A stretch of DNA of 64,000 nt from Betaproteobacteria bacterium (GTDB lineage Bacteria; Pseudomonadota; Gammaproteobacteria; Burkholderiales; Rhodocyclaceae), in the NCBI GenBank assembly GCA_016234745.1, contig JACRAR010000074.1:434001-498000 (forward strand). Reading direction: 5' to 3'. The notes beneath the pieces are model-generated. The model was not told the origin of the DNA, searched no databases, and worked only from the letters and a program-made list of their open reading frames with translations. Shown piece by piece: positions 1-64,000 of this stretch (positions are counted from its first letter, which is position 1; each line of letters starts with the position of its first letter). The translations under genes and the position numbers were made by a program.

Positions 1-1
1 G

Positions 2-784
2 GCCTCGATGATCCACGGCCTCACGATTCCCGGCGCCATCGAAGTCGCGCAGCGCGCAAAGGGCTACAACAATGGCCTGTTCGAGTGGCTCAGGAAAGCG
101 CCCTGGGGCAACCCGACCTTTTCCGGCGTGCTGATCGCGCTGATCGGCTTCGGTTTCCTCGGCGGCATCTCGGGTGTGATGATGGGCACCGAGCAGCTCA
201 ACATGATCATCCACAACACCATTTATGTGCCGGGCCACTTCCATGCCACGGTGGTGATCGGCACCACCCTGTCGTTCATGGCACTCACCTATTTCCTGAT
301 CCCGGTGCTGTTCAAGCGCGAAATGATCAACCCGGGACTGGCCAGGCTGCAGCCCTATCTGTTCGGCCTGTCGATGTATTTCTTCGTGCTGGTGATGATG
401 GGTGCGGGCACCCTGGGCGTACCGCGCCGGCACTGGGACATGTCTTTCAGCGGCGCCGCCATGGCCTACGAGTGGCCCGGTGCGGCCTACCTGATGATGG
501 GTCTGGTCGGCATCGCCGGCATCGCGGCGATTGTCGGCGGCGCAATCTACATCTACATCACGGTGGGATCGTTATTGTGGGGAAAGCGACTGGATGACGG
601 CGCCTTCTCCGCCAAACCGACGCCTTTCCCGCTCACCCCGGCGTCGACGGCGCTGCATGGCACGGGTTCGGCGGGATTCGCCGCGCCGGGCACCTTCGTT
701 CTGGCATTGGTGTTCCTGACCGCGTTCGTGCTCTACTACTTCATCAACTGGAAATACTTGTCGCAGGTCTGGGGCTTGAGCTGA
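2..784 (+). CDS. Cytochrome c oxidase subunit I, B-family (ba3-like), C-terminal part
   Basis: The gene is cut by the left edge of the window; the reading frame is open from the first bases, and about 260 C-terminal residues remain. Subunit I holds the heme-copper centre that reduces oxygen in the inner membrane. The segment HNTIYVPGHFHATV, with the paired His ligands of the heme-copper site, and the later GVPRRHWD are the B-type (ba3/b(o/a)3) versions of these motifs rather than the A-type HDTYYVVAHFHY. Several hydrophobic helices follow, ending in a last transmembrane helix. Heme O synthase and a SCO copper chaperone follow directly, as expected for an oxidase operon. The exact oxidase type is inferred from motif style. 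Confidence 0.85.
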   Translation, partial: ASMIHGLTIPGAIEVAQRAKGYNNGLFEWLRKAPWGNPTFSGVLIALIGFGFLGGISGVMMGTEQLNMIIHNTIYVPGHFHATVVIGTTLSFMALTYFLIPVLFKREMINPGLARLQPYLFGLSMYFFVLVMMGAGTLGVPRRHWDMSFSGAAMAYEWPGAAYLMMGLVGIAGIAAIVGGAIYIYITVGSLLWGKRLDDGAFSAKPTPFPLTPASTALHGTGSAGFAAPGTFVLALVFLTAFVLYYFINWKYLSQVWGLS

Positions 785-808
785 GCGCATGCAGCCTGGC
801 TGGCCAAC

Positions 809-1684
809 ATGTCGGAACAATCGTTAACGCGCACGGTCCTCGGACTGTTCAAGCTGCGCATCGGCTTCGTCATCATGCTCACCGCGCTGGTCGGCTACGC
901 GGTGACGCCTGGGCTGGCTTTGAGCATGCCGCAATTCGTCGTGCTGGGATTGTCGGTGCTGCTTTCCTCGGCCAGTGCCGGCGCCTTCAACCAGTACGTC
1001 GAATGCGATAGCGATCGACTGATGCTGCGCACCCGCAAGCGCGCATTTCCGAGCGGGGCACTGCGTCATACGCCAGTCTGGCTGGTGCCGATCGTGCTGC
1101 TGCTGGTCGCATCGGTGGCTGCGGCCTGGTATGTCTTGAATCCCCTGGCGGCCCTGTTCGTGTTTCTCGGCGCATTTTTCTATGCAGTGGTCTACACCGT
1201 CTGGCTGAAACGGCGCAGCTGGCTCAACATTGTCATCGGCGGCCTGGCGGGCAGTTTTGCGGTGCTGGCCGGTGCTGCCGCCGCCAGCCCGAACCCGGGC
1301 ATGCTGCCGTTGTTGCTGGCACTGGTATTGTTCTTATGGACGCCGCCGCATTTCTGGAGCCTGGCCATCGCCAATCATGCAGACTACACCGCCGCTAATA
1401 TCCCGATGCTACCCGTGGTGGTGGGCGATGCGCGTGCCGCGCAGATCGTCTGCGCCAGCACCGTGCTGCTGGTCGGCGTGTCGCTCCTGCCGATATTTTT
1501 CGGTGCCGGACCGATCTACTTGCTCGGTGCGCTCGGCGGCGGCGGTTATTTCATATACAGAACCTGGCAACTGGCCCGCCGGCCCGGCCGCACGACTGCG
1601 TTGGCCGCCTTTTTTGCCTCCTTCATGCAACTGAGTCTATTGCTTGCCGCGGCGGTGCTTGAGGTACTGATTAACGCTCAGTGA
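809..1684 (+). CDS. ctaB: Heme O synthase (protoheme IX farnesyltransferase)
   Basis: UbiA-family membrane prenyltransferase of 291 residues that adds a farnesyl group to heme B, giving heme O for the terminal oxidase. The first aspartate-rich motif reads NQYVECDSD followed by RLMLRTRKRAFPSG, the CtaB/CyoE version of the NxxxD and RT-R signature. About nine hydrophobic segments run through the protein. It lies 24 bases after the oxidase subunit I gene and ends 4 bases before the SCO gene, so the three are probably co-transcribed. Length is normal for the family. Confidence 0.93.
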   Translation: MSEQSLTRTVLGLFKLRIGFVIMLTALVGYAVTPGLALSMPQFVVLGLSVLLSSASAGAFNQYVECDSDRLMLRTRKRAFPSGALRHTPVWLVPIVLLLVASVAAAWYVLNPLAALFVFLGAFFYAVVYTVWLKRRSWLNIVIGGLAGSFAVLAGAAAASPNPGMLPLLLALVLFLWTPPHFWSLAIANHADYTAANIPMLPVVVGDARAAQIVCASTVLLVGVSLLPIFFGAGPIYLLGALGGGGYFIYRTWQLARRPGRTTALAAFFASFMQLSLLLAAAVLEVLINAQ

Positions 1685-1688
1685 TTGC

Positions 1689-2495
1689 ATGCAGTATCGA
1701 ATCACACTGTTGTTGTTTCTCTTCCAGTTTGCTTTGGTTAGCCAGGCTGCCGCCTTCGATCCTGCACTTGCCTTGCAGACCAGTCAGGCAGTCGTGGGGA
1801 AAACACTTGCCGACCATACCCTGCTCGACCGCAGCGGGCGACCGGTCCAGCTCTCGAGCTATCGCGGCAAGCCGCTGCTGGTAAGCTTCATCTACACGGG
1901 CTGCTTCCAGGTTTGTCCGACCACCACGCGCGCGCTGCAGGGCGCCGTCAGGGCGGTACAGGAAGCTTGGGGCAGGGATCAGTTCAATGTGATCAGTATC
2001 GGCTTCAACCAGCCGGCGGATACGCCGCAGGCATTGAAATCGTATGCCGCCCAATTTGGCATCGACGATCCGAATTGGGAGTTTCTGAGCCCGCCCGCTT
2101 CGATCGTTGATGCGCTGACGCGCGATTTCGGTTTCAGTTATGTCGCCACGCCGGCAGGTTTTGATCATATTCTGCAGATCAGCATCGTCGACGCGCAGGG
2201 CAGGGTATATCGCCAGATCTATGGCGACAGCTTTGCCGGCAACATGCTTGGCGAGCCTCTCAAACAGCTGATCAACGGCGCTCCGGTTGCCGACAAGACC
2301 AGCCTGGCGGCGATCATTGACCGGGTCCGCATCATTTGCACGGTATATGACCCGGTTACGGGAGAGTACCGCGTGAACAATGGCCTGCTGCTGGAAATTG
2401 CCGGCGGTTTGACCTTTCTGATTGCTGTCATATGGTTCTTTCTGGCCGAATGGCGCAAGCAGAGAAACTTGCGCAAACTTTCTTCGGCTCGATAA
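1689..2495 (+). CDS. SCO1/SenC-family copper chaperone for oxidase assembly
   Basis: Thioredoxin-fold protein of 268 residues that delivers copper to, or reduces cysteines of, the CuA site of cytochrome oxidase. The copper-binding CFQVCP motif has Cys72 and Cys76, and the third ligand is the His of FDHIL at 160. An N-terminal hydrophobic segment looks like a signal peptide (cleavage after about residue 22). Unusually for bacterial SCO proteins, a second hydrophobic helix lies near the C-terminus (about 230-250) and is followed by a basic tail, so the protein may be anchored by its C-terminus. Its place between ctaB and further respiratory genes supports the assignment. Confidence 0.88.
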   Translation: MQYRITLLLFLFQFALVSQAAAFDPALALQTSQAVVGKTLADHTLLDRSGRPVQLSSYRGKPLLVSFIYTGCFQVCPTTTRALQGAVRAVQEAWGRDQFNVISIGFNQPADTPQALKSYAAQFGIDDPNWEFLSPPASIVDALTRDFGFSYVATPAGFDHILQISIVDAQGRVYRQIYGDSFAGNMLGEPLKQLINGAPVADKTSLAAIIDRVRIICTVYDPVTGEYRVNNGLLLEIAGGLTFLIAVIWFFLAEWRKQRNLRKLSSAR

Positions 2496-2499
2496 TCAG

Positions 2500-3018
2500 A
2501 TGTTTGAATCCAAACCGCTGGCATGGCGCACATGGTTAGGACAAGGGCTGCTGTATGCCTTGTTCGCGCTGATCATCGGCTATTTTTCTTCTGCGCCATC
2601 CTACCGGCACTTGGCCCCGGAATTGGCACTGATCAAGTTGAGCGTCACGCATCACGGCAAACGTGCGACAGAATGCGTGCAGCGCACACCGGAGCAACTT
2701 GCCCAGTTGCCACCCAACATGCGCGCACCGATGCAATGCCAACGCGAACGCTCACCACTTACCGTCGAACTGGAGCTGGACGGCAAACTGGTTTATCGGC
2801 ATGTTGCCCAACCCAGCGGCCTCTCGAAGGATGGCGCGGCATCGGTTTATCAACGGTTGCCCTTGCTGGCAGGAGAGCACCGCTATGCTGTTCGCTTGAA
2901 GGACGACTTGCGCAGCAGCGGATTTGATTTCACGCGCGAAGGAAGCATCAATCTGCGACCCGGTCAGGTGCTGGTCATCGACTTCAATGCGGAAAAAGGC
3001 GGGATCACCCTGATATGA
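2500..3018 (+). CDS. Unknown single-pass membrane protein in the oxidase cluster
   Basis: 172 residues, starting at the ATG 4 bases after the SCO gene stop; an upstream in-frame extension would overlap SCO and is not needed. Residues about 10-30 form one hydrophobic helix (QGLLYALFALIIGYF), and the rest is predicted periplasmic and beta-rich, with two cysteines at about 59 and 80 that could be a disulfide. I do not recognise the family. Tight packing between SCO and cytochrome b suggests a part in assembly or stability of the respiratory complex, which is inference from context only. Confidence 0.75.
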   Translation: MFESKPLAWRTWLGQGLLYALFALIIGYFSSAPSYRHLAPELALIKLSVTHHGKRATECVQRTPEQLAQLPPNMRAPMQCQRERSPLTVELELDGKLVYRHVAQPSGLSKDGAASVYQRLPLLAGEHRYAVRLKDDLRSSGFDFTREGSINLRPGQVLVIDFNAEKGGITLI

Positions 3019-3055
3019 GCACCGGGAAGATCATGCAAACTTCTGCAAGCGCAAC

Positions 3056-3943
3056 ATGATCAAGCGACTTCAACTTCTGCTGCGATGGCTCTTCATGCGG
3101 GTCGAAGCGGTGTTCAATCGGGCTTTCGGCGATCAGCTCAATCCGCTCCATCACATAGGTGCCGTTTCCTTTTATCTGTTCTGGCTGGTGGCGGGCAGCG
3201 GCCTGTATCTTTACGCTTTCTTCGAAACCGGCGTTGCTGACGCTTATGGCTCGGTCGAGTCGCTGACGCAGCAGCAGTGGTATGCCGGCGGAATCATGCG
3301 CAGCGTGCACCGCTATGCTTCTGACGGCATGGTACTGACCATGCTGATCCACATGCTGCGGCATTTCGCTTACAACCGGTTGCGCGGTTTCCGCTGGTTT
3401 TCCTGGGTGACCGGCGTGGTGCTGATCTGGCTAATTTATATTTCCGGCATCAACGGCTATATGCTGCCCTGGGACAAGCTGGCGCAATTTCTCGTGATTG
3501 GCAGCTTCGAGTGGCTCGACTGGCTGCCCTTGTTCGATGGCGCTCTGATCAGGAACTTCATCTACCAGTCCAGCGTCAATGACAGATTCTTTTCGCTGTT
3601 GTCCTTCATTCATATCGGCCTGCCTCTGCTGGCACTGCTGCTGATGTGGATCCACGTGCAGCGCGTGCCGAAATTCCGCATCAACCCGCCGCAGCCCATC
3701 ATGCTCGCCCTGCTGCTGACCATGCTGGTTCTGGCACTGGTCAAGCCGGCATTGAGTCAGGGCGGCGCGGCGGATTTCGGCGTGACCGTGACGACACTGG
3801 AATTCGATTGGTTCTTTCTCGCGCTCTTCCCGCTTTTTTATTCCTGGCCGCTGAAGTGGGTTTGGGTTCTCGTTGTGGTTATCACGGCGTTTCTTGTCGC
3901 GATGCCCTGGCTGCCGCCACGCCAGAAGCGCAACGGACAATGA
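3056..3943 (+). CDS. Divergent cytochrome b (bc1/b6-type, diheme)
   Basis: Membrane cytochrome b of 295 residues. Two histidine pairs with 14-residue spacing, His85/His99 and His186/His200, match the four axial ligands of the two b hemes in helices B and D. The protein is shorter than standard cytochrome b (about 400 residues) and has only two or three helices after the heme domain. The quinol-site PEWY motif is replaced by FDWF (about 250-253). No Rieske protein or cytochrome c1 gene is adjacent; instead a SirB2-like gene overlaps its stop. It probably moves electrons between the quinone pool and another partner, but the partner is not visible here. Confidence 0.82.
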   Translation: MIKRLQLLLRWLFMRVEAVFNRAFGDQLNPLHHIGAVSFYLFWLVAGSGLYLYAFFETGVADAYGSVESLTQQQWYAGGIMRSVHRYASDGMVLTMLIHMLRHFAYNRLRGFRWFSWVTGVVLIWLIYISGINGYMLPWDKLAQFLVIGSFEWLDWLPLFDGALIRNFIYQSSVNDRFFSLLSFIHIGLPLLALLLMWIHVQRVPKFRINPPQPIMLALLLTMLVLALVKPALSQGGAADFGVTVTTLEFDWFFLALFPLFYSWPLKWVWVLVVVITAFLVAMPWLPPRQKRNGQ

Positions 3944-4329
3944 ACATGTACGCAGCCCTCAAGCTGCTGCATCTGGCTTGCGTGACTCTGAGCGTCGTCC
4001 TGTTCGTCTGGCGCTGGCAGCTTGCCCTTCAGGATTCGGTGATGTTACGCCGCAACTGGCTCAAGTTTCTGCCGCGCGTCAACGACAGCCTGCTGCTTGC
4101 CGCAGCGATCGGACTGATGGTCCTGTCCGGAAAATATCCGTGGGAGCAAGCCTGGCTTGCCGCAAAAGTATTGGCCTTGATCGCCTATATCGGCCTCGGT
4201 TCTGTGGCGCTCAGGGCCAGGCGCATCGTCGTGCGCCGCAGCGCCGGGCTTGCCGCTCTGATTGCGGCGGCGTATATCGTTTCAGTGGCGCTCAGCAAGA
4301 ACCCGCGCGGCTTTTTGGCCTCGATTTAG
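3940..4329 (+). CDS. SirB2-family membrane protein
   Basis: Protein of 129 residues with four hydrophobic segments (about 5-23, 46-62, 71-90 and 101-119), typical in size and layout of the SirB family. The start codon overlaps the stop of cytochrome b (ATGA), so translation is probably coupled. SirB2 homologues often sit beside cytochrome or quinone-linked genes in betaproteobacteria; a biochemical role is not established. The original link to invasion-gene regulation in Salmonella should not be assumed here. It abuts the convergent carbonic anhydrase gene with no spacer. Confidence 0.8.
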   Translation: MNMYAALKLLHLACVTLSVVLFVWRWQLALQDSVMLRRNWLKFLPRVNDSLLLAAAIGLMVLSGKYPWEQAWLAAKVLALIAYIGLGSVALRARRIVVRRSAGLAALIAAAYIVSVALSKNPRGFLASI

Positions 4330-5472
4330 TCAGACCTCAAGTCTTTTGAGCGCGGCCTGGTAGCGCTCCTGGATTTTCGCCGGGTCGCTGACTGTGAGAC
4401 CGAGGTCGCGTAGCCGGCCATCCTGGATGCCGTAGATCCAGCCGTGAATCGTCAGGGCCTGTTCCCGCTGCCAAGCGTCCAGGGCAATGTTGGTGCGGCA
4501 GACATTGATCACTTGTTCCAGGACGTTGATTTCGCAGAGGCGATCCAAACGCTGCGCCTCGGGCAGGGCGTCAATGCTTGACTGATGCTTGACATGCACG
4601 TCCTGTACATGACCGAGCCAGAGGTCGGCCAGGCCGACGCGCTCGCGGTGCAATACCGCGCTGACGCCGCCGCAACCATAATGTCCGACGATCATGATGT
4701 GCTTGATCTTGAGCACGTCGATGGCAAACTGGATCACCGACAGGCAGTTGAGGTCGGTATGCACTACGACGTTGGCGATGTTGCGATGGACGAAAACTTC
4801 GCCGGGCAGCAGGCCGACGATCTGGTTGGCAGGAACGCGCGAGTCTGAGCAGCCGATCCAGAGATATTCGGGGGACTGCAGGCGCGCGAGTTTTTCAAAG
4901 TAGTTCGGATCCACTTGGGTCATCTGGCGCGACCAGGCGACATTGAAATCGAAAAGGTGAAGCAGGTTCTCGTTGCCGGTCTGGTCTTCCGACCAGTTTT
5001 CCAGGTCGAGGGCGAGAAACTGCGTGGCTTCGAGAGGGGTCTGGTAATAGGCCGGCGCCTCCTGGAAGCCGAGCTCGCGATAAAGCTTTACCGCGATCCG
5101 CATGTTCGGCAAGGTGTCGAGCAGGATCTTGCGATAGCCGAGCTCGCGGGCGGCATGGATCGCCGCGACCGCCAGGCGACGACCGACACCGAGGCCGCGC
5201 TGCTCCGGGGCTACGTAGAGGCGCTTGAGCTCGCACACGCCTTCCGAGAGCGGCCGGATGCCGACGCAGCCGGCCGGCACCCCATTATTTTCCGCATAGA
5301 GCAGGCGTCCCTGCGGTGCGGCATATCTGCCAGGCAGCGTGGCCATTTCCTGATCGAAATTCTGGAAGCACAGATCGACGCCGAGCCATGCCGCATAGTT
5401 CCGGAAAAATTTACGCACCTGCTCCAGTTGAAGGAGGTTTGCCGGAGAAAGTGTCTGCAGGGTGATCGTCAT
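4330..5472 (-). CDS. GNAT acetyltransferase / beta-carbonic anhydrase fusion
   Basis: One continuous frame of 380 residues carries two enzymes. Residues about 5-155 are a GNAT N-acetyltransferase: the acetyl-CoA loop QRGLGVGRRL lies at 91-100, followed by LYRELGF near 130. Residues about 165-380 are a beta-carbonic anhydrase of the Can type: Cys208, Asp210 and Arg212 in CSDSR, then His264 and Cys267 in GHYGCGG, are the zinc ligands and the Asp-Arg dyad. The second half should interconvert CO2 and bicarbonate in the cytosol. The acetyl acceptor of the first half is unknown. The join near 158-168 reads smoothly with no sign of a frameshift, so this looks like a true fusion. Confidence 0.9.
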   Translation of the reverse strand: MTITLQTLSPANLLQLEQVRKFFRNYAAWLGVDLCFQNFDQEMATLPGRYAAPQGRLLYAENNGVPAGCVGIRPLSEGVCELKRLYVAPEQRGLGVGRRLAVAAIHAARELGYRKILLDTLPNMRIAVKLYRELGFQEAPAYYQTPLEATQFLALDLENWSEDQTGNENLLHLFDFNVAWSRQMTQVDPNYFEKLARLQSPEYLWIGCSDSRVPANQIVGLLPGEVFVHRNIANVVVHTDLNCLSVIQFAIDVLKIKHIMIVGHYGCGGVSAVLHRERVGLADLWLGHVQDVHVKHQSSIDALPEAQRLDRLCEINVLEQVINVCRTNIALDAWQREQALTIHGWIYGIQDGRLRDLGLTVSDPAKIQERYQAALKRLEV

Positions 5473-5496
5473 CGGGTTTTGGCTCAGACGGGTGGA

Positions 5497-5513
5497 ATAG
5501 TGATGCGCACTAT
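5497..5513. promoter_or_regulatory. Inverted repeat upstream of the GNAT-carbonic anhydrase gene
   Basis: ATAGTG and CACTAT arms of 6 bp separated by 5 bases, 24 bases upstream of the fusion gene's start codon. The position suits an operator or a 5' leader hairpin. No regulator can be named from the sequence. Confidence 0.35.
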
Positions 5514-5684
5514 CCTACCAAAGTCTCGGATTATTCGAGATTTATTCCTCTGACTACCGGTAAGTGGGTATTACAAATTACGGCGTTTAGGGTATTTCCG
5601 GTTTCCTTCCGCCCGCATATATTCTGCATCACGAAGAGTGGCCCCAGCGATGACGAAATAAAGCAGAACGGTGGAGAAAAAATC

Positions 5685-6077
5685 ATGATGCCCATGCCGA
5701 ATCCAAAACATCGCGTAGTTCGCCGTGCAGACGTTCAGCACTTGCCTTCCTTGGCTGATGATGGCGTGGCAACGCTCTTGCTCGACCAGCGCGGCATGAT
5801 CCGCGGCTACAACGGCGCCAGTGAAAACCTGTTCGGCTATAGACGCAGTGAAGTGGTCTGGCAGCATGTCTCCATGCTGTTGCCGCAACTGGCCGATACC
5901 GACCTGGTCCGCGATGGACAGCTCAATCCGCGCCTGCTTTTTCTCTGCCGCATCGGCGGCTACTTCAAGGCGCAGAAACAAAATGGACAGAGCTTTGCCA
6001 GCGATTTGTTCCTGCTGAATTTATCCAACTCGGATTCCAGCGATTTGCGGATGATCGTTCGTCCTTTTCAGCATTAG
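5685..6077 (+). CDS. Small stand-alone PAS-domain protein
   Basis: 130 residues consisting almost only of one PAS domain. The frame shows the typical order of a PAS fold: GVATLLLDQRGMIRGYNGASENLFGYRRSEVVWQ, shortened here to its key parts LLLDQRGMIRGYN, ENLFGY and SEV, then a C-terminal strand region. No kinase, cyclase or methyl-accepting domain follows. A GGTGGAG ribosome site precedes the ATG. It is transcribed alone, convergent with cheD. A single PAS domain could bind a small ligand or a partner protein; the partner is not evident. The ligand is not predictable from sequence. Confidence 0.75.
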   Translation: MMPMPNPKHRVVRRADVQHLPSLADDGVATLLLDQRGMIRGYNGASENLFGYRRSEVVWQHVSMLLPQLADTDLVRDGQLNPRLLFLCRIGGYFKAQKQNGQSFASDLFLLNLSNSDSSDLRMIVRPFQH

Positions 6078-6158
6078 CACCCCGGGTAACGGCACCGTCA
6101 TTGTGATTACGGCACCTTTGGCGATTGCTCGTGAATGACGGAATTTCCGTTACAGCGT

Positions 6159-6749
6159 TCAGAACAGCTCGATCCTCTTTTCCTTGGTCTGCTTCGGCAG
6201 GGCAAGAGAGTTTTCGTAATCCATTTCGGCCTTGACTACTTCAGCGGCGTCGGCCTGGGTGGTGGGACGGCGCCGGCAGAAGGCGTCGCCGTTTTCCGGC
6301 AGGAACACCACCTTGCGCGACCAGGGTCCGCTGAAATCGGAGGCGATCAGCGGGATACCCTCGCGGTCAAGCCACTCCTGGGCGAATTCGGCGTTGCGCG
6401 CGCCAATGGCCATGCCGGTCAGGCTGACGATGGTACCGCCACCGAAGGCCTTGGCGACCAGCCGGTTCTTGTTGACGCCTTTGTTGAGCAAGCCATTGAC
6501 CAGCACCTCCATCGCGAAGTCGCCGCTGAGGGTGGCATCGGTATCCGAGTGGCTGGCGGTTGTTCGGCTTGGCAACAGGAAATGATTCATGCCGCCGAGC
6601 TTGAGTTGGGGGTCGAACAGGCAGACGGCGACGCATGAACCCAGCAGCGTGGCAATGGGCTTGTCCGACTCGATCGCCCATCCACCCGGATTGATGTTGC
6701 GGGCGATGCGCTCCAGTTCCTTGCCTGAAAGTTGCGAAAGATTGCTCAC
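6159..6749 (-). CDS. cheD: Chemoreceptor glutamine deamidase CheD
   Basis: CheD deamidates glutamines of methyl-accepting chemotaxis proteins and tunes adaptation. The catalytic Cys sits in TLLGSCVAVCLFD, the catalytic His in GGMNHFLLP, and the conserved KAFGGG follows. The GTG start at 6749 gives 196 residues. An in-frame ATG at 6842 would add 31 residues with no family resemblance and would run into the divergent HDOD gene, so the shorter form is preferred, though no strong ribosome site is visible for either. No other chemotaxis gene is in the window; the neighbouring HDOD gene is a common signalling companion. Confidence 0.88.
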   Translation of the reverse strand: MSNLSQLSGKELERIARNINPGGWAIESDKPIATLLGSCVAVCLFDPQLKLGGMNHFLLPSRTTASHSDTDATLSGDFAMEVLVNGLLNKGVNKNRLVAKAFGGGTIVSLTGMAIGARNAEFAQEWLDREGIPLIASDFSGPWSRKVVFLPENGDAFCRRRPTTQADAAEVVKAEMDYENSLALPKQTKEKRIELF

Positions 6750-6844
6750 TGAATCTAGATCGCGCCGGGCATCGCCTGGCGCGCTGCAATAAACGTTGTC
6801 GCATTCTACTGTGCCAACGCCAACTCTCAAGTATGATTCCATCT

Positions 6845-7684
6845 ATGGATAAGCAAGCCGTGTTCAAATCCATTGCCACCGACCTTGCCAAAGGCGAGTT
6901 GGCGTTTCCCACCAGTGCCCAGATCGCGCTGAAGGTAAGGCAGGCGCTGGATCATCCCGAGTGCCATATCGAAACTGCCGCCAAGTTGGTCCAGGCCGAA
7001 CCGCTGCTTTCGGCGCGCGTGGTGGCGATGGCCAACTCCGTGGCCTTCAATCGCTCAGGACGCGAGATCACCGACGTGCGTACCTCGGTGCAGCGGCTCG
7101 GTTTTGGTGCCGTGCGTTCTCTGGCCACAGCCCTGGTCACGCGGCAGATGGCGGGCAGTCCAGCCGCCAAGGCGCAGCAGGAATTGGCGACGCAACTCTG
7201 GGAGCACACGGCCCACGTGGCTTCGCTGGCGCACGTCATCGCCCGGCGGGTGACGCATATCGACGCGGAGACCGCAATGTTTGCCGGCATCGTGCATGAG
7301 GTGGGCGGGTTTTACCTGCTCTCGCGTGCCAAGGATTTCCCGGGCCTTATCGACGACAACTTCGAGGACTGGATCGAGGCCGGCGAAGTTGCGGTGGGCC
7401 GTGCCGTCCTCAGCGTTCTTGCGGTGCCCAAACCGGTCATGGAGGCGGTCGAACATTTCTGGGAAGGCTTTCTTGCCTTGCCGCCCCGCACATTGGCGGA
7501 CACGCTGCTGCTGGCCGAGGAACTTTCCCCGATTGCTTCACCGCTGCACAAGCTGGGTGGAGCTGACCGCCGCGACGGCATGACGGGCAGCATCGAGATC
7601 GCCATCGGCAAGGAAACCCTGTCGAGCATTCTTGAGGAATCCGCCGAAGAAGTCGTTTCACTCACCGGCGCCTTGAAGTTCTAG
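6845..7684 (+). CDS. HDOD-domain signalling protein
   Basis: 279 residues. The HDOD domain, a catalytically degenerate relative of HD phosphohydrolases, covers about residues 15-215, with the characteristic LVQAEPLLSARVVAMANS and SVQRLGFGAVRSLA segments and a degenerate HD-like part, MFAGIVHEVGGFYLL. HDOD proteins act as output or scaffold modules in motility and second-messenger signalling, and they often sit beside che genes, as here beside cheD. The start was taken at ATG 6845; another ATG 12 bases upstream is possible. The divergent arrangement with cheD leaves under 100 bases for both promoters. Confidence 0.85.
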   Translation: MDKQAVFKSIATDLAKGELAFPTSAQIALKVRQALDHPECHIETAAKLVQAEPLLSARVVAMANSVAFNRSGREITDVRTSVQRLGFGAVRSLATALVTRQMAGSPAAKAQQELATQLWEHTAHVASLAHVIARRVTHIDAETAMFAGIVHEVGGFYLLSRAKDFPGLIDDNFEDWIEAGEVAVGRAVLSVLAVPKPVMEAVEHFWEGFLALPPRTLADTLLLAEELSPIASPLHKLGGADRRDGMTGSIEIAIGKETLSSILEESAEEVVSLTGALKF

Positions 7685-7700
7685 TCGCGCTCCAGCGGCG

Positions 7701-8864
7701 ATGCTGCGAGCCATCACTAGCCTTCCCCGCACTGTCTGGCTGATTGGACTGATCAGCCTGGTCAACGATACCGCCGGGGAGATGCTGTATCCCCTGGTGC
7801 CGCTCTATCTTGCTTCAGTGCTGATGGCCGGACCGCGCGCGCTGGGCGTGATCGAAGGGATCGCCGAAGCCACGTCCAGCTTGCTCAAGCTTTTCTCGGG
7901 CGTGATCATGGATCGTACCCGCCGCGCCAAGCCGTGGATCGTTTTTGGCTATGGCCTCGCTGGTGCCGGCCGGCCCCTGATTGCTTTTGTCACGAGCTGG
8001 CCCGGATTGCTGGTGCTGCGTTTTGTTGACAGGGTCGGCAAGGGCCTGCGTTCATCGCCGCGCGATGCGCTGCTTGCCGGCAGTGTCCCGGCCGAGCGGC
8101 GTGGCCTGGCTTTCGGCCTGCATCGCGCGATGGACAATGCCGGATCGGTGATTGGTCCGGCGATGGCCGCGTTGCTTCTAATGGCGCAAGTGCCGATGCG
8201 CGACATCTTCCTCTGGTCCGTCGTGCCGGCGGTGCTGTGCGTGATACTGGCATTGGCGATCCGCGAGCCGGCAGCGGCAGCGGCGCATCCGGCGCAACCT
8301 TTCGACTGGCGCCTGAACGACATGTCGCCGCTTTTCAAGCGCTATCTTGCGGTGGTGGCCTTATTCACGCTGGGCAATTCCTCGAACATGTTCCTGTTGC
8401 TGCGCGCCAGGGAACTCGGTGTGCCTGAAGCGCAGGTACCGCTGCTTTGGGCGGCCGTATCGTTCGTCGCGATGCTTTTCTCCACGCCGCTGTCGGCGCT
8501 TTCCGATCGCTTCGGCCGCATGCACATCCTGGTGGGGGGCTATCTCGCCTACGGCCTGTTTTATTTTCTCATGGGCACCCTGGCGCAGGACGGGATGCTG
8601 CTGTTTGCGCTGTTCGGTTTTTACGGCCTGTTCATGGCGGCGACCGAGGGCGTCGAAAAAGCCCTGGTGGCCGATCTTGCTCCTGCTATGCGACGTGGAA
8701 CCGCTTTCGGCTGGTTCAATCTCGTCAGTGGCGCGATGCTGCTGCCGGCCTCGCTGATCTTCGGCTGGCTGTGGCAGATGGAGTCGTCGGTGCTGGCGTT
8801 CGGCTTCTCCGCCGCATGCGCCGTGATGGCCGCCATACTCCTGAGGTTCTGGGTTTTCCGCTGA
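7701..8864 (+). CDS. Major facilitator superfamily transporter
   Basis: 387 residues with about twelve hydrophobic helices. The loop between helices 2 and 3 reads SGVIMDRTRRAKPW, a version of the MFS signature DRxGRR, and a second match, SDRFGRMH, lies after the central loop. Another characteristic stretch is VDRVGKGLRSSPRDAL, found in a subgroup of MFS proteins whose substrates are mostly unknown. It starts 16 bases after the HDOD gene. A specific substrate cannot be assigned. Confidence 0.85.
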   Translation: MLRAITSLPRTVWLIGLISLVNDTAGEMLYPLVPLYLASVLMAGPRALGVIEGIAEATSSLLKLFSGVIMDRTRRAKPWIVFGYGLAGAGRPLIAFVTSWPGLLVLRFVDRVGKGLRSSPRDALLAGSVPAERRGLAFGLHRAMDNAGSVIGPAMAALLLMAQVPMRDIFLWSVVPAVLCVILALAIREPAAAAAHPAQPFDWRLNDMSPLFKRYLAVVALFTLGNSSNMFLLLRARELGVPEAQVPLLWAAVSFVAMLFSTPLSALSDRFGRMHILVGGYLAYGLFYFLMGTLAQDGMLLFALFGFYGLFMAATEGVEKALVADLAPAMRRGTAFGWFNLVSGAMLLPASLIFGWLWQMESSVLAFGFSAACAVMAAILLRFWVFR

Positions 8865-8882
8865 GCCGGATTTGCCGGCGGG

Positions 8883-10253
8883 CTATTGAAACTTCAGGCC
8901 GTACGCGATACCGATCGAATCCTCGTACAGTTTGAGCGTTTCATTGCCGGCGATGCCGACACCGCCGGGCGCACCACCCGTTGTGGTGACCCAGTTGTTG
9001 AGCAGACTGGGTGCAGTCAGCGAGCGTTTGAACGCATGCATGTAGGCCATGGTCAGCTCGGAGTTCTTGCTGAGGTTGTAGGTGAAACCTGCGGTCAGGT
9101 GATCCTCTATCACGCCGGGGGCGATGATGTTGAAAGTGATATCGCGCGGCCGCAACGGCCGGTTGCTGTGGTCGTAACCCGCGCGCAGGATCAGGTTCGG
9201 GCTGTATTGGTGTTCCACGCCGAGTTTGTAGGCATTCACGTCGCGCCAGCCGAAGCCGCGGCAGGCGTCGCAGCCGAGCGATCCCAGGGTATAGCCTGTG
9301 GCGGCCACGGCGTCGCCGATATTGGTGCTCGGATTGCCGGCCGAACTTACTCCGGTCAGATTGATGCGTCGGTACTCGGATGCGATGGTCCAGGTCGGAG
9401 ACAGCTTGTACGCAATACCCAGGCTCATGTTCGAGGGAATATCGAAATTTCCCCAGCCGGGAAACAGGTCCTTGTACATGTCGAACTTGCTCATGCGCAT
9501 CTTGGTGGCATAGGCGGCGCCCAACGTTATCCTGTCCGTCACATTACTCATCCAACCCAGGCGCAGGCCGAAGCCGTGCGAAGAATCGTAGCCCAGGTTG
9601 GTGATGGCCGGGTTCGCCGGATTCGTCGTGAAGCCGGCAAATCCATGCAGCCCGCGGCCGCCAAACTTCTGATAGCCGATCAGCAGGGCGGCGCCCAGGG
9701 AAGAGTCCGGGCCCACCTTGAAGGAGAACGTCGGCGCGACAATCAGCTGGAGGGTGTTTTGTCCCAGTTCGCCGTTGCCACAGAGCAGGTTGTAGCGAGT
9801 CGTGGCGGTTCCCGGATTGAAGCTGTTGCAAACCGTGCCCGGCCCGCCGGCAATCTGACCGCCCGGATAATTGGTATTCATGCCGCCGTTGGCATACACG
9901 GTGACACCGACCGCCATCTCCTGGCCCAGCATCTTGTTGTAGCCGAATTCCGGAATCAGGAAGAGGTTGCTGCGGCTCGGCACGGCAGCATCGATCCCGG
10001 CGAGGCTGCCGCTGCGCTCTGCGCTGCGGTGGGGAAGAAAGACATCCATGCCGGCATCCAGCCTGTCTCCTACCCAGACCATGCTGGCGGGGTTGTTGGC
10101 GCCACCGAAGGTATCCTTGGCCATGGGAGTGGAGATGCCCGCCATGCCCTTGGCCGTCATGCCGTAGCCGTGGGAGAAATATCCGTCGGTTGCCAGCGCT
10201 GGTGCGGCAAAGCCGACAACCAGCAGCGCCGATACTAAATATTTTATTTTCAT
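8883..10253 (-). CDS. FadL/OmpP1/TodX-family outer membrane transporter
   Basis: 456 residues with a clear signal peptide (MKIKYLVSALLVVGFAAPALA). The mature start TDGYFSHGYGMTAKGMAG is the FadL hatch region, and a glycine- and aromatic-rich beta-barrel follows, ending in a C-terminal FQ suitable for Bam recognition. FadL proteins carry long-chain fatty acids, alkanes or aromatic hydrocarbons across the outer membrane by lateral diffusion. In an organism with an HBCR-type enzyme an aromatic or hydrophobic substrate is plausible, but this is inference. The start was placed at ATG 10253 because the signal peptide begins there. It converges on the MFS gene. Confidence 0.9.
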   Translation of the reverse strand: MKIKYLVSALLVVGFAAPALATDGYFSHGYGMTAKGMAGISTPMAKDTFGGANNPASMVWVGDRLDAGMDVFLPHRSAERSGSLAGIDAAVPSRSNLFLIPEFGYNKMLGQEMAVGVTVYANGGMNTNYPGGQIAGGPGTVCNSFNPGTATTRYNLLCGNGELGQNTLQLIVAPTFSFKVGPDSSLGAALLIGYQKFGGRGLHGFAGFTTNPANPAITNLGYDSSHGFGLRLGWMSNVTDRITLGAAYATKMRMSKFDMYKDLFPGWGNFDIPSNMSLGIAYKLSPTWTIASEYRRINLTGVSSAGNPSTNIGDAVAATGYTLGSLGCDACRGFGWRDVNAYKLGVEHQYSPNLILRAGYDHSNRPLRPRDITFNIIAPGVIEDHLTAGFTYNLSKNSELTMAYMHAFKRSLTAPSLLNNWVTTTGGAPGGVGIAGNETLKLYEDSIGIAYGLKFQ

Positions 10254-10424
10254 GGTGCCCCTTGCTAAGGTGCAGTGCGCGGCAGCAGATCCGCAGGGCA
10301 CGCGAAGAATTGTCAGAGTTTGGCGCGCAGTTTAACAGCGTTGTCAGCCGTCCAATGACGAAATCCCGGAAAACTGTGAACTGGCTCACAGCCGGCATGA
10401 TCACCGTCTGATATAAAGGTGCTG

Positions 10425-10527
10425 GTTTAACCGAAAAGAGCAAACCTCGGCGAAAGCCAGGGACGCAAAGTCACCGACCTACCGGGCACGTTGAGCAGTG
10501 CCCCAGGGTTGCGGGATTGCCGGGAGA
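10425..10527 (+). promoter_or_regulatory. Cyclic-di-GMP-I (GEMM) riboswitch
   Basis: The leader of the PilZ gene matches the GEMM-I aptamer closely. AGCAAACC begins at about 10438, then a hairpin with a GAAA tetraloop (CGGCGAAAGCC), then GGGACGCAAAGTCACCG from 10460, a CCTAC tetraloop-receptor-like element, and a second hairpin with 6-bp arms GGGCAC/GTGCCC. The 3' part GTTGCGGGATTGCCGGG is very like the end of the Vibrio Vc2 aptamer. The GGGAG ribosome site (10522-10526) of the next gene lies right at the aptamer's 3' end, which suggests control of translation initiation. Boundaries are approximate. Confidence 0.9.
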
Positions 10528-10532
10528 TCATC

Positions 10533-11006
10533 ATGAGTACTGCATTGAATAGCTTGCCTTCATCAAAATCGGGCGCCGGCACGTGCCTCGAATATCAAAA
10601 CAAGCAATCCGTCGTCGTGCCCCGTGGTGCTGAGCGATATCATGTGAGATGGAAAATTGCGCTGATTTTCGACCAGCACGATCAAAGACCCCCGTTGCAG
10701 GGTAGAACCCTGGATTTATCGCTGACCGGAACGGCCATGCATACCAACGCCGACATTTTTACGACCTCTCCGGTAATTCTCTTGTTGGCGCCGCCCCCGC
10801 TGCTTTATGGACATCGGCAGCAAATTATCGAGATTAATGCCCGCCAGGTGTATTCGGTGTATTCGGGAGCGAGTTCCTGTTTTCGCCTCGGATTCCAGTT
10901 TACCCACTATAAGGATGATGGCCTGCAGGTTCTCCAGGAGATGCTGCGATTTTCCCTGCCAGCGCGTCATCATGTAACCAGATTTTCTGGAGAAGTCGGA
11001 AAGTAA
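10533..11006 (+). CDS. PilZ-domain protein under riboswitch control
   Basis: 157 residues. A PilZ-like core spans about residues 32-140: basic residues near 32-39 (RGAERYHVRW) followed by DLSLTGTAM match the RxxxR and (D/N)xSxxG c-di-GMP-binding motifs, with slightly unusual spacing of the first motif. A short N-terminal tail and a basic C-terminal tail flank it. ATG 10533 is chosen because GGGAG lies 6 bases upstream, directly behind the c-di-GMP aptamer. The same second messenger may thus control both synthesis and activity of this protein. The downstream target (motility, adhesion, exopolysaccharide) is not evident. Confidence 0.8.
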   Translation: MSTALNSLPSSKSGAGTCLEYQNKQSVVVPRGAERYHVRWKIALIFDQHDQRPPLQGRTLDLSLTGTAMHTNADIFTTSPVILLLAPPPLLYGHRQQIIEINARQVYSVYSGASSCFRLGFQFTHYKDDGLQVLQEMLRFSLPARHHVTRFSGEVGK

Positions 11007-11226
11007 CTCAGTCAGCTGCAAGTGTTCTGGTCTTCTTCGCAGCATGTAACATGAATCGGCGAGAACTACGCCGGCTATTTTCCATCGGGGGATGCCAAGA
11101 GGCCGGTTCATCTGCTGCGTGATTGCAGCACAACGCAAGCCAATCCAATTCGTGATCCGGCCTTGACCGGTCACTGCCTGAGATCAAGCCGTCCGCCAAC
11201 TGCTTCCAAGTAGTTGACGCAGGTCA

Positions 11227-11918
11227 ATGTCGCTACGCCTACGCTGCGACAGAGTCAACCAAGCCAGCCTCGATCCTTTGGTAACCATCAGCCCCGCAGG
11301 CAAGATCACCGACGTCAATACTGCAACGGAACTTGCAACAGGCTTGAAACGAGACGAACTGATCGGCCAGGATTTTGCAAACTATTTCACCGAACCCGAC
11401 AAAGCACGCGCGGGATATCAGAAGGTGTTTTCACTTTGATCTGTGACTGACTACCCGCTGGCGATTCGGAATGTGTCCGGCAGAATCACTGACGTGCTCT
11501 ATAACGCCGTTGTTTATAGTGATGAGACAGGGAATGTCTTGGGTATATTCGCCGCAGCGCGCGATGTCACTGAGCGCAACAAGATTGAAGCGGAAATCCT
11601 TCGTTCCAATGCGGAACTGGAGCAATTCAGCTATGCCATTTCGCACGACATGCGCCAGTCCTTGCGCATGATTTCCGGACATCTGGGACTGCTCGAAAAG
11701 AGTATTGCTGATCACCTGGATGCGGATCAATTGCAATCATTCAAATTTGCGATTGAAGGCGCGCAGCGCCTCGATCAGATGATGATGGGGCTGCTGGAGT
11801 ATTCAAGGGTAGGTCGCAAGGGTGAACCTCCGGCCTGATCTGGGCCGAGTCGGCAGGTGAAGGACAGGGAAGTCGATTTTGCGTTGCGCTGCCTCAGGGA
11901 GGTACTGAAAATCGATGA
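11227..11918 (+). pseudogene. Decayed PAS-sensor histidine kinase
   Basis: Remnant of a PAS/PAC histidine kinase with two lesions. The PAS part begins ASLDPLVTISPAGKITDVN and runs to a TGA stop at 11437-11439, then continues in the same frame with TDYPLAIRNVSGRITDVLYN, AARDVTERN and the dimerisation/phosphoacceptor region EQFSYAISHDMRQSLRM (His in SHDMRQ). After LLEYSRVGRKGEPPA the frame stops at 11836. In the next frame a tail IWAESAGEGQGSRFCVALP is the end of an ATPase domain, so most of the HATPase domain (N, G1 and F boxes) is deleted. Upstream sensor sequence is also missing. It can no longer make a kinase. Confidence 0.82.
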
Positions 11919-12003
11919 CCGCTGCACTCCTGGGTAGTATTAAACGCGCGCCGACACACGGGCTGGTTATGTATCGCTGGACATTGCCGGACTGGGCTGG
12001 GCG

Positions 12004-12876
12004 TTACTCCAAATTTTGGACCTGCTCCCGGATCTGCTCGATCAATAATTTCATTTCCAGACCGATCGCCGTAATTTCTGCGGACACGGATTTTGATGAC
12101 AGGGTGTTGGCTTCGCGATTGAGTTCCTGCATCAGGAAATCGAGCCGCTTGCCGACGGCGCCGCCTTTCTTCAGCACGCGCTCGAGCTCGCCCAGATGTG
12201 CGGCGAGGCGCGACAGTTCTTCCGCCACATCGATGCGCGCGGCGTAGACGCCGATTTCCTGGCGGATGCGTTCCTCATCGAGATTGGCCACCGCTTCACG
12301 CAGCTTGAGCGCAAGCCGTTCCTGATACTCGGCCAGCGCACGCGGCAGCAGCGGTTCTGCCTGCTTCACCAACTCGCTTATGCGCTCGGCGCGCTCGAGG
12401 ATCATCGCCGCCAGTTTTGCGCCTTCGCGCTCCCGCGTGGCGACGAATTCATCCAGCGCCTTGGCGGCCAGGGCCAGACATTCGGTCTGCAAAAGATCCT
12501 GCGGCAAGGTCTGATCGCCGAGCATGCCGGGCCAGCGCAACACATCGGCCACCGTGAGCGATGCCGCTTCGGGCAGTGCGCTGCGCACCTGGCTTTGCAG
12601 GTTGGCCAATTGCGCCAGCAGGTCCAGGTTGGCGGATTGCTCGCGCACGTTGGCTGAAGCCGAGGATGGCAACAGGCCGCCGCGGCATTCGAACTTGCCG
12701 CGCCCGATGCGCGAGGCGATCAGGTCGCGCAAGGGCATTTCCAGAAAACGCAATTCCTCGCCGATGCGGAAGGTGATGTCGAGATAACGCGAGTTGACGC
12801 TCTTGAGTTCCAGATGCAGGATGGCCAGTCCCAGATCGCGCTGTAGCACAGCGTAGCCGGTCATGCTGTAAATCAT
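12004..12876 (-). CDS. yicC: YicC/YloC-family endoribonuclease
   Basis: 290 residues from the ATG that opens with MIYSMTGYA, the usual YicC N-terminus; an upstream extension would overlap the divergent kinase promoter. The N-terminal domain carries the family stretch LELKSVNSRYLDITFR, and the C-terminal DUF1732 part ends with GKRLDFLMQELNREANTLSSK and EMKLLIEQIREQVQN, both strongly conserved. YicC proteins are reported endoribonucleases affecting stationary-phase growth and small-RNA turnover. In many proteobacteria the gene precedes gmk or sits near rph, as here. Confidence 0.92.
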   Translation of the reverse strand: MIYSMTGYAVLQRDLGLAILHLELKSVNSRYLDITFRIGEELRFLEMPLRDLIASRIGRGKFECRGGLLPSSASANVREQSANLDLLAQLANLQSQVRSALPEAASLTVADVLRWPGMLGDQTLPQDLLQTECLALAAKALDEFVATREREGAKLAAMILERAERISELVKQAEPLLPRALAEYQERLALKLREAVANLDEERIRQEIGVYAARIDVAEELSRLAAHLGELERVLKKGGAVGKRLDFLMQELNREANTLSSKSVSAEITAIGLEMKLLIEQIREQVQNLE

Positions 12877-12922
12877 GAGGATGAGTCCATAATGGTCATC
12901 TCCGTAGTGTAACCTCCGCATC

Positions 12923-13843
12923 ATGCCGCAACAACAAATCAGTCATCCGTTGGCGCCGGGTTTCAATCTCAACGGCTATCGCATCGACAAGCAGCTTTCT
13001 CAAGGCGGATTCTCCCTGGTCTATCTGGCCTATGACGCCGCTGAAATGCCGGTCGCCATCAAGGAGTATTTGCCTTACGGACTCGCGCAACGGAGCGGGA
13101 CCAGCCCGGTTCCCGAAGTCAAGGCCGAACATCGGGATGCCTACAACCAGGGCTTGGCGAGTTTCTTCGAGGAGGGGCGACTGCTTGCCCAGCTTGACCA
13201 TCCCAATGTCGTCAGGGTGCTGAATTTCTTCCGCGCCAATCAGACGGCCTACCTTGTGATGCGCTATGAACGCGGGCGAACCTTGCAGGAGCATATCCAG
13301 AAGCACCGCGGCCCGCTCGCTGAAAGTTTCATCCGCAATATCTTCGTGCGCCTGCTCAACGGTCTGCGCGAAGTCCACATGCACAAGCTGCTGCACCTGG
13401 ACATCAAGCCTGCCAATATTTATTTGCGCAGCCACAGCCAGCCCGTGCTGCTGGATTTCGGCGCCACCCGGCAGGGACTCGGCGCCAGCGAGTTTGCCCT
13501 GAAGGATGTGTATACCCGTGGCTATGCCGCGCCGGAACAAATGTGCACTGATGAAGCGCAGGGGCCCTGGACCGACATCTATGCCGTGGGTGCCTCGCTG
13601 TATGCCTGCCTGGCCAAGGGCACGCCGCTGTCTGCCGATCTGCGCATGCAGGAGGACCGGCTTGAACCCGCCTTGCTACGTTGGGGCAAGGAATATTCGC
13701 CGCAACTGCTGGAGTTGATCGACTGGTGCCTGCGGTTGCCCGCTGCAACGCGTCCGCAGAGCGTGTTTGCCCTGCAAAAAGTGCTGGGCGGCCAGCTGCT
13801 CGATCTGGTCGATCCAGCTTGGTTTGAAGCAAAGCCGGAATGA
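12923..13843 (+). CDS. Hanks-type serine/threonine protein kinase
   Basis: 306 residues holding an intact kinase domain and no membrane or extra sensor segment. The glycine loop is LSQGGFSLVY (25-34), the ATP lysine K47 in VAIKEY, the helix-C Glu about E84, the catalytic loop HLDIKPAN with D160 and N165, and DFG at 178-180 (as DFGATR). HLD instead of HRD is common in this bacterial subgroup. It is divergent from yicC with 46 bases between them and lies 58 bases ahead of rph. A PP2C phosphatase that often pairs with this kinase in related genomes is absent. Confidence 0.9.
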   Translation: MPQQQISHPLAPGFNLNGYRIDKQLSQGGFSLVYLAYDAAEMPVAIKEYLPYGLAQRSGTSPVPEVKAEHRDAYNQGLASFFEEGRLLAQLDHPNVVRVLNFFRANQTAYLVMRYERGRTLQEHIQKHRGPLAESFIRNIFVRLLNGLREVHMHKLLHLDIKPANIYLRSHSQPVLLDFGATRQGLGASEFALKDVYTRGYAAPEQMCTDEAQGPWTDIYAVGASLYACLAKGTPLSADLRMQEDRLEPALLRWGKEYSPQLLELIDWCLRLPAATRPQSVFALQKVLGGQLLDLVDPAWFEAKPE

Positions 13844-13901
13844 CTCGTCTTCAAACCGAAGATAATAGCGACTGACCCAACCACTTCAAGAGAACATTGC
13901 C

Positions 13902-14636
13902 ATGGACAACACCTCCCCGCGACCTTCCGGACGCCAGCCCGATCAGTTGCGCCCGGTGCGCATCACCCGTGAATTCACCCGCCATGCCGAAGGCAGCGTG
14001 CTGGTCGAGTTCGGCGATACGCGTGTGTTGTGCACCGCCAGCGTCGAGGAGAACCTGCCCGGCTTTTTGCGCGGCAAGGGGCAAGGCTGGGTCACTGCCG
14101 AATATGGCATGCTGCCGCGTGCCACGCATACCCGCACCCCGCGCGAGGCGGCCAAGGGCAAGCAGAGCGGACGCACGCAGGAGATCCAGCGCCTGATCGG
14201 GCGCAGCCTGCGCGCCATCACCGACCTGAAGGTGCTTGGCGAGCGCCAGATCACGCTCGACTGCGACGTGCTGCAAGCCGACGGCGGCACCCGCACCGCA
14301 GCCATCACCGGGGCGTGCGTGGCGCTGCACGATGCGGTCCGCGGCTTGCTGGCACAAGGCAAGCTGACTGGAAACCCGCTACGCGATTCGGTCGCGGCGG
14401 TCTCGGTGGGTATCGTCAATGGCCTGCCGGTACTCGATCTCGATTATGCCGAGGATTCCAACTGCGATACCGACATGAATGTGGTGATGACCGGCAGCGG
14501 CGGCATTGTCGAAGTGCAGGGCACTGCCGAGGGCCCGCCGTTTTCGCGTGCCGAGCTGGATACCCTGCTGGCCATGGCTGCCGCGGGCATCGAGGAATTG
14601 GTGATGGCACAGCAGTTTGCCCTGCAGGCCGCATGA
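13902..14636 (+). CDS. rph: Ribonuclease PH
   Basis: Phosphorolytic 3'-5' exoribonuclease of 244 residues that trims tRNA and rRNA precursors. Family stretches are [30 protein letters not shown] near the N-terminus, the phosphate and RNA-binding [14 protein letters not shown] with [17 protein letters not shown], and [19 protein letters not shown]; each is split here only for length. The length is usual. Its stop overlaps the start of rdgB, and rdgB overlaps hemW, so the three form one transcription unit. Confidence 0.96.
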
Positions 14637-15223
14637 AGCAACTGGTTCTTGCCAGCAACAATCGCGGCAAGCTGCGCGAATTCGCCGAGTTGCTCGCGCC
14701 GCTTGATTTCGCGGTGCTGCCGCAGGCGGATTTCAACATCCCGGAAGCGGAGGAGCCACATCACACCTTCGTCGAAAATGCGCTGGAGAAGGCGCGCCAC
14801 GCCGCACGCCTGTCCGGCCTGCCGGCGCTGGCCGACGATTCCGGGCTGTGCGTCGAGGCGCTCGGCGGCGCACCGGGAGTTTATTCGGCGCGCTACGGCG
14901 GCGAACCGAAATCGGACCAGCGCAACAACCAGAAGCTGCTCGCTGAACTGGCCGGACAGCAGAACCGTCGTGCCCATTACGTCTGCGTGCTGGTGCTGGT
15001 GCGCCACGCGCAGGACCCGCAGCCGCTGATTGCGGAAGGCGAATGGCATGGCGAGATCATGACCGCGCCGCGCGGTGAGGGCGGCTTCGGCTACGATCCG
15101 CTGTTCCTGGTGCCACAGCTTGGTTGCAGCGTGGCCGAACTGGAAGCGGCGCAGAAAAATACGCTGAGCCATCGCGGCCAGGCCCTGCAGCGCTTGATCG
15201 AACGGTTGCGCAGCGGCGCCTGA
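14633..15223 (+). CDS. rdgB: dITP/XTP pyrophosphatase (RdgB/HAM1)
   Basis: 196-residue nucleotide-pool cleanser that hydrolyses dITP, XTP and ITP to the monophosphates. The N-terminal nucleotide motif [10 protein letters not shown], the Mg-binding [21 protein letters not shown] and the GFGYDPLF motif are all intact. ATG 14633 overlaps the rph stop (ATGA), which fixes the start; a much longer upstream open frame lies wholly inside rph and is rejected. Confidence 0.96.
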
Positions 15224-16443
15224 TGCGGATCATCCCGATCGCTCCGGCTGAGCCAGCCGCCCGGGCGGTTGGTGCGCAACCTGCATTGCAGGCCTTGCCA
15301 CCCTTGGCGCTGTATCTGCATTACCCGTGGTGCGTGCGCAAATGTCCCTACTGCGATTTCAATTCGCACGAATTCAAAGGCGACGTTCCTGAAGAAGCCT
15401 ACCTCGCTGCCCTGATCGCCGATCTGGAAGCGGCACTGCCGCAGATCTGGGGGCGCCGCATCGTCAGCCTGTTCATCGGCGGCGGCACGCCCAGCCTGAT
15501 TTCTGCCGCGGGCCTGGACCAGTTGTTGACCGCGATCCGCGCACGCTTGCCCTTGCTGCCCGATGCCGAGATCACGCTCGAAGCCAACCCGGGCACGGTC
15601 GAGGCCGGCAAGTTTGCGGCTTTCCGCGCCAGCGGCATCAACCGGATTTCGCTGGGCATCCAGAGCTTTGACGATCGTCATCTGGCCGCGTTGGGACGGA
15701 TTCACTCGGCATTGGAGGCGCGCCACGCCATCGATCTGGCGCTGGCGCATTTCGAGCGGGTCAACCTCGACCTGATCTACGCGTTGCCGCAGCAGACTCT
15801 GGCGCAAGCACGGCACGACATCGCCGCCGCCGCCGCCAGCGGCGCCAGCCATGTTTCCGCCTACCATCTGACGCTGGAGCCGAATACGCCGTTCCACCAT
15901 GCGCCGCCGTCCCTGCCTGATGACGATCTCGCCGCGGACATGCAGGACACGGTCGAAGCCGAACTCGCCGCTGCCGGTTTCGAGCATTACGAGACTTCGG
16001 CCTTTGCGCGTCCGGGGCAGCGCTGTCTGCACAATCTCAATTACTGGCATTTCGGCGATTATCTCGGCATCGGCGCCGGCGCCCACGGCAAGATTTCCTC
16101 GCCGGCGGGCATTGTCCGCGAAACGCGGCGCAAGCATCCGCGCGAATACCTGGATGCCGCTGCGCAGGGCGATTTCGTGCAGCAGCGCAGCGACATCGGC
16201 AGCGACCAGTTGCCCGTCGAATTCATGATGAACGCATTGCGCCTGTGCCAGGGTTTCCCGCTGCGGCTGTTCGAGGAGCGCACCGGCCTGCCGGTTGCGA
16301 CCCTGACGCAACCCTTGTTGCAAGCGCAGCAACGCGGTCTGCTGGCCATCGCCGACGCGCAGGTTGTGCCGACCCTGCAGGGGCAGCGTTTCCTTAACGA
16401 TTTGCTGCAAATATTCTTTCCCGGGGAGGCTGGGAATATGTAA
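15223..16443 (+). CDS. hemW: Heme chaperone / radical SAM protein HemW
   Basis: 406 residues. The radical SAM cluster motif is CVRKCPYC (CxxxCxxC) after LYLHYPW, the SAM-binding stretch FIGGGTPS follows, and NRISLGIQSF and the C-terminal HemW domain are present. HemW inserts heme into respiratory enzymes; it was long annotated as oxygen-independent coproporphyrinogen oxidase, but the single cluster motif with spacing typical of HemW argues against HemN. The ATG overlaps the rdgB stop (TGATG). It fits an organism with many cytochromes. Confidence 0.93.
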   Translation: MRIIPIAPAEPAARAVGAQPALQALPPLALYLHYPWCVRKCPYCDFNSHEFKGDVPEEAYLAALIADLEAALPQIWGRRIVSLFIGGGTPSLISAAGLDQLLTAIRARLPLLPDAEITLEANPGTVEAGKFAAFRASGINRISLGIQSFDDRHLAALGRIHSALEARHAIDLALAHFERVNLDLIYALPQQTLAQARHDIAAAAASGASHVSAYHLTLEPNTPFHHAPPSLPDDDLAADMQDTVEAELAAAGFEHYETSAFARPGQRCLHNLNYWHFGDYLGIGAGAHGKISSPAGIVRETRRKHPREYLDAAAQGDFVQQRSDIGSDQLPVEFMMNALRLCQGFPLRLFEERTGLPVATLTQPLLQAQQRGLLAIADAQVVPTLQGQRFLNDLLQIFFPGEAGNM

Positions 16444-16521
16444 CAAAAATCATCAAACCTCCTCTATATTCTGTATCATATTGTACTTTGCATCAGACCT
16501 AACCCTGTGCGAGGTGCAACC

Positions 16522-19287
16522 ATGAACAACCCGATACCCGTATCTGTCGTCGCATCGAGTGAGTCCCGCTATGTGCCGGCCTACTGCTACAACTGCGTCG
16601 CCGGCCCCGATCTCCTGACCGTCAAAGTCTGTAACGGCGTGGCCACCGAGGTCGGGCCGAATTTCGCCGGCAAGGGCGTGTTTCCCGGCGATGGCCGGCC
16701 CTGCGTCAAGGCGTATGGCCTGATCCAGAAAACCTATCATCCGGGGCGTGTCCTGACGCCGATGAGGCGCACCAACCCGAAGAAGGACAAGGACGAGGAT
16801 CCCGGTTTCGTGCCGATCTCCTGGGACGAGGCGCTCGATACGATTGCTGCACGGCTCAAGGAGGTGCACAGCCGCGGCGTGCTCGACGAGCAGGGTTTGC
16901 CGCGGCTCGCGGCAACCTTTGGTCATGGCGGCACGCCGGCCAACTACATGGGTACTTTCCCAGCCTTTCTTGCGGCCTGGGGCGCGATCGACTACAGCTT
17001 CGGTTCGGGACAGGGCGTCAAGTGCGTGCATTCCGAGCACCTCTACGGCGAGTACTGGCATCGCGCCTTCACCGTTGCCGCCGACACGCCGCATTGCAAT
17101 TACATCGTGTCCTTTGGCGCCAATGTTGAAGTCACCGGCGGCGTCTGCGCCGTTGCGCGCCACGCCGATGCGCGGGTGCGCGGGGCGAAGCGGGTGCAGG
17201 TCGAGCCGCACCTGTCGGTCACCGCTGCGGCTTCGGCGGAATGGATTCCAATCAAGCCCAAGACCGATCCGGCCTTCATGTTCGCCATGATCCATGTCAT
17301 GCTGCACGAGCATCCGCGCCAGCGCCTAGATGTCGAATTCCTGCGCAGCACGACATCCTCGCCCTATCTGGTCGGACCGCATGGCTACTACCTGCGCCAC
17401 CCGGTCACGCTGCAGCCGCTGCTCTGGGATGCGCGCGGCAACCTCGCCGTGGCGCATGACACGCCGAATGTCGAAGCCGCCCTGGAAGGCCGCTTCGAAG
17501 TCAGCGAGGCGACCGAGATCGGTGCCGACGAGGAGCGCTGGGATTACCCGCAAGTAACGGGAACCACGGCGTTCACCATGATGGTGGAGCACATGCGCCA
17601 GTTCAGCCCGGAGTGGGCGGAAGGCATCTGCGAAGTTCCGGCGGCGAAGATCCGTCGCGTTGCCGGCGAGTTCCTCGACAACGCCTGCATCGGCCAGATC
17701 ATGGAAGTGGATGGCAAGTTGTTGCCCTTCCGCCCGGTTTCGGTAACCCTGGGCAAGTCGGTGAACAATGGCTGGGGCGCCTATGAATGCTGCTGGTCGC
17801 GCACCGTCCTGGCGGTGCTGGTGGGTGCGCTGGAAGTCCCCGGCGGCACCCTGGGTACCACGGTGCGCCTCAACAAGCCGCACGACAACCGCCTGCAAAG
17901 CGTGGCGCCTGGCCCGGACGGCTTCATGATCAACTTCCTCAATCCCACCGAACGCAGCAAGTGGGCACGGCAGCCGACCAGCCGCCACGGCCACCGCACC
18001 CTGGTGCCGCTCGTCGGCAACAACGGCGCCTGGAGCCAGGCGCTGGGTCCCACCCATCTGGCATGGATGTTCCAGAACGCCGTGCCTGAAAACTGGCCGG
18101 CGCCGAGCACGCCGGAGGTCTGGATCGCCTACCGCACCAATCCGTCGATTTCGTTCTGGGATACGCGCAGCGTCACCAAGACCATGGCGAAGTTTCCCTT
18201 CACGGTGTGTTTCGCCTTCACGCCGGACGAAACCAACCACATGGCCGACATCCTGCTGCCCGATGCGACCGACCTGGAGGCGACCCAGTTGATTCGCCTC
18301 GGCAAGACCAAGTACATGGAGCAATTCTGGAAGCATCAGGGCTATGTCCTGCGCCAGCCCGTCGTCGCACCCCAGGGCGAAGCGCGCGACTTCACCTGGA
18401 TCGCCACCGAACTGGCAAAGCGGACCGGCTTGCTCGAGCGCTACAACGGCGCCATCAATCGCGGCGCCTGCGGCGTGGCATTGAAGACCGACCAGCGTGA
18501 CTTCGCTTTGCCCGAAGATCAGGCGAATTCGGTCGATGCCATCTGGAATGCCGTCTGCCGTGCCGCCAGCCACGAGTTGACCGGCGGCGAGGAAGTGCGG
18601 GACCTGGACTGGTTCAAGAAGAACGGACTGCTCGCCAAGCCTTTCGAGCAGACCAATTGGTATCTCTACCCGACCATGAAGGAACAGGGCTTGCGCTTCG
18701 AACTACCCTACCAGGAGCGGCTGATGCGTTCCGGGCGCGAACTCGCCAACCGCATGCATGAAAACGGCATGAAGTGGTGGGACCGCCAGCTCGAGGAATA
18801 CCAGCCCCTGCCGCTCTGGCACGACTTTCCCGGCATCTGGGAACAGGACATCGTGCGGCATGGCAAGAAGCCGGAAGACTTCCCGTTCTGGCTCATCGCC
18901 ACCAAGAGCATGCAATATCACTCCGGCGGCAACGTCGCGATCCAGTTGATGGACGAAATGGCTCAAAACATGCGCGGTCATGGCGGCGTGATTATCAACA
19001 CCAAAACCGCCGAGAAGCTCGGCATCGAGGAAGGCGATCTGCTTGAGGTGAGTTCCGTGATCGGCGCCACCGAAGGGCCGGCGGTCCTGTTCCAGGGCAT
19101 CCGCCCGGACACGCTGGTGATCGTCGGCCAGTTCGACCAGTGGGCGACGCCCTATGCCAAGGACATGAAGGCGCCGAGCCTCAACACCATCGCGCCGATG
19201 TCCCTGGAACTGACCGACGCCACCGGCTCGGGTGCCGACATCGTGCGCGTGGCGATCAGGAAGATCGCTACAAGAGCTGCCGCGTGA
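16522..19287 (+). CDS. DMSO-reductase-family molybdopterin enzyme, stand-alone catalytic subunit
   Basis: 921 residues, cytosolic by appearance: no Tat or Sec signal. The N-terminus has CYNC (Cys22, Cys25) and GRPCVKAYG (Cys61), but the third cluster Cys expected four residues after Cys25 is Pro29, with Asp30 next. The pterin domains follow, including VPISWDEALD, Cys168 in VKCVHSEH as candidate metal ligand, TNPSISFWDT, FTPDETNHMADILLPDATDLE, and a C-terminal dinucleotide domain. Start ATG 16522 follows GAGGTG. No iron-sulfur or membrane subunit gene is adjacent. It resembles phenylacetyl-CoA oxidoreductase PadB or acetylene-hydratase-like enzymes only loosely; the substrate is unknown. Its 3' end overlaps the convergent hydroxylase operon by 20 bases. 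Confidence 0.85.
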   Translation: MNNPIPVSVVASSESRYVPAYCYNCVAGPDLLTVKVCNGVATEVGPNFAGKGVFPGDGRPCVKAYGLIQKTYHPGRVLTPMRRTNPKKDKDEDPGFVPISWDEALDTIAARLKEVHSRGVLDEQGLPRLAATFGHGGTPANYMGTFPAFLAAWGAIDYSFGSGQGVKCVHSEHLYGEYWHRAFTVAADTPHCNYIVSFGANVEVTGGVCAVARHADARVRGAKRVQVEPHLSVTAAASAEWIPIKPKTDPAFMFAMIHVMLHEHPRQRLDVEFLRSTTSSPYLVGPHGYYLRHPVTLQPLLWDARGNLAVAHDTPNVEAALEGRFEVSEATEIGADEERWDYPQVTGTTAFTMMVEHMRQFSPEWAEGICEVPAAKIRRVAGEFLDNACIGQIMEVDGKLLPFRPVSVTLGKSVNNGWGAYECCWSRTVLAVLVGALEVPGGTLGTTVRLNKPHDNRLQSVAPGPDGFMINFLNPTERSKWARQPTSRHGHRTLVPLVGNNGAWSQALGPTHLAWMFQNAVPENWPAPSTPEVWIAYRTNPSISFWDTRSVTKTMAKFPFTVCFAFTPDETNHMADILLPDATDLEATQLIRLGKTKYMEQFWKHQGYVLRQPVVAPQGEARDFTWIATELAKRTGLLERYNGAINRGACGVALKTDQRDFALPEDQANSVDAIWNAVCRAASHELTGGEEVRDLDWFKKNGLLAKPFEQTNWYLYPTMKEQGLRFELPYQERLMRSGRELANRMHENGMKWWDRQLEEYQPLPLWHDFPGIWEQDIVRHGKKPEDFPFWLIATKSMQYHSGGNVAIQLMDEMAQNMRGHGGVIINTKTAEKLGIEEGDLLEVSSVIGATEGPAVLFQGIRPDTLVIVGQFDQWATPYAKDMKAPSLNTIAPMSLELTDATGSGADIVRVAIRKIATRAAA

Positions 19288-20287
19288 CGCGCATGCGCGT
19301 TTCGCTCATGTCGTCGCCGCGCAGCTCGCGCAGGGCGTAGGCGATGAATTCGGGAACCACGTCCTTGCGCCAGTAGAGATCAAGGTCGGCGTTATCCATC
19401 GGCTTGGCGACTGCGCCGGCCTTTTTGCCCACAGCGGCGATCGCCTCATCGGTGAGTTTGCCGCCGACCAGGAGCTGTCCCGCTTCGGTGAGCAGCGGAT
19501 GTGAAGAGACCGCGCCCAGCACGATGCGGGCCTCCTCGACCGTGCCGTCCGGCGCGGTGCGCACCGCAGCCGCCACGCCGAGCAGCGGAAAGTCGAAGGA
19601 TCCGCGGCGGCGCAGTTTCCAGTAGGTGCTCTTCCAGCCGGCCAGGTCGGGCAGCATCACTTCGGTGAGAATTTCATCGGGGCGGCGCGCCAGATAGTCG
19701 ATGCCGTCGTTGCAGTAGAGTTCGTTGAGCGCCAGATCGCGCTCGCCTTCGGCCGAGATCAGGCGCACTTTGGCACCCAGCGAAATCAGGGCCGGTGCGG
19801 TGTCGGTCGAGGAGACGGCAAGGCAGCGCTTGCTGCGCGTGGCGACCCAGCAGGTCTGGCCGTCGCGCTTCATGCAGAAGTCGATGGCGCGGCGCCAGTC
19901 CTCGTTCTGGTTGTAGTAGAGGCAGCGCGTGTCGAGGCAGAGGTTGCCGCCGAGCGTGCCCATGTTGCGCAAATGCGGCGAAGCCACCTGCGCGGCGGCT
20001 TGCCACAGGCCGCGATATTTTTCTCGCACTTGTGGCGCGGCCACCACTTCGCTGAGCGTGAGTCCGGCGCCGAGCGTCAGTCCCTTGCCGTTGGCGATGC
20101 GCTTCAAGCCCTCGACCTGGCGCAGCGAGACCAGCGTCGCCGGTGTCTGCTGGCGGCGCTTCATGTTGGGCAGCAGGTCAGTGCCGCCGGCAATCAACAT
20201 GGCATCGCCGCCTTCCGCCGCCAGGATGTGCGCGGCTTCGGCGACGCTGCGCGGGGCATGATATTTGAACCAGGGCAGTCGCATCAT
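19268..20287 (-). CDS. hcrB: 4-hydroxybenzoyl-CoA reductase-type hydroxylase, FAD/[4Fe-4S] beta subunit
   Basis: 339 residues. FAD-binding domain of the CO dehydrogenase M type (MLIAGGTDLLPNMK, NMGTLGGNLCLDTRC). The feature that separates HBCR from other xanthine oxidase-family enzymes is the inserted cluster loop with Cys122, Cys138, Cys146 and Cys155; from memory these match the ligand positions in the Thauera aromatica beta subunit. The extra cluster gives HBCR its low-potential path for reductive removal of a phenolic hydroxyl. The gene overlaps the alpha gene start by 4 bases and ends 20 bases inside the convergent DMSO-family gene. The symbol is by homology; the true substrate may differ. 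Confidence 0.85.
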   Translation of the reverse strand: MMRLPWFKYHAPRSVAEAAHILAAEGGDAMLIAGGTDLLPNMKRRQQTPATLVSLRQVEGLKRIANGKGLTLGAGLTLSEVVAAPQVREKYRGLWQAAAQVASPHLRNMGTLGGNLCLDTRCLYYNQNEDWRRAIDFCMKRDGQTCWVATRSKRCLAVSSTDTAPALISLGAKVRLISAEGERDLALNELYCNDGIDYLARRPDEILTEVMLPDLAGWKSTYWKLRRRGSFDFPLLGVAAAVRTAPDGTVEEARIVLGAVSSHPLLTEAGQLLVGGKLTDEAIAAVGKKAGAVAKPMDNADLDLYWRKDVVPEFIAYALRELRGDDMSETRMRVTRQLL

Positions 20288-22767
20288 GATGCGGTCACCT
20301 CCATGCGGGAGTGTGAGGATTGTGAGGATTGTGCGGATGGTCTGGATACATTCTTGGATTCGTTGCCATCGCCGCCTTCCCCGGGCGGCAGCACGAACAC
20401 GCTTTCCGGATAGGGCACCTCGGGAAAGCTCTCCGGTCCGATGCGCGGCGTCTTGCCCTCGCGCTTCAGCACCAGGGCGCGCAGGATTTTGTCGGGGGTG
20501 ATCGGCACTTCATCGATGCGCACGCCGACCGCGTCCCAGATCGCATTGGCGACGGCCGGCATCACCGGCAGCAGCGGGCCCTGGCCGGCTTCCTTGGCGC
20601 CGAACGGGCAGTTCGGATCGGGATCCTCGACCAGCATCACCTCCACATCCGGCATGTCCAGCGCGGTCAGTGTCTTGTACTCGAGCATCGAGGGAATCCT
20701 GTGCACCAGGGCAGCGGAAAGTTTGGGCGGAAGGCGGCGGAAGGCCTGCTCCTCCATGAGCGCCTCGCTGAGGCCCATATACACGCCGCCGATCACCTGG
20801 CCACGGGCATGGACCGCGTTGATGGCGCGGCCGATGTCGTGGGCGACCCAGATTTTCGGGATGTGCACCATCCCGGTGGCGCGATCGACCTCGGTCTCGA
20901 CCACGCAGGCGGAGAAGGAATAGGCAGGCGACGGGCCGACGCCGGAACCCTTGTACTTGCCCGGCTGCTTCGGTGGCGAGTAGTTGCCGACCGCGCCCAA
21001 GGTGCCGAACTTCGTTTCAGCCAGCACCACGGCTTCGACGAAGCTCATGCCATGGTTCGGGTTGTCGGCGGCAAACACGCGTCCCTGCGACATCACCACC
21101 TGTTCCGGCAGTGTATCCAGTTGCTCGGCTGCCGCGGCAGTGATCAGTTCATGCACGCGGCCGGCCGCTTCCATCGCGGCGTTGCCCATCATCACCGTGA
21201 CGCGGCTGGAGTAGGAACCCAGGTCGACCGGGGTGAGGCCGGTATCGCCGGTCACGCAGCGCACTACGGAAGTGTCGATGCCCAGCACCTCGGCCACGAT
21301 GGCCGCGAGCACGTCATCCGAACCCTGTCCCACCTCGGTGGCGCCGCACATCACCGTCACCTGCCCACTGCGGTCGAGCAGGAGTTGCACGCCGGAATGC
21401 GGCATCTTGTTCCAGTAGATCGACACGCCCGCACCGGACATGTAGGTGCTGCAGGCGATGCCAATGCCGCGGCCTTCGGGCAGCTTGCCGTGCTTGTCCT
21501 TCCAGCCGGAGCGCTCGACCACCTGGCGGATGCACTCGGCCAGTCCATTGGAGCCGATCTTCAGCCAGTTGGCCGTCAGCGAATCGGCCTGGGTCACCAT
21601 GTTCAGGCGCATCTCTGCCGGGTCGAGGCCGAGCTTGGCGGCGATCTTGTCAAGCTGCACTTCCTGGCCGAAGCGCGGCTGCGGCGTACCATGCCCGCGC
21701 TTCGGGCCGCAGGCGGGCTTGTTGGTAAACACGCGGCAGGCCTCGAACTTGAAGCGCGGCAATTCGTAAGTCACCGGGGTCAGCACGCCGCTGTAGAAGG
21801 TGCTGGCCGGGCCATGCGAGCCGTAGGCGCCGCCGTCGAGCAGGGTCTGCAAATGCACGGCGGTGAGCTTGCCGTCCTTGCTTACGCCGGTGCGGAACTT
21901 CATCAGGATCGGGTGGCGGCCGCGGTGCTGGTAGAAAACTTCCTGGCGTGTCAGGCAGATTTTTACCGGCCGGCCGAGCATCAGCGCCGCTTTCGAAACG
22001 ACGATTTCGTGGCCGGCCGGGTCGCACTTGCCGCCGAAGCCGCCGCCGTTCTGGCAGGCGATGACGCGGATCTGCGAGGCGGGCATCTGCAAAGCGCGCG
22101 CCATCTGCCGATGCAGGTAATGCGGGTTCTGCGTGCTGGAGGAGAGCGTCAGCTTGCCATCGCCCTCGATGTGGGCGAGCGAGGCCTGCTGCTCCATCGC
22201 CATGTGGTTGTTGCCCTCGTAGAAGAACACATCCTCGAAGACATGGTCGGAGGCCGCCAGCGCCGCCTCGACGTCGCCGAATTCGTAGGACTGGTTGCGG
22301 TGGATGTTGCCCTGCTCGCCGTAGTCGTGGATGCGCGTCTCCGGCTGTTCCAGACCCTCCTGCGGCGAGGCGATGGTCGGCAGCGGCCGGTAAGTAACCT
22401 GGATAAGTTCGAGCGCTTCTTCGGCGGTCTTTTCATCGCGCGCGATGACTGCCGCCACCGGGTCGCCGACGTAGCGCACGCGTTCCGGTGCGAGCGGGTA
22501 TTCGTCCTGCGCCACCGGCATGATGCCGAAAGGCACCGGGAAATCCTTGCCCGTCAACACCAGATGCACGCCGGGATAGGCGCGCGCCTTGTCCACGTCG
22601 ATCGCCTCGATGATGGCGTGCGGATGCGGCGAGCGCAGCAGCTTGCAATGGAGCATGCGCGGCAGCGTCAAGTCGTCGGCAAAGCGCGCCAGGCCGGTGA
22701 CCTTGGCGCGCGCGTCGACGCGCCGGCGCGACTTGCCGACGACTTCCAGTTTCTTCTTGGCGTTCAT
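20284..22767 (-). CDS. hcrA: 4-hydroxybenzoyl-CoA reductase-type hydroxylase, molybdopterin alpha subunit
   Basis: 827 residues. Xanthine oxidase-family large subunit with the a/b hammerhead domain at the N-terminus, QNGGGFGGKCDPAGHE, a GATEVGQGSDDVLA pterin loop and a C-terminal GAKEAGQGPLLPV. In active family members the last motif has Glu (Glu726 in Thauera HBCR, from memory); here the codon is CAG, Gln729. The C-terminal tail of about 35 residues is Ser/Gln-rich, encoded by short GTGAGGATT repeats, and looks dispensable. It is the middle gene of a gamma-alpha-beta operon with 4-base overlaps. The substrate is probably an aromatic CoA thioester, but this is inference from the beta subunit. 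Confidence 0.83.
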   Translation of the reverse strand: MNAKKKLEVVGKSRRRVDARAKVTGLARFADDLTLPRMLHCKLLRSPHPHAIIEAIDVDKARAYPGVHLVLTGKDFPVPFGIMPVAQDEYPLAPERVRYVGDPVAAVIARDEKTAEEALELIQVTYRPLPTIASPQEGLEQPETRIHDYGEQGNIHRNQSYEFGDVEAALAASDHVFEDVFFYEGNNHMAMEQQASLAHIEGDGKLTLSSSTQNPHYLHRQMARALQMPASQIRVIACQNGGGFGGKCDPAGHEIVVSKAALMLGRPVKICLTRQEVFYQHRGRHPILMKFRTGVSKDGKLTAVHLQTLLDGGAYGSHGPASTFYSGVLTPVTYELPRFKFEACRVFTNKPACGPKRGHGTPQPRFGQEVQLDKIAAKLGLDPAEMRLNMVTQADSLTANWLKIGSNGLAECIRQVVERSGWKDKHGKLPEGRGIGIACSTYMSGAGVSIYWNKMPHSGVQLLLDRSGQVTVMCGATEVGQGSDDVLAAIVAEVLGIDTSVVRCVTGDTGLTPVDLGSYSSRVTVMMGNAAMEAAGRVHELITAAAAEQLDTLPEQVVMSQGRVFAADNPNHGMSFVEAVVLAETKFGTLGAVGNYSPPKQPGKYKGSGVGPSPAYSFSACVVETEVDRATGMVHIPKIWVAHDIGRAINAVHARGQVIGGVYMGLSEALMEEQAFRRLPPKLSAALVHRIPSMLEYKTLTALDMPDVEVMLVEDPDPNCPFGAKEAGQGPLLPVMPAVANAIWDAVGVRIDEVPITPDKILRALVLKREGKTPRIGPESFPEVPYPESVFVLPPGEGGDGNESKNVSRPSAQSSQSSHSRMEVTAS

Positions 22768-23276
22768 GCTTTCACCCGTTCGGCATGGCGACAGCAGCCT
22801 GCCGCCTTCTCGACCGATTCAACGATCTGCTGGTAACCGGTGCAGCGGCACAGATTGCCGGCCATGGCTTCCTTGATGCGCTGCGAACTTGGCTCAGGCT
22901 CGTTGTCGAGCAGGGCCTTGGCGGTCATGATCGCGCCGGGCGTGCAGTAGCCGCATTGCGAGCCGCCCAGGTCGGCGAAAGCCTCCTGCAGCGGGTGCAG
23001 TTCCGGACCATTGGCCAGGCCTTCGATGGTTTCGATCGCCCGGCCTTCGCATTCAATGGCGAGCGTCAGGCAGGACAGCAGCGGCGCGCCATCCACCAGC
23101 ACGGCGCAGGCGCCGCACTCGCCGAGTTCGCAGCCATGCTTGGTGCCGGTGAGGCCGAGATCCTCGCGCAGCACCTCGAGCAGGGTCTTGTAGGGAGCGA
23201 AGGAGACTTCCATCTCCTCGCCGTTAACCTTGAGGGTGATATGCACCTTGCCTGGTACGGTGGCGGTTATGCCCAT
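22764..23276 (-). CDS. hcrC: 4-hydroxybenzoyl-CoA reductase-type hydroxylase, [2Fe-2S] gamma subunit
   Basis: 170 residues with two [2Fe-2S] clusters. The plant-ferredoxin-type cluster uses Cys49, Cys54, Cys57 and Cys69 (CELGECGAC then C), and the second helical domain uses Cys108, Cys111, Cys143 and Cys145 (CGYC, CRC). It passes electrons between the Mo site and the FAD of the partner subunits. It is first in the operon; 36 bases upstream of its ATG lies a 22-bp palindrome that may be the operator. Length and layout are standard. Confidence 0.92.
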
Positions 23277-23312
23277 CGTCGACCTCCAATAAGAAATTCT
23301 AGAGTGACTTCA

Positions 23313-23334
23313 AATTGTTTGATATCCAACAATT
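23313..23334. promoter_or_regulatory. 22-bp palindrome, probable operator of the hydroxylase operon
   Basis: AATTGTTT-GATATC-style symmetry: arms AATTGTT and AACAATT flank a GATATC centre, with one mismatched pair in 11. It lies between divergent genes, 36 bases before hcrC and 69 before the DUF2478-like gene, in AT-rich DNA suited to promoters. The shape resembles MarR- or GntR-type operators; no regulator gene is nearby, so the protein is unknown. Confidence 0.6.
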
Positions 23335-23403
23335 AAAATTCTACACCAGAACCGGGTATATTTTGCAACAGCCAAGAATACGGCCGGCATGGTTTAATGC
23401 GTC

Positions 23404-23943
23404 ATGGAAAACACCCAGACATCACCCGTCGCAGTCATCGTCAATCGCACGCACCGCTCCGCCGACAGCGTGCTGGCCGAGTTCGCCAGCTACCTGCGCA
23501 GCCAGGGCTGGCAGGTGCGTGGCGTGGTGCAGGACAACGTCGTGTTTGACAACAACTGCGGCAGGCAGATGGTGCTGATTGATGTCAGCGACGGCAGCCG
23601 TTTCCCCATCTCGCAGAATCTCGGCACGGGCTCGGCTTCCTGCTGTGTCGATCCCGGCGGCGTCGTGGCGGCGAGCGTTGCCTTGCGGCGCGGTTTGACG
23701 GAGGGCGCCGACCTGGTGATCGCCAATCGTTTCGGCGAACTCGAAGCGGGCGGCGGCGGATTTGCGGCAGAGATGCTGGCCTTGATGGCCGAGGGCATCC
23801 CGTTGCTCACCGTGGTGAATGAAAGATATCTCGAGGAGTGGCGGCGCTTCAGCGGCAATGCCGCAGAAGAACTGGAGCCGCAGCGTGAGGCCCTGGAAGC
23901 CTGGTTCACCGCGCTGGCAGGACAGCGGAAGCCGGCGCGCTAG
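23404..23943 (+). CDS. DUF2478-like protein of the Mo/W locus
   Basis: 179 residues, cytosolic. VAVIVNRTHRSADSVLAEFA at the start and DLVIANRFGELEAGGGGF later recall the DUF2478 family, members of which are often found next to molybdenum-enzyme or molybdate-transport genes; the function is not known. Conserved-looking cysteines lie in NNCGR (about 56) and ASCCVDPGG (about 79-80), which could bind metal or a cofactor. It is divergent from the hydroxylase operon and shares its palindromic control region, and it converges on the tungstate-binding gene. Family assignment is from memory of the pattern and moderate in certainty. Confidence 0.65.
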   Translation: MENTQTSPVAVIVNRTHRSADSVLAEFASYLRSQGWQVRGVVQDNVVFDNNCGRQMVLIDVSDGSRFPISQNLGTGSASCCVDPGGVVAASVALRRGLTEGADLVIANRFGELEAGGGGFAAEMLALMAEGIPLLTVVNERYLEEWRRFSGNAAEELEPQREALEAWFTALAGQRKPAR

Positions 23944-23973
23944 AACGACCGGCCTTCCCGAAAACCCGTTGTG

Positions 23974-24837
23974 TCACTCGTCGTAACGGCGAGCGTAGAC
24001 CATGTCATTGTAGAGCCCCTCACCGAACTTGTCCTTGCCGTATTCGGCAATGATCTTCTGGCCATCCGCCGAGGCGACGTAAGCCACAAACTTCTCGGCC
24101 GTGTCGCGCCCGGCTGTTGCCCCGGGCGGCGCTGTAAGCGCATGATAGGTGTTCACCAGCGCCCGGTCGCCGCGGAAAAGAATCTGCAGGTCGGGAGCCA
24201 CGCCCTTTTCCATGATCCAGGTGCTCGAGTCGGACATGAAATAGGCTTTTTCGGCATTGGCGCGCTTGAGGCTCGCGGTCATGAAATCCTTGGTTACGAT
24301 GTACCAGGCACCGCCGGGCTGAACGCCGGCTTTTTGCCAGATTTGCATTTCCTTCTGGTGGGTGCCGGAGTTGTCGCCGCGTGATACAAAGTTTGCGCTG
24401 GCGGCGGCGATGCGACGATAGGCGTCTGCTGCGCTTTCGGCCTTGGCGATTTGCGCCGGGTCATGCTTGGGACCGACGATGTAGAACTCGTTTGATCCGA
24501 TCAATGTTTTGCCGGTGGCCCAGCCATCCTTGACTGCTTTATTGATCTGCTCCGGCGCATGCACCATGACCATGTCGACCTTCTTCTCCTGCAGCAGCTT
24601 GAGCGACGCGCCAGTGCCTGCCTTGATCCAGACCATTTGCGCATCGGCTCTCCGGGCAAAGTCCTCGGCCAGCAGTTTGAGCAAACCCAGTTCGCCCGGG
24701 CTGCCCGTGGCCAGAGTAAAGCGGTTCTTGCCATTGCCGTAAGTGGCGCCGGTTTCGACGGCCGCCCAGGTCGGGCGCGTGAGCGTCAGCAGACAGAGCG
24801 CCATCAAGGCGGCCAGTTTTGCGAATGTGCGTTGCAT
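23974..24837 (-). CDS. TupA-like oxyanion-binding protein (divergent copy)
   Basis: 287 residues with a signal peptide ending near TWAAVE, so periplasmic. The core follows the tungstate-binding TupA fold: TGSPGELGLLKLLAEDF, AGTGASLKLLQEKKVDMVMVHAPEQ, SNEFYIVGPKHDPA and SRGDNSGTHQKE, the last being the oxyanion-binding motif shared with the neighbouring TupA. It differs from classical TupA in the first motif, which lacks TTST, so its ligand could be tungstate, molybdate or another anion. A GGGAAAGGA ribosome site precedes the ATG. It lies 21 bases after the upstream TupA gene; no permease or ATPase gene follows. Confidence 0.82.
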   Translation of the reverse strand: MQRTFAKLAALMALCLLTLTRPTWAAVETGATYGNGKNRFTLATGSPGELGLLKLLAEDFARRADAQMVWIKAGTGASLKLLQEKKVDMVMVHAPEQINKAVKDGWATGKTLIGSNEFYIVGPKHDPAQIAKAESAADAYRRIAAASANFVSRGDNSGTHQKEMQIWQKAGVQPGGAWYIVTKDFMTASLKRANAEKAYFMSDSSTWIMEKGVAPDLQILFRGDRALVNTYHALTAPPGATAGRDTAEKFVAYVASADGQKIIAEYGKDKFGEGLYNDMVYARRYDE

Positions 24838-24858
24838 GATTTTCCTTTCCCTCGTCGA

Positions 24859-25695
24859 TCAACGCTTGGCGTTGGGGAAGAAGAGCTGTTGCCCGCCGAT
24901 CTTGTAATCGGCTATGGTCTGCTGGCCTTCCGCCGAAACCACCCAGTCGATGAAGGTCTGTCCGAGTTCCTTCTTGACGTGCGCATGCTTGGCCGGATTG
25001 ACCAGGATCACGCCGTATTGATTGAACAGGCGCTGGTCGCCTTCGACGGCGACGACGAGTTCGCCGCGGTTCTTGAATGACAGCCAGGTGCCGCGATCGG
25101 CGAGGATATAGGCATTCATCGAAGCTGCCGTGTTGAGCGCCGGACCCATGCCTGATCCGGTGTCGCGATACCACGGCCCCTTGGCTTGCTCGAGATCGAT
25201 GCCGGCGGCCTTCCAGTAGCGCAGTTCAGCGGCGTGCGTACCGCTCTTGTCGCCGCGCGAAACGAACGGAGATTTTGCCGCTTCGATTTTCTTGAGTGCG
25301 TCGATGATGTCCTTGCCGCCGCCGACCTTGGCCGGGTCGGCTTTCGGCCCGATCAGCACGAAATCGTTGTACATCACTTCCTTGCGCTCGACGCCAAAGC
25401 CTTCGGCAACGAATTTTTCCTCGGCGGCCTTGTCATGGACGAAGACCACGTCGGCATCGCCGCGCCGTCCCGTATCCAGTGCCTGGCCGGTGCCTAGTGC
25501 GACGACCCGAACCTTGATGCCGGTCTTCTTCTCGAAAACCGGCAGCAGGTGACCGAACAGACCGGATTGCTCAGTCGAGGTGGTCGAAGAAACGACGATG
25601 AATTTTTCCTCGGCGTGGGCGGGCGGGAGCGCGAGCATGAATGCGGCGGCAAGGCTGGCGCAGGTGGTCAACAGGGTATGGCGCAGGAACTTCAA
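24859..25695 (-). CDS. tupA: Tungstate-binding protein TupA
   Basis: 278 residues. Classical TupA pattern: SSTTSTEQSGLFGHLLPVFE, VVALGTGQALDTGRRGDADV, VMYNDFVLIGPKADPA and SRGDKSGTHAAE. TupA captures tungstate in the periplasm with high selectivity over molybdate and sulfate. The start is taken as TTG 25695: AAAGGA lies 7 bases upstream and the frame then opens with a normal signal peptide (KFLRHTLL to PPAHA); an ATG 102 bases upstream would bury the signal peptide. The TupB permease and TupC ATPase are missing from this locus, so the protein must use subunits encoded elsewhere. Confidence 0.88.
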   Translation of the reverse strand: MKFLRHTLLTTCASLAAAFMLALPPAHAEEKFIVVSSTTSTEQSGLFGHLLPVFEKKTGIKVRVVALGTGQALDTGRRGDADVVFVHDKAAEEKFVAEGFGVERKEVMYNDFVLIGPKADPAKVGGGKDIIDALKKIEAAKSPFVSRGDKSGTHAAELRYWKAAGIDLEQAKGPWYRDTGSGMGPALNTAASMNAYILADRGTWLSFKNRGELVVAVEGDQRLFNQYGVILVNPAKHAHVKKELGQTFIDWVVSAEGQQTIADYKIGGQQLFFPNAKR

Positions 25696-25811
25696 GACAA
25701 TATCCTTTCGAAAAATGGACTGCCACGCGGCAGGCTGTGATTGGCAAAGGTTCGTCGCTTCGGAAGGAGAAGATATGACAGTAGGCCCGTCCAGCACAAT
25801 ATGATTGGCTT

Positions 25812-25835
25812 TGCATATCCTCCGACAGATATGCA
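25812..25835. promoter_or_regulatory. Inverted repeat between trmB and tupA
   Basis: Perfect 8-bp arms TGCATATC and GATATGCA, spaced by 8 bases, begin 11 bases after the trmB stop and lie about 117 bases upstream of tupA. No T-run follows, so an operator or a processed hairpin is likelier than an intrinsic terminator. Shape and TAT/ATA content recall ModE-type sites, but the match is not specific. Confidence 0.45.
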
Positions 25836-25845
25836 GACGGCTGGC

Positions 25846-26547
25846 CTAGCTGCGCTTGTGGAAGATTACATCCCAGACGCCATGGCCGAGGCGCAGGCCG
25901 CGCGCTTCGAACTTGGTCTGTGGCCGGTAGGCGGGGCGCTCGGCGAAGCCACTCGAGGTATTGTTCAGAAAAGGTTCGGCGCTCAGGACTTCGAGCATCT
26001 GCTGGGCATATTCCTGCCAATCCGTGGCGCAGTGCAGGTAGCCATCGGCTGCCAGGCGTTCGGTCAGCAGTCGCACCAGGGGCGGCTGGATCAGGCGGCG
26101 TTTGTGGTGGCGTTTTTTCGGCCATGGGTCGGGAAAGAAAATGTGGATGCCTGCCAGTGATGCCAATGGAATCATGTCGCGCAGGACCTCGACGGCGTCG
26201 TGCTGGATGATGCGCACGTTGCCGAGCTGGCGCTCGGCGATCTCCTTGAGCAGGCCGCCGACTCCGGGCGTGTGCACCTCGATGCCGAGGTAATCATGCT
26301 GCGGATGCGCTTCGGCGATCCGGGCGGTGGTCTCGCCCATGCCGAAGCCGATTTCGAGAAATTTCGGCGCTACCTCAGCACTTCTGCCGAAGGCTGCAGC
26401 GAGGTCGAGCGGCGCGTTGCGGTAGGGGATGCCCCACAGCGCCAGGTCGCTGTCGTAATGTCGCTGCTGCGCGGCGGTGATGCGGCCCTGGCGCAGAACG
26501 AAACTGCGCACCGGCTCGCGCCGGACTTCGCTGTCTGTGTCGGTCAA
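25846..26547 (-). CDS. trmB: tRNA (guanine-N7-)-methyltransferase
   Basis: 233 residues. SAM-dependent enzyme making m7G46 in tRNA. The SAM loop is [12 protein letters not shown], and the signature [17 protein letters not shown] is intact, as is the C-terminal TKFEARG. The start is TTG 26547, overlapping the thiG stop (TTGA), which argues for coupled translation. Confidence 0.95.
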
Positions 26548-27329
26548 TTGATCAGGCCGGAAGAGGGGGAACTCGGGCTGGCGGCATAGAGCTTCTTCGC
26601 CATGCGCCCGGCCAGGTAGGCCTCGCGTCCGGCTTCGACCGCCTTCTTCATGGCGCCGGCCATCTGCAGCGGGTTATTGGCCAGCGCGATGGCGGTGTTC
26701 ATCAGCACACCGTCGCAACCGAGTTCCATGGCGATCGCTGCGTCCGAGGCGGTGCCGACGCCGGCATCGACCAGCACCGGAATTTTGGCCTGGTCGATGA
26801 TCAGGCGCAGGTTCCAGGGATTGAGGATGCCCATGCCGGAGCCGATCAAGGACGCCAGCGGCATCACCGCGACGCAGCCGATGTCTTCGAGCAGCTTGGC
26901 CTGGATCGGATCGTCGCTGCAATACACCATCACCTTGAAGCCATCCTTGACCAGGGTTTCGGCGGCCTTGAGGGTTTCCGGCATATGCGGGAAGAGCGTG
27001 TTGGGGTCGCCCAGCACTTCCAGCTTGACCAGGTCATGACCGTCCAGAAGCTCGCGCGCCAGGCGCAGCGTGCGCACCGCGTCCTCGGCCGTGTAGCAGC
27101 CGGCGGTGTTGGGCAGATAGGTATAGTCGGAGGGTGGCATCACTTCGAGCAGCGAGGGCTGGCCCGGCTCCTGGCCCATGTTCACGCGCCGGATCGCAAC
27201 TGTGACGATCTGTGCCCCGGAGGCGTCGATGGCCTGCTTGGTCGTGGCGAAATCCTTGTATTTGCCGGTGCCGACCAGCAGGCGCGAGGTGTAGCTGCGG
27301 TCGGCGATAATCAGTGGGTCCTGGTTCAT
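26544..27329 (-). CDS. thiG: Thiazole synthase
   Basis: 261 residues, TIM-barrel. ThiG forms the thiazole phosphate of thiamin from deoxyxylulose phosphate, dehydroglycine and the ThiS thiocarboxylate. The Schiff-base lysine lies in [10 protein letters not shown], and [24 protein letters not shown] (given here by its parts [12 protein letters not shown] and [10 protein letters not shown]) is the phosphate site. The start is ATG 27329, 23 bases after thiS; an upstream extension would overlap thiS. With thiS and trmB it forms an operon on the minus strand. Confidence 0.96.
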
Positions 27330-27352
27330 GGCGCTGTCTCCGTCTGAAAATT

Positions 27353-27556
27353 TCAGCCGCCGCCGACGGCAACGACGATCTCGATGCGGCAACCCGGCTC
27401 GATCCGGGTCGTCGCGTGAAGGCTCTTCGGCACGATCTCGCCGTTTTTCTCAACCGCTACACGCTTGCCGGCATAGCCCAGGTCATCGAGCAGGTGTGCC
27501 ACATCAGTGGGGGCTTCGACTTGGCGGGATTCGCCGTTGAGAGTGAAAGCGATCAT
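27353..27556 (-). CDS. thiS: Sulfur-carrier protein ThiS
   Basis: 67 residues, ubiquitin-like, ending in the essential Gly-Gly (AVGGG) that is thiocarboxylated and gives its sulfur to ThiG. It has the usual N-terminal MIAFTLNGE and a size standard for the family. The upstream gap is only 36 bases to the end of the DUF4214 gene. No TPP riboswitch fits there; the adenylating ThiF is not in the window. Confidence 0.92.
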
Positions 27557-27592
27557 TGGCGAAAGTTTATCACGCGACCTGCCGACGCTTTT

Positions 27593-28387
27593 CTAACCCT
27601 CTAGCGAAGCATCGCTGACGCCGATCAGCTGGATGGCATCGGCAGTGCCGGATGAAGTAACAGCCTTCGCGATGTCCGTGGCATGGGCGATCGTATCCGC
27701 CGAATTGTTGTAGGTCAGTCCGTTGCCGATGGCAAAGGTTTTGCCAACGGCGACCTTGTTGTCGAGCAGGTCGGCGACCCAGCCCCAGGTCGCATCGTTC
27801 TTGAAGGTGTGCGCCGAGCTCAGGATATCCTGAGCCAACGAAAAACGCGTCGAAGTGTGGTCGGCCAGCTGGCCGGTCCAGTAGGCCAGTCCGCCGGCAT
27901 CGGCGCCCTCCGGGCGTCCGAGCGCATTCTTGTAGAAGACATTGATGAAGTCCGTGTCGGTCATGCTGGCAGAGAATCCGGTCTGGCTGGAAAACTGAAC
28001 TCCGGCGTTGTAGAACGATTCGGAGATTTGCGTAATGCTCTTGCCGCCACTCAACTGATCGATCCAGTAGCTCAGGCCATCCGCATCGGGGACGCGGTTG
28101 AAGAAAGCCACGTAGAGTTCGGCGATGGAATTGAGATTGGCGGTCGAAATCGCGGCCGCCTTGGCCTGCACCATCAGATTGACCGAAACATCCGAGAACT
28201 TCAACCGGTCGACATTCGACAGGGTATCGGTACCGCCTGTGCCGACCTTGTCCGTTACGCTATAGCCACTGGCGGTCTTGGTGATCGAATAGTTGGTGCG
28301 TGCTGCACCGTAGGCAACGTAGTATTCCCCCGCCGTCGCGTCGTAACTCACCCCGGCACCGGGAGGTACAGGAAATATCGTGGTCAT
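27593..28387 (-). CDS. DUF4214-domain protein, probable type I-secreted
   Basis: 264 residues with no Sec signal. A beta-rich N-terminal segment (NVDRLKFSDVSVNL) typical of RTX-associated linkers is followed by two DUF4214 repeats: LYVAFFNRVPDADGLSYWIDQL near 92 and FYKNALGRPEGADAGGLAYW near 150. The C-terminus ends in a hydrophobic, small-residue stretch (AIQLIGVSDASLEG) as in unprocessed C-terminal secretion signals. Such proteins are usually surface or S-layer-associated and leave through type I secretion; the transporter is not nearby. Substrate or partner unknown. Confidence 0.75.
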   Translation of the reverse strand: MTTIFPVPPGAGVSYDATAGEYYVAYGAARTNYSITKTASGYSVTDKVGTGGTDTLSNVDRLKFSDVSVNLMVQAKAAAISTANLNSIAELYVAFFNRVPDADGLSYWIDQLSGGKSITQISESFYNAGVQFSSQTGFSASMTDTDFINVFYKNALGRPEGADAGGLAYWTGQLADHTSTRFSLAQDILSSAHTFKNDATWGWVADLLDNKVAVGKTFAIGNGLTYNNSADTIAHATDIAKAVTSSGTADAIQLIGVSDASLEG

Positions 28388-28452
28388 AGTCTTGCTCCCC
28401 GGAACCTACTGCTTGTTTACCCGGAATCCGACGCCGGCTCTCAATGATCGAT

Positions 28453-28474
28453 TGCCTGCCGTGAAATTCAGGCA
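28453..28474. promoter_or_regulatory. Inverted repeat in the DUF4214/NlpC divergent region
   Basis: TGCCTG and CAGGCA arms of 6 bp with a 10-base spacer, 66 bases upstream of the DUF4214 gene and 144 before the NlpC gene. The 230-base intergenic region holds nothing else recognisable. Role unknown. Confidence 0.3.
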
Positions 28475-28617
28475 GCCCATGCTGGAGATGTAATTACTGA
28501 GCGCCAATCTGCCCTGCGCGTCAAGGCCGAGCGCGTAGCAGTACCCTTGCTGAAGTCATTATCCCATGCCGATAAGGGGTTTACAGCGCCATGGTCGGCG
28601 GTTATAGTGCGCCACCT

Positions 28618-29163
28618 ATGTCTTTTCGTCCCTACATTGGCCGCGCTGGCGTGGTGCTGTTTGCCAGCTTCTTGTGCCAGTTTGCTTCCCCAGCCATTGC
28701 CGACGAACCTCCGGTTCCGGCTGCGCAAGCATTGGATATTCAGCTCAAGGGAGCCACTTCCCTGTTTGAACAGGCCAGCGCCAAAGCCAATGAGGCCGTG
28801 ACCCAGGCCCTCGATCTGGTCGGGATACGCTATCGCCGCGGCGGGACTTCACCGGAAACCGGTTTCGATTGCAGCGGTTTCGTCGGCCATGTGTTTCGCC
28901 AGGGGCTGGGCTTGATCCTGCCGCGCACTTCGCGCGAAATCAGCAAGAGCGGCGAAGTCGTCAAGAAAAACGAATTGCAGCCGGGAGATCTGGTGTTCTT
29001 CAGAACCATGCGCCAGGCCTTTTCCCATGTCGGCATTTATCTGGGCGACAACCTGTTCGTCCATGCCCCGGCCAGCGGCGGCGAAGTGCGCATCGAAGAC
29101 ATGCGCACCGGCTACTGGGGCAAGCGCTTCAACGGCGCCCGCCGCATCGCCTCCTCGGAATAG
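28618..29163 (+). CDS. NlpC/P60-family cell-wall hydrolase
   Basis: 181 residues from ATG 28618, giving a signal peptide (FRPYIGRAGVVLFASFLC to AIADE). The peptidase domain occupies about 60-175: catalytic Cys in FDCSGFVGHVF, the first His in FSHVGIYLGDN and the third polar residue His in LFVHAP. These enzymes cut the D-Glu-meso-DAP bond in peptidoglycan stem peptides in the periplasm. It lacks the SH3 or LysM targeting domains of many relatives. Transcribed alone, convergent with the patatin gene. Confidence 0.9.
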   Translation: MSFRPYIGRAGVVLFASFLCQFASPAIADEPPVPAAQALDIQLKGATSLFEQASAKANEAVTQALDLVGIRYRRGGTSPETGFDCSGFVGHVFRQGLGLILPRTSREISKSGEVVKKNELQPGDLVFFRTMRQAFSHVGIYLGDNLFVHAPASGGEVRIEDMRTGYWGKRFNGARRIASSE

Positions 29164-29175
29164 TCCGCTCCCAAC

Positions 29176-30051
29176 TTAGCGCAGCCTGGCCAGTCTGGCC
29201 TTCAATTCGACGAGTACCGCAGCCACCGCCTTTTCGCCCTCCAGCACGGCCAGATGCCGGTCCTGGAAGTCGGTGGCGCGCAGTTCGGGCGTGTAAGGTC
29301 GGATCACAATGTCGGCCGCGGGCAATTCCTGCTTGCTGATGGTCTGCGCCATGATGGAAAAAGTCTGCAGCAGCACGTCGATGGTGCTCTGGGTCTTGCC
29401 ATGCTGCGGTTTGGCCGAGATGTCGACCGCGATGACGAAATCCGCACCCAGGGAGCGTGCAGCCTGCACCGGTACGGGGCTTACCAGGCCGCCGTCGACG
29501 TACTCGCGGCCGTTGATGGCGACCGGCTGAAACACGCCCGGCACGCTGCTTGAGGCGCGCACCGCCATGCCGGTGTTGCCGGTGCGAAAGATCACCGCTT
29601 CGCCGCTTTGCAGGTCGGTGGCAACGACTGCCAGAAGCTTGCCGAGTTTTTCCAGGGGACGCTGACCCACCGCCTGGTTCACAAAGTTTTGCAGTGCCTC
29701 GCCCTTAAAGACGCCACGATCGGGCAGGGACCAGTCGGAAAACTGGCTTTCCTCCACCTGCAGGACCAGTTTCTGCAAATCGAAACCGCTGTGGCCGGCG
29801 GCATACAGGGCGCCGACCACGGCACCCGCGCTGGTGCCGACGACCATGTCGGGCACGATGCCCTGCGCCTCGAGCGCCTTGATGACGCCGACATGGGCAA
29901 ATCCGCGTGCCGCGCCGCCACCCAGCGCCAGCGCAATCTTGACCGGTGGCTTGGGCTGCACAGGAGCGACCGGGGCCGGTTTGGGCGGCGTTGCGCAGGC
30001 CGCCAGAAAAGCGGTAACCACCAACAAGCAACGCAGGCCAAAGGTCTTCAT
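29176..30051 (-). CDS. Patatin-like phospholipase lipoprotein
   Basis: 291 residues. A lipobox LAAC at about 17-20 after a hydrophobic signal and a Pro/Lys-rich linker show a membrane-tethered, periplasm-facing protein. The patatin domain has the oxyanion loop [12 protein letters not shown], the nucleophile GTSAGAVVG and the catalytic Asp in [10 protein letters not shown]. This layout resembles RssA-type acyl hydrolases. The substrate is probably phospholipid or acyl ester; no direct clue is present. Divergent from aat. Confidence 0.9.
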
Positions 30052-30136
30052 GTGGCTTGGATTTTATCCGAGCGTCTCGTTTCAAGGCCGCAGCTGCGCT
30101 AGAATTTTCTCCATCGCATTGTTCGTCGTTGCTGTC

Positions 30137-30862
30137 ATGATCCCCTGGCTGACCCAAGCGCATCAGTTTCCTCCGGTTGAATCGGCGTTGACCGATCCCA
30201 ACGGTTTGCTGGCGGCGGGCGGGGACCTGAGTGCCGACAGACTCATTGAAGCCTATCGCCATGGCATATTTCCCTGGTACTCGCCAGGCGAACCGCTGTT
30301 ATGGTGGAGTCCCGAGCCGCGCATGGTGCTGTTTCCCGGCGAAGTCAAAATTTCCCGCTCGCTGGAGAGAGCCTTGCGGCAGGGGAATTATGCCGTTCGT
30401 CTCGACTCGGCTTTTGCACAGGTCATGGCCGCCTGTGCCGCACCGCGCAAGGATGGTGGAGGAACCTGGATCAGCAACGAGATGCAGGATGCTTATGTCC
30501 GGCTGCATCAACTCGGCTATGCCCATTCCGTTGAAACCTGGATGGCTGATGGTGACCGTCAATCTCTCGTCGGCGGTCTTTACGGCGTAGCGATCGGCCG
30601 CGTCTTCTATGGCGAGTCGATGTTCGCGCGGGCCAGCAATGCCTCCAAGATTGCCCTGGCGCATCTTTGCCGATATATAGAAAGCCGCGGTTTTGCCGTA
30701 ATCGATTGTCAAATGAATACGGCGCATCTCGCTTCTCTCGGCGCACGCGAAATCCCGCGCCACGAATTTCTCGACGGCCTGTCGCGCTGGACGGCTTCGG
30801 GCGGCGCAGCCGGGTGCTGGCCGCGTGATGCGGCGCATGGATTATTCGGCAGGACACCATGA
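30137..30862 (+). CDS. aat: Leucyl/phenylalanyl-tRNA-protein transferase
   Basis: 241 residues. Transfers Leu or Phe from tRNA to N-terminal Arg/Lys of proteins, making ClpS/ClpAP degrons. [26 protein letters not shown] and [10 protein letters not shown] are the family N-terminus, and [19 protein letters not shown] is the catalytic core (both shortened). The ATG is at 30137. The stop overlaps the bpt start, so the two N-degron transferases are co-translated. Confidence 0.95.
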
Positions 30863-31608
30863 CCAAGCTCAACGAATATCCTTTCTCGTTGCTGCAGTTC
30901 TACGCGACCGCACCTTACGGCTGCTCCTACCTGCCCAACCGCGTGGCGCGCTCCCAGGTTGCCACGCCCAGCCATCTGATCGATCATGCAACCTACGGCG
31001 AACTGGTGCGTGCCGGCTTCCGCCGCAGCGGGGTATTCACCTATCGGCCGTATTGCGATGCCTGCCGCGAATGCATCCCGGTGCGCCTGGTGGTGGACCG
31101 TTTCGAGACCAACCGCAGTCAGCGGCGTGCGCTGCAGCGGCATGCCGGCCTGGTCATCGAACAATGTCCGCTGACTTTCCGCGAGGAGCACTACGCCCTG
31201 TACCAGCGCTACCAGGCGGCACGACACAGCGGTGGCGGCATGGATCAGGACAGCCGCGACCAGTATGCCCATTTCTTGCTGCAGACCCATGTCGATAGCC
31301 ATTTAGTCGAGTATCGCGAAGACTCGGCGCTCGGGCCGCTGCGCATGGTGAGCATCATCGACTTGCTGCCGGACGGCTTGTCCTCGGTGTATACCTTCTA
31401 CGATCCCGATTTGCGCGGCGCGAGCCTGGGTACTTTCGGCGTGCTTTGGCAGGCGGCGCAATGCGCCCACCTTGGTCTGCCTTATCTGTATCTGGGCTAC
31501 TGGATCCGCCATAGCCCGAAAATGGCCTACAAGTCGAACTTCCGTCCGCTCGAAGGCTTGGTGGGCGGGGCCTGGCAGCTGCTGAACCAGGACAACAAGT
31601 GGGAGTGA
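30859..31608 (+). CDS. bpt: Bacterial aspartyl/glutamate leucyltransferase (Bpt, arginyltransferase family)
   Basis: 249 residues. Adds Leu to N-terminal Asp or Glu, feeding the same ClpS pathway as Aat. The N-terminal Cys of [16 protein letters not shown] and the pair in YCDACREC mark the ATE family, and YLGYWI with [12 protein letters not shown] is the C-terminal signature. The start overlaps aat. Bpt is the prokaryotic type rather than the eukaryotic ATE1 by its length and its aat linkage. Confidence 0.93.
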
Positions 31609-31630
31609 CCGCTTCCGCTCAGGCAGTAAG

Positions 31631-31960
31631 TCAGAACCTGCGCGGCGGTGAGAATTCGCCCAAGCCCATCTGCTTGTAGTACCCGGCAAAATCGTAATAC
31701 TGCCGCGCCTCGATGGCATGGTGCGAGCAGATGGCCTGGCAGTTGTTGCAGCTGATGCAGCCGCGCTGTCCGTCCTTGACGCGCGATTTTTTTGCGCCTT
31801 TTTCTCCGACCAGTTCAAGCGCGTTGCCGGGGCAGACGACGACGCAGAGCTTGCAGCCGTCGCAGGCCTGGGTGTCGATGACGACGTCGTGATAGATCGA
31901 TTCCCTGGGATCGTCCCAGATCGGCAAATGCTGGCGCTGCGCAAAATTCAAGAGAGCCAT
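31631..31960 (-). CDS. 2x[4Fe-4S] ferredoxin-like protein
   Basis: 109 residues with two cluster motifs: CDGCKLCVVVCP at about 33-44 and CISCNNCQAICS at about 68-79, with Ser in place of the final Pro in the second. A short extension precedes and follows the core. It is 19 bases downstream of the nitroreductase gene on the same strand, so it is a likely electron donor or acceptor for that flavoprotein. Confidence 0.88.
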   Translation of the reverse strand: MALLNFAQRQHLPIWDDPRESIYHDVVIDTQACDGCKLCVVVCPGNALELVGEKGAKKSRVKDGQRGCISCNNCQAICSHHAIEARQYYDFAGYYKQMGLGEFSPPRRF

Positions 31961-31979
31961 GGTTGTCTCCTGGCAGGGT

Positions 31980-32768
31980 TCAGTAAAAAACTTCCTTCTG
32001 GCCGTCTTCCCACCAGGCGATTTCGTGGGTTTGACGGGAAATATGGTTTTGCGCCGGATCGCCGATCGGGTAGCCCACCGTGATCGCCTCGGAGATTTCG
32101 TAAGGCCATTCGGCGCCGAACTGGGCGGCCATTTCCTTATTCTTGTTGAGGAACTTCGAAAAGCCGATCCAGCAGGTACCCAGCCCCAGGCTCTGCGCCG
32201 CCATCACGATGTTGGTGCCGACGATGCCGATGTCGATTTCGGGGCAGCCCACCCCGCGCCGGTCCACGAGCAGCAGGATCACCGTGGGCGCCTTGTGGAA
32301 TACGGCGAAGCGGCCTTCCGCGATCGACGTCAACACGGTCATCGGCACCGGGTGCAGCATATTGTGATCGAGCCGGTTGAGCAGGCGCGCCTTGAGCCGG
32401 GTAAACCAGCGACGCAAGGAGCCTTGCGGGTAGAGGGTGTAGTCGAGCGCCGGGGACATTTTCTTGAACTCGTCGACACAGTATTGTTCCATGCGCTCAA
32501 TCAACTTTTTGTCGCGCACCACCACGAATTTCCAGGCCTGGCTATTGCCCTGCGAAGGCGCAAAGCGGCCGATCTCGAGCATGCGGCGGATCAGGTGTGC
32601 CGGAACCTGCCGGGTCTTGTATTTGCGCACGCTGCGCCGGCGCAGGAAGGCTTCCTCGATCGGATTCCAGTCCGCACCGGGAGGCGTTTCCCGGATTGCC
32701 GAGGCACTGCCGGAATTTTGCTCGAGTTGTTCGAGATCTTCTGCTTCGAGTGCGTTTGACCGGGCCAT
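31980..32768 (-). CDS. Nitroreductase-family flavoprotein
   Basis: 262 residues. The FMN-binding RRRSVRKYKTRQVP and APSQGNSQAWKFVVV motifs and GIVGTNIVMAAQSLGLGTCWIG near the C-terminal half (in parts) are typical. An N-terminal extension of about 40 residues and a central insertion set it apart from small nitroreductases. The start ATG 32768 follows AGAGGA. Linked to a ferredoxin gene and divergent from an acyl-CoA ligase, it may reduce a CoA thioester or another organic substrate rather than a nitro group; this is inference. Confidence 0.85.
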   Translation of the reverse strand: MARSNALEAEDLEQLEQNSGSASAIRETPPGADWNPIEEAFLRRRSVRKYKTRQVPAHLIRRMLEIGRFAPSQGNSQAWKFVVVRDKKLIERMEQYCVDEFKKMSPALDYTLYPQGSLRRWFTRLKARLLNRLDHNMLHPVPMTVLTSIAEGRFAVFHKAPTVILLLVDRRGVGCPEIDIGIVGTNIVMAAQSLGLGTCWIGFSKFLNKNKEMAAQFGAEWPYEISEAITVGYPIGDPAQNHISRQTHEIAWWEDGQKEVFY

Positions 32769-32885
32769 GTCATCCTCTTTTTGAATTTGGCTTCCCAAGA
32801 TGCTTGCAACTTCTCAAGAATATCCCATATCCTTCGTGCGGCAAAAGGCATCCTGATGAAGCATGAATTGTAGAGGAGCGATGAC

Positions 32886-34445
32886 ATGGCAGTGATTGAT
32901 TTCTTTGAGCGCGGCTATCGCTATGGTGCGGATGCCGACTACCTGGTGTTTGGCGAACGCACCTATTCTTACCAGGAAGCCCGCGATTTCACCTGTCAGG
33001 TCGCCAATGGCCTGCTCACCATGGGTCTCAGGAAAGAGACCAAAGCCGCGGTGTGGGCCAAGAACGACCCGGTTGGCTGGCTTTGCACGCTGTCGATCTG
33101 GCGCGCCGGCATGGCCTGGGTGCCGATCAATTACCGAAATTCAACGAGCGAGAACGGTTACATCCTCGAGGCGTTCGACTGCGAGGTGCTGTTCTTCCAG
33201 GCCGAATTCGCCGAACAGGTGGCCTCCCTGCGCGCCAGCCTGACTTCGGTTCGCCACTACATCTGCTTCGACGGCGTCGTCGATTGGGCGATCAACCTGG
33301 AGCAGTGGATGGCCGGGTATGCGACTATGCCGCCGCAAATCACCTGTGACATGGGAGATGTCTGCGCCGTCATGGCGACCGGTGGCACCACCGGCCGCCC
33401 CAAGGGCGTCATGAACACCCATCGCAGCCTGTCGACCATGGTTACCAGCTGGCTGGCGGCCCTGTATTACCCGCCTCTAGTGCGTCCCGTGAATCTTGCC
33501 GCGGCGCCGCTGACGCACACGGCCGGGATATTCTCCCTGATGGCGGCGGCACGGGGCGGCAAGCTCATCATTCTGCCGCGCCTGGAACCCGAGCTGTTGC
33601 TGGATACGCTTGAACAGCAGCAGATTTCAGAATTATTCCTGCCGCCCACGGTGATTTACATCCTGCTCGATCATCCGCGCATCAAGGGCCGCAATTTCAG
33701 TGCGCTGCGCTATTTCCTCTATGGCGCCGCACCGATGTCCGTCGACAAGCTGAAGCGGGCGCTGGGCATTTTCGGCCCGGTGATGATCCAGGGCTTCGGA
33801 CAGACCGAAGCACCCGCCTGCATTTCCTGTCTCGAACCGGCCGAGCATTTCGACGGTGGCCAAATTGCCCCGGATGAGCGGCTGTCATCCTGTGGCAGGC
33901 CTTTCCCGCTGGTCGGCGTGTCGATCCAGAACGATGCCAACGCCAGCCTGCCCCAGGGCGAAGTCGGTGAAATCTGCGTGCAGGGCGACATGCTCATGAA
34001 AGGCTATTACAAGGACGAGCAGAAGACCGCCGAAACCATCATCGACGGCTGGCTGCATACCGGGGATGTCGGCTTCATCGATGCCGCGGGCTACCTGCAC
34101 ATTACCGACCGCAAGAAGGACATGATCATCACCGGCGGCTTCAACGTCTTCAGCTCGGAAGTGGAAGGCGCCATCAACAGCCATCCCGCGGTGCAGGATT
34201 GTGCCGTGGTCGGGGTGCCCGACGACAAGTGGGGCGAAGCGGTCAAGGCCGTCGTCGAACTCAATCCGGGCGCCTCGGTGAGCGCCGAGGAACTGATCAA
34301 TCTCTGCAAGGACAAGTTGGGCAGCGTCAAGGCGCCGAAGACCGTCGAATTTATCGACAAGCTGCCGCGCAGTTCCGTGGGCAAGGTGCTGAAGCGCGCG
34401 GTACGCGAGAAGTACTGGGCGGACAAGACCAAGCAGGTGAATTGA
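32886..34445 (+). CDS. AMP-dependent acyl/aryl-CoA ligase
   Basis: 519 residues of the ANL superfamily. The P-loop is MATGGTTGRPKGVMNTH, the A5-type motif GFGQTEAP, the hinge YLHITDRKKDMIITGGFN (shortened in use) and the C-terminal catalytic Lys in SSVGKVLKRA. It makes a CoA thioester through an acyl-AMP intermediate. The acid could be aliphatic or aromatic; binding-pocket residues do not decide. GAGGAGCG precedes ATG 32886. Divergent from the nitroreductase/ferredoxin pair with a 117-base shared promoter region. Confidence 0.9.
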   Translation: MAVIDFFERGYRYGADADYLVFGERTYSYQEARDFTCQVANGLLTMGLRKETKAAVWAKNDPVGWLCTLSIWRAGMAWVPINYRNSTSENGYILEAFDCEVLFFQAEFAEQVASLRASLTSVRHYICFDGVVDWAINLEQWMAGYATMPPQITCDMGDVCAVMATGGTTGRPKGVMNTHRSLSTMVTSWLAALYYPPLVRPVNLAAAPLTHTAGIFSLMAAARGGKLIILPRLEPELLLDTLEQQQISELFLPPTVIYILLDHPRIKGRNFSALRYFLYGAAPMSVDKLKRALGIFGPVMIQGFGQTEAPACISCLEPAEHFDGGQIAPDERLSSCGRPFPLVGVSIQNDANASLPQGEVGEICVQGDMLMKGYYKDEQKTAETIIDGWLHTGDVGFIDAAGYLHITDRKKDMIITGGFNVFSSEVEGAINSHPAVQDCAVVGVPDDKWGEAVKAVVELNPGASVSAEELINLCKDKLGSVKAPKTVEFIDKLPRSSVGKVLKRAVREKYWADKTKQVN

Positions 34446-34463
34446 GCGATCGGGATCCTGGCG

Positions 34464-35825
34464 CTATAGCGTCTTCGTCAGCACCTTGGAACGCCGCTGG
34501 TAGTTGTAGAGTTCGCGCTTGGCGTCGGGCAGGGCATCGACGCCGGCTTCGGCAAAGTCGCGCTCGATGAACCAGTGCGCGGTGCGTGTGGTGAGGACGA
34601 AAAGATGCTTCAGCTTGAGCTTGCTGGCGCGGTTTTCGACATGCTGCAGCAACTGGTCGCCGAAGCCGCTGCGGCGGTATTCCGGCATCACCGCGAGACA
34701 GGCCACCTCGCCCGACTTCTCCTTGCCCTTGCTGCCGGTGAAAGGATAGAGGGCGACGCAGCCGATAATGACACCATCATGATCGAGCAGCGAAAAGCGA
34801 TTGACTTCCATTTCCAGGCGTTCGCGACCGCGCTTGACCAGAGTGCCGTCGGCTTCGAGCGGCGCGATCAGGGCGAGTATTGCGCCGACGTCGTCGACCG
34901 TCGCTTCGCGCAAACTGACCAATGGCGCATGGGTCATCACCGTACCGACGCCCTGGCGCGTGAAGAATTCCATGAGCATGGCGCCGTCGGCATAGCGATC
35001 GAGGAAATGCACGCGACCGACGCCACTGCGGCAGGCCCGCACCGCCCCGGGCAGTACGCGCGCCAGTTCCGGCGCCTGCTTGATGCGCCGCGACAATAAT
35101 TTTTCGACCTGGTCGGCGGTCACGGCATCGAGCAGTTTGCCTTTCTTGTCGATCACCCCGGATGCTGCGCAGAGATAGATCAGCTTGTCCGCCTGAACCG
35201 CAACGGCGACGGCTTCCGCGACCTCTTCCCAGGCGAGATTGAAAATTTCGCCGGTCGGTGAAACCCCGAGCGGCGTGATCAGGACCACGTTCTGCTGGTC
35301 CAGGTCGGCCTTGATTTCATCGGCGTTGATTTTGCGCACTGCGCCGGTGTACTGGTAGTCGATGCCGCCCAGCACGCCGACGGGCTTGGCGGTGATGAAA
35401 TTGCCGCCGGTGACGCGCATCCAGGCTCCCGCCATCGGGGTGTTGGGCAGGCCCTGGGAGAGCAGCGCCTCGATTTCGATGCGTGCGACGCCCATGGCGC
35501 TCTTGACGCATTCCAGGGTCTCCGCGTCGGTGACGCGCAATCCTTTATGGAAGCTTGCCTTCAGGCCGCGCCGCTGCACTTCCGCATCGATTTGCGGACG
35601 CGACCCATGCACCAGCACCAGGCGGATGCCGAGGCTCGCCAGCAGATTGAAATCCTGTGCCAGTGCCTGGGCGACATTGCCCTGCAGTACTTCACCGCCG
35701 AAAGCAAAAACAAAGGTGCGCCCGCGAAAGGCGTGGATGTAGGGGGCTGCCTGGCGCACCCAGGCGACCAGGGCGGAGTCCGGCAGGTCGCCGGCGCTTG
35801 TTTCAGAGCTTTGTGCAGCTGCCAT
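34464..35825 (-). CDS. argA: N-acetylglutamate synthase
   Basis: 453 residues. The N-terminal amino-acid kinase-like domain (about 20-290; LVLVHGSRPQID, GGIDYQYTGAVRKIN) senses arginine and the C-terminal GNAT domain (about 305-450; CLAVMPEYRRSGFGDQLLQ) makes N-acetylglutamate from acetyl-CoA and glutamate, the first arginine step. This is the classical E. coli-type ArgA, not the short version. Feedback inhibition by arginine is expected from family knowledge. Monocistronic here. Confidence 0.95.
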   Translation of the reverse strand: MAAAQSSETSAGDLPDSALVAWVRQAAPYIHAFRGRTFVFAFGGEVLQGNVAQALAQDFNLLASLGIRLVLVHGSRPQIDAEVQRRGLKASFHKGLRVTDAETLECVKSAMGVARIEIEALLSQGLPNTPMAGAWMRVTGGNFITAKPVGVLGGIDYQYTGAVRKINADEIKADLDQQNVVLITPLGVSPTGEIFNLAWEEVAEAVAVAVQADKLIYLCAASGVIDKKGKLLDAVTADQVEKLLSRRIKQAPELARVLPGAVRACRSGVGRVHFLDRYADGAMLMEFFTRQGVGTVMTHAPLVSLREATVDDVGAILALIAPLEADGTLVKRGRERLEMEVNRFSLLDHDGVIIGCVALYPFTGSKGKEKSGEVACLAVMPEYRRSGFGDQLLQHVENRASKLKLKHLFVLTTRTAHWFIERDFAEAGVDALPDAKRELYNYQRRSKVLTKTL

Positions 35826-35872
35826 GCTTGTTTTGCCTCATGCTTGGTTGCTTATGCTACCCGTGCCACAGG

Positions 35873-37375
35873 TCATTTCTCACCCGGACGCGTTTCCTTG
35901 AGTGCCGCTTCGAGCCTTTCGCAGACTGTCCGCAGAATCTTGACACGGGCAAAGTTCTTGTCGTTGGCCTCGACCAGGGTCCACGGCGCCTCGCCGGTGC
36001 TGGTGCGGTCCACCATGTCGCACACCGCCTCATGGTAGGCGTCCCACTTCTCGCGATTGCGCCAATCCTCTTCGGTGATCTTGAAGCGCTTGAACTGGAT
36101 CTTCTCGCGTTCCTTGAAGCGCTTGAGCTGCTCTTCCTTGCTGATCTGCAGCCAGAACTTGACGACGATGACGCCGGCATCGGTGAGATCGTGCTCGAAG
36201 TCGTTGATCTCGGAATAGGCGCGCAGCCAGTCGGCTTCGGCGCAGAAACCCTCGACGCGTTCGACCAGCACGCGGCCGTACCAGGTGCGATCGAAAATCG
36301 CCACGCGGCCGTTGCGCGGGATGTGCCGCCAGAAGCGCCACAGGTAGGGCTGGGCGCGCTCTTCCTCGGTGGGTGCCGCCACCGGGATGATCTGGTAGTC
36401 GCGGGCGTCAAGGGCGGCGGTGATGCGGCGGATGCTGCCGCCCTTGCCAGCGGCGTCTGAGCCCTCGAAGGCGCAGATCAGCGAGCGGCTCTTGAAGCGC
36501 GGGTCGCGCACCAGTTCTGAAAGCTTGCCCTGCCACTTGGCCAGTTGCGTTTCGAAGTCGCTCTTGGCCATGGGTTTGCGGTTCAGCTTGAGCTCGGAGA
36601 GCACGTCGCGGCCGTCGAGGTTGACGCGCGCCGGCGGCGCCACCGGGGTGGTCAGCTTGTCGGCGTTGGCCAGGCGCTGGCGAATCGCGTCGAGCAGAAT
36701 CTTGCCGGTGGTGAGCGAGCGATAACGATCGTCCTCGCCCTCGATGATGATCCAGGGCGCCCAGGGTGTGTTGGTCATGCGCAGCACATGGCCGACCACG
36801 GCCTGCAGCTTGTCGTAGGTCTTGAGCCGGTCCCAGTTCCATTTGGTGACGCGCCAGGCGGTCTTGGGGTTTTTTTCCAGCGTCTTGAGGCGGCGTTTCT
36901 GGCCTTCCTTGGTGAGGTGGAACCAGAACTTGAGCACCAACGCGCCTTCATTCACCAGCATTGCCTCGAAGCGGTTGATCTGGTCGATGCGCGCGTCCAT
37001 GCCGGCCTTGGTCATGCCGCCGTCGAGACGGTCATGGATCGGGCTTGAATACCACGAACCGGCGAACACGCCGACCCGTCCCTTGGGCGGCAGTGCGCGC
37101 CAGTAGCGCCACATGAAGGGACGCTCGCGCTCCTCGTCGGTGGGGGCGGAGAAGGCCAGGGTCGAAATGAAGCGCGGGTCCATCCACTCGTACAGGATGT
37201 TGATGGTTTCGCCCTTGCCGGCGCCATCCTGGCCGCTGACCAGGACGACGACCGGAATCTTGCCGTTCTCCTTGAGTTCGTACTGGGCATCCTGCAAGGC
37301 CGCGCGCAACTCGGGAACTGCCTTGCGATAAGTTTCCTTGTCAATCTTGTGACCGATTTCAGACGATTCGAACAT
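35873..37375 (-). CDS. pap: Polyphosphate:AMP phosphotransferase (tandem PPK2)
   Basis: 500 residues made of two PPK2 domains (about 10-240 and 265-495). The N-terminal Walker A is SGQDGAGKGE (about 47-56) and the C-terminal one FEGSDAAGKGGS. The C-terminal lid region FDRTWYGRVLVERVEGF is complete, whereas its N-terminal counterpart reads FAGSWYSSPIHDRL and lacks the conserved DR and GR residues, so the second domain is probably the catalytic one. The enzyme makes ADP from AMP and polyphosphate, which with adenylate kinase regenerates ATP. It lies 23 bases after rsmE on the same strand. Confidence 0.93.
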   Translation of the reverse strand: MFESSEIGHKIDKETYRKAVPELRAALQDAQYELKENGKIPVVVLVSGQDGAGKGETINILYEWMDPRFISTLAFSAPTDEERERPFMWRYWRALPPKGRVGVFAGSWYSSPIHDRLDGGMTKAGMDARIDQINRFEAMLVNEGALVLKFWFHLTKEGQKRRLKTLEKNPKTAWRVTKWNWDRLKTYDKLQAVVGHVLRMTNTPWAPWIIIEGEDDRYRSLTTGKILLDAIRQRLANADKLTTPVAPPARVNLDGRDVLSELKLNRKPMAKSDFETQLAKWQGKLSELVRDPRFKSRSLICAFEGSDAAGKGGSIRRITAALDARDYQIIPVAAPTEEERAQPYLWRFWRHIPRNGRVAIFDRTWYGRVLVERVEGFCAEADWLRAYSEINDFEHDLTDAGVIVVKFWLQISKEEQLKRFKEREKIQFKRFKITEEDWRNREKWDAYHEAVCDMVDRTSTGEAPWTLVEANDKNFARVKILRTVCERLEAALKETRPGEK

Positions 37376-37398
37376 CGCGATCCCCTTTGAGCCAGTCT

Positions 37399-38130
37399 CT
37401 AAAAGTCACCCCACAACGCCAATATAGCCGCGATTGCCGCCAGCCCGGCGGTTTCCGTGCGCAACACGCGCGGCCCGAGTGTCACCGGCCGGAAGCCGAC
37501 CGAACACGCCGCCGCTTCCTCGTCGGCGTCGAAGCCGCCCTCGGGGCCGACCAGCAGCGTCAATCCCCCCACGGGCCGCGGCAACGCCGACAAGCGCTGT
37601 TCCGCCTGGGGCGAAAGCAGCAAGCGGGTTTCATTTTCCCCCGCAGGTTGCGGCAGATAATGCGGTAGATCAAGAACCGGGCCGATTGTCGGCACCCGGT
37701 TGCGTCCGCTTTGCTCGCAGGCAGCGATCGCAACTTGCTGCCAGTGGCCGCGGCGCTTTTCGGCGCGCTCGCCGGAAAGTCGCACGACACTGCGCTTGGC
37801 CTGCAAGGGCTGAATTGCCCTTACGCCCAGTTCCACAGCCTTCTGCACCACCCAGTCCATCTTGTCGCCGCTGGGCAGGGCTTGCGCAAGAGTCAGTGCC
37901 AAGGGCGCCTCGCGTTCGATATCGTGCCAGTCCGTCAGCATCAGGCGAAATAACGGCGAAGTTTCCGTGACTTTTCCTGGATATTCGCCGCCCTGGCCGT
38001 TGAAAACCAGCAACTCATCGTCCTTGCGCAAACGCAAGACGCGCAGTGCGTGGTGTGCCGCTTCGGGAGGCAGGGTCACTGTGCGGCCGGCCTGAAGCGG
38101 CATCGGGCAATAGAAGCGGGAAATCATCAT
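37399..38130 (-). CDS. rsmE: 16S rRNA m3U1498 methyltransferase RsmE
   Basis: 243 residues of the SPOUT class. The N-terminal PUA-like part holds AAHHALRVLRLRKDDEL, and the knot region has LLVGPEGGFDADEE and TLGPRVLRTETAGLAA, the SAM-binding signature. It methylates N3 of U1498 in 16S rRNA. Normal length; ahead of the pap gene in a likely operon. Confidence 0.95.
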   Translation of the reverse strand: MMISRFYCPMPLQAGRTVTLPPEAAHHALRVLRLRKDDELLVFNGQGGEYPGKVTETSPLFRLMLTDWHDIEREAPLALTLAQALPSGDKMDWVVQKAVELGVRAIQPLQAKRSVVRLSGERAEKRRGHWQQVAIAACEQSGRNRVPTIGPVLDLPHYLPQPAGENETRLLLSPQAEQRLSALPRPVGGLTLLVGPEGGFDADEEAAACSVGFRPVTLGPRVLRTETAGLAAIAAILALWGDF

Positions 38131-38215
38131 GACATTATATTTCTTCCACTCCGCGGATAAAGAAACTTGGATGGCGTGGCAAGTTTGAGCTGACGGCGAC
38201 TTGACTATAGAATCC

Positions 38216-38230
38216 CGCGAGTTGCTCGCG
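38216..38230. promoter_or_regulatory. Small inverted repeat downstream of a putative promoter
   Basis: CGCGAG-TTG-CTCGCG forms a perfect 6-bp hairpin. Just upstream lie TATAGA (38206-38211) and TTGAGC (38185-38190), a possible sigma-70 promoter with a short 15-base spacing, so the hairpin would be near the 5' end of the mRNA of the small secreted protein. Could stabilise or regulate the leader. Confidence 0.3.
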
Positions 38231-38287
38231 AGTTAATCGTTTGGTTGCCCGGGTTCTTCGAAAAGCCTTTGCGGAGACGACCATCAA

Positions 38288-38653
38288 ATGAAAATGATCA
38301 GGACATTCTTTCTGCTTGCCAGCCTGCTGGTATCCGGCGCGATTCATGCGGGCTCATTCAAGCTTGACGATGCCGCATTGGCGCAGGTCAATGATTTTGC
38401 GTCCGGAGCCAAGGTGATTGCCAAAGTGATTGCGGTGGCCGACACAAGCATTACCGTGAGATCCCTGAGCACGGGTTACGAGAAAAAGCTTGGCGGCAAG
38501 TTGTCCCGCGACATGCTGGGCAAATGCGTTTCGGTAGTGAAATTGAGCGAAAGCAAATTCGACGTCAATCCTTCCCCCTGCAAGCTCTCGCACGACGGCA
38601 AGGCAAAGGCGGAACTCAAGCAGCAGCTTGATGCCGCCGCAAAAGCGAAGTAG
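38288..38653 (+). CDS. Small secreted protein of unknown function
   Basis: 121 residues. A clear signal peptide (KMIRTFFLLASLLVSGAIHAGS) is followed by a compact beta-rich domain containing two cysteines (CVSVV and SPCKLS), suited to a periplasmic disulfide, and an Ala/Lys-rich helical tail. I do not recognise the family. GGAGACGA lies upstream of the ATG. Convergent with the cytochrome c gene. No functional clue from neighbours. Confidence 0.7.
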   Translation: MKMIRTFFLLASLLVSGAIHAGSFKLDDAALAQVNDFASGAKVIAKVIAVADTSITVRSLSTGYEKKLGGKLSRDMLGKCVSVVKLSESKFDVNPSPCKLSHDGKAKAELKQQLDAAAKAK

Positions 38654-38665
38654 ACCGCGGAGAAG

Positions 38666-38962
38666 CTATTCGGCGGCTTTGAGCATGTACTCGACAGCCG
38701 CCTTGATTTCCTCTGGCGTACGGGGTTGCGCCGGCATCTTGCCTTTTCCCTTGATCGCCGATTCGGCCAGGGCATCCTTGCCCTTCTTGGCCAGTTCCGC
38801 CCATTTGTCCTTGTCGCCAAACTTCGGGGAGCCCAGCAATCCCCTTTTGTGACAGGCGCCGCAGGTGCTCTCGAAGATTTCCTTGCCGTCAGCAGCGATG
38901 CCAAGTTGAGTGCCGCCAATGAACAAGACAATGCCTGCAGCGAGAATCTCAAGTTTCTTCAT
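38666..38962 (-). CDS. Small c-type cytochrome (c5-like)
   Basis: 98 residues. Signal peptide [17 protein letters not shown] to GIAAD, one heme-binding CGACH at about 34-38, and a distal Met in GKMPAQP. The spacing and the YMLKAAE end fit monoheme cytochrome c5 or similar. It is a periplasmic electron carrier; its redox partners are not in the immediate neighbourhood. The start is ATG 38962; an upstream in-frame extension lacks a signal-peptide character. Confidence 0.88.
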
Positions 38963-39091
38963 GCTGGTCCCCTGTGTTTGTCCATCAGCCAAGCGGCCAC
39001 CAGGCTTAATCATGCGAAAGGCATCGCTTGGGCGGCGTCAGGTGCCAATCATATATCATTGCAGCTTACGTTCTTGCCCGCGTGGCGCTGC

Positions 39092-40081
39092 ATGATCCCT
39101 TTCTCCATCCTCGATCTTTCTCCGATTGCGCAAGGAAGCAACGCTGCGGAGTCGTTTCGCAACACGCTCGACCTGGCCCGGCACGGCGAACGCTGGGGTT
39201 ACCGGCGTTACTGGCTCGCCGAACATCATGGCATGCCCGGCATTGCCAGTGCGGCGACGGCGATCCTGATCGGACATGTCGCTGCCGGCACATCGACAAT
39301 ACGCGTCGGCGCCGGTGGCATCATGCTGCCCAATCATTCCCCGTTGGTGATTGCGGAACAGTTCGGAACCCTGGAATCGCTCTTTCCCGGACGCATTGAT
39401 CTGGGTTTGGGGCGCGCCCCGGGTTCCGATCGTGCCACGTCCCGTGCCTTGCGGCGCAATCCGGCGACGGACGCGGATGAATTTCCGCGCGATGTTGCCG
39501 AGCTCATGGATTATTTTTCATCGGGGAATAAGCAGGCGGTTCGCGCGGTGCCGGGCGGCGGTCTGAATGTGCCGGTGTGGATTCTCGGTTCCAGCCTGTT
39601 CGGCGCTCAACTCGCTGCTGCCATGGGATTGCCCTATGCCTTCGCCTCGCATTTCGCCCCGGCGCAGATGATGCAGGCGGTAGACCTGTATCGTAGCTGT
39701 TTCAGGACTTCGCGGCATCTGGACAAGCCCTACGTCATGCTGGGGTTAAACGTGGTCGCCGCCGACACCGACGAGGAAGCCCGCTTCCATGCGTCCTCCA
39801 TGCAGCAGGCATTCGTCAATCTGCACCGGGGTCAGCCCACGCAACTTCCGCCGCCTGCGAACGACTATTTAGGCAGCATCGGAGCGCAGGAGCGGGCACT
39901 GCTCGAGCAGGTGCTTTCTTGCTCCGCAGTGGGTTCAGCCGACAGGGTATCGAGTCAATTGAAAACTTTCGTTGCGCGCACGGGTGCTGATGAATTGATG
40001 ATTACGTCGCAGATTTTCGACCACTTCGCCCGCCTGCATTCCTATCAGATCACGGCAGAGGTTCGGGAGGCCTTGGGTTAA
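39092..40081 (+). CDS. LLM-class flavin-dependent oxidoreductase (luciferase-like)
   Basis: 329 residues, TIM-barrel. It opens with [23 protein letters not shown] and continues with [21 protein letters not shown] and [23 protein letters not shown], a close match to the YhbW-type subgroup (motifs shortened). These are FMN/F420-superfamily enzymes, often poorly characterised monooxygenases. Substrate unknown. The start is ATG 39092; a longer frame to 38726 would be antisense to the cytochrome gene and is rejected. Confidence 0.88.
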
Positions 40082-40154
40082 CAGGTTTGTTGCCAATAGA
40101 ATTTGAGTGAGGCTGCAAAATCAGTCTGGAGTACAACAGAGAAGGAATCTTGCA

Positions 40155-40736
40155 ATGACGGCGGAAGATGCAGAACGCGAACTCGTCCATACCCGAACCA
40201 TCACCTGCAAGGCATACCGACGCCGGGATGGCTTGTGGGAAATCGATGGCACAGTCCGCGATGAGAAAGCACAGCAGGTTCCCTTTCGCTCGCGCCCGCC
40301 GGTGCAGGCGGGCGGGGTCATGCATCTGCTGTCGCTGAAGCTGGTGATCGACAGCGACTACACCATACAGGCCGCGCAAGCCAATTCATCCGTCGCGCCC
40401 TGGCCCGATTGCGGAGGAACCGACGTGTCTTACGGCAAGCTGGCCGGCTTGCGCATCGGTCCGGGTTTCAACAAGAAGGTGCGTGAATTGCTTGGCGGCG
40501 CTTTGGGTTGCACCCATCTCACCGACCTGCTCGGCGAAGTCGCGAACACCTATTTCCAGGCTTCGTGGCCCGAGCGGACGGCCCGCCAGTGGTCGCTCGC
40601 CGCCGATCCCAGGAACTGGCCGGATCAGAGCACGCTCTCCTTCATCGGGCAGTGTCATGCCTGGCGGCGGGGTAGCGCTACCTTGCGCCAGGAGTATCCC
40701 GAACTTGCCGAGGACACGCCGCAAGCCGGTCAGTAG
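40155..40736 (+). CDS. DUF2889-family protein
   Basis: 193 residues, cytosolic. HTRTITCKAYRRRDGLWEIDGTVRDEK near the N-terminus and a central CTHLTDLLGEV, with cysteines in PDCGG and LGCTH, fit DUF2889, a family common in Rhodocyclales and other aromatic degraders but without known function. Start at ATG 40155 after GAAGGA. It stands alone between the LLM oxidoreductase and ubiB. Confidence 0.75.
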   Translation: MTAEDAERELVHTRTITCKAYRRRDGLWEIDGTVRDEKAQQVPFRSRPPVQAGGVMHLLSLKLVIDSDYTIQAAQANSSVAPWPDCGGTDVSYGKLAGLRIGPGFNKKVRELLGGALGCTHLTDLLGEVANTYFQASWPERTARQWSLAADPRNWPDQSTLSFIGQCHAWRRGSATLRQEYPELAEDTPQAGQ

Positions 40737-40836
40737 AAAGGTTTTAAGTTACACTTCCCACAGCCAGCTTGTGCCTGAACGATCCCAGCGTGCCCGTATG
40801 GCATATTCCGCGCCGCCTAATTTCCGCACCTAATTC

Positions 40837-42378
40837 ATGCGTCTATTGCGTCTTTTCAAGATTGCCCGGGTTGCCAGCCGTTACGGACTAGACCAGATGA
40901 TTCTCGAGCATGAGCCTTCCGGCAGGCTCATGCGTCTGGCGGCCCTGCTTCAGTTCTGGCGTTTCTTCACTGGACAACTCAAGGAACCGCGTGCCGTCCG
41001 CTTGCGCCAGGCGCTCGAAGCGCTGGGACCGATCTTCGTCAAATTCGGCCAGATCCTGTCGACGCGGCGCGACCTGCTGCCGCAGGACATCGCCGACGAA
41101 CTCGCCAAATTGCAGGACCAGGTGCCGCCATTTTCTTCCGATCTGGCCGTGGCCGAACTCGAAAGGGTTTATCGCAAGCCGGTGGACGAGGTGTTTGCCT
41201 CTTTCACGCGCGAGCCGGTCGCCTCGGCTTCGGTTGCGCAGGTGCATTTCGCCACCTTGCGCGCGGAAGACGGCGGGCATGAAGTGGCGGTGAAAATCCT
41301 GCGGCCCGGCATCGTGCCGGTCATCACCCATGACATCGGCCTGCTGCGGGTGGCCGCCAGTCTCCTCGAAAAACTCTGGTCGGACGGCAAGCGCCTCAAG
41401 CCGCTGGAAGTCGTGGCGGAGTTCGAGAAATACCTCAACGACGAACTCGACCTGATGCGCGAGGCAGCCAACTGCTCGCTGCTGCATCGCAATTTCAAGA
41501 ATTCCGCCCTGTTGCTGGTGCCCGAAGTGTATTGGGACTGGTGCGATCACTCGGTGATGGTGATGCAGCGCATGTATGGCACACCCATCGGCCAGGTCGA
41601 TGCGCTGCGCGCCCAGGGCGTCGATCTGCCGGCCTTGTCGCGCAATGGTGTCGAGATATTCTTCACGCAGGTGTTCCGCGACGGTTTTTTTCATGCCGAC
41701 ATGCATCCCGGCAATATTTTCGTCACCCCGACCGGTCAGTATGTCGCGCTGGATTTCGGCATTGTCGGCACCCTCACCGATATCGACAAGCATTACCTGG
41801 CGCACAACTTCCTGGCGTTCTTCAACCGCGATTACAAGCGCGTCGCCGAGGTGCATGTCGAGTCCGGCTGGGCGCCGGCCGAGACGCGCATCGACGAATT
41901 CGAGGCGTCGATCCGCGCCGTCTGCGAGCCGTTCTTCGACCGGCCGCTCAAGGAGATTTCCTTTGGCCGCGTATTGCTGCGCCTGTTCCAGACCTCGCGC
42001 CGCTTCAATGTCGAAATCCAGCCGCAGCTCGTGCTGCTGCAGAAGACCTTGCTCAACATCGAAGGTTTGGGTCGTCAGCTCGACCCGGATCTCGACCTGT
42101 GGAGTACCGCCAAGCCTTTCCTCGAGCGCTGGATGAGCGAGCAAGTCGGCTGGCGCGGTTTGCTCAACAATCTCAAGCGCGAAGCGCCGCAATGGGCAAC
42201 ATCGCTGCCGGCGCTGCCGCGCCTGGTGCATCAGGCGCTGGCGCGGGACGATGGTGCTGCCTTGCGTGCCCAGCTCGCTCTGATTCAGCTCGAACAAGTG
42301 CGTCAGCGACGCCTGCTGACCGTCGGTGTGCTTGTGCTGGCAGGTCTGTTCGGGACGATGATCCTGCGACTGATTTAA
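40837..42378 (+). CDS. ubiB: UbiB-family atypical kinase, ubiquinone biosynthesis
   Basis: 513 residues. Atypical kinase fold: an A-rich loop in ASASVAQVH, the KxGQ motif in [16 protein letters not shown], the catalytic stretch [11 protein letters not shown] and DFGIVG for the metal site. One or two hydrophobic helices close the C-terminus ([16 protein letters not shown]). UbiB is needed for ubiquinone synthesis and is a membrane-bound ATPase. It precedes the sodium symporter by 59 bases. Confidence 0.95.
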
Positions 42379-42437
42379 ATCATCCTGCAGCTATAATTCT
42401 CAAGGATTCCTCGTCGCGTTAACTTGTTGAGGCCGCC

Positions 42438-43949
42438 ATGCTGCTCTGGTTTGTCGTTGCCTATCTGATGGTTTCCGTCGGGATCGGCCTTTACGCTGCC
42501 ACCCGCGTCCATAACACCAAGGATTTTGCTGTCGCCGGCCGGCATTTGCCGCTACCGGTCGTAACGGCGACGGTTTTTGCCACCTGGTTCGGCGCCGAGG
42601 CGGTGTTCGGTGCTTCCGCCACCTTCGTCAAGGAGGGCCTGGGCGGGGTTGTGGCCGATCCCTTCGGCTCGTCGATGTGCCTGATCCTGGCCGGCATCTT
42701 CTTTTCCCGCTATCTCTACAAACTCAACATCATCACGCTCGGCGACTTCTACCGCATGCGATACAACCGCACGGTCGAAGTGATTACCACTCTCTGCATC
42801 GTTGCCTCCTACCTCGGCTGGGTCTCGGCACAGATCAAGGCGCTCGGCCTGATCTTCAACGTCGTCACCGAGGGTGCCGTCGACCAGTCAACCGGCATGA
42901 TCCTCGGCGCCGCCATCGTCCTCACCTATACGACTTTCGGTGGCATGTTCTCGGTGGCGGTCCTCGATTTCGTGCAAATGATCGTGAGCATGGGCGGGCT
43001 GTTTTACATTGCCACTGTCATGGCCGACAAGACCGGCGGTGTCGCCACGGTAGTCGGACACGCCAGCGCTGCCGGCAAGTTCGAATTTTTTCCGCCGCCC
43101 GACCCCTGGATGTGGCTGACCTTTCTCGGCGCCTGGGTGACCATGATGCTGGGCTCGATTCCGCAGCAGGATGTGTTCCAGCGCATCACCTCGGCAAAGA
43201 GCGCCAGGATCGCCGTCGGCGGCTCGATTCTGGGCGCCTCGATCTACTTCTGCTTCTGCTTTGTGCCGATGTTCATCGCCTATTCGGCGACACTGATCGA
43301 TCCTGGCCAGTACCTGCCCCTGCTGCAGTCCGATTCGCCGGCCGACTTCCAGCGCGTGCTGCCGCTCCTGGTCATGCAGCAAACGCCGCTGTTCGCCCAG
43401 GTCATATTCTTCGGTGCGGTGCTTTCGGCAATCATGAGCTGTTCCTCGGCGACGCTGCTGGCGCCTTCGGTAACCTTCGCCGAGAACATCGTGCGCGGTT
43501 TCTACCCAAACATGACCGATCACCAGTTCCTGCGCGTGATGCGCTTCACCATCGTCTGCTTCACCGTGATCGTGCTGGTCTTTGCACTCAATACCAACGC
43601 TTCCATTTTCAAGATGGTGGAGAACGCCTACAAGATCACGCTGGCGGGCGCTTTCGTTCCCCTCATTGCCGGTGCGATGTGGCGTCGCTCGACCACCCAG
43701 GGTGCGCTGGCGGCAACCTTCGGCGGCTTGCTGTCGTGGCTGCTGGTCGAATTCATGATCGGTGAGGAGAGCATGGTCCCGCCGCAATTGATCGGTCTTG
43801 GTGTCAGCATGCTCGGCATGGTGGCCGGTTCGCTGCTGCCGCAACGCGTCGGCCATGGCCCACCAAAGCATGACCTGCATGCGGTGCTGCACCATCATGC
43901 TGCCGCCGAAACGCACCACGTCAGCGGGCACCCGCATCATCACAGTTGA
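42438..43949 (+). CDS. Sodium:solute symporter with histidine-rich C-terminal tail
   Basis: 503 residues, about thirteen transmembrane helices. The SSS-family stretch GDFYRMRYNRTVEVI and the sodium site region in LTYTTFGGMFSVAVLDFVQM are clear (shortened). The last 40 residues hold at least 11 His, clustered as AVLHHHAAAETHH and GHPHHHS, an unusual cytosolic tail that could bind metal. Substrate is uncertain: the family covers sugars, proline, pantothenate and organic acids. Preceded by GAGGCCGCC. Confidence 0.88.
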   Translation: MLLWFVVAYLMVSVGIGLYAATRVHNTKDFAVAGRHLPLPVVTATVFATWFGAEAVFGASATFVKEGLGGVVADPFGSSMCLILAGIFFSRYLYKLNIITLGDFYRMRYNRTVEVITTLCIVASYLGWVSAQIKALGLIFNVVTEGAVDQSTGMILGAAIVLTYTTFGGMFSVAVLDFVQMIVSMGGLFYIATVMADKTGGVATVVGHASAAGKFEFFPPPDPWMWLTFLGAWVTMMLGSIPQQDVFQRITSAKSARIAVGGSILGASIYFCFCFVPMFIAYSATLIDPGQYLPLLQSDSPADFQRVLPLLVMQQTPLFAQVIFFGAVLSAIMSCSSATLLAPSVTFAENIVRGFYPNMTDHQFLRVMRFTIVCFTVIVLVFALNTNASIFKMVENAYKITLAGAFVPLIAGAMWRRSTTQGALAATFGGLLSWLLVEFMIGEESMVPPQLIGLGVSMLGMVAGSLLPQRVGHGPPKHDLHAVLHHHAAAETHHVSGHPHHHS

Positions 43950-44120
43950 AGCCCCGGGTGGCGATGTGTCTACCATGAAAATCCGCCACGTAATGTTGCT
44001 TTTTCATGGCGTATGGCCTAGCTCACGGCCAGATCTGGTGCGGCGCCGATCCGGCCCGTTCGCTCGGCATTTCGGAATCGACCGTGCGGCGCTTCGTGGG
44101 AAGGCTTCATACTGGAGGAA

Positions 44121-44471
44121 ATGATCCGCCGCACCGATCCCGACGAAGCCTACTTCTGGGCTACCCACGCTGGTGCCGAGCCTGTGCGGGGTTGGCTGAA
44201 GGAACTGCCGGCGACCGAACGTAAAGCCGTGGGTGAGGATATCAAGACGGTGCAGTTCGGTTGGCCTCTCGGAATGCCATTGGTGGATCACTTGGCCGGC
44301 GACATTTGGGAAGTGAGAATCAAACTGGCCAATCGAATTGCACGTGTGCTGTTTGCCCTGGACGGACAGACAATTGTCCTGCTGCATGGATTCATCAAGA
44401 AGCAACAGGCTACCCCGAAGCCTGACCTCGATCTTGCAAAGGATCGACTGAAACAATTGAAACGAAGATGA
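44121..44471 (+). CDS. HigB/Gp49-like toxin of a toxin-antitoxin pair
   Basis: 116 residues of the RelE/HigB superfamily (Gp49 branch): WLKELPATERKAVGEDIKTVQ, LAGDIWEVRIKLANRIARVLFAL and FIKKQQATPKPDLDLAKDR are the family core in order, including the catalytic Arg/Lys-rich end. Such toxins cut mRNA on the ribosome. Its stop overlaps the start of a helix-turn-helix gene, the reverse of the usual antitoxin-first order but standard for HigBA. The GGAGG at 44115 precedes the ATG. Confidence 0.85.
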   Translation: MIRRTDPDEAYFWATHAGAEPVRGWLKELPATERKAVGEDIKTVQFGWPLGMPLVDHLAGDIWEVRIKLANRIARVLFALDGQTIVLLHGFIKKQQATPKPDLDLAKDRLKQLKRR

Positions 44472-44761
44472 ACATGGGAAAGAAAAATATCGGCAGTAGC
44501 TTTGATGACTTTCTCAAAGAGGAAGCCATGCTTGACGATGCCACTGCGGTCGCACTCAAGCGAGTGATTGCGTGGCAGATTGCCGAGGAAATGAAAACCC
44601 AGCACCTCACCAAGACTGAACTCGCGAAGCGCATGCACACCAGCCGGGCGGCATTAAATCAGCTATTAGATGAGGACGACACAAGCTTGACTCTGACCAC
44701 CCTGGCAAGTGCGGCAGCAGCTCTTGGGAAGACGATCAATTTTCAGCTTGCTGCTGCTTGA
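44468..44761 (+). CDS. XRE-family HigA-like antitoxin
   Basis: 97 residues. A helix-turn-helix lies at about 44-70 (LTKTELAKRMHTSRAALNQLLD), typical of XRE antitoxins fused with a short dimerisation tail. It should neutralise the upstream HigB-like toxin and repress the pair. Overlap with the toxin gene (ATGA) supports coupled expression. Confidence 0.88.
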   Translation: MNMGKKNIGSSFDDFLKEEAMLDDATAVALKRVIAWQIAEEMKTQHLTKTELAKRMHTSRAALNQLLDEDDTSLTLTTLASAAAALGKTINFQLAAA

Positions 44762-44946
44762 GCCTGTTCCTTCGCCGGCATCACGCTATAGAATAGGCAG
44801 TCCGTTACCTGCAACGTGAGTTGCGCGCAGATTTCTTCAATAGAGTTCGGAACTGCATGATCTGTTGCCGGACGTCGGCCATTCGGCCATAGCGCATCAG
44901 CACCGGCGGCCGGATTACTGGATAGACCGGGAATACTCCTGAAAGG

Positions 44947-46041
44947 GTGGCCCTCTTGGCCCTGCTCGAAATCCGCAACGTCACCCGCCGTTTCGGCGAC
45001 TTCAAGGCCGTCGACGCCGTGAGCTTCAGCATCGAGGCGGGCGAGTTCTTTACGCTGCTCGGGCCTTCCGGCTGCGGCAAGACCACCATCTTGCGCATGA
45101 TCGCCGGCTTCGACGATCCCGATGCCGGCGTCATGCTGCTCGACGGCCAGCCGCTGACCGGCATTCCGCCCGAGCGGCGGCCGGTGCATACGGTGTTCCA
45201 GAGCTACGCGCTGTTCCCGCACATGACGGTGGCCGGCAACATCGCCTTTCCGCTCGAAATGGCCGGCAAGAGCCGCGACGAGATCGCCCGCCGCGTCGCC
45301 GAGACGCTGGCACTGGTGCATCTGGAGGACAAGGGCGGCAGTTATCCGCACGAGCTGTCCGGCGGCCAGAAGCAGCGTGTCGCGCTGGCCCGCGGCCTGG
45401 TCAATCGGCCGCGCCTGCTGCTGCTCGACGAGCCGCTCGGGGCGCTCGACGCCAAGCTGCGGGTGGAGATGCAAAGCGAACTGATCACCCTGCAGCGCGA
45501 GGTCGGTATCACTTTCGTCTTCGTCACCCACTCGCAGCAGGAGGCACTGGCCTTGTCGCACCGCATCGCGGTGATGAACCGCGGCCGCATCGAGCAGCTT
45601 GACGAACCGGACAAGCTATACGGCTTGCCGGCCAACCGCTTCGTCGCCGACTTCATCGGCAAGATCAATCTCATCGAGGTGGAAGTCGCCGCCGCCAGCA
45701 AGGTACTGCTGACTCTCAAGGCGGCCGGCCTGGGCGAGATCGCCGCCGCCGACGCGCGTCCACTCCAGCCCGGCGAGCGCGGCTGCTTCGCTTTGCGCCC
45801 GGAACAAATCCGGGTCTATGGCCGCAAGGAATCTGCCGACCTCAAGAACCGCTTCGACGGCAGCGTCAAGGAATTGCTCTATCTCGGCGATGTCACCCAC
45901 TACAAGGTGGTACTGGCCAACGGCTTCGCCATCGAGGCGCTGATGCCGAACGCCGCGCCGGGCCGCGCCAAGTTCCACGAAGTGGGCGACGCAGTGACGG
46001 TGTGCTGGCGCCACGATGCGGGGATATTTCTGCGTGACTAG
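44947..46041 (+). CDS. potA: Polyamine ABC transporter ATPase (PotA-type)
   Basis: 364 residues. Walker A GPSGCGKTT (about 40-48), signature LSGGQKQRVALARG, Walker B LLLLDEPLGALD and the H-loop THSQQEAL are intact; the C-terminal TOBE region (about 280-355) marks the PotA/MalK type. It powers import through PotB and PotC. The start is GTG 44947 behind GAAAGG; a TTG 9 bases further in is an alternative. First gene of a four-gene operon with overlaps or tiny gaps. Confidence 0.92.
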   Translation: MALLALLEIRNVTRRFGDFKAVDAVSFSIEAGEFFTLLGPSGCGKTTILRMIAGFDDPDAGVMLLDGQPLTGIPPERRPVHTVFQSYALFPHMTVAGNIAFPLEMAGKSRDEIARRVAETLALVHLEDKGGSYPHELSGGQKQRVALARGLVNRPRLLLLDEPLGALDAKLRVEMQSELITLQREVGITFVFVTHSQQEALALSHRIAVMNRGRIEQLDEPDKLYGLPANRFVADFIGKINLIEVEVAAASKVLLTLKAAGLGEIAAADARPLQPGERGCFALRPEQIRVYGRKESADLKNRFDGSVKELLYLGDVTHYKVVLANGFAIEALMPNAAPGRAKFHEVGDAVTVCWRHDAGIFLRD

Positions 46042-46912
46042 TGCCCGCCGCAGGTTTTGGTGCATTAGCAATCTCAATTCGGGAAAGCTGGCGCGCTGGG
46101 CCGTCACGCTGCCGCCCTCGCTGTTCCTGGTGGTGTTCTTCCTGCTGCCGGCGCTGATCGTGGTGGCGGCGTCGCTGCGCGAGCCGGGCGAGTTCGGCGG
46201 ACTGGCGCCGCTGTTTGTCGACGGCGCCTTCACCCATGCGCTGACGCTGGACAGCTACCGTTTCTTCTTCGGCGATACCATCTATCTCGAAATTTTCGTC
46301 AAGTCGTTCTTCATCGCGCTCCTCACCACCCTGATCTGCATCGCCCTGGCCTACCCGCTGGCCTGGCTGATCGCGCGCAGCCCCAAGCGGCGCCGCGACC
46401 TGTTGGTGCTGCTGGTGATCCTGCCGTTCGCCAGCAACCTGCTGATCCGCGTGTATGCCTGGATCTTGCTGCTCGGTCCGCTCAACCTGCTGTACACGCC
46501 GGTGGCGGTGGTGGCGGGGATGGTCTATGTGCATTTGCCGTTCATGGTGCTGCCGTTGTACACCAATCTCGAAAAGCACGACCCGGCGCTGCTCGAAGCC
46601 GCCCAGGATCTCGGTGCCGGCACCTGGACGCGTTTCTGGCGCGTCACTTTCCCGCTTTCCCTGCCGGGCATATTCTCCGGCTCGGCGCTGGTATTCATCC
46701 CGGTGCTGGGCATGTTCGCCATACCGGAACTGCTCGGCGGCACTGGTGACCTGATGATCGGCAACCTGATCAAGGAGCAGTTCCTCGACAACCGCGACTG
46801 GCCGTTTGGCGCCACGCTTTCGCTGCTGCTGACCGTGGCCGTGCTGTTGTGCGCCGGGCTGGCGACGCTGGCGGCGAAGAAGAGCTTCAAGGGTACGGAG
46901 GCGGTGACATGA
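46034..46912 (+). CDS. potB: Polyamine ABC transporter permease (PotB-type)
   Basis: 292 residues, six transmembrane helices. The permease EAA motif reads EAAQDLGAGTWTRFWRVTFPLSLPG (in the loop near 190-210, shortened), and the N-terminus carries one hydrophobic start helix, LFLVVFFLLPALIV. The GTG at 46034 overlaps the potA stop; an ATG at 46016 gives six more residues and is possible. It forms the membrane channel with PotC. Confidence 0.9.
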   Translation: MTSARRRFWCISNLNSGKLARWAVTLPPSLFLVVFFLLPALIVVAASLREPGEFGGLAPLFVDGAFTHALTLDSYRFFFGDTIYLEIFVKSFFIALLTTLICIALAYPLAWLIARSPKRRRDLLVLLVILPFASNLLIRVYAWILLLGPLNLLYTPVAVVAGMVYVHLPFMVLPLYTNLEKHDPALLEAAQDLGAGTWTRFWRVTFPLSLPGIFSGSALVFIPVLGMFAIPELLGGTGDLMIGNLIKEQFLDNRDWPFGATLSLLLTVAVLLCAGLATLAAKKSFKGTEAVT

Positions 46913-47787
46913 GAGTGGAACCCCCCCCACCCCCCACCCCCCGCCCCGGTGGCGGGGGTGACGGTGGTTCGCCGCCTATAAGCGGCTCCACGCGGCTGGC
47001 TCGCCCCGGCGGCGGGGCACGGCTCTGGCTCTGGGCGGCGTCGCTGGGCGTGTATGCCTTCCTCTACCTGCCGCTGGCAGTGGTAGTGCTGTTCTCCTTC
47101 AACGATTCGGTGCTCAACGCCGAGTGGGTCGGCTTCACCACGCGTTGGTACGACCGCCTGCTCCATGACGGGGACATGCTCCAGGCGGCGGCCAATTCAT
47201 TGCTCATCGCCATGGTTTCGAGCAGCGTCGCCACCTTGCTGGGCGCCATGGCCGGCATCGCCATGCAGCGCTACCGGCCGCGCCTGTTGCCTTTCCTGGC
47301 GCTCACGCCGGTGGCGATGCCGGAGATCCTGCTCGGCGTGTCCCTGCTGCTGTTCTTCCGCCAGGTGCTGGACCTGACCCTGGGCCTGACCTCGATCCTG
47401 ATCGCCCACGTCACTTTCTCGATCGGCTTCGTCGCGGTGATCGTGCGTTCGCGCCTGGCCGGCATGGACGAGAGCATTTTCGAGGCGGCGCGCGACCTCG
47501 GCGCGACGCCCTGGGCGACCTTCCGCCGCATCACCCTGCCGTTGATCCTGCCGGCGCTGGCGGCGGGTTTCCTGATGGCGTTCACGCTGTCGATCGACGA
47601 CTTCGTGATCACCTTCTTCGTCGCCGGCGTCGGCGTGGTGACGCTGCCGCTGCAGATCTACTCGATGATCAAGGTGGCCGTCACGCCCGAGGTGAATGCC
47701 GTGTCGACCCTGCTGATGCTGCTGACGCTGAGCGTGGTGATCCTGGCCGCGCGTTTCGCGCCGGATACGCTGAAGGCCAAGGCATGA
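46909..47787 (+). CDS. potC: Polyamine ABC transporter permease (PotC-type) with a low-complexity N-terminus
   Basis: 292 residues. Six helices and the EAA motif EAARDLGATPWATFRR place it with PotC. The first 40 or so residues are unusual: Pro- and Gly-rich (EPPPPPTPRPGGGG, then GSPPISGS and RPGGGA), encoded by C-tracts and GC palindromes. GGAGG at 46897-46901 and overlap with the potB stop fix the start, so this tail is translated. It is not part of the normal PotC fold and looks like a repeat inserted in frame. Confidence 0.88.
   Translation: MRVEPPPPPTPRPGGGGDGGSPPISGSTRLARPGGGARLWLWAASLGVYAFLYLPLAVVVLFSFNDSVLNAEWVGFTTRWYDRLLHDGDMLQAAANSLLIAMVSSSVATLLGAMAGIAMQRYRPRLLPFLALTPVAMPEILLGVSLLLFFRQVLDLTLGLTSILIAHVTFSIGFVAVIVRSRLAGMDESIFEAARDLGATPWATFRRITLPLILPALAAGFLMAFTLSIDDFVITFFVAGVGVVTLPLQIYSMIKVAVTPEVNAVSTLLMLLTLSVVILAARFAPDTLKAKA
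46921..47018. repeat. C-tract and GC palindromes inside the potC 5' coding region
   Basis: Four C-tracts, C8-A-C6-A-C6-G-C4 (46921-46947), can form a G-quadruplex on the minus strand. Behind them are a GCCGC-CTATAA-GCGGC hairpin (46971-46986) and two versions of GCCCCGGYGGCGGGG (about 46943-46958 and 47003-47018). The run is of a kind prone to replication slippage, and +/-1 changes would break or restore the potC frame. Confidence 0.65.
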
Positions 47788-48848
47788 TGCGGCGCCTGCT
47801 GCTCTGCCTGCTGCTGCTGGTGCAGGCGCGGCCGGCGTTGGCCGATGACGTGCTCTACCTCTACAACTGGAACAACTACATTTCCGACGCGACGGTGAGC
47901 CGCTTCGAGACCCACTGCCGCTGCACGCTCAAGCAGGATTACTACTCGGACAACGAGGAGATGCTGGCCAAGCTCGAGGCTGGCGCGGTCGGCTACGATG
48001 TGCTGGTGCCGACCGGCAACGCCGTCGAATCGCTGATCCGGCGCGGTGCGCTGCGACCGCTCGACCAGGCCCGATTGCCGCACCTGGGCAACATCCAGGC
48101 GGAATACCGCAATCCCTGGTACGACCCCTCTGGTCATTATGCGGTGCCCTATGCTACCTCGGTCACGCTGCTCGGCTACAACGTCGACAAGCTACGCGAA
48201 CTCGACTTGCCCACCGATACTTGGGCGCTGATCTTCGAGCCGCGTCATCTTGCCAAGATCAAGGGCAAGGTGACGGTGCTCAACAGCCAGCGCGAACTCA
48301 TGGCGGCGGCGATGCGCTATCTCGGCCATTCGGTGCAGTCGCACGAACTGGCGCAGTGGCAGCAGGCCAAGCGCCTGCTGCTGCGCGCCAAGCCTTACTG
48401 GGCAGCCTTTTCCAACAGTACCTATATCAAGGACCTGGCCATCGGCAACATCTGGGTGGCCCACGGCTATTCCAACGACATGTATCGGGCGCAGCAGGAC
48501 GCTTTGGCGGCGCACCGGCCATTCAGCATTGGCTTCGCCACGCCGAAGGAAGGCGCGGTGTTGGCGGTGGACAATTTCGTGCTGCACAAGGACGGGCGGC
48601 GGCCGGATCTGGCCCTCCGGTTCATCGACTTCATGCTCGAAGGAGCCAACGCCGCCGATGTCTCCAACCTGATCGGCGCCGGCAATCCGAATGCCGCGGC
48701 GCTGCCCCATATCCAGCCGGAGATTGCCGGCCATCCGGCGATCTTTCCGCCGGCGGCGGAATTGCGCCGTCTGGAAATGCTGCGCGACTTCGATCCCCAA
48801 TTGCGCCGCGCCCTGTCGCGCATGTGGACCGAGGTCAAGGTGCGTTAA
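47784..48848 (+). CDS. potD: Polyamine-binding periplasmic protein (PotD/PotF-type)
   Basis: 354 residues, signal peptide RRLLLCLLLLVQARPALAD. The mature N-terminus VLYLYNWNNYISD and later SDNEEMLAKLEAG and WVAHGYSND follow the spermidine/putrescine binding family. Aromatic and acidic residues in NWNNY and SNDM are of the polyamine-clamp type. It overlaps the potC stop and ends 8 bases before rlmI-like methyltransferase. Substrate (putrescine, spermidine or related) is not resolved. Confidence 0.92.
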   Translation: MMRRLLLCLLLLVQARPALADDVLYLYNWNNYISDATVSRFETHCRCTLKQDYYSDNEEMLAKLEAGAVGYDVLVPTGNAVESLIRRGALRPLDQARLPHLGNIQAEYRNPWYDPSGHYAVPYATSVTLLGYNVDKLRELDLPTDTWALIFEPRHLAKIKGKVTVLNSQRELMAAAMRYLGHSVQSHELAQWQQAKRLLLRAKPYWAAFSNSTYIKDLAIGNIWVAHGYSNDMYRAQQDALAAHRPFSIGFATPKEGAVLAVDNFVLHKDGRRPDLALRFIDFMLEGANAADVSNLIGAGNPNAAALPHIQPEIAGHPAIFPPAAELRRLEMLRDFDPQLRRALSRMWTEVKVR

Positions 48849-48856
48849 GGAACAAC

Positions 48857-50059
48857 ATGACTCAATTGATACTCAAACCCGGCCGGGAACGTTCCCTGTT
48901 GCGGCATCATCCCTGGATTTTCGAAGGCGCTGTGGAACGGCTCGTTGGGCGTGCCAAGAGCGGCGATACGGTGGAGGTGTTGGGAGCGGATGGCCGCGCA
49001 CTGGGCAAGGCCGCCTGGAGTCCCAAGTCGAGCATACGGGCGCGCATGTGGAGCTTCAATCCGAATGAGATCATCGACGACGCCTTCTTCAAGCGCCGCG
49101 TGGCGGCAGCGCTGGCGCGCCGCACCGTCCTGCCGGAACTGCAGGGGCAACAGGGCTTGCGTCTGGTTCACGCCGAGTCCGACGGTTTGCCTGGCGTGAT
49201 CTGCGACCGCTACGGCGACATCCTGGTGCTGGCTTTCAGCAGCGCCGGCGCGGAAAAGTGGCGCCAGGCGATCACGGCGGCACTGCTCAAGGGGACAGGC
49301 TGCACGCGCTGCTACGAGCGTTCCGACGCCGACTTGCGCAGCCTGGAGGGATTGGCGCCGCGCTGTGGCTGGCTGCAGGGCGAAGCGGACGGCGGCATGC
49401 CGACCATCGATGAACATGGCATCAGCATGGAAGTGGATGTGGTCGCCGGCCACAAGACCGGTTTTTATCTTGATCAGCGCGACAACCGCCTGCTCGTGCG
49501 CCGCCTTGCCGCCGGCCGGCGCGTGCTCAATTGTTTTTGCTACACCGGCGGCTTTTCGCTGCAGGCGTTGGCGGGTGGCGCGGCGCAGGTGCTGTCGCTG
49601 GACAGTTCCGCACCGGCACTGGCGACTGCGCGACGCAATCTCGCGCTGAACCCCCAACTGGACGCCGGACGTGCCGAATGGCGCGAGGCCGACGTGTTCG
49701 AGGAGCAGCGCAAACTGTTCGCTGCCGGCGCCAGATTCGACTTGATCGTGCTCGATCCGCCCAAGTTCGCGCCTTCGCCCGCCCATGCCGAGAGTGCCGC
49801 GCGCGCTTACAAGGACATCAACCTGCAGGCCTTCAAGCTGCTGGCGCCGGGCGGGCTGTTGATGACCTTTTCTTGTTCCGGCGGCGTCGGCAGCGAATTG
49901 TTCCAGAAGATTGTCGCCGGCGCCGCGCTCGATGCCGGCGCATCCACCCACATGCAGGCACGCATCGTGCGGCGTCTCGGTCCTGCGGCTGATCATCCGG
50001 TATTGCTGGATTTTCCGGAAGGAGACTATCTCAAAGGGCTGGTCTGCATGGTGGATTGA
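48857..50059 (+). CDS. 23S rRNA methyltransferase of the RlmI/RlmK-like class
   Basis: 400 residues. An N-terminal PUA domain (about 1-75; [21 protein letters not shown]) precedes a class I SAM methyltransferase: SAM loop [18 protein letters not shown] and the catalytic DPPKFAPS. RlmI makes m5C1962 in 23S rRNA; the family also contains related methyltransferases, so the exact position is inferred. Start ATG 48857 follows AAGGA. Normal length. Confidence 0.9.
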
Positions 50060-50166
50060 TTGACGCGGCGGAGTATCATCCGCAAGTCAATGTTTCACTA
50101 AACCCTCTTGAAATTGGCCGGTACGCAGCCATTTGCGCTGTTGGGCTCAAAGAAAGTCACTATTTC

Positions 50167-50703
50167 ATGGAACAGTACCACGGCACCACCATTCTCTCGG
50201 TGCGCAAGGGCAAACAGGTTGCGCTCGGCGGCGATGGCCAGGTGACCCTCGGCAATATCGTCATCAAGGCGAGCGCGCGCAAAATCCGCCGGCTTTACAA
50301 CGAGCGCATCCTGGCCGGATTTGCGGGCGGCACCGCGGACGCCTTCACGCTGTTCGAGCGTTTCGAGGCCAAGCTGGAGAAACACCAGGGCAATCTGCTG
50401 CGCTCCGCGGTGGAGCTGGCCAAGGATTGGCGCACCGACCGCATGCTGCGTCGTCTCGAAGCCATGCTGGCGGTCGCCGATCGCGACAATTCCCTTGTCA
50501 TTACCGGCAACGGCGACGTGCTTGAACCGGAACTGGGTATTGTCGCCATCGGCAGCGGCGGTCCCTATGCGCAGGCCGCGGCGCGCGGCTTGCTGGAAAA
50601 TACAGAACTAAGCCCGGCCGAGATCGTCAAGAAATCTCTGGCCATCGCCGGCGACCTGTGCATCTATACCAATCAGAATCACATTATCGAAACTCTCGAT
50701 TGA
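50167..50703 (+). CDS. hslV: ATP-dependent protease subunit HslV
   Basis: 178 residues. Proteasome-like peptidase: after removal of the leader MEQYHG the active-site Thr is exposed in [17 protein letters not shown] and [16 protein letters not shown] are conserved (shortened). It works with HslU, 8 bases downstream. The start is the ATG 50167; an extended frame upstream has no family resemblance. Confidence 0.97.
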
Positions 50704-50711
50704 AGGTCTTC

Positions 50712-52052
50712 ATGACTCAAATGACTCCCGCCGAGATCGTCTCCGAGCTCGACAAGCATATCGTCGGTCAGGCGCGCGCGAAGCGTGCCGTCGCCATTGC
50801 CCTGCGCAACCGCTGGCGGCGGGCGCAAGTGGAGGAACCGCTGCGCACCGAGATCACGCCGAAGAACATTCTCATGATCGGTCCGACCGGCGTCGGCAAG
50901 ACCGAAATCGCCCGGCGCCTGGCGCGGCTGGCCAACGCCCCGTTCATCAAGGTCGAAGCGACCAAGTTCACCGAAGTCGGCTATGTCGGCCGCGACGTCG
51001 ACACCATCATCCGCGACCTGGCCGAAACCGCGATCAAGGACGGGCGCGAAGCGGCGATGCGCGCCGTGCAGCATCGGGCGGAAGATGCCGCGGAGGATCG
51101 CGTGCTGGATGCACTGCTGCCGCCGGCACGCCCGACCGGAATGATGACCGGTTTCGAGGAACCCCCTCCGGCCACCGAGGAGTCGGCGACGCGGCAGAAA
51201 TTCCGCAAGAAGCTGCGCGAGGGCGACCTCGACGACAAGGAGATCGAGATCGAGGTGGCCACGGTGTCCGCGCAGATGGAAATCTTCGCGCCGCCCGGCA
51301 TGGAAGAACTGACCCAGCAGATCCAGGGCATGTTCCAGAATATGGGCGGCGCCAAGCGCAAAGCGCGAAAAATGAAAATCAGGGAAGCGCTCAAAGTCAT
51401 CACCGACGAAGAAGCCGCACGCCTCATCAACGACGACGAAATCAAGCTGCAGGCGCTGAAGAATGTCGAGCAGAACGGCATCGTGTTTCTCGACGAAATA
51501 GATAAAATCGCGACAAGATCGGAAACTCAGGGAGCCGACGTATCGCGCCAGGGCGTGCAGCGCGACCTGCTGCCGCTGGTCGAGGGGACGACGGTGTCGA
51601 CCAAGTACGGCATGATCAAGACCGATCACATCCTGTTCATCGCCAGCGGCGCTTTCCACTTCGCCAAGCCCTCCGACCTGATTCCCGAGATGCAGGGCCG
51701 CTTCCCGATCCGCGTCGAACTCGATTCGCTTTCGGTCGACGATTTCGCCCGCATCCTGACTTCCACCGATGCCTGCCTGACGCGCCAGTACCAGGCCCTG
51801 CTCGGCACCGAGGCGGTGACCCTGAACTTTGCCGAGGAAGGCATCCGCCGCCTGGCGGAGATTGCCTTTGCCGTCAACGAGAAGACCGAGAATATCGGCG
51901 CCCGTCGCCTATACACGGTGATGGAGAAGCTGCTCGAAGATGTTTCCTTTGACACCGGCAAGCACGACACCGTGCTTATCGACGCCGCCTACGTTGACAG
52001 CAGACTCGAAGAACTGGCACAGAGCGAAGATCTGGCGCGCTACGTGCTGTAA
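50712..52052 (+). CDS. hslU: ATP-dependent protease ATPase subunit HslU
   Basis: 446 residues. N-terminal [25 protein letters not shown], Walker [10 protein letters not shown], a long I-domain insertion (about 105-240), Walker B FLDEIDK and the C-terminal tail DLARYVL that activates HslV. It unfolds substrates for HslV in the cytosol. Start ATG 50712. Complete and normal. Confidence 0.97.
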
Positions 52053-52115
52053 TCCGTTGCAGGACTTGGCGTGGACGGCCATGCCGCATCGACTTTATTC
52101 TGGGGAAAGGGAATC

Positions 52116-52568
52116 ATGCGCAAACTCGACTTGGCTTTACTTCTGATGGCTTTCAGTACCCTGGCTGCGGCGGATGTCGCGGTCAGGGAGCCCTGGGCAC
52201 GCGGCACCGTGGTTGGGCAAACCGCGAGCGGCGCCTTCATGGAATTGACGGCAAGCGAGAGTGCCGCTTTGCTGGAAGTCTCCAGCCCAATTGCCGGGGT
52301 GGTGGAGGTGCATGAAATGAGCCTGGATAACGGCGTGATGAAAATGCGCGCCGTGCCCCGCCTCGACCTTCCTGCCGGCAAATCCGTGACGCTGCGGCCG
52401 GGCGGGTATCACATCATGCTCATGGATCTCAAGAAGCAACTCAAGAAGGGCGAGAGCGTGCCCTTGACGCTCAAGATCGAAGGCAAGGACAAGAAAGTCA
52501 GCAGCATCGAAGTCAAGGCCGAGGTGCGCGAGTTGACCACGCCGCCCATGCTTGAGCACAAGCACTGA
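52116..52568 (+). CDS. PCu(A)C-type periplasmic copper chaperone
   Basis: 150 residues with a signal peptide (RKLDLALLLMAFSTLAAAD). The copper motif H-x-M...M...H-x-M is present: VHEM, VMKM and YHIMLM at about 74, 86 and 110, followed by a polar tail ending HKH. PCuAC hands Cu(I) to the CuA centre of oxidases, or to SCO proteins, which suits the oxidase and SCO genes at the start of the window. Convergent with the RND gene. Confidence 0.9.
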   Translation: MRKLDLALLLMAFSTLAAADVAVREPWARGTVVGQTASGAFMELTASESAALLEVSSPIAGVVEVHEMSLDNGVMKMRAVPRLDLPAGKSVTLRPGGYHIMLMDLKKQLKKGESVPLTLKIEGKDKKVSSIEVKAEVRELTTPPMLEHKH

Positions 52569-52580
52569 GGGAAAAGTTTC

Positions 52581-55500
52581 TTACTCGCCGCTGTCCTGGA
52601 TTTGCAGCGGACCGGTGCCGGAGTAGCGATCCAGCGTGAGATAGATCACCGGCGTGATATACAGGGTGATGATTTGCGAGAACAGCAGCCCGCCTGACAC
52701 CGCCAGGCCAAGCGGCTGGCGCAGTTCCGCGCCGGCGCCGAGGCCAAGCGCGATGGGAAGCGACCCCATCAATGCGGCAAAGGTGGTCATCATGATCGGG
52801 CGGAAGCGCAGGATGCAGGCCTGACGGATGGCTTCGGCCGGCGCCATGCCTTGCATGCGCTGGGCGTGCAGGGCAAAGTCGATCATCATGATGGCGTTCT
52901 TCTTGACGATGCCGATCAGCATCAGGATGCCGATGGTGGCGATCAGCGTCAGGTCCATGTTGAACAGGCGCAGGGTCAGCAGAGCGCCGACTGCCGCCGA
53001 AGGCAGGCCGGCGAGAATGGTCAACGGGTGGATGTAGCTTTCATACAGTACACCCAGCAGCACATAAATCACCAGCAGCGCGATCACCAGCAGCAGCGCC
53101 TGGCCCGACTGCGAATCCTTGAACACCGCGGCATCGCCGCCGTAGCTGGCGATGATGCTGGCCGGCAGCTTGATTTCCTCGCGGAAGCGATCGATTTTTT
53201 CGGCGGCGGCGCCGAGCGGGACATCGGGCGCCAGGTTGAATGAGATGGTGATGGCCTGCAGCTGGCCCTGATGATTGACCGCGGTCGGGCCTACCGTACG
53301 CCGCACGGTGGCGAAACTCGACAGTTTGACGAGGTTGCCATTGCGGTTGCGCACGGTTATTTTTTCCAGCGCGGCCTCGTCGCGCTTGAAAGGCTCGGCG
53401 AGTTCGAGGATGACCTGGTAGCTGTTGCTGCTGGTGAAGATGGTCGATACCTGACGCTCGCCGAACCCCTCATAAAGGGCGCTGCGTATCTTGTCGATCT
53501 GGATGCCGAGCAGGTTGGCCTTGTCGCGGTCGATATCGAGTGTCGCCTGCAGGCCTTTGAGTTGCGAGTCGCTATTCACGTCGCGGAATGCCGGGTCATT
53601 GCCCATGCGCTCCATCAGGCGGCTCGACCAGTCATTCAGTTCGTCGGCGCGCACGCTCTGCAATACATACTGGTAGCGGCTCTTGCTGATCTTGCCGCCG
53701 AGCTGCAGATTCTGCTCCGGTCGCATATACACGGCGATGCCGGGGACGGCACGAAATTTCTTGCGCAGGCCTTCGAGCACCGCATTCATGTTGGCACGCT
53801 CGCCACGCGGTTTGAGGTTGATGAACAGGCGGCCGGAATTCTGGGTCGCGCCGCCGACGCCGGTGAACGAGGCGACGCTGGCGACATTCGGGTCGGCACG
53901 CAGGATATCGGCCACCTGGTTCTGCTTCTCGAACATGGCATAGAAGGAAATGTCCTCGATCGCCTCGGTGGTGATCCGGATCTGGCCGATATCCTCCTCC
54001 GGAAAGAAGCCCTTGGGGATGGTCACGAATTGCCAGGCCGTGGCGACAAAGGTCAGCAGCGCCACGCACAGCACGACGCGCCGATGGCGCAAGCCCCAGT
54101 CGAGCGTGCGCGTGTAATGCCTCAGCATGGCTTCGAACAGTCGCTCAAAAGTCCGGGTGATGAAGTTGCTCGATTCAGTGGAATGGCTGGTCAGGTAGCG
54201 GCTGCACAGCATCGGCACGAGGGTCAGCGAGACCGCGGCCGAGACCAGCACGGAAAGCGAGACCACCACGGCGAACTCGTGGAACAGCAGGCCGATTACC
54301 CCGGGCATGAAAAACACCGGGATAAAGACCGCCACCAGCGAGATCGAGATCGACAGGATGGTGAAGCTCATCTCGCGCGAACCGGTCAGCGCCGCCTGCA
54401 AGGGCGCCATGCCAGCCTCGATGTGGCGGACGATGTTCTCGAGCATGACAATGGCGTCGTCGACGACCAGCCCAACGGCCAGGGTGATGCCGAGCAGGGA
54501 GATGTTGTCGAGGCTGTAGCCGAAGGCGAAGAGCAGCGACAGCGCGCCGATCAGCGACACGGGCAGGGACAGGGTGGGAATCAGGGTGGCGACGAAGCGG
54601 CGCAGGAACAGGAAAATCACCAGCACCACCAGGGCAACGGTGATCGACAGCGTGATGTAGACATCATGCAAGGCGGCGCGGATCGAGACCGAGCGGTCGT
54701 TGAGCAGGTTGACCCCGATCGAGCCGGGCAGCTGCGCGCGGAACATCGGCAGCATGGTGTTGATGGCATTCACCACCGCCACCGTATTGGCGTTGGGCTG
54801 GCGCAGCACGGCCAGGACGATGGCGCGCTCGTCGTTGTAGCGGCCGGCGGTGCGCACGGATTCGACGCTGTCTTCGATCGTGGCGATGTCGCGCAAATAG
54901 ATCGGGGCGTTGTTGCGGGTGGCAATCACGAGCTGGGCGAACGCTGCCGCATTCTTCAATTGCCGGTTGGCTTCGATGGTAAGCATCTGGCGCGGTCCGT
55001 CGAGCACGCCCACCGGCGTGTTGGCATTGGCAGCGGAAAGCGCGGCCATCAGCTCATCGAGCGAAATATTGCGCGCCGTCATCAGATCCGGATTGGCTTT
55101 GACCCGCACTGCATATTTCTTCAGGCCATACACCACCACCTGGGCCACGCCGTCGAGGGTGGAAAGACTGGGCGAGATCAGGTTTTCGGCGTAGTCGTTA
55201 AGCTCGGCGAGACTCAGCGAGGGCGAGGTCAATGCCATCATCAATACCGGTGCATCGGCAGGGTTCACCTTGCGATACGACGGTGGCGTCGTCATTTCGA
55301 TCGGCAGGGTGCGCTGGGCGCGCAGCAGTGCCGCCTGGACATCCACCGCCGCGGCGTCGATGTCACGGTCGGAGACGAATTCGAGCGTCACCGAAGTATT
55401 GCCGGTGGTGTTGGTGGAGCTGATGATGTTGAGGCCGCTGATGGTGGAGAACTGCTTTTCGAGCGGCAAGGCGACCGATGAAGCCATGGTTTCGGGGCTG

Positions 55501-55661
55501 GCACCGGGGAGCGAGGCGTTGACGCTGATGATCGGCGTGTTGTAGCTGGGCAGGGCTGCCACCGGAATCTTGAGGTAGGCCACCAGTCCTGCCACCACCA
55601 CGGCAACACACAGCAGCACGGTCATGACCGGCCTACGGATGCAGAGTTCGGGGAGTGTCAT
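52581..55661 (-). CDS. RND multidrug efflux transporter (HAE1/MdtB-like)
   Basis: 1026 residues, twelve transmembrane helices and two large periplasmic loops. The proton-relay Asp pair is in LVVDDAIVMLENI (helix 4), the N-terminus reads LPELCIRRPVMTVLLC, and the C-terminal LLFSQIITLYITPVIYL is typical. The inner-membrane pump works with the membrane fusion protein gene 25 bases upstream. No outer-membrane channel gene is present in the pair, so a TolC-like protein must come from elsewhere. Drug range is unknown. Confidence 0.94.
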   Translation of the reverse strand: MTLPELCIRRPVMTVLLCVAVVVAGLVAYLKIPVAALPSYNTPIISVNASLPGASPETMASSVALPLEKQFSTISGLNIISSTNTTGNTSVTLEFVSDRDIDAAAVDVQAALLRAQRTLPIEMTTPPSYRKVNPADAPVLMMALTSPSLSLAELNDYAENLISPSLSTLDGVAQVVVYGLKKYAVRVKANPDLMTARNISLDELMAALSAANANTPVGVLDGPRQMLTIEANRQLKNAAAFAQLVIATRNNAPIYLRDIATIEDSVESVRTAGRYNDERAIVLAVLRQPNANTVAVVNAINTMLPMFRAQLPGSIGVNLLNDRSVSIRAALHDVYITLSITVALVVLVIFLFLRRFVATLIPTLSLPVSLIGALSLLFAFGYSLDNISLLGITLAVGLVVDDAIVMLENIVRHIEAGMAPLQAALTGSREMSFTILSISISLVAVFIPVFFMPGVIGLLFHEFAVVVSLSVLVSAAVSLTLVPMLCSRYLTSHSTESSNFITRTFERLFEAMLRHYTRTLDWGLRHRRVVLCVALLTFVATAWQFVTIPKGFFPEEDIGQIRITTEAIEDISFYAMFEKQNQVADILRADPNVASVASFTGVGGATQNSGRLFINLKPRGERANMNAVLEGLRKKFRAVPGIAVYMRPEQNLQLGGKISKSRYQYVLQSVRADELNDWSSRLMERMGNDPAFRDVNSDSQLKGLQATLDIDRDKANLLGIQIDKIRSALYEGFGERQVSTIFTSSNSYQVILELAEPFKRDEAALEKITVRNRNGNLVKLSSFATVRRTVGPTAVNHQGQLQAITISFNLAPDVPLGAAAEKIDRFREEIKLPASIIASYGGDAAVFKDSQSGQALLLVIALLVIYVLLGVLYESYIHPLTILAGLPSAAVGALLTLRLFNMDLTLIATIGILMLIGIVKKNAIMMIDFALHAQRMQGMAPAEAIRQACILRFRPIMMTTFAALMGSLPIALGLGAGAELRQPLGLAVSGGLLFSQIITLYITPVIYLTLDRYSGTGPLQIQDSGE

Positions 55662-55686
55662 GAACGAGAGAAACTGGAACCCCGGA

Positions 55687-56847
55687 TCAACTGCCGGCGG
55701 ATTTGCCGTTCGCTGCAGGCTTGTTCGGGTCGCTGCCGGCTTCGCGCACTTTCATGCCCGGGCGCAGATTCTGGGTGCCATCGACGACGACGCGTTCGCC
55801 GCCTTCCAGTCCCTTGATTGCGGCGCGTGTATCGAAGCTGTGCAGGATTTCGATCTTGCGTCTTTGCACGGTCGTGTCAGTGGACACCGTATAGACATGG
55901 GTGCCATCGACCGCATTGACTACTGCCACCAGGGGGATCAGCACGGCATCCTGCAATTCCCGCACGGAAATCCGGATGCCCGCATAGGCGCCGGGCCACA
56001 GTCCGTGATCGGCATTGGCGAACAGTCCCTTGACGCGTATGGTCCCGCTCTGGGAATCGACAGCATTGTCGATGAAGTGGAGGCGCCCGGCACGCTTCCA
56101 GTTGCTGTTGGGCAGGAAGGCCTCGATGCTGACGTTTCCGGTTTTTGCCGCCGCCAGCAGGGAAGTCACTTCTCTTTCCGGCAGCGTGAATGAAACGGTG
56201 ATCGGATCCAGCTGGGTGATCGTGACCAGTGTATTGCTGGCGGGTTGCACCAGGCTGCCAGGATAGACATTGATCGCGCCGACCCGGCCGCTGATTGGCG
56301 CTCGCAGGGTATTGAAGCTGAAATTGACGCGCTCGCTTTCGAGCATCGCCTGGTCTTGCCGCACCGTCGCCAGTTGCGCGTCATACTGGCCCTTCACGAT
56401 ATCGAGGGCGTTCTGGGCGATGAAGCCCTGCTGACGCAATTCCTTTTGGCGCGCAAACTGGCGCTCCAGGCTGATCAATGTTGCCTGGTCCTTGGCCAGC
56501 TGCGCTTCCGCCTTGTGCAGATTGGCCTGGGCGGTGCGTTCATCGAGCGTGAACAGCAATTCGCCAGCCCTGACAAATTGCCCTTCCTTGATGTGCACCT
56601 GGCTGATGGTATTGCTGACCTGAGGATGGACGTCCACGCTGTTGAGCGAAGTGACATAGCCGCTGGCAGTCAGCACGATGGGCTGGGTCTGGCGCTGCGC
56701 CAGGGTGGTCGTGACCGATACGCCGCCTTGCTTGCCAGGAGAGGTTTGCGCTTCGGGGGATTGCGCATGCTGCCTGTCCCAGGCCAGCCAGCCGCCTGCC
56801 AATCCAGCCAGGATCACACCAATCAACCAAAGCCGGGTTTGCTTCAT
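55687..56847 (-). CDS. RND efflux membrane fusion (adaptor) protein
   Basis: 386 residues. A single N-terminal anchor helix (LWLIGVILAGLAGGWLAW), a coiled-coil hairpin around 105-175 (AQLAKDQATLISLERQF), lipoyl and beta-barrel domains and a C-terminal membrane-proximal part. It links the RND pump to an outer membrane channel. The start is ATG 56847. Directly ahead of the RND gene, same strand. Confidence 0.92.
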   Translation of the reverse strand: MKQTRLWLIGVILAGLAGGWLAWDRQHAQSPEAQTSPGKQGGVSVTTTLAQRQTQPIVLTASGYVTSLNSVDVHPQVSNTISQVHIKEGQFVRAGELLFTLDERTAQANLHKAEAQLAKDQATLISLERQFARQKELRQQGFIAQNALDIVKGQYDAQLATVRQDQAMLESERVNFSFNTLRAPISGRVGAINVYPGSLVQPASNTLVTITQLDPITVSFTLPEREVTSLLAAAKTGNVSIEAFLPNSNWKRAGRLHFIDNAVDSQSGTIRVKGLFANADHGLWPGAYAGIRISVRELQDAVLIPLVAVVNAVDGTHVYTVSTDTTVQRRKIEILHSFDTRAAIKGLEGGERVVVDGTQNLRPGMKVREAGSDPNKPAANGKSAGS

Positions 56848-56983
56848 GCGCACCGGCAGGCGTTGAATATTTGCGCCAGTGCCCTGCGTGAACACACATA
56901 ACCGGGCGTGCCGAGCTGCTGCGTGCTGCCGGCCAGCGGAATATTTTCAACGCACAACGCTTCCTGGCAGTAGGGGAATCCCG

Positions 56984-57148
56984 TCATTGCGCAGTTCCCG
57001 GCGCGTTGCTATGATGGTTCGCAGATGGTTGGGCTGACTGGGATGTCGCAGTCGGAGCGGGTGGCAACGAAAGCGCTGTTTTGGTGCCGCAGCCGGAAAA
57101 GACATGCGCAAGAGCGACAAAAGCGATGGTGGAAAGCAGCGGACGCAT
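56984..57148 (-). CDS. lptM: LptM-like small lipoprotein
   Basis: 54 residues from ATG 57148, too short for standard gene cut-offs. A hydrophobic signal ends in the lipobox FSGC with Cys20, then GTKTALSLPP, the GxKxxLxLP signature of LptM/YifL lipoproteins, and a Ser/Pro/Asn tail. In related genomes this gene sits between lysA and cyaY, divergent from cyaY, and the protein helps mature the LPS translocon LptD. Here cyaY is divergent as expected, but lysA has been replaced by the efflux operon. Identification rests on motif and position. Confidence 0.8.
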   Translation of the reverse strand: MRPLLSTIAFVALAHVFSGCGTKTALSLPPAPTATSQSAQPSANHHSNAPGTAQ

Positions 57149-57206
57149 GGCACACAGATGGTCTGGAAGTTTTCATCCTATCACAGTAGATTGACTGGAT
57201 TACATA

Positions 57207-57536
57207 GTGGATGAGCGTGAATTCAACCTCCATGCCGATGCCATGCTCGCACGGATCGAGCAGGCGCTGGAGAAATGCGGAGACGAAGTCGATTTCGAAC
57301 TCGGACCGGGCGGCGTGATCGAACTCGAATTCGAGCATGGTGGCGGCAGCAAGATCATCATCAACCGTCATGGCGCAGCACGCGAAATCTGGGTCGCTGC
57401 GAAATCCGGCGGCTACCATTTCAAGATGGATGAGAATGATCCTCAGCGGTGGGTGGGGACACGCGACGGCATCGACTTGCTCGAAATCCTGTCGCGTTGC
57501 GTCAGCGAACAGGCCGGAACGACAATCAGGCTTTAG
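57207..57536 (+). CDS. cyaY: Frataxin homologue CyaY
   Basis: 109 residues. Acidic N-terminal helix (MDEREFNLHADAMLARIEQALE, shortened to its acidic face EREF, DAM, EQALE) and the core IIINRHGAAREIWVAAKSGGYHF, a close frataxin match. It tunes iron-sulfur cluster assembly by iron and IscS binding. Convergent with ponA; divergent from lptM with 58 bases between start codons. Confidence 0.94.
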   Translation: MDEREFNLHADAMLARIEQALEKCGDEVDFELGPGGVIELEFEHGGGSKIIINRHGAAREIWVAAKSGGYHFKMDENDPQRWVGTRDGIDLLEILSRCVSEQAGTTIRL

Positions 57537-57545
57537 CCAAGTGCT

Positions 57546-59900
57546 TCAGGGCGCAGTGCCCACAGGTTTTTCCACCATTCGAGGTTTCGCATCCTGCACC
57601 GGTGCAGGCGCTTGTTGCTTGTCAGGCATTGCGCCGGGTTGTTCCTCTTCATCCTGCGGCAAATGTTCCTGGTAGATGAATTCCGTGCCCCTGGACTTGC
57701 CGGTCGGATCATTGGCGCGAATCGCAACCAGACCCTCGGGTACTTCCATATAGCTTTCCGGTACGCCCTTGAGGGCTTTTTCCATGAAGCCGATCCACAT
57801 CGGCAGTGCGGCGGTTCCGCCGGTTTCGCCGTTGCCGAGTTTCTTCGGCTGATCGAAACCAATCCAGGCCACGCCAACCACGGTAGGCTGATAACCGCAG
57901 AACCAGGCGTCGATATAGTCGTTGGTGGTGCCGGTCTTGCCGGCCAGATCGCCACGCTTCAATGACAACGCCTTGGTGGCGGTGCCGCGCCGCACCACGT
58001 CATGCATCATGCTGTCCATCAGGTAAGCGTTGCGCGGATCGAGTACGCGCAGCTGCTCGTCGCCGGCGACGACCGGCGCGCTTTCGGCCAGCACATTCCC
58101 CTTATCGTCGAGGATCTGGCGCACGATGTGGGGTTCGATCTTGTAGCCGCCGTTGGCGAAGATGGCATAGGCGGTGAGCTGCTGCCAGGGTGTGACCGAA
58201 CCGGCGCCGAGCGCCATGGTGAGGTAGGGCGGGTGTTTCTCGGCATCGAAGCCGAAGCGCGTGACGTAATCCTGGGCGTAATGCGTGCCGATGGATTTGA
58301 GCAGGCGGATCGAGACCATATTTTTGGATTTCGCCAGACCGGTACGCAGCGCCATCGGCCCTTCATACTTGCCGTCGTAATTTTTCGGCTCCCAGGCCAG
58401 GCTGCCGGTCTCGGCCGCCGATATGACGATCGGTTCGTCGGGTATCACCGAGGAGGGCGTGTAGCCTTTCTCCAACGCCGCCGAATAGATGAAGGGCTTG
58501 AAACTGGAACCCGGCTGGCGCCAGGCCTGGGTGGCGTGATTGAACTTGTTGCGGTTGAAATCGAAACCGCCGACCAGGGCGCGAATCGCTCCGTCTACCG
58601 GGCTGGCGGCGAGGAACGCAGCCTCGACCTCGGGCATCTGGCTGATTTGCCAGTGCTGCTTGTCATCCTTGCTCAGGCGGATCACCGCCCCGCGGCGCAG
58701 CCGCCTGGTCGCGGGAGCCTTGTCATCGAGCATGCGGCTGGCCAGCTTGAGTGCATCGCCGGTCAGCGTGATGATCTCTCCGCCGCGCAGATAGGCGCGA
58801 ATCTGCTTGACGTTGGCCTCGAGTACCACCGCGGCCAGGAGTTCGTCGGAGTCGTCGTAATCCGCCAGCGCTTCCTCGAGCAGCTCATCGTCCTGCTCGG
58901 AGCGGATTTCCTGCATGTCGATGTAGCCTTCCGCTCCGCGATAGCCGTGGCGCCGATCGTAGTCCATGACGCCTTTGCGCAGGCTGGCATAGGCGACCGC
59001 CTGCTCGGCCCGGTTGATGGTGGTGATGACCCGCAGTCCCTTGTTATAGCTGTCTTCCTGGAAGCGCTCATAGACGATCTGGCGCGCCATTTCGGCGACG
59101 AATTCGGCATGGACGCCGAAGTCGTTGGCATCGTGCTTGATTGTCAGCACCTGCTTTTGCGCTTCGGCGAGTTGCGCGTCGCTGATGGCTCCCAGTTCGT
59201 GCATGCGTCTCAGAACATACTGCTGGCGCAACTTGGCACGCTTGGGATTGGCCACGGGGTTGTATGCCGAGGGCGCCTTGGGTAGGCCCGCCAGCATGGC
59301 GGCCTCGGCGATATTGATGTCCTTGAGGGGCTTGCCGAAATAAATCTGCGCCGCCGCGGCGAAACCGTAGGCGCGCTGTCCGAGATAAATCTGGTTGATG
59401 TAGATCTGCAGGATCTCGTCCTTGGGCAGGTTGTGCTCGATCTTGAAGGCCAGCAAGGCCTCGTAGAGCTTGCGCGACAAGGTTTTTTCCGTGGTCAGGA
59501 AAAAGTTGCGCGCCACTTGCATGGTGATCGTGGATGCGCCCTGGCGCTTGCCCGCACCTATGAAATTGGAATAGGCGGCCCGCAGCACGCCCAGGGTGTC
59601 GACCCCCCCATGCTGGTAAAAGCGCTCGTCTTCGGCGGCCAGGATCGCTTGCTTCATGATCGCCGGAACCTCTTCGATACGCACCAGGGCGCGCCGCTCC
59701 TCGCCGAATTCGCCGATCAGATAACCATCCGCGCTATATACACGCAAGGGTATTTTGGGCTGATAATCGGTCAATAATTCGAGCGACGGCAGTTGCGGAT
59801 AAGCGAGAATGACGGCAATGCCCAGTAGGGCGGCTGACGCGAGCACAATGCCGGCGATGAGCAAAATCGGGTAGAGAATCCAGCGGAGAGCGGCGGGCAA
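57546..59900 (-). CDS. mrcA: Penicillin-binding protein 1A
   Basis: 784 residues. One N-terminal anchor, then the glycosyltransferase (AEDERFYQHGGVD, QGASTITMQVARN) and the transpeptidase with SSFK in PGSSFKPF, a SKN-type motif (KSKNMVS) and KTGTTN. It polymerises and crosslinks peptidoglycan. The only in-frame start is TTG 59900. The C-terminal 40 residues are Pro/Gln/Glu-rich. Divergent from pilM, a classic arrangement in many proteobacteria. Confidence 0.95.
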   Translation of the reverse strand: MPAALRWILYPILLIAGIVLASAALLGIAVILAYPQLPSLELLTDYQPKIPLRVYSADGYLIGEFGEERRALVRIEEVPAIMKQAILAAEDERFYQHGGVDTLGVLRAAYSNFIGAGKRQGASTITMQVARNFFLTTEKTLSRKLYEALLAFKIEHNLPKDEILQIYINQIYLGQRAYGFAAAAQIYFGKPLKDINIAEAAMLAGLPKAPSAYNPVANPKRAKLRQQYVLRRMHELGAISDAQLAEAQKQVLTIKHDANDFGVHAEFVAEMARQIVYERFQEDSYNKGLRVITTINRAEQAVAYASLRKGVMDYDRRHGYRGAEGYIDMQEIRSEQDDELLEEALADYDDSDELLAAVVLEANVKQIRAYLRGGEIITLTGDALKLASRMLDDKAPATRRLRRGAVIRLSKDDKQHWQISQMPEVEAAFLAASPVDGAIRALVGGFDFNRNKFNHATQAWRQPGSSFKPFIYSAALEKGYTPSSVIPDEPIVISAAETGSLAWEPKNYDGKYEGPMALRTGLAKSKNMVSIRLLKSIGTHYAQDYVTRFGFDAEKHPPYLTMALGAGSVTPWQQLTAYAIFANGGYKIEPHIVRQILDDKGNVLAESAPVVAGDEQLRVLDPRNAYLMDSMMHDVVRRGTATKALSLKRGDLAGKTGTTNDYIDAWFCGYQPTVVGVAWIGFDQPKKLGNGETGGTAALPMWIGFMEKALKGVPESYMEVPEGLVAIRANDPTGKSRGTEFIYQEHLPQDEEEQPGAMPDKQQAPAPVQDAKPRMVEKPVGTAP

Positions 59901-60034
59901 AGAGGACTCGAATGAGGAAAAAGCAAGGGCGCATTATAGGCTGTAGTGCAGAAATCTCCGATTCGCCCGGGGTGTGAAAATGGTCCTGATTTTCAAGAAA
60001 TAATTGTTTACAGCCGATATAGTTGCTGCTAGCA

Positions 60035-60056
60035 TTTAATGTAAATTATCATTAAA
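60035..60056. promoter_or_regulatory. AT-rich inverted repeat before pilM
   Basis: Arms TTTAATG and CATTAAA (7 bp) spaced by 8 bases, 33 bases upstream of the pilM start. The whole ponA-pilM gap (59901-60089) is AT-rich against its GC-rich surroundings and must hold both promoters. Could be an operator of the pil operon; no regulator is implied. Confidence 0.4.
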
Positions 60057-60089
60057 TTGCCTAACATATGATTTTAAAAGGATATTTAC

Positions 60090-61169
60090 TTGCAATTTGA
60101 TCTCTCCATCTTCAATCCGAAGGCACGGCCGCTCATTGGTCTGGATATCAGCACATCCGCGATCAAGATGGTCGAATTATCGGATGCCGGAAAGGGAGCT
60201 TATTGCGTCGAACGTTTCGTCATCGAGCCCCTGCCGCGCGATGCGGTGGTGGATGGCAACATCGCCAATTCGGAGCTGGTTTCAGAGATCTTGCGCAGAG
60301 CCTGGAAAAGGCTGGGGTCGTCTACCCGATATGTCGCCATGGCGTTGCCTACAGCGGCGGTGATCACCAAGAAAATCGTGGCGTCGGCGAGCCTGCGCGA
60401 ACAAGAACTCGAAATCCAGGTTGAATCCGAAGCCAACCAGTACATTCCGTTTGCCCTGGAAGAGGTCAACCTCGATTTCCAGGTGATTGGCCCGGCACCT
60501 TCCGGACCGGAAGAAGTCGAACTGCTGATTGCCGCATCGCGCAAGGAAAAAGTGGAAGACCGCGTGATCTGCGCCGAGGTGGCCAGCCTAAAGCCGATGG
60601 TGATGGATATCGAAGCCTATGCCACGCTGGCGGCTTTCGAGCTGATCGAGAAGCAACTGCCGGATGGCGGCAAGGATCGCCTCATCGCCCTGGTGGATAT
60701 CGGCGCCAATGTAATGAATGTGACGGTGCTGCGCAACGACCAGACTCTATACACCCGCGAGCAGGCCTTCGGTGGCAACCAGCTGACGCAGGACATCATG
60801 CGCGTCTATGGCATGAGCATCGAGGAAGCGGAAGTCGCCAAGCGCAACAATTCCCTGCCGGAAAACTACGAGGCCGAGCTGCTGAAGCCCTTCATGGAAA
60901 ATCTGGCGCTGGAAGTGGCACGTGCCTTGCAGTTCTTTTTCACCTCGAGCCAATACAACCAGGTTGATCATATCGTGCTGATGGGCGGCTGTGCCGTGAT
61001 CCCTGGCGTGGAAGAAATGGTGGAGGCGCGTACCAAGGTTGCCACCATCATCGCCAATCCTTTTGCTGCGATGACCATCGCCTCGCGGATTCGCCCCAAG
61101 CAATTGCAGGCCAGCGCGCCTTCGCTGCTGGTGGCGTGCGGCTTGGCGTTGCGGAGGTTTGATCAGTGA
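60090..61169 (+). CDS. pilM: Type IV pilus assembly protein PilM
   Basis: 359 residues. Actin-like ATPase fold: LIGLDISTSAIKMVELS (phosphate 1), LVDIGANVMNVTVL and VLMGGCAVIPG. It is the cytoplasmic element binding the N-terminus of PilN. The start is TTG 60090, supported by AAAAGGA 7 bases upstream and by the family's N-terminal pattern. First of five overlapping pil genes. Confidence 0.95.
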   Translation: MQFDLSIFNPKARPLIGLDISTSAIKMVELSDAGKGAYCVERFVIEPLPRDAVVDGNIANSELVSEILRRAWKRLGSSTRYVAMALPTAAVITKKIVASASLREQELEIQVESEANQYIPFALEEVNLDFQVIGPAPSGPEEVELLIAASRKEKVEDRVICAEVASLKPMVMDIEAYATLAAFELIEKQLPDGGKDRLIALVDIGANVMNVTVLRNDQTLYTREQAFGGNQLTQDIMRVYGMSIEEAEVAKRNNSLPENYEAELLKPFMENLALEVARALQFFFTSSQYNQVDHIVLMGGCAVIPGVEEMVEARTKVATIIANPFAAMTIASRIRPKQLQASAPSLLVACGLALRRFDQ

Positions 61170-61765
61170 TCCGTGTCAACCTGCTTCCCCATCGGGAAGA
61201 AAAACGCAAAGCACGGCGCGAGCAGTTCTATGCCATTTCCGGCCTGATTGTCGTCTTGGTCGGGCTGATCTGGTTTATGGGCTATGGCATCATCAATGGC
61301 TATATCAGCGCCCAGGACAACAAGAATGCCTTCCTCAAGACCCAGATTACCAATCTGGACAAGGATATCGAAGAGATCAAGCGCCTCAAGGAGCAGACCG
61401 ATTCGCTCCTGTCGCGCAAGCGCGTGATCGAAGCCTTGCAGGCGAATCGGGCGGAGACTGTGCACCTGTTCAATGAGATGGCACGCCAGGTTCCGGAAGG
61501 CGTGTATATCAAATCGATCAAGCAGAACAAGGACCAGGTCAACATCGCTGGTTATGCCCAGGCCAACTCGCGGGTATCGGCGCTGATGCGCAACCTGGAG
61601 GCCTCACCGCTGCTGGAGCGGCCGGATCTGGTCGAAATCAAGGCGGAGACCGTAGCCAAGCGGCGCCTGAATGAGTTTTCCCTGAACGTATTTATTACCC
61701 GGCAAACCACCGAGGATGAAAAGAAGGGCAAGGGCGCAACTGCAGCGAAGGACAAGAAGCCATGA
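61166..61765 (+). CDS. pilN: Type IV pilus assembly protein PilN
   Basis: 199 residues. Starts with IRVNLLPHREEKR, the PilM-binding motif, then one transmembrane helix (FYAISGLIVVLVGLIWFMGY) and a periplasmic coiled-coil plus ferredoxin-like domain. The GTG start overlaps the pilM stop by 4 bases. Forms the inner-membrane alignment complex with PilO. Confidence 0.95.
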   Translation: MIRVNLLPHREEKRKARREQFYAISGLIVVLVGLIWFMGYGIINGYISAQDNKNAFLKTQITNLDKDIEEIKRLKEQTDSLLSRKRVIEALQANRAETVHLFNEMARQVPEGVYIKSIKQNKDQVNIAGYAQANSRVSALMRNLEASPLLERPDLVEIKAETVAKRRLNEFSLNVFITRQTTEDEKKGKGATAAKDKKP

Positions 61766-62454
61766 AAGCGCCCCAGTTGCCCAAACTCAAGCTGCCCGCG
61801 ATCGATTTCCAGGCTGTCGCGGAAGAATTCAAGACCCTCGATCCCAAGGATCCGGGGCTATGGCCGCTGTTGCCGCGGGTGGTGATCCTCATCGGCCTGT
61901 TCATCCTGTTGCTGGCCAGTGCCTGGTGGTTCGGCTGGAACAGCCAGTTCGATGAACTGGAAAGCAAGGCCGCAGAGGAAACCAAGCTCAAGGAAGAATG
62001 GCTGGACAAGAAAAAACAGGCGGTCAACCTGGATGAGTATCGCAAGCAACTTGCGGAGATCGATCGTTCCTTCGGTGCGCTGCTGAGGCAGTTGCCCAAC
62101 AAGGCCGAGATGGAAGCGATGCTTGTCGATATCAACCAGGCGGGTGTTGGACGCGGCTTGCAGTTCGAATTGTTCAAGCCCGGCAGCGAGGTCCTCAAGG
62201 ACTTTTATGCCGAATTGCCGATTACCATCAGGCTCATCGGCAGTTACCACGACCTCGGCGGGTTCACCGGCGATATCGCCAAGCTCTCGCGCATTGTCAC
62301 GCTCAACGACATCGATATCGCAGTGGATAAGAGCGGTGCGTTGTCCCTGACGACTGTGGCCAAAACCTTCCGTTACCTGGATGAAGCTGAAGTCGCAAAG
62401 CAGAAGAAAGCCGCTGCAGCCAAAGCGGCTCCGCCCAAGGCTGACAAGAAATGA
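61762..62454 (+). CDS. pilO: Type IV pilus assembly protein PilO
   Basis: 230 residues. One N-terminal helix (VVILIGLFILLLASAWWFG), a coiled coil (about 75-115) and a C-terminal ferredoxin-like domain containing LRQLPNKAEMEAMLVDIN and VTLNDIDI. Ends in an Ala/Lys-rich tail. Heterodimerises with PilN; overlaps neighbours on both sides by 4 bases. Confidence 0.95.
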   Translation: MKAPQLPKLKLPAIDFQAVAEEFKTLDPKDPGLWPLLPRVVILIGLFILLLASAWWFGWNSQFDELESKAAEETKLKEEWLDKKKQAVNLDEYRKQLAEIDRSFGALLRQLPNKAEMEAMLVDINQAGVGRGLQFELFKPGSEVLKDFYAELPITIRLIGSYHDLGGFTGDIAKLSRIVTLNDIDIAVDKSGALSLTTVAKTFRYLDEAEVAKQKKAAAAKAAPPKADKK

Positions 62455-62984
62455 GCAAGCTTGCCCTAATCATGGCGGTTCTGGCCAGCCTGGTGCTGAG
62501 TGCGTGCAGCAGCGAGGAGCACCAGGACATCAAGCTGTGGATGAACGAAGTCACCAAGGATATGCGCGGTCGGGTGCCGCCCTTGCCAGAGATCAAGCCG
62601 TTCCCCATTGTGTCCTACGAAGCGGGCGAACTCATGGATCCTTTCAATTCTGCCAAGATCGAGCCGGACAAAAAGCCGGAAAGCAGCGGTGGCGGCGCCA
62701 AGCCCGACCTCAATCGCTTCAGGGAACCTCTCGAATCCTATCCCCTGGATTCGCTCAAGATGATCGGTCTGATCCAGAAAGGCCGCATGATCAATGCCAT
62801 CATCATGGCCGACAAGAAGGTGTATACGGTCAAGATCGGCAATTACATGGGCCAGAACTTCGGCATCATTACCGAGATCACCCAATCCGAAATAAAACTC
62901 AGGGAACAGGTACAAGACGCCAGCGGCGACTGGGTGGAACGCGCCAGCAGCTTGCAGTTGCAGGAACAGGAGGCACAAAAATGA
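62451..62984 (+). CDS. pilP: Type IV pilus lipoprotein PilP
   Basis: 177 residues. Lipobox LSACSS at about 16-20, then a proline-rich linker (RVPPLPEIKPFP) and the beta domain LESYPLDSLKMIGLIQKG and VKIGNYMGQNFGIITEI (in parts). PilP bridges the PilNO complex to the PilQ secretin. Overlaps pilO and pilQ by 4 bases. Confidence 0.95.
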   Translation: MSKLALIMAVLASLVLSACSSEEHQDIKLWMNEVTKDMRGRVPPLPEIKPFPIVSYEAGELMDPFNSAKIEPDKKPESSGGGAKPDLNRFREPLESYPLDSLKMIGLIQKGRMINAIIMADKKVYTVKIGNYMGQNFGIITEITQSEIKLREQVQDASGDWVERASSLQLQEQEAQK

Positions 62985-64000
62985 ATCCCTTATCGAATGT
63001 CGCGAATGTCACGCGCCAACTGCTTTCCATCCTGGCGTTTTGCTGGGTGGCCGCTCTCGCGTCGGCACAGCAGGGCACGCCGGCCGCAGAAGCAGCCGCG
63101 CAGAATGCGATCGAGTCGCTGCAAGTCAGCCAACAGGGCGGCGGCACCGTCGTCAAGCTGACGCTCAAGCAGGCACTGACCGGCCAGCCCGCCAGCTTCA
63201 GCATTTCCAATCCGGCGCGGTTGGTGTTCGACTTTGCCGCGACTGCGAATAATCTGGGACGCAATGCGCAACAGGTGAACGAGGGTGAGCTGCGCAGTAT
63301 CAATATCGTCCAGGTTGCCGACCGGACCCGGCTGGTGCTGAATTTGCGCCAGATGACTGCCTATCAGACGCGTCTCGAAGGCAATGCCATGATCATCAAT
63401 TTCGCGCCGCCCGAGACCGTTGGGAGCAAAACCGCACCGCCGGTGGTGGCCAGCTTTGAGGCAACCAAGCCGCAGGATAGTGCGCAAAGCCTGCGCGACA
63501 TCAATTTCCGCCGTGGCAAGAATGGCGAAGCACGGATTACGGTCGAGCTCTCCGACCCGAATGTCGGCATCGATATCCGCAAACTGGATGGCAATCTGGT
63601 GGTCGATTTCAAGAAGACCAATTTGCCGGCCAACTTGAACCGTCGCCTCGATGTCACAGACTTTGCCACGCCGGTAACCACGATCACCACTCAAACTCAG
63701 GGCGACAGCGTGCGCATGGCCATCGCGCCGCGCGGCTTGTGGGACCATAGCGCCTACCAGAGCGAAAACCAGTTCGTCATCGAAGTCAGCCCGATAGCGG
63801 CGGAGCCCAACAAGCTGGTGCAGGGTTCGGGCGCGGGAGCCCAGGGCGAGAAACTTTCGCTCAACTTCCAGAACATCGACGTGCGTGCGGTATTGCAAGT
63901 GATCGCCGATTTCACCAACTTCAACATCATCACCAGCGATACGGTGAGCGGCAATGTGACGCTGCGCTTGAAGGATGTACCGTGGGATCAGGCGCTGGAA
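62981..64000 (+). CDS. pilQ: Type IV pilus secretin PilQ, N-terminal part
   Basis: The right window edge cuts the gene; 340 codons are visible, starting at the ATG that overlaps the pilP stop. Signal peptide (LLSILAFCWVAALASAQ), then two AMIN domains (about 40-125 and 150-260; binding peptidoglycan) and the beginning of the secretin N0/STN domain, LSLNFQNIDVRAVLQVIADF and NIITSDTVSGNVTLRLKDV (in parts). The N1 and secretin barrel domains would follow beyond position 64000. PilQ is the outer-membrane pore for the pilus. Confidence 0.94.
   Translation, partial: MNPLSNVANVTRQLLSILAFCWVAALASAQQGTPAAEAAAQNAIESLQVSQQGGGTVVKLTLKQALTGQPASFSISNPARLVFDFAATANNLGRNAQQVNEGELRSINIVQVADRTRLVLNLRQMTAYQTRLEGNAMIINFAPPETVGSKTAPPVVASFEATKPQDSAQSLRDINFRRGKNGEARITVELSDPNVGIDIRKLDGNLVVDFKKTNLPANLNRRLDVTDFATPVTTITTQTQGDSVRMAIAPRGLWDHSAYQSENQFVIEVSPIAAEPNKLVQGSGAGAQGEKLSLNFQNIDVRAVLQVIADFTNFNIITSDTVSGNVTLRLKDVPWDQALE

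Follow-up and report, generated by a model that had tools for sequence, protein, structure and literature searches.

A c-di-GMP-I aptamer with A at position 20 overlapping the Shine-Dalgarno sequence of a stand-alone PilZ gene

Can one cyclic dinucleotide set both how much of a receptor protein is made and how active that protein is? The question is raised by a locus in the 64-kb stretch of DNA analyzed here (the window), in which a c-di-GMP-I (GEMM-I) riboswitch aptamer runs directly into the ribosome site of a PilZ-domain gene. We asked what the RNA and the protein are, which ligand the RNA may read, in which direction it may switch and how common such an arrangement is. Papers are cited by their PMC identifiers.

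Aptamer, leader and gene

A covariance search with RF01051 matched the leader at 63.0 bits against a family cut-off of 35 bits and covered the model end to end, and a chance product is excluded. All the hallmark GEMM-I elements that the initial annotation had read from the sequence were present (Table 1); every Rfam pair is standard, and P2, P3 and the tetraloop are intact. In clan competition, RF01051 was retained for the window and not the c-di-GMP-I-GGC variant RF03167. The aptamer was the sole above-cut-off Rfam match in the 64-kb window and the single c-di-GMP-I match found in a search of the genome (4,283,989 bases in 83 contigs, 97.9% complete). The base of P2 is built of G10440–C10466 and C10441–G10465, which is the c-di-GMP type. 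The equivalent of A47, described as the adenine stacked between both ligand guanines (PMC9049102), follows P2 directly, and the mapped C92 equivalent would be the expected Watson–Crick partner of a ligand guanine.

Table 1. Features of the aptamer–PilZ locus (window coordinates)
Feature	Position	Strand	Basis
Extended –10 like element TGATATAAA	10409-10417	+	Read from sequence
P1 5′ strand GGUUUAACCG, core CCG 10431-10433	10424-10433	+	Minimum-energy fold of 10424-10532
c-di-GMP-I (GEMM-I) aptamer, RF01051	10429-10524	+	cmscan, 63.0 bits, E 5.9e-10, model 1-87
A at the Vc2 G20 position (ligand-selectivity base)	10439	+	Rfam model position 11
P2 hairpin	10440-10466	+	Rfam alignment, pair list
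GCAAACC	10440-10446	+	Sequence
GAAA tetraloop of P2	10452-10455	+	Sequence, Rfam alignment
GGGACGCAAAG	10460-10470	+	Sequence; second hairpin then follows
A47 equivalent	10467	+	Alignment
P3 hairpin	10469-10518	+	Rfam alignment, pair list
GTTGCGGGATTGCCGGG	10508-10524	+	Sequence
C92 equivalent	10520	+	Mapped from the cGAMP riboswitch structure (junction G74-C75-C76)
P1 3′ strand, Shine-Dalgarno inside	10521-10529	+	Fold of 10424-10532
Shine-Dalgarno GGGAG	10522-10526	+	Sequence; 6 nt before ATG 10533
Stand-alone PilZ-domain gene, 157 aa, stop included	10533-11006	+	ATG 10533, ORF, PF07238
Apparent histidine kinase remnant: PAS and HisKA pieces in one frame, stop-interrupted	11227-11838	+	ORF, Pfam

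The 3′ end of the aptamer had been said to touch the ribosome site, and the two indeed share bases. GGGAG begins at the second P1 base past the ligand-pairing C and is overlapped by the 3′ strand of P1, a layout into which no separate expression platform would fit. Judging from the –10 like element, transcription would start near 10424, and a promoter scan demanding a –35 element found none for the leader; given such a start, the best explanation is that the aptamer makes up the whole 5′ leader of the PilZ gene. No plus-strand terminator-like site lies between the aptamer and the gene or anywhere before 11056, and the only one within 10250-11250 is located past the PilZ gene. A Shine-Dalgarno inside P1 and a gene with no plus-strand terminator-like site ahead of it agree with the earlier proposal that translation initiation is controlled and not termination.

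The ORF list places the start of the PilZ gene at an upstream TTG (10491). Translated from the ATG (10533-11003), the product scored 26.9 bits against the PF07238 gathering threshold of 22.5 bits, a modest value on its own, and it carries both PilZ motifs, R35xxxR39 and D61LSLTG66 (RxxxR and (D/N)xSxxG), so that the assignment to PilZ stands. When the protein was aligned with 19 homologues, R35, D61 and G66 were invariant throughout; 15 of these 20 sequences matched PilZ at E≤1e-3. The protein probably binds c-di-GMP. NCBIfam gave no match to it and the PDB no sequence match; an AlphaFold model built without an alignment had a mean pLDDT of 32 and was left unused. A search for the protein among viral and plasmid sequences returned nothing useful, and one for the leader in plasmids matched merely 40–50 bases or so in three records.

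Position 20 and the ligand

The initial annotation had called the leader a c-di-GMP riboswitch. The class is borne out by the 63-bit match; the ligand is less settled, with A10439 standing in place of the usual G. In Vc2, G20 is said to help the RNA tell cyclic dinucleotides apart (PMC9262584), and G21 and C46-A47-A48-A49-G50 are given as pocket residues (PMC7288161). The window has A at position 20, followed by G10440 (G21) paired with C10466 (C46) and then AAAG (A47–A49 and G50). In the Geobacter cGAMP riboswitch, A14 is a pocket residue contacting the ligand (PMC6274999, PMC7288161), and by our mapping it would be the equivalent of position 20 in the window. A class I aptamer with the G20A change is reported to bind cGAMP (PMC6274999, PMC7288161), and a G20A GEMM-I sensor is listed for cAMP-GMP (PMC11352751). 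Other positions matter too: point changes in lower P2 are described as altering selectivity (PMC9262584). The corresponding change in Cd1 (G11A) reportedly did not alter c-di-GMP binding by much (PMC9262584), although mutants of Vc2 are given higher Kd values (PMC9049102). With the Cd1 mutant still binding c-di-GMP, G20 is a usual and not an obligatory feature of c-di-GMP members.

To see how often A20 occurs, we examined the source genome together with 60 relatives; 31 of these 61 genomes contributed 57 GEMM-I sites, two of which scored under the family cut-off. This search used stricter filters, under which weak matches may be lost. Position 20, taken as the 11th base of each match with no preceding gap assumed, was G at 53 sites, A at three and U at one. 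The A20 sites were the window, one in genome G059 and a doubtful one in G051 (L052b). Under one strict, exact pattern applied to 399 genomes sampled from the order, two genomes had A20, with one site each, and 67 had G20; a Sideroxydans MAG (L168) outside this count also has A20. Across GTDB genomes, the A20 pattern, which required the c-di-GMP type P2 base, gave at least 119 stretches, and by record title 83 among the matches listed were from Firmicutes, 32 from others and four unclear, although the order of the records may bias the Firmicutes share. Given how frequent A20 is in Firmicutes among the matches listed, it seems unwise to read the base by itself as a mark of cGAMP, and we rejected it as proof of that ligand. 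The other A20 site of the order sample (L017, G059:C8, minus strand) precedes a gene for ankyrin repeats and an adenylate/guanylate cyclase catalytic domain.

In the Geobacter cGAMP riboswitches, the base of P2 is altered relative to the c-di-GMP type. Set against these GEMM-Ib features, the window has the A20 and lacks the Geobacter-like altered P2 base. Two relatives showed weak GEMM-I matches (45–50 bits; L050, G050:C76, and L052, G051:C1; two of them 1.2 kb apart) with the junction CGGAAAG versus CGCAAAG, which we take to resemble the P2 base of the Geobacter cGAMP riboswitches.

The genome's own enzymes were read for the same distinction. It contains 47 GGDEF matches, and the 46 that cover the Hypr position all have Asp there, the remaining fragment stopping short of the site; cGAMP-making Hypr enzymes are described as having Ser at that position (PMC6456294, PMC8835794). 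A search of the genome for DncV gave no match, its control being likewise silent. With a c-di-GMP type P2 base and a non-Hypr Asp in all 46 readable GGDEF domains, c-di-GMP appears the likelier ligand than cGAMP, at reduced certainty.

Relatives and other GEMM-I leaders

The closest same-genus homologues of the PilZ protein have 65% (G003), 61% (G001) and 61% (G002) identity, and neither an Rfam search nor motif reading found a GEMM-I aptamer upstream of any of the three genes. G002 and G003 have GEMM-I sites away from the PilZ contig, and the search of G001 gave no site. When the three loci, together with one more from the family (L061), were searched permissively with Rfam, nothing matched at E≤1. 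The expectation that the leader–PilZ pair recurs in related genomes thus failed in these three homologues, and the pairing is, as far as searched, specific to the source genome. In the window, the PilZ region is flanked by FadL and YicC genes, which in G001 and G003 lie off the PilZ contig; G002 gave only weak FadL matches. Between the PilZ gene and the YicC-like gene, the window has what looks like a decayed kinase.

We next considered which genes stand behind GEMM-I aptamers elsewhere. A motif pattern was applied to 186 candidate sites, the 57 described above and 129 from the A20 pattern, the latter mostly supported by the pattern alone and some probably due to chance. Four sites were flagged for PilZ (the window, L161, L046 and L229), L046 and L229 by pattern alone, and the sole other confirmed PilZ target among the 186 was L161 from Lachnotalea glycerini. 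A comparison by eye of the PilZ list with the relatives' GEMM-I sites took in the matches listed, to about E 3e-8, a range that excludes weak ones like the window's PilZ. Pfam was run on 55 mechanically chosen downstream ORFs and the window's own, one of the 56 other sites having no ORF and many ORFs ending at the locus edge. PilZ was not among the families with two or more members in the 25 of 47 families listed for these 56 proteins. The commonest family behind the relatives' aptamers was DUF1631, with 9 of the 56 scanned proteins (the window's included); its function is unassigned, and it may belong to the c-di-GMP network. In one relative, two divergent and nearly identical GEMM-I aptamers lie about 350 bases apart (L009 and L032, G006:C18:88577-89104).

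A scan with rough patterns for aptamers abutting a Shine-Dalgarno gave 13 matches from 165 of the 186 sites, and we judged the window and six others to be convincing. Nine sites were rescored with Rfam (L017 and L030 from the relatives' set; L155, L158, L161, L168, L174, L208 and L210 from the A20 set), and all nine fell within the clan. The abutting leaders were RF01051 at L030, L155, L158 and L208 and RF03167 at L174 and L210; the genes behind them are transglutaminase-like (L155, L174 and L210), SinI (L208) or weakly cytochrome-like (L158), that at L030 having no Pfam match. A Shine-Dalgarno directly at the aptamer is a recurrent minority arrangement.

Several of these sites are worth recording in their own right. 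In Peribacillus deserti (L208:4766-5039), the gene whose Shine-Dalgarno abuts an RF01051 aptamer with A20 encodes the anti-repressor SinI, a possible link between a cyclic dinucleotide and biofilm control. In a gammaproteobacterial MAG (L158:7144-7763), another RF01051 aptamer with A20 runs directly up to the Shine-Dalgarno, and the gene behind it has a doubled CXXCH motif and weak cytochrome matches; cytochromes are described as one target type of the Geobacter cGAMP riboswitches (PMC6456294). Transglutaminase-like genes are preceded by tandem aptamers at L174:6176-6395 and L210:1739-1976 (minus strand), of which those nearer the start codon match RF03167; the A20 pattern therefore picks up this variant as well.

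Control of PilZ synthesis and activity

The GEMM structure is the minimum-energy fold of 10424-10532 (–38.5 kcal/mol), with P1 formed by 10424-10428/10525-10529 and 10431-10433/10521-10523, G10524 unpaired in the bound-like fold and P1 pairing at 69–93% in the ensemble. A specially evolved extension of P1 beyond CCG/CGG was ruled out, as 29% of 5,000 shuffled strands were equally stable. We then computed the mean unpaired probability of GGGAG for nine lengths ending between 10532 and 10700, starting at 10424 or 10400. Enforcing P2 and P3 without P1 made GGGAG less unpaired in all nine lengths from 10424 (for example, 0.46 to 0.28 at 10560 and just 0.39 to 0.38 at 10580) and in six of the nine from 10400. 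Additionally enforcing the P1 core, by which 10522-10523 are paired by construction, made it less open in eight of nine and nine of nine lengths, respectively; the exception was 10700 from 10424, in which the site became slightly more open (0.28 to 0.31). In the free folds of 10424-10580 and 10424-10700, P1 is nearly absent from the ensemble, and the first Shine-Dalgarno bases pair with coding sequence instead; the fold from 10400 up to 10600 also lacks P1. The predicted folding effect on the Shine-Dalgarno is modest and varies with length and start. Given this dependence and the ordinary P1 extension, a model of direct occlusion rests chiefly on the position of the Shine-Dalgarno, with modest support from folding.

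With moderate confidence, a little above even, we favor the reading that the leader is a translational OFF switch with a G20A pocket, which acts by direct occlusion of the Shine-Dalgarno and lowers PilZ synthesis while the same messenger loads the PilZ protein. Binding of the messenger, most likely c-di-GMP, would stabilize the closing helix P1; its 3′ strand overlapping the Shine-Dalgarno, the stabilized helix would cover the site, hinder the 30S subunit and so reduce the amount of PilZ made. The same messenger would also bind PilZ protein already present, and one signal would then give fast loading of the effector and slow throttling of its synthesis. Such a circuit would be an incoherent feed-forward loop if the loaded form of PilZ is the active one and a coherent loop if the free form is. 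We infer the transcription start, the ligand, the OFF direction and the binding and output of the PilZ protein. The initial annotation had envisaged a single messenger governing the protein's synthesis as well as its activity, as a feed-back or feed-forward loop: the layout agrees with feed-forward, and feed-back, for which PilZ would have to act on the messenger, was rejected, since nothing pointing to such an action was seen.

Reports on related switches point in both directions. One text describes Vc2 as switching translation OFF in a manner that depends on how stable P1 is (PMC9262584), and in Bc1, c-di-GMP is said to lock both the RBS and the AUG into structure (PMC11218506). The same report has Bc1 hardly affecting its own downstream genes in vivo, which counts against the OFF reading, and another text terms Vc2 a gene-on switch, in conflict with the OFF description (PMC12564702). 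The three same-genus homologues without the leader also count against the OFF reading, as do the departure from the usual G20 and the modest PilZ score.

The gene-on label, together with the opposite trend in the fold ending at 10700, led us to lower the OFF reading and to raise its converse, an ON switch in which the unliganded Shine-Dalgarno is held by the early coding region and the ligand rearranges the pairing. The two free folds that pair the first Shine-Dalgarno bases with coding sequence (10424-10580 and 10424-10700) and the slight opening on enforcement of the aptamer at 10700 fit such a switch. Against it, the enforced aptamer closes the site in the other eight lengths from 10424 and in all nine from 10400, and a formed P1 and a free Shine-Dalgarno are mutually exclusive, having bases in common; we regard the ON switch as rather unlikely. 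The aptamer might also sense 3′,3′-cGAMP, alone or along with c-di-GMP, through A20. The base itself, its scarcity in the order (2 versus 67 of 399 genomes), the ligand contact of the mapped A14 (PMC6274999, PMC7288161) and the reported cGAMP binding of G20A aptamers (PMC6274999, PMC7288161, PMC11352751) speak for this ligand. The G–C/C–G base of P2 matches c-di-GMP RNAs, and lower P2 is described as setting selectivity too (PMC9262584); with Hypr Ser in none of the 46 readable GGDEF domains and A20 frequent outside the Geobacter group (83 Firmicutes among the at least 119 matches listed, from the pattern alone), cGAMP sensing seems unlikely.

Finally, the leader could be a decaying or recently acquired aptamer with no real hold on PilZ. 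The genome search gave no second riboswitch of its class, the leader is missing from the three same-genus homologues, FadL, PilZ and YicC lie on separate draft contigs in G001 and G003, and the apparent decayed kinase sits directly downstream of the PilZ gene; the permissive Rfam search, likewise finding no aptamer in the homologous loci, raised our estimate of this account. The Rfam pairs are nevertheless all intact, the Shine-Dalgarno, start codon and –10 like element are well positioned and the PilZ ORF is open with its motifs kept, leaving decay or recent acquisition improbable.

Compared with known systems, the window shares with Vc2 (Vibrio cholerae, RF01051) the fold, the GAAA tetraloop, the CAAAG junction, A47 and the mapped C92, and Vc2 is reported to control translation by way of P1 (PMC9262584). 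It differs in having A20 and not G20, a Shine-Dalgarno inside P1 and a PilZ target; in Vc2, the RBS is distant from the aptamer, according to a title cited in PMC9262584. With the Geobacter cGAMP (GEMM-Ib) riboswitches of pilM and pgcA, it has in common the A at the selectivity position, whereas its P2 base is of the c-di-GMP type, its readable GGDEF domains are without the Hypr Ser and its target is neither a cytochrome nor a pilus gene. In Bacillus subtilis, c-di-AMP is reported to repress KtrAB via a riboswitch and also to inhibit the transporter directly (PMC7288161); as predicted for the window, a single cyclic dinucleotide acts on a system at two levels, its synthesis and its activity, but the messenger and the RNA class are different and the process is potassium transport. 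The Lachnotalea glycerini site (L161) is likewise an RF01051 aptamer (66.5 bits) with A20 ahead of a PilZ-encoding gene; its product, unlike the window's, is a multidomain cellulose-synthase-like glycosyltransferase of 759 aa, and about 97 nt separate the end of the Rfam match from the start codon. Full-text searches of open-access literature and passages from selected papers did not turn up a direct pair of GEMM-I and stand-alone PilZ. The RNA class and the protein family are known; the target is unusual, and the G20A pocket is a natural one.

The locus is a compact, testable system in which one messenger, or a related pair, would govern the amount of a receptor as well as its activity, the ribosome site being part of the aptamer. 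Were cGAMP read, RNA and PilZ protein would follow different messengers and the leader would be a point of cross-talk. A bolder proposal, which we consider speculative and doubtful, is that a natural G20A GEMM-I from this order reads cGAMP (or cGAMP and c-di-GMP) to dose a c-di-GMP-binding PilZ effector, or that A20 detunes the RNA toward the weaker binding range of PilZ; if true, one effector would be under two-level, possibly two-messenger, control. Affinities are given as 1 nM for Vc2 versus 840 nM for a PilZ domain from E. coli (PMC12564702). With GEMM-I binding very tightly and PilZ more weakly, it is worth asking how a single signal is divided between the two levels, and A20 may have a part in the answer.
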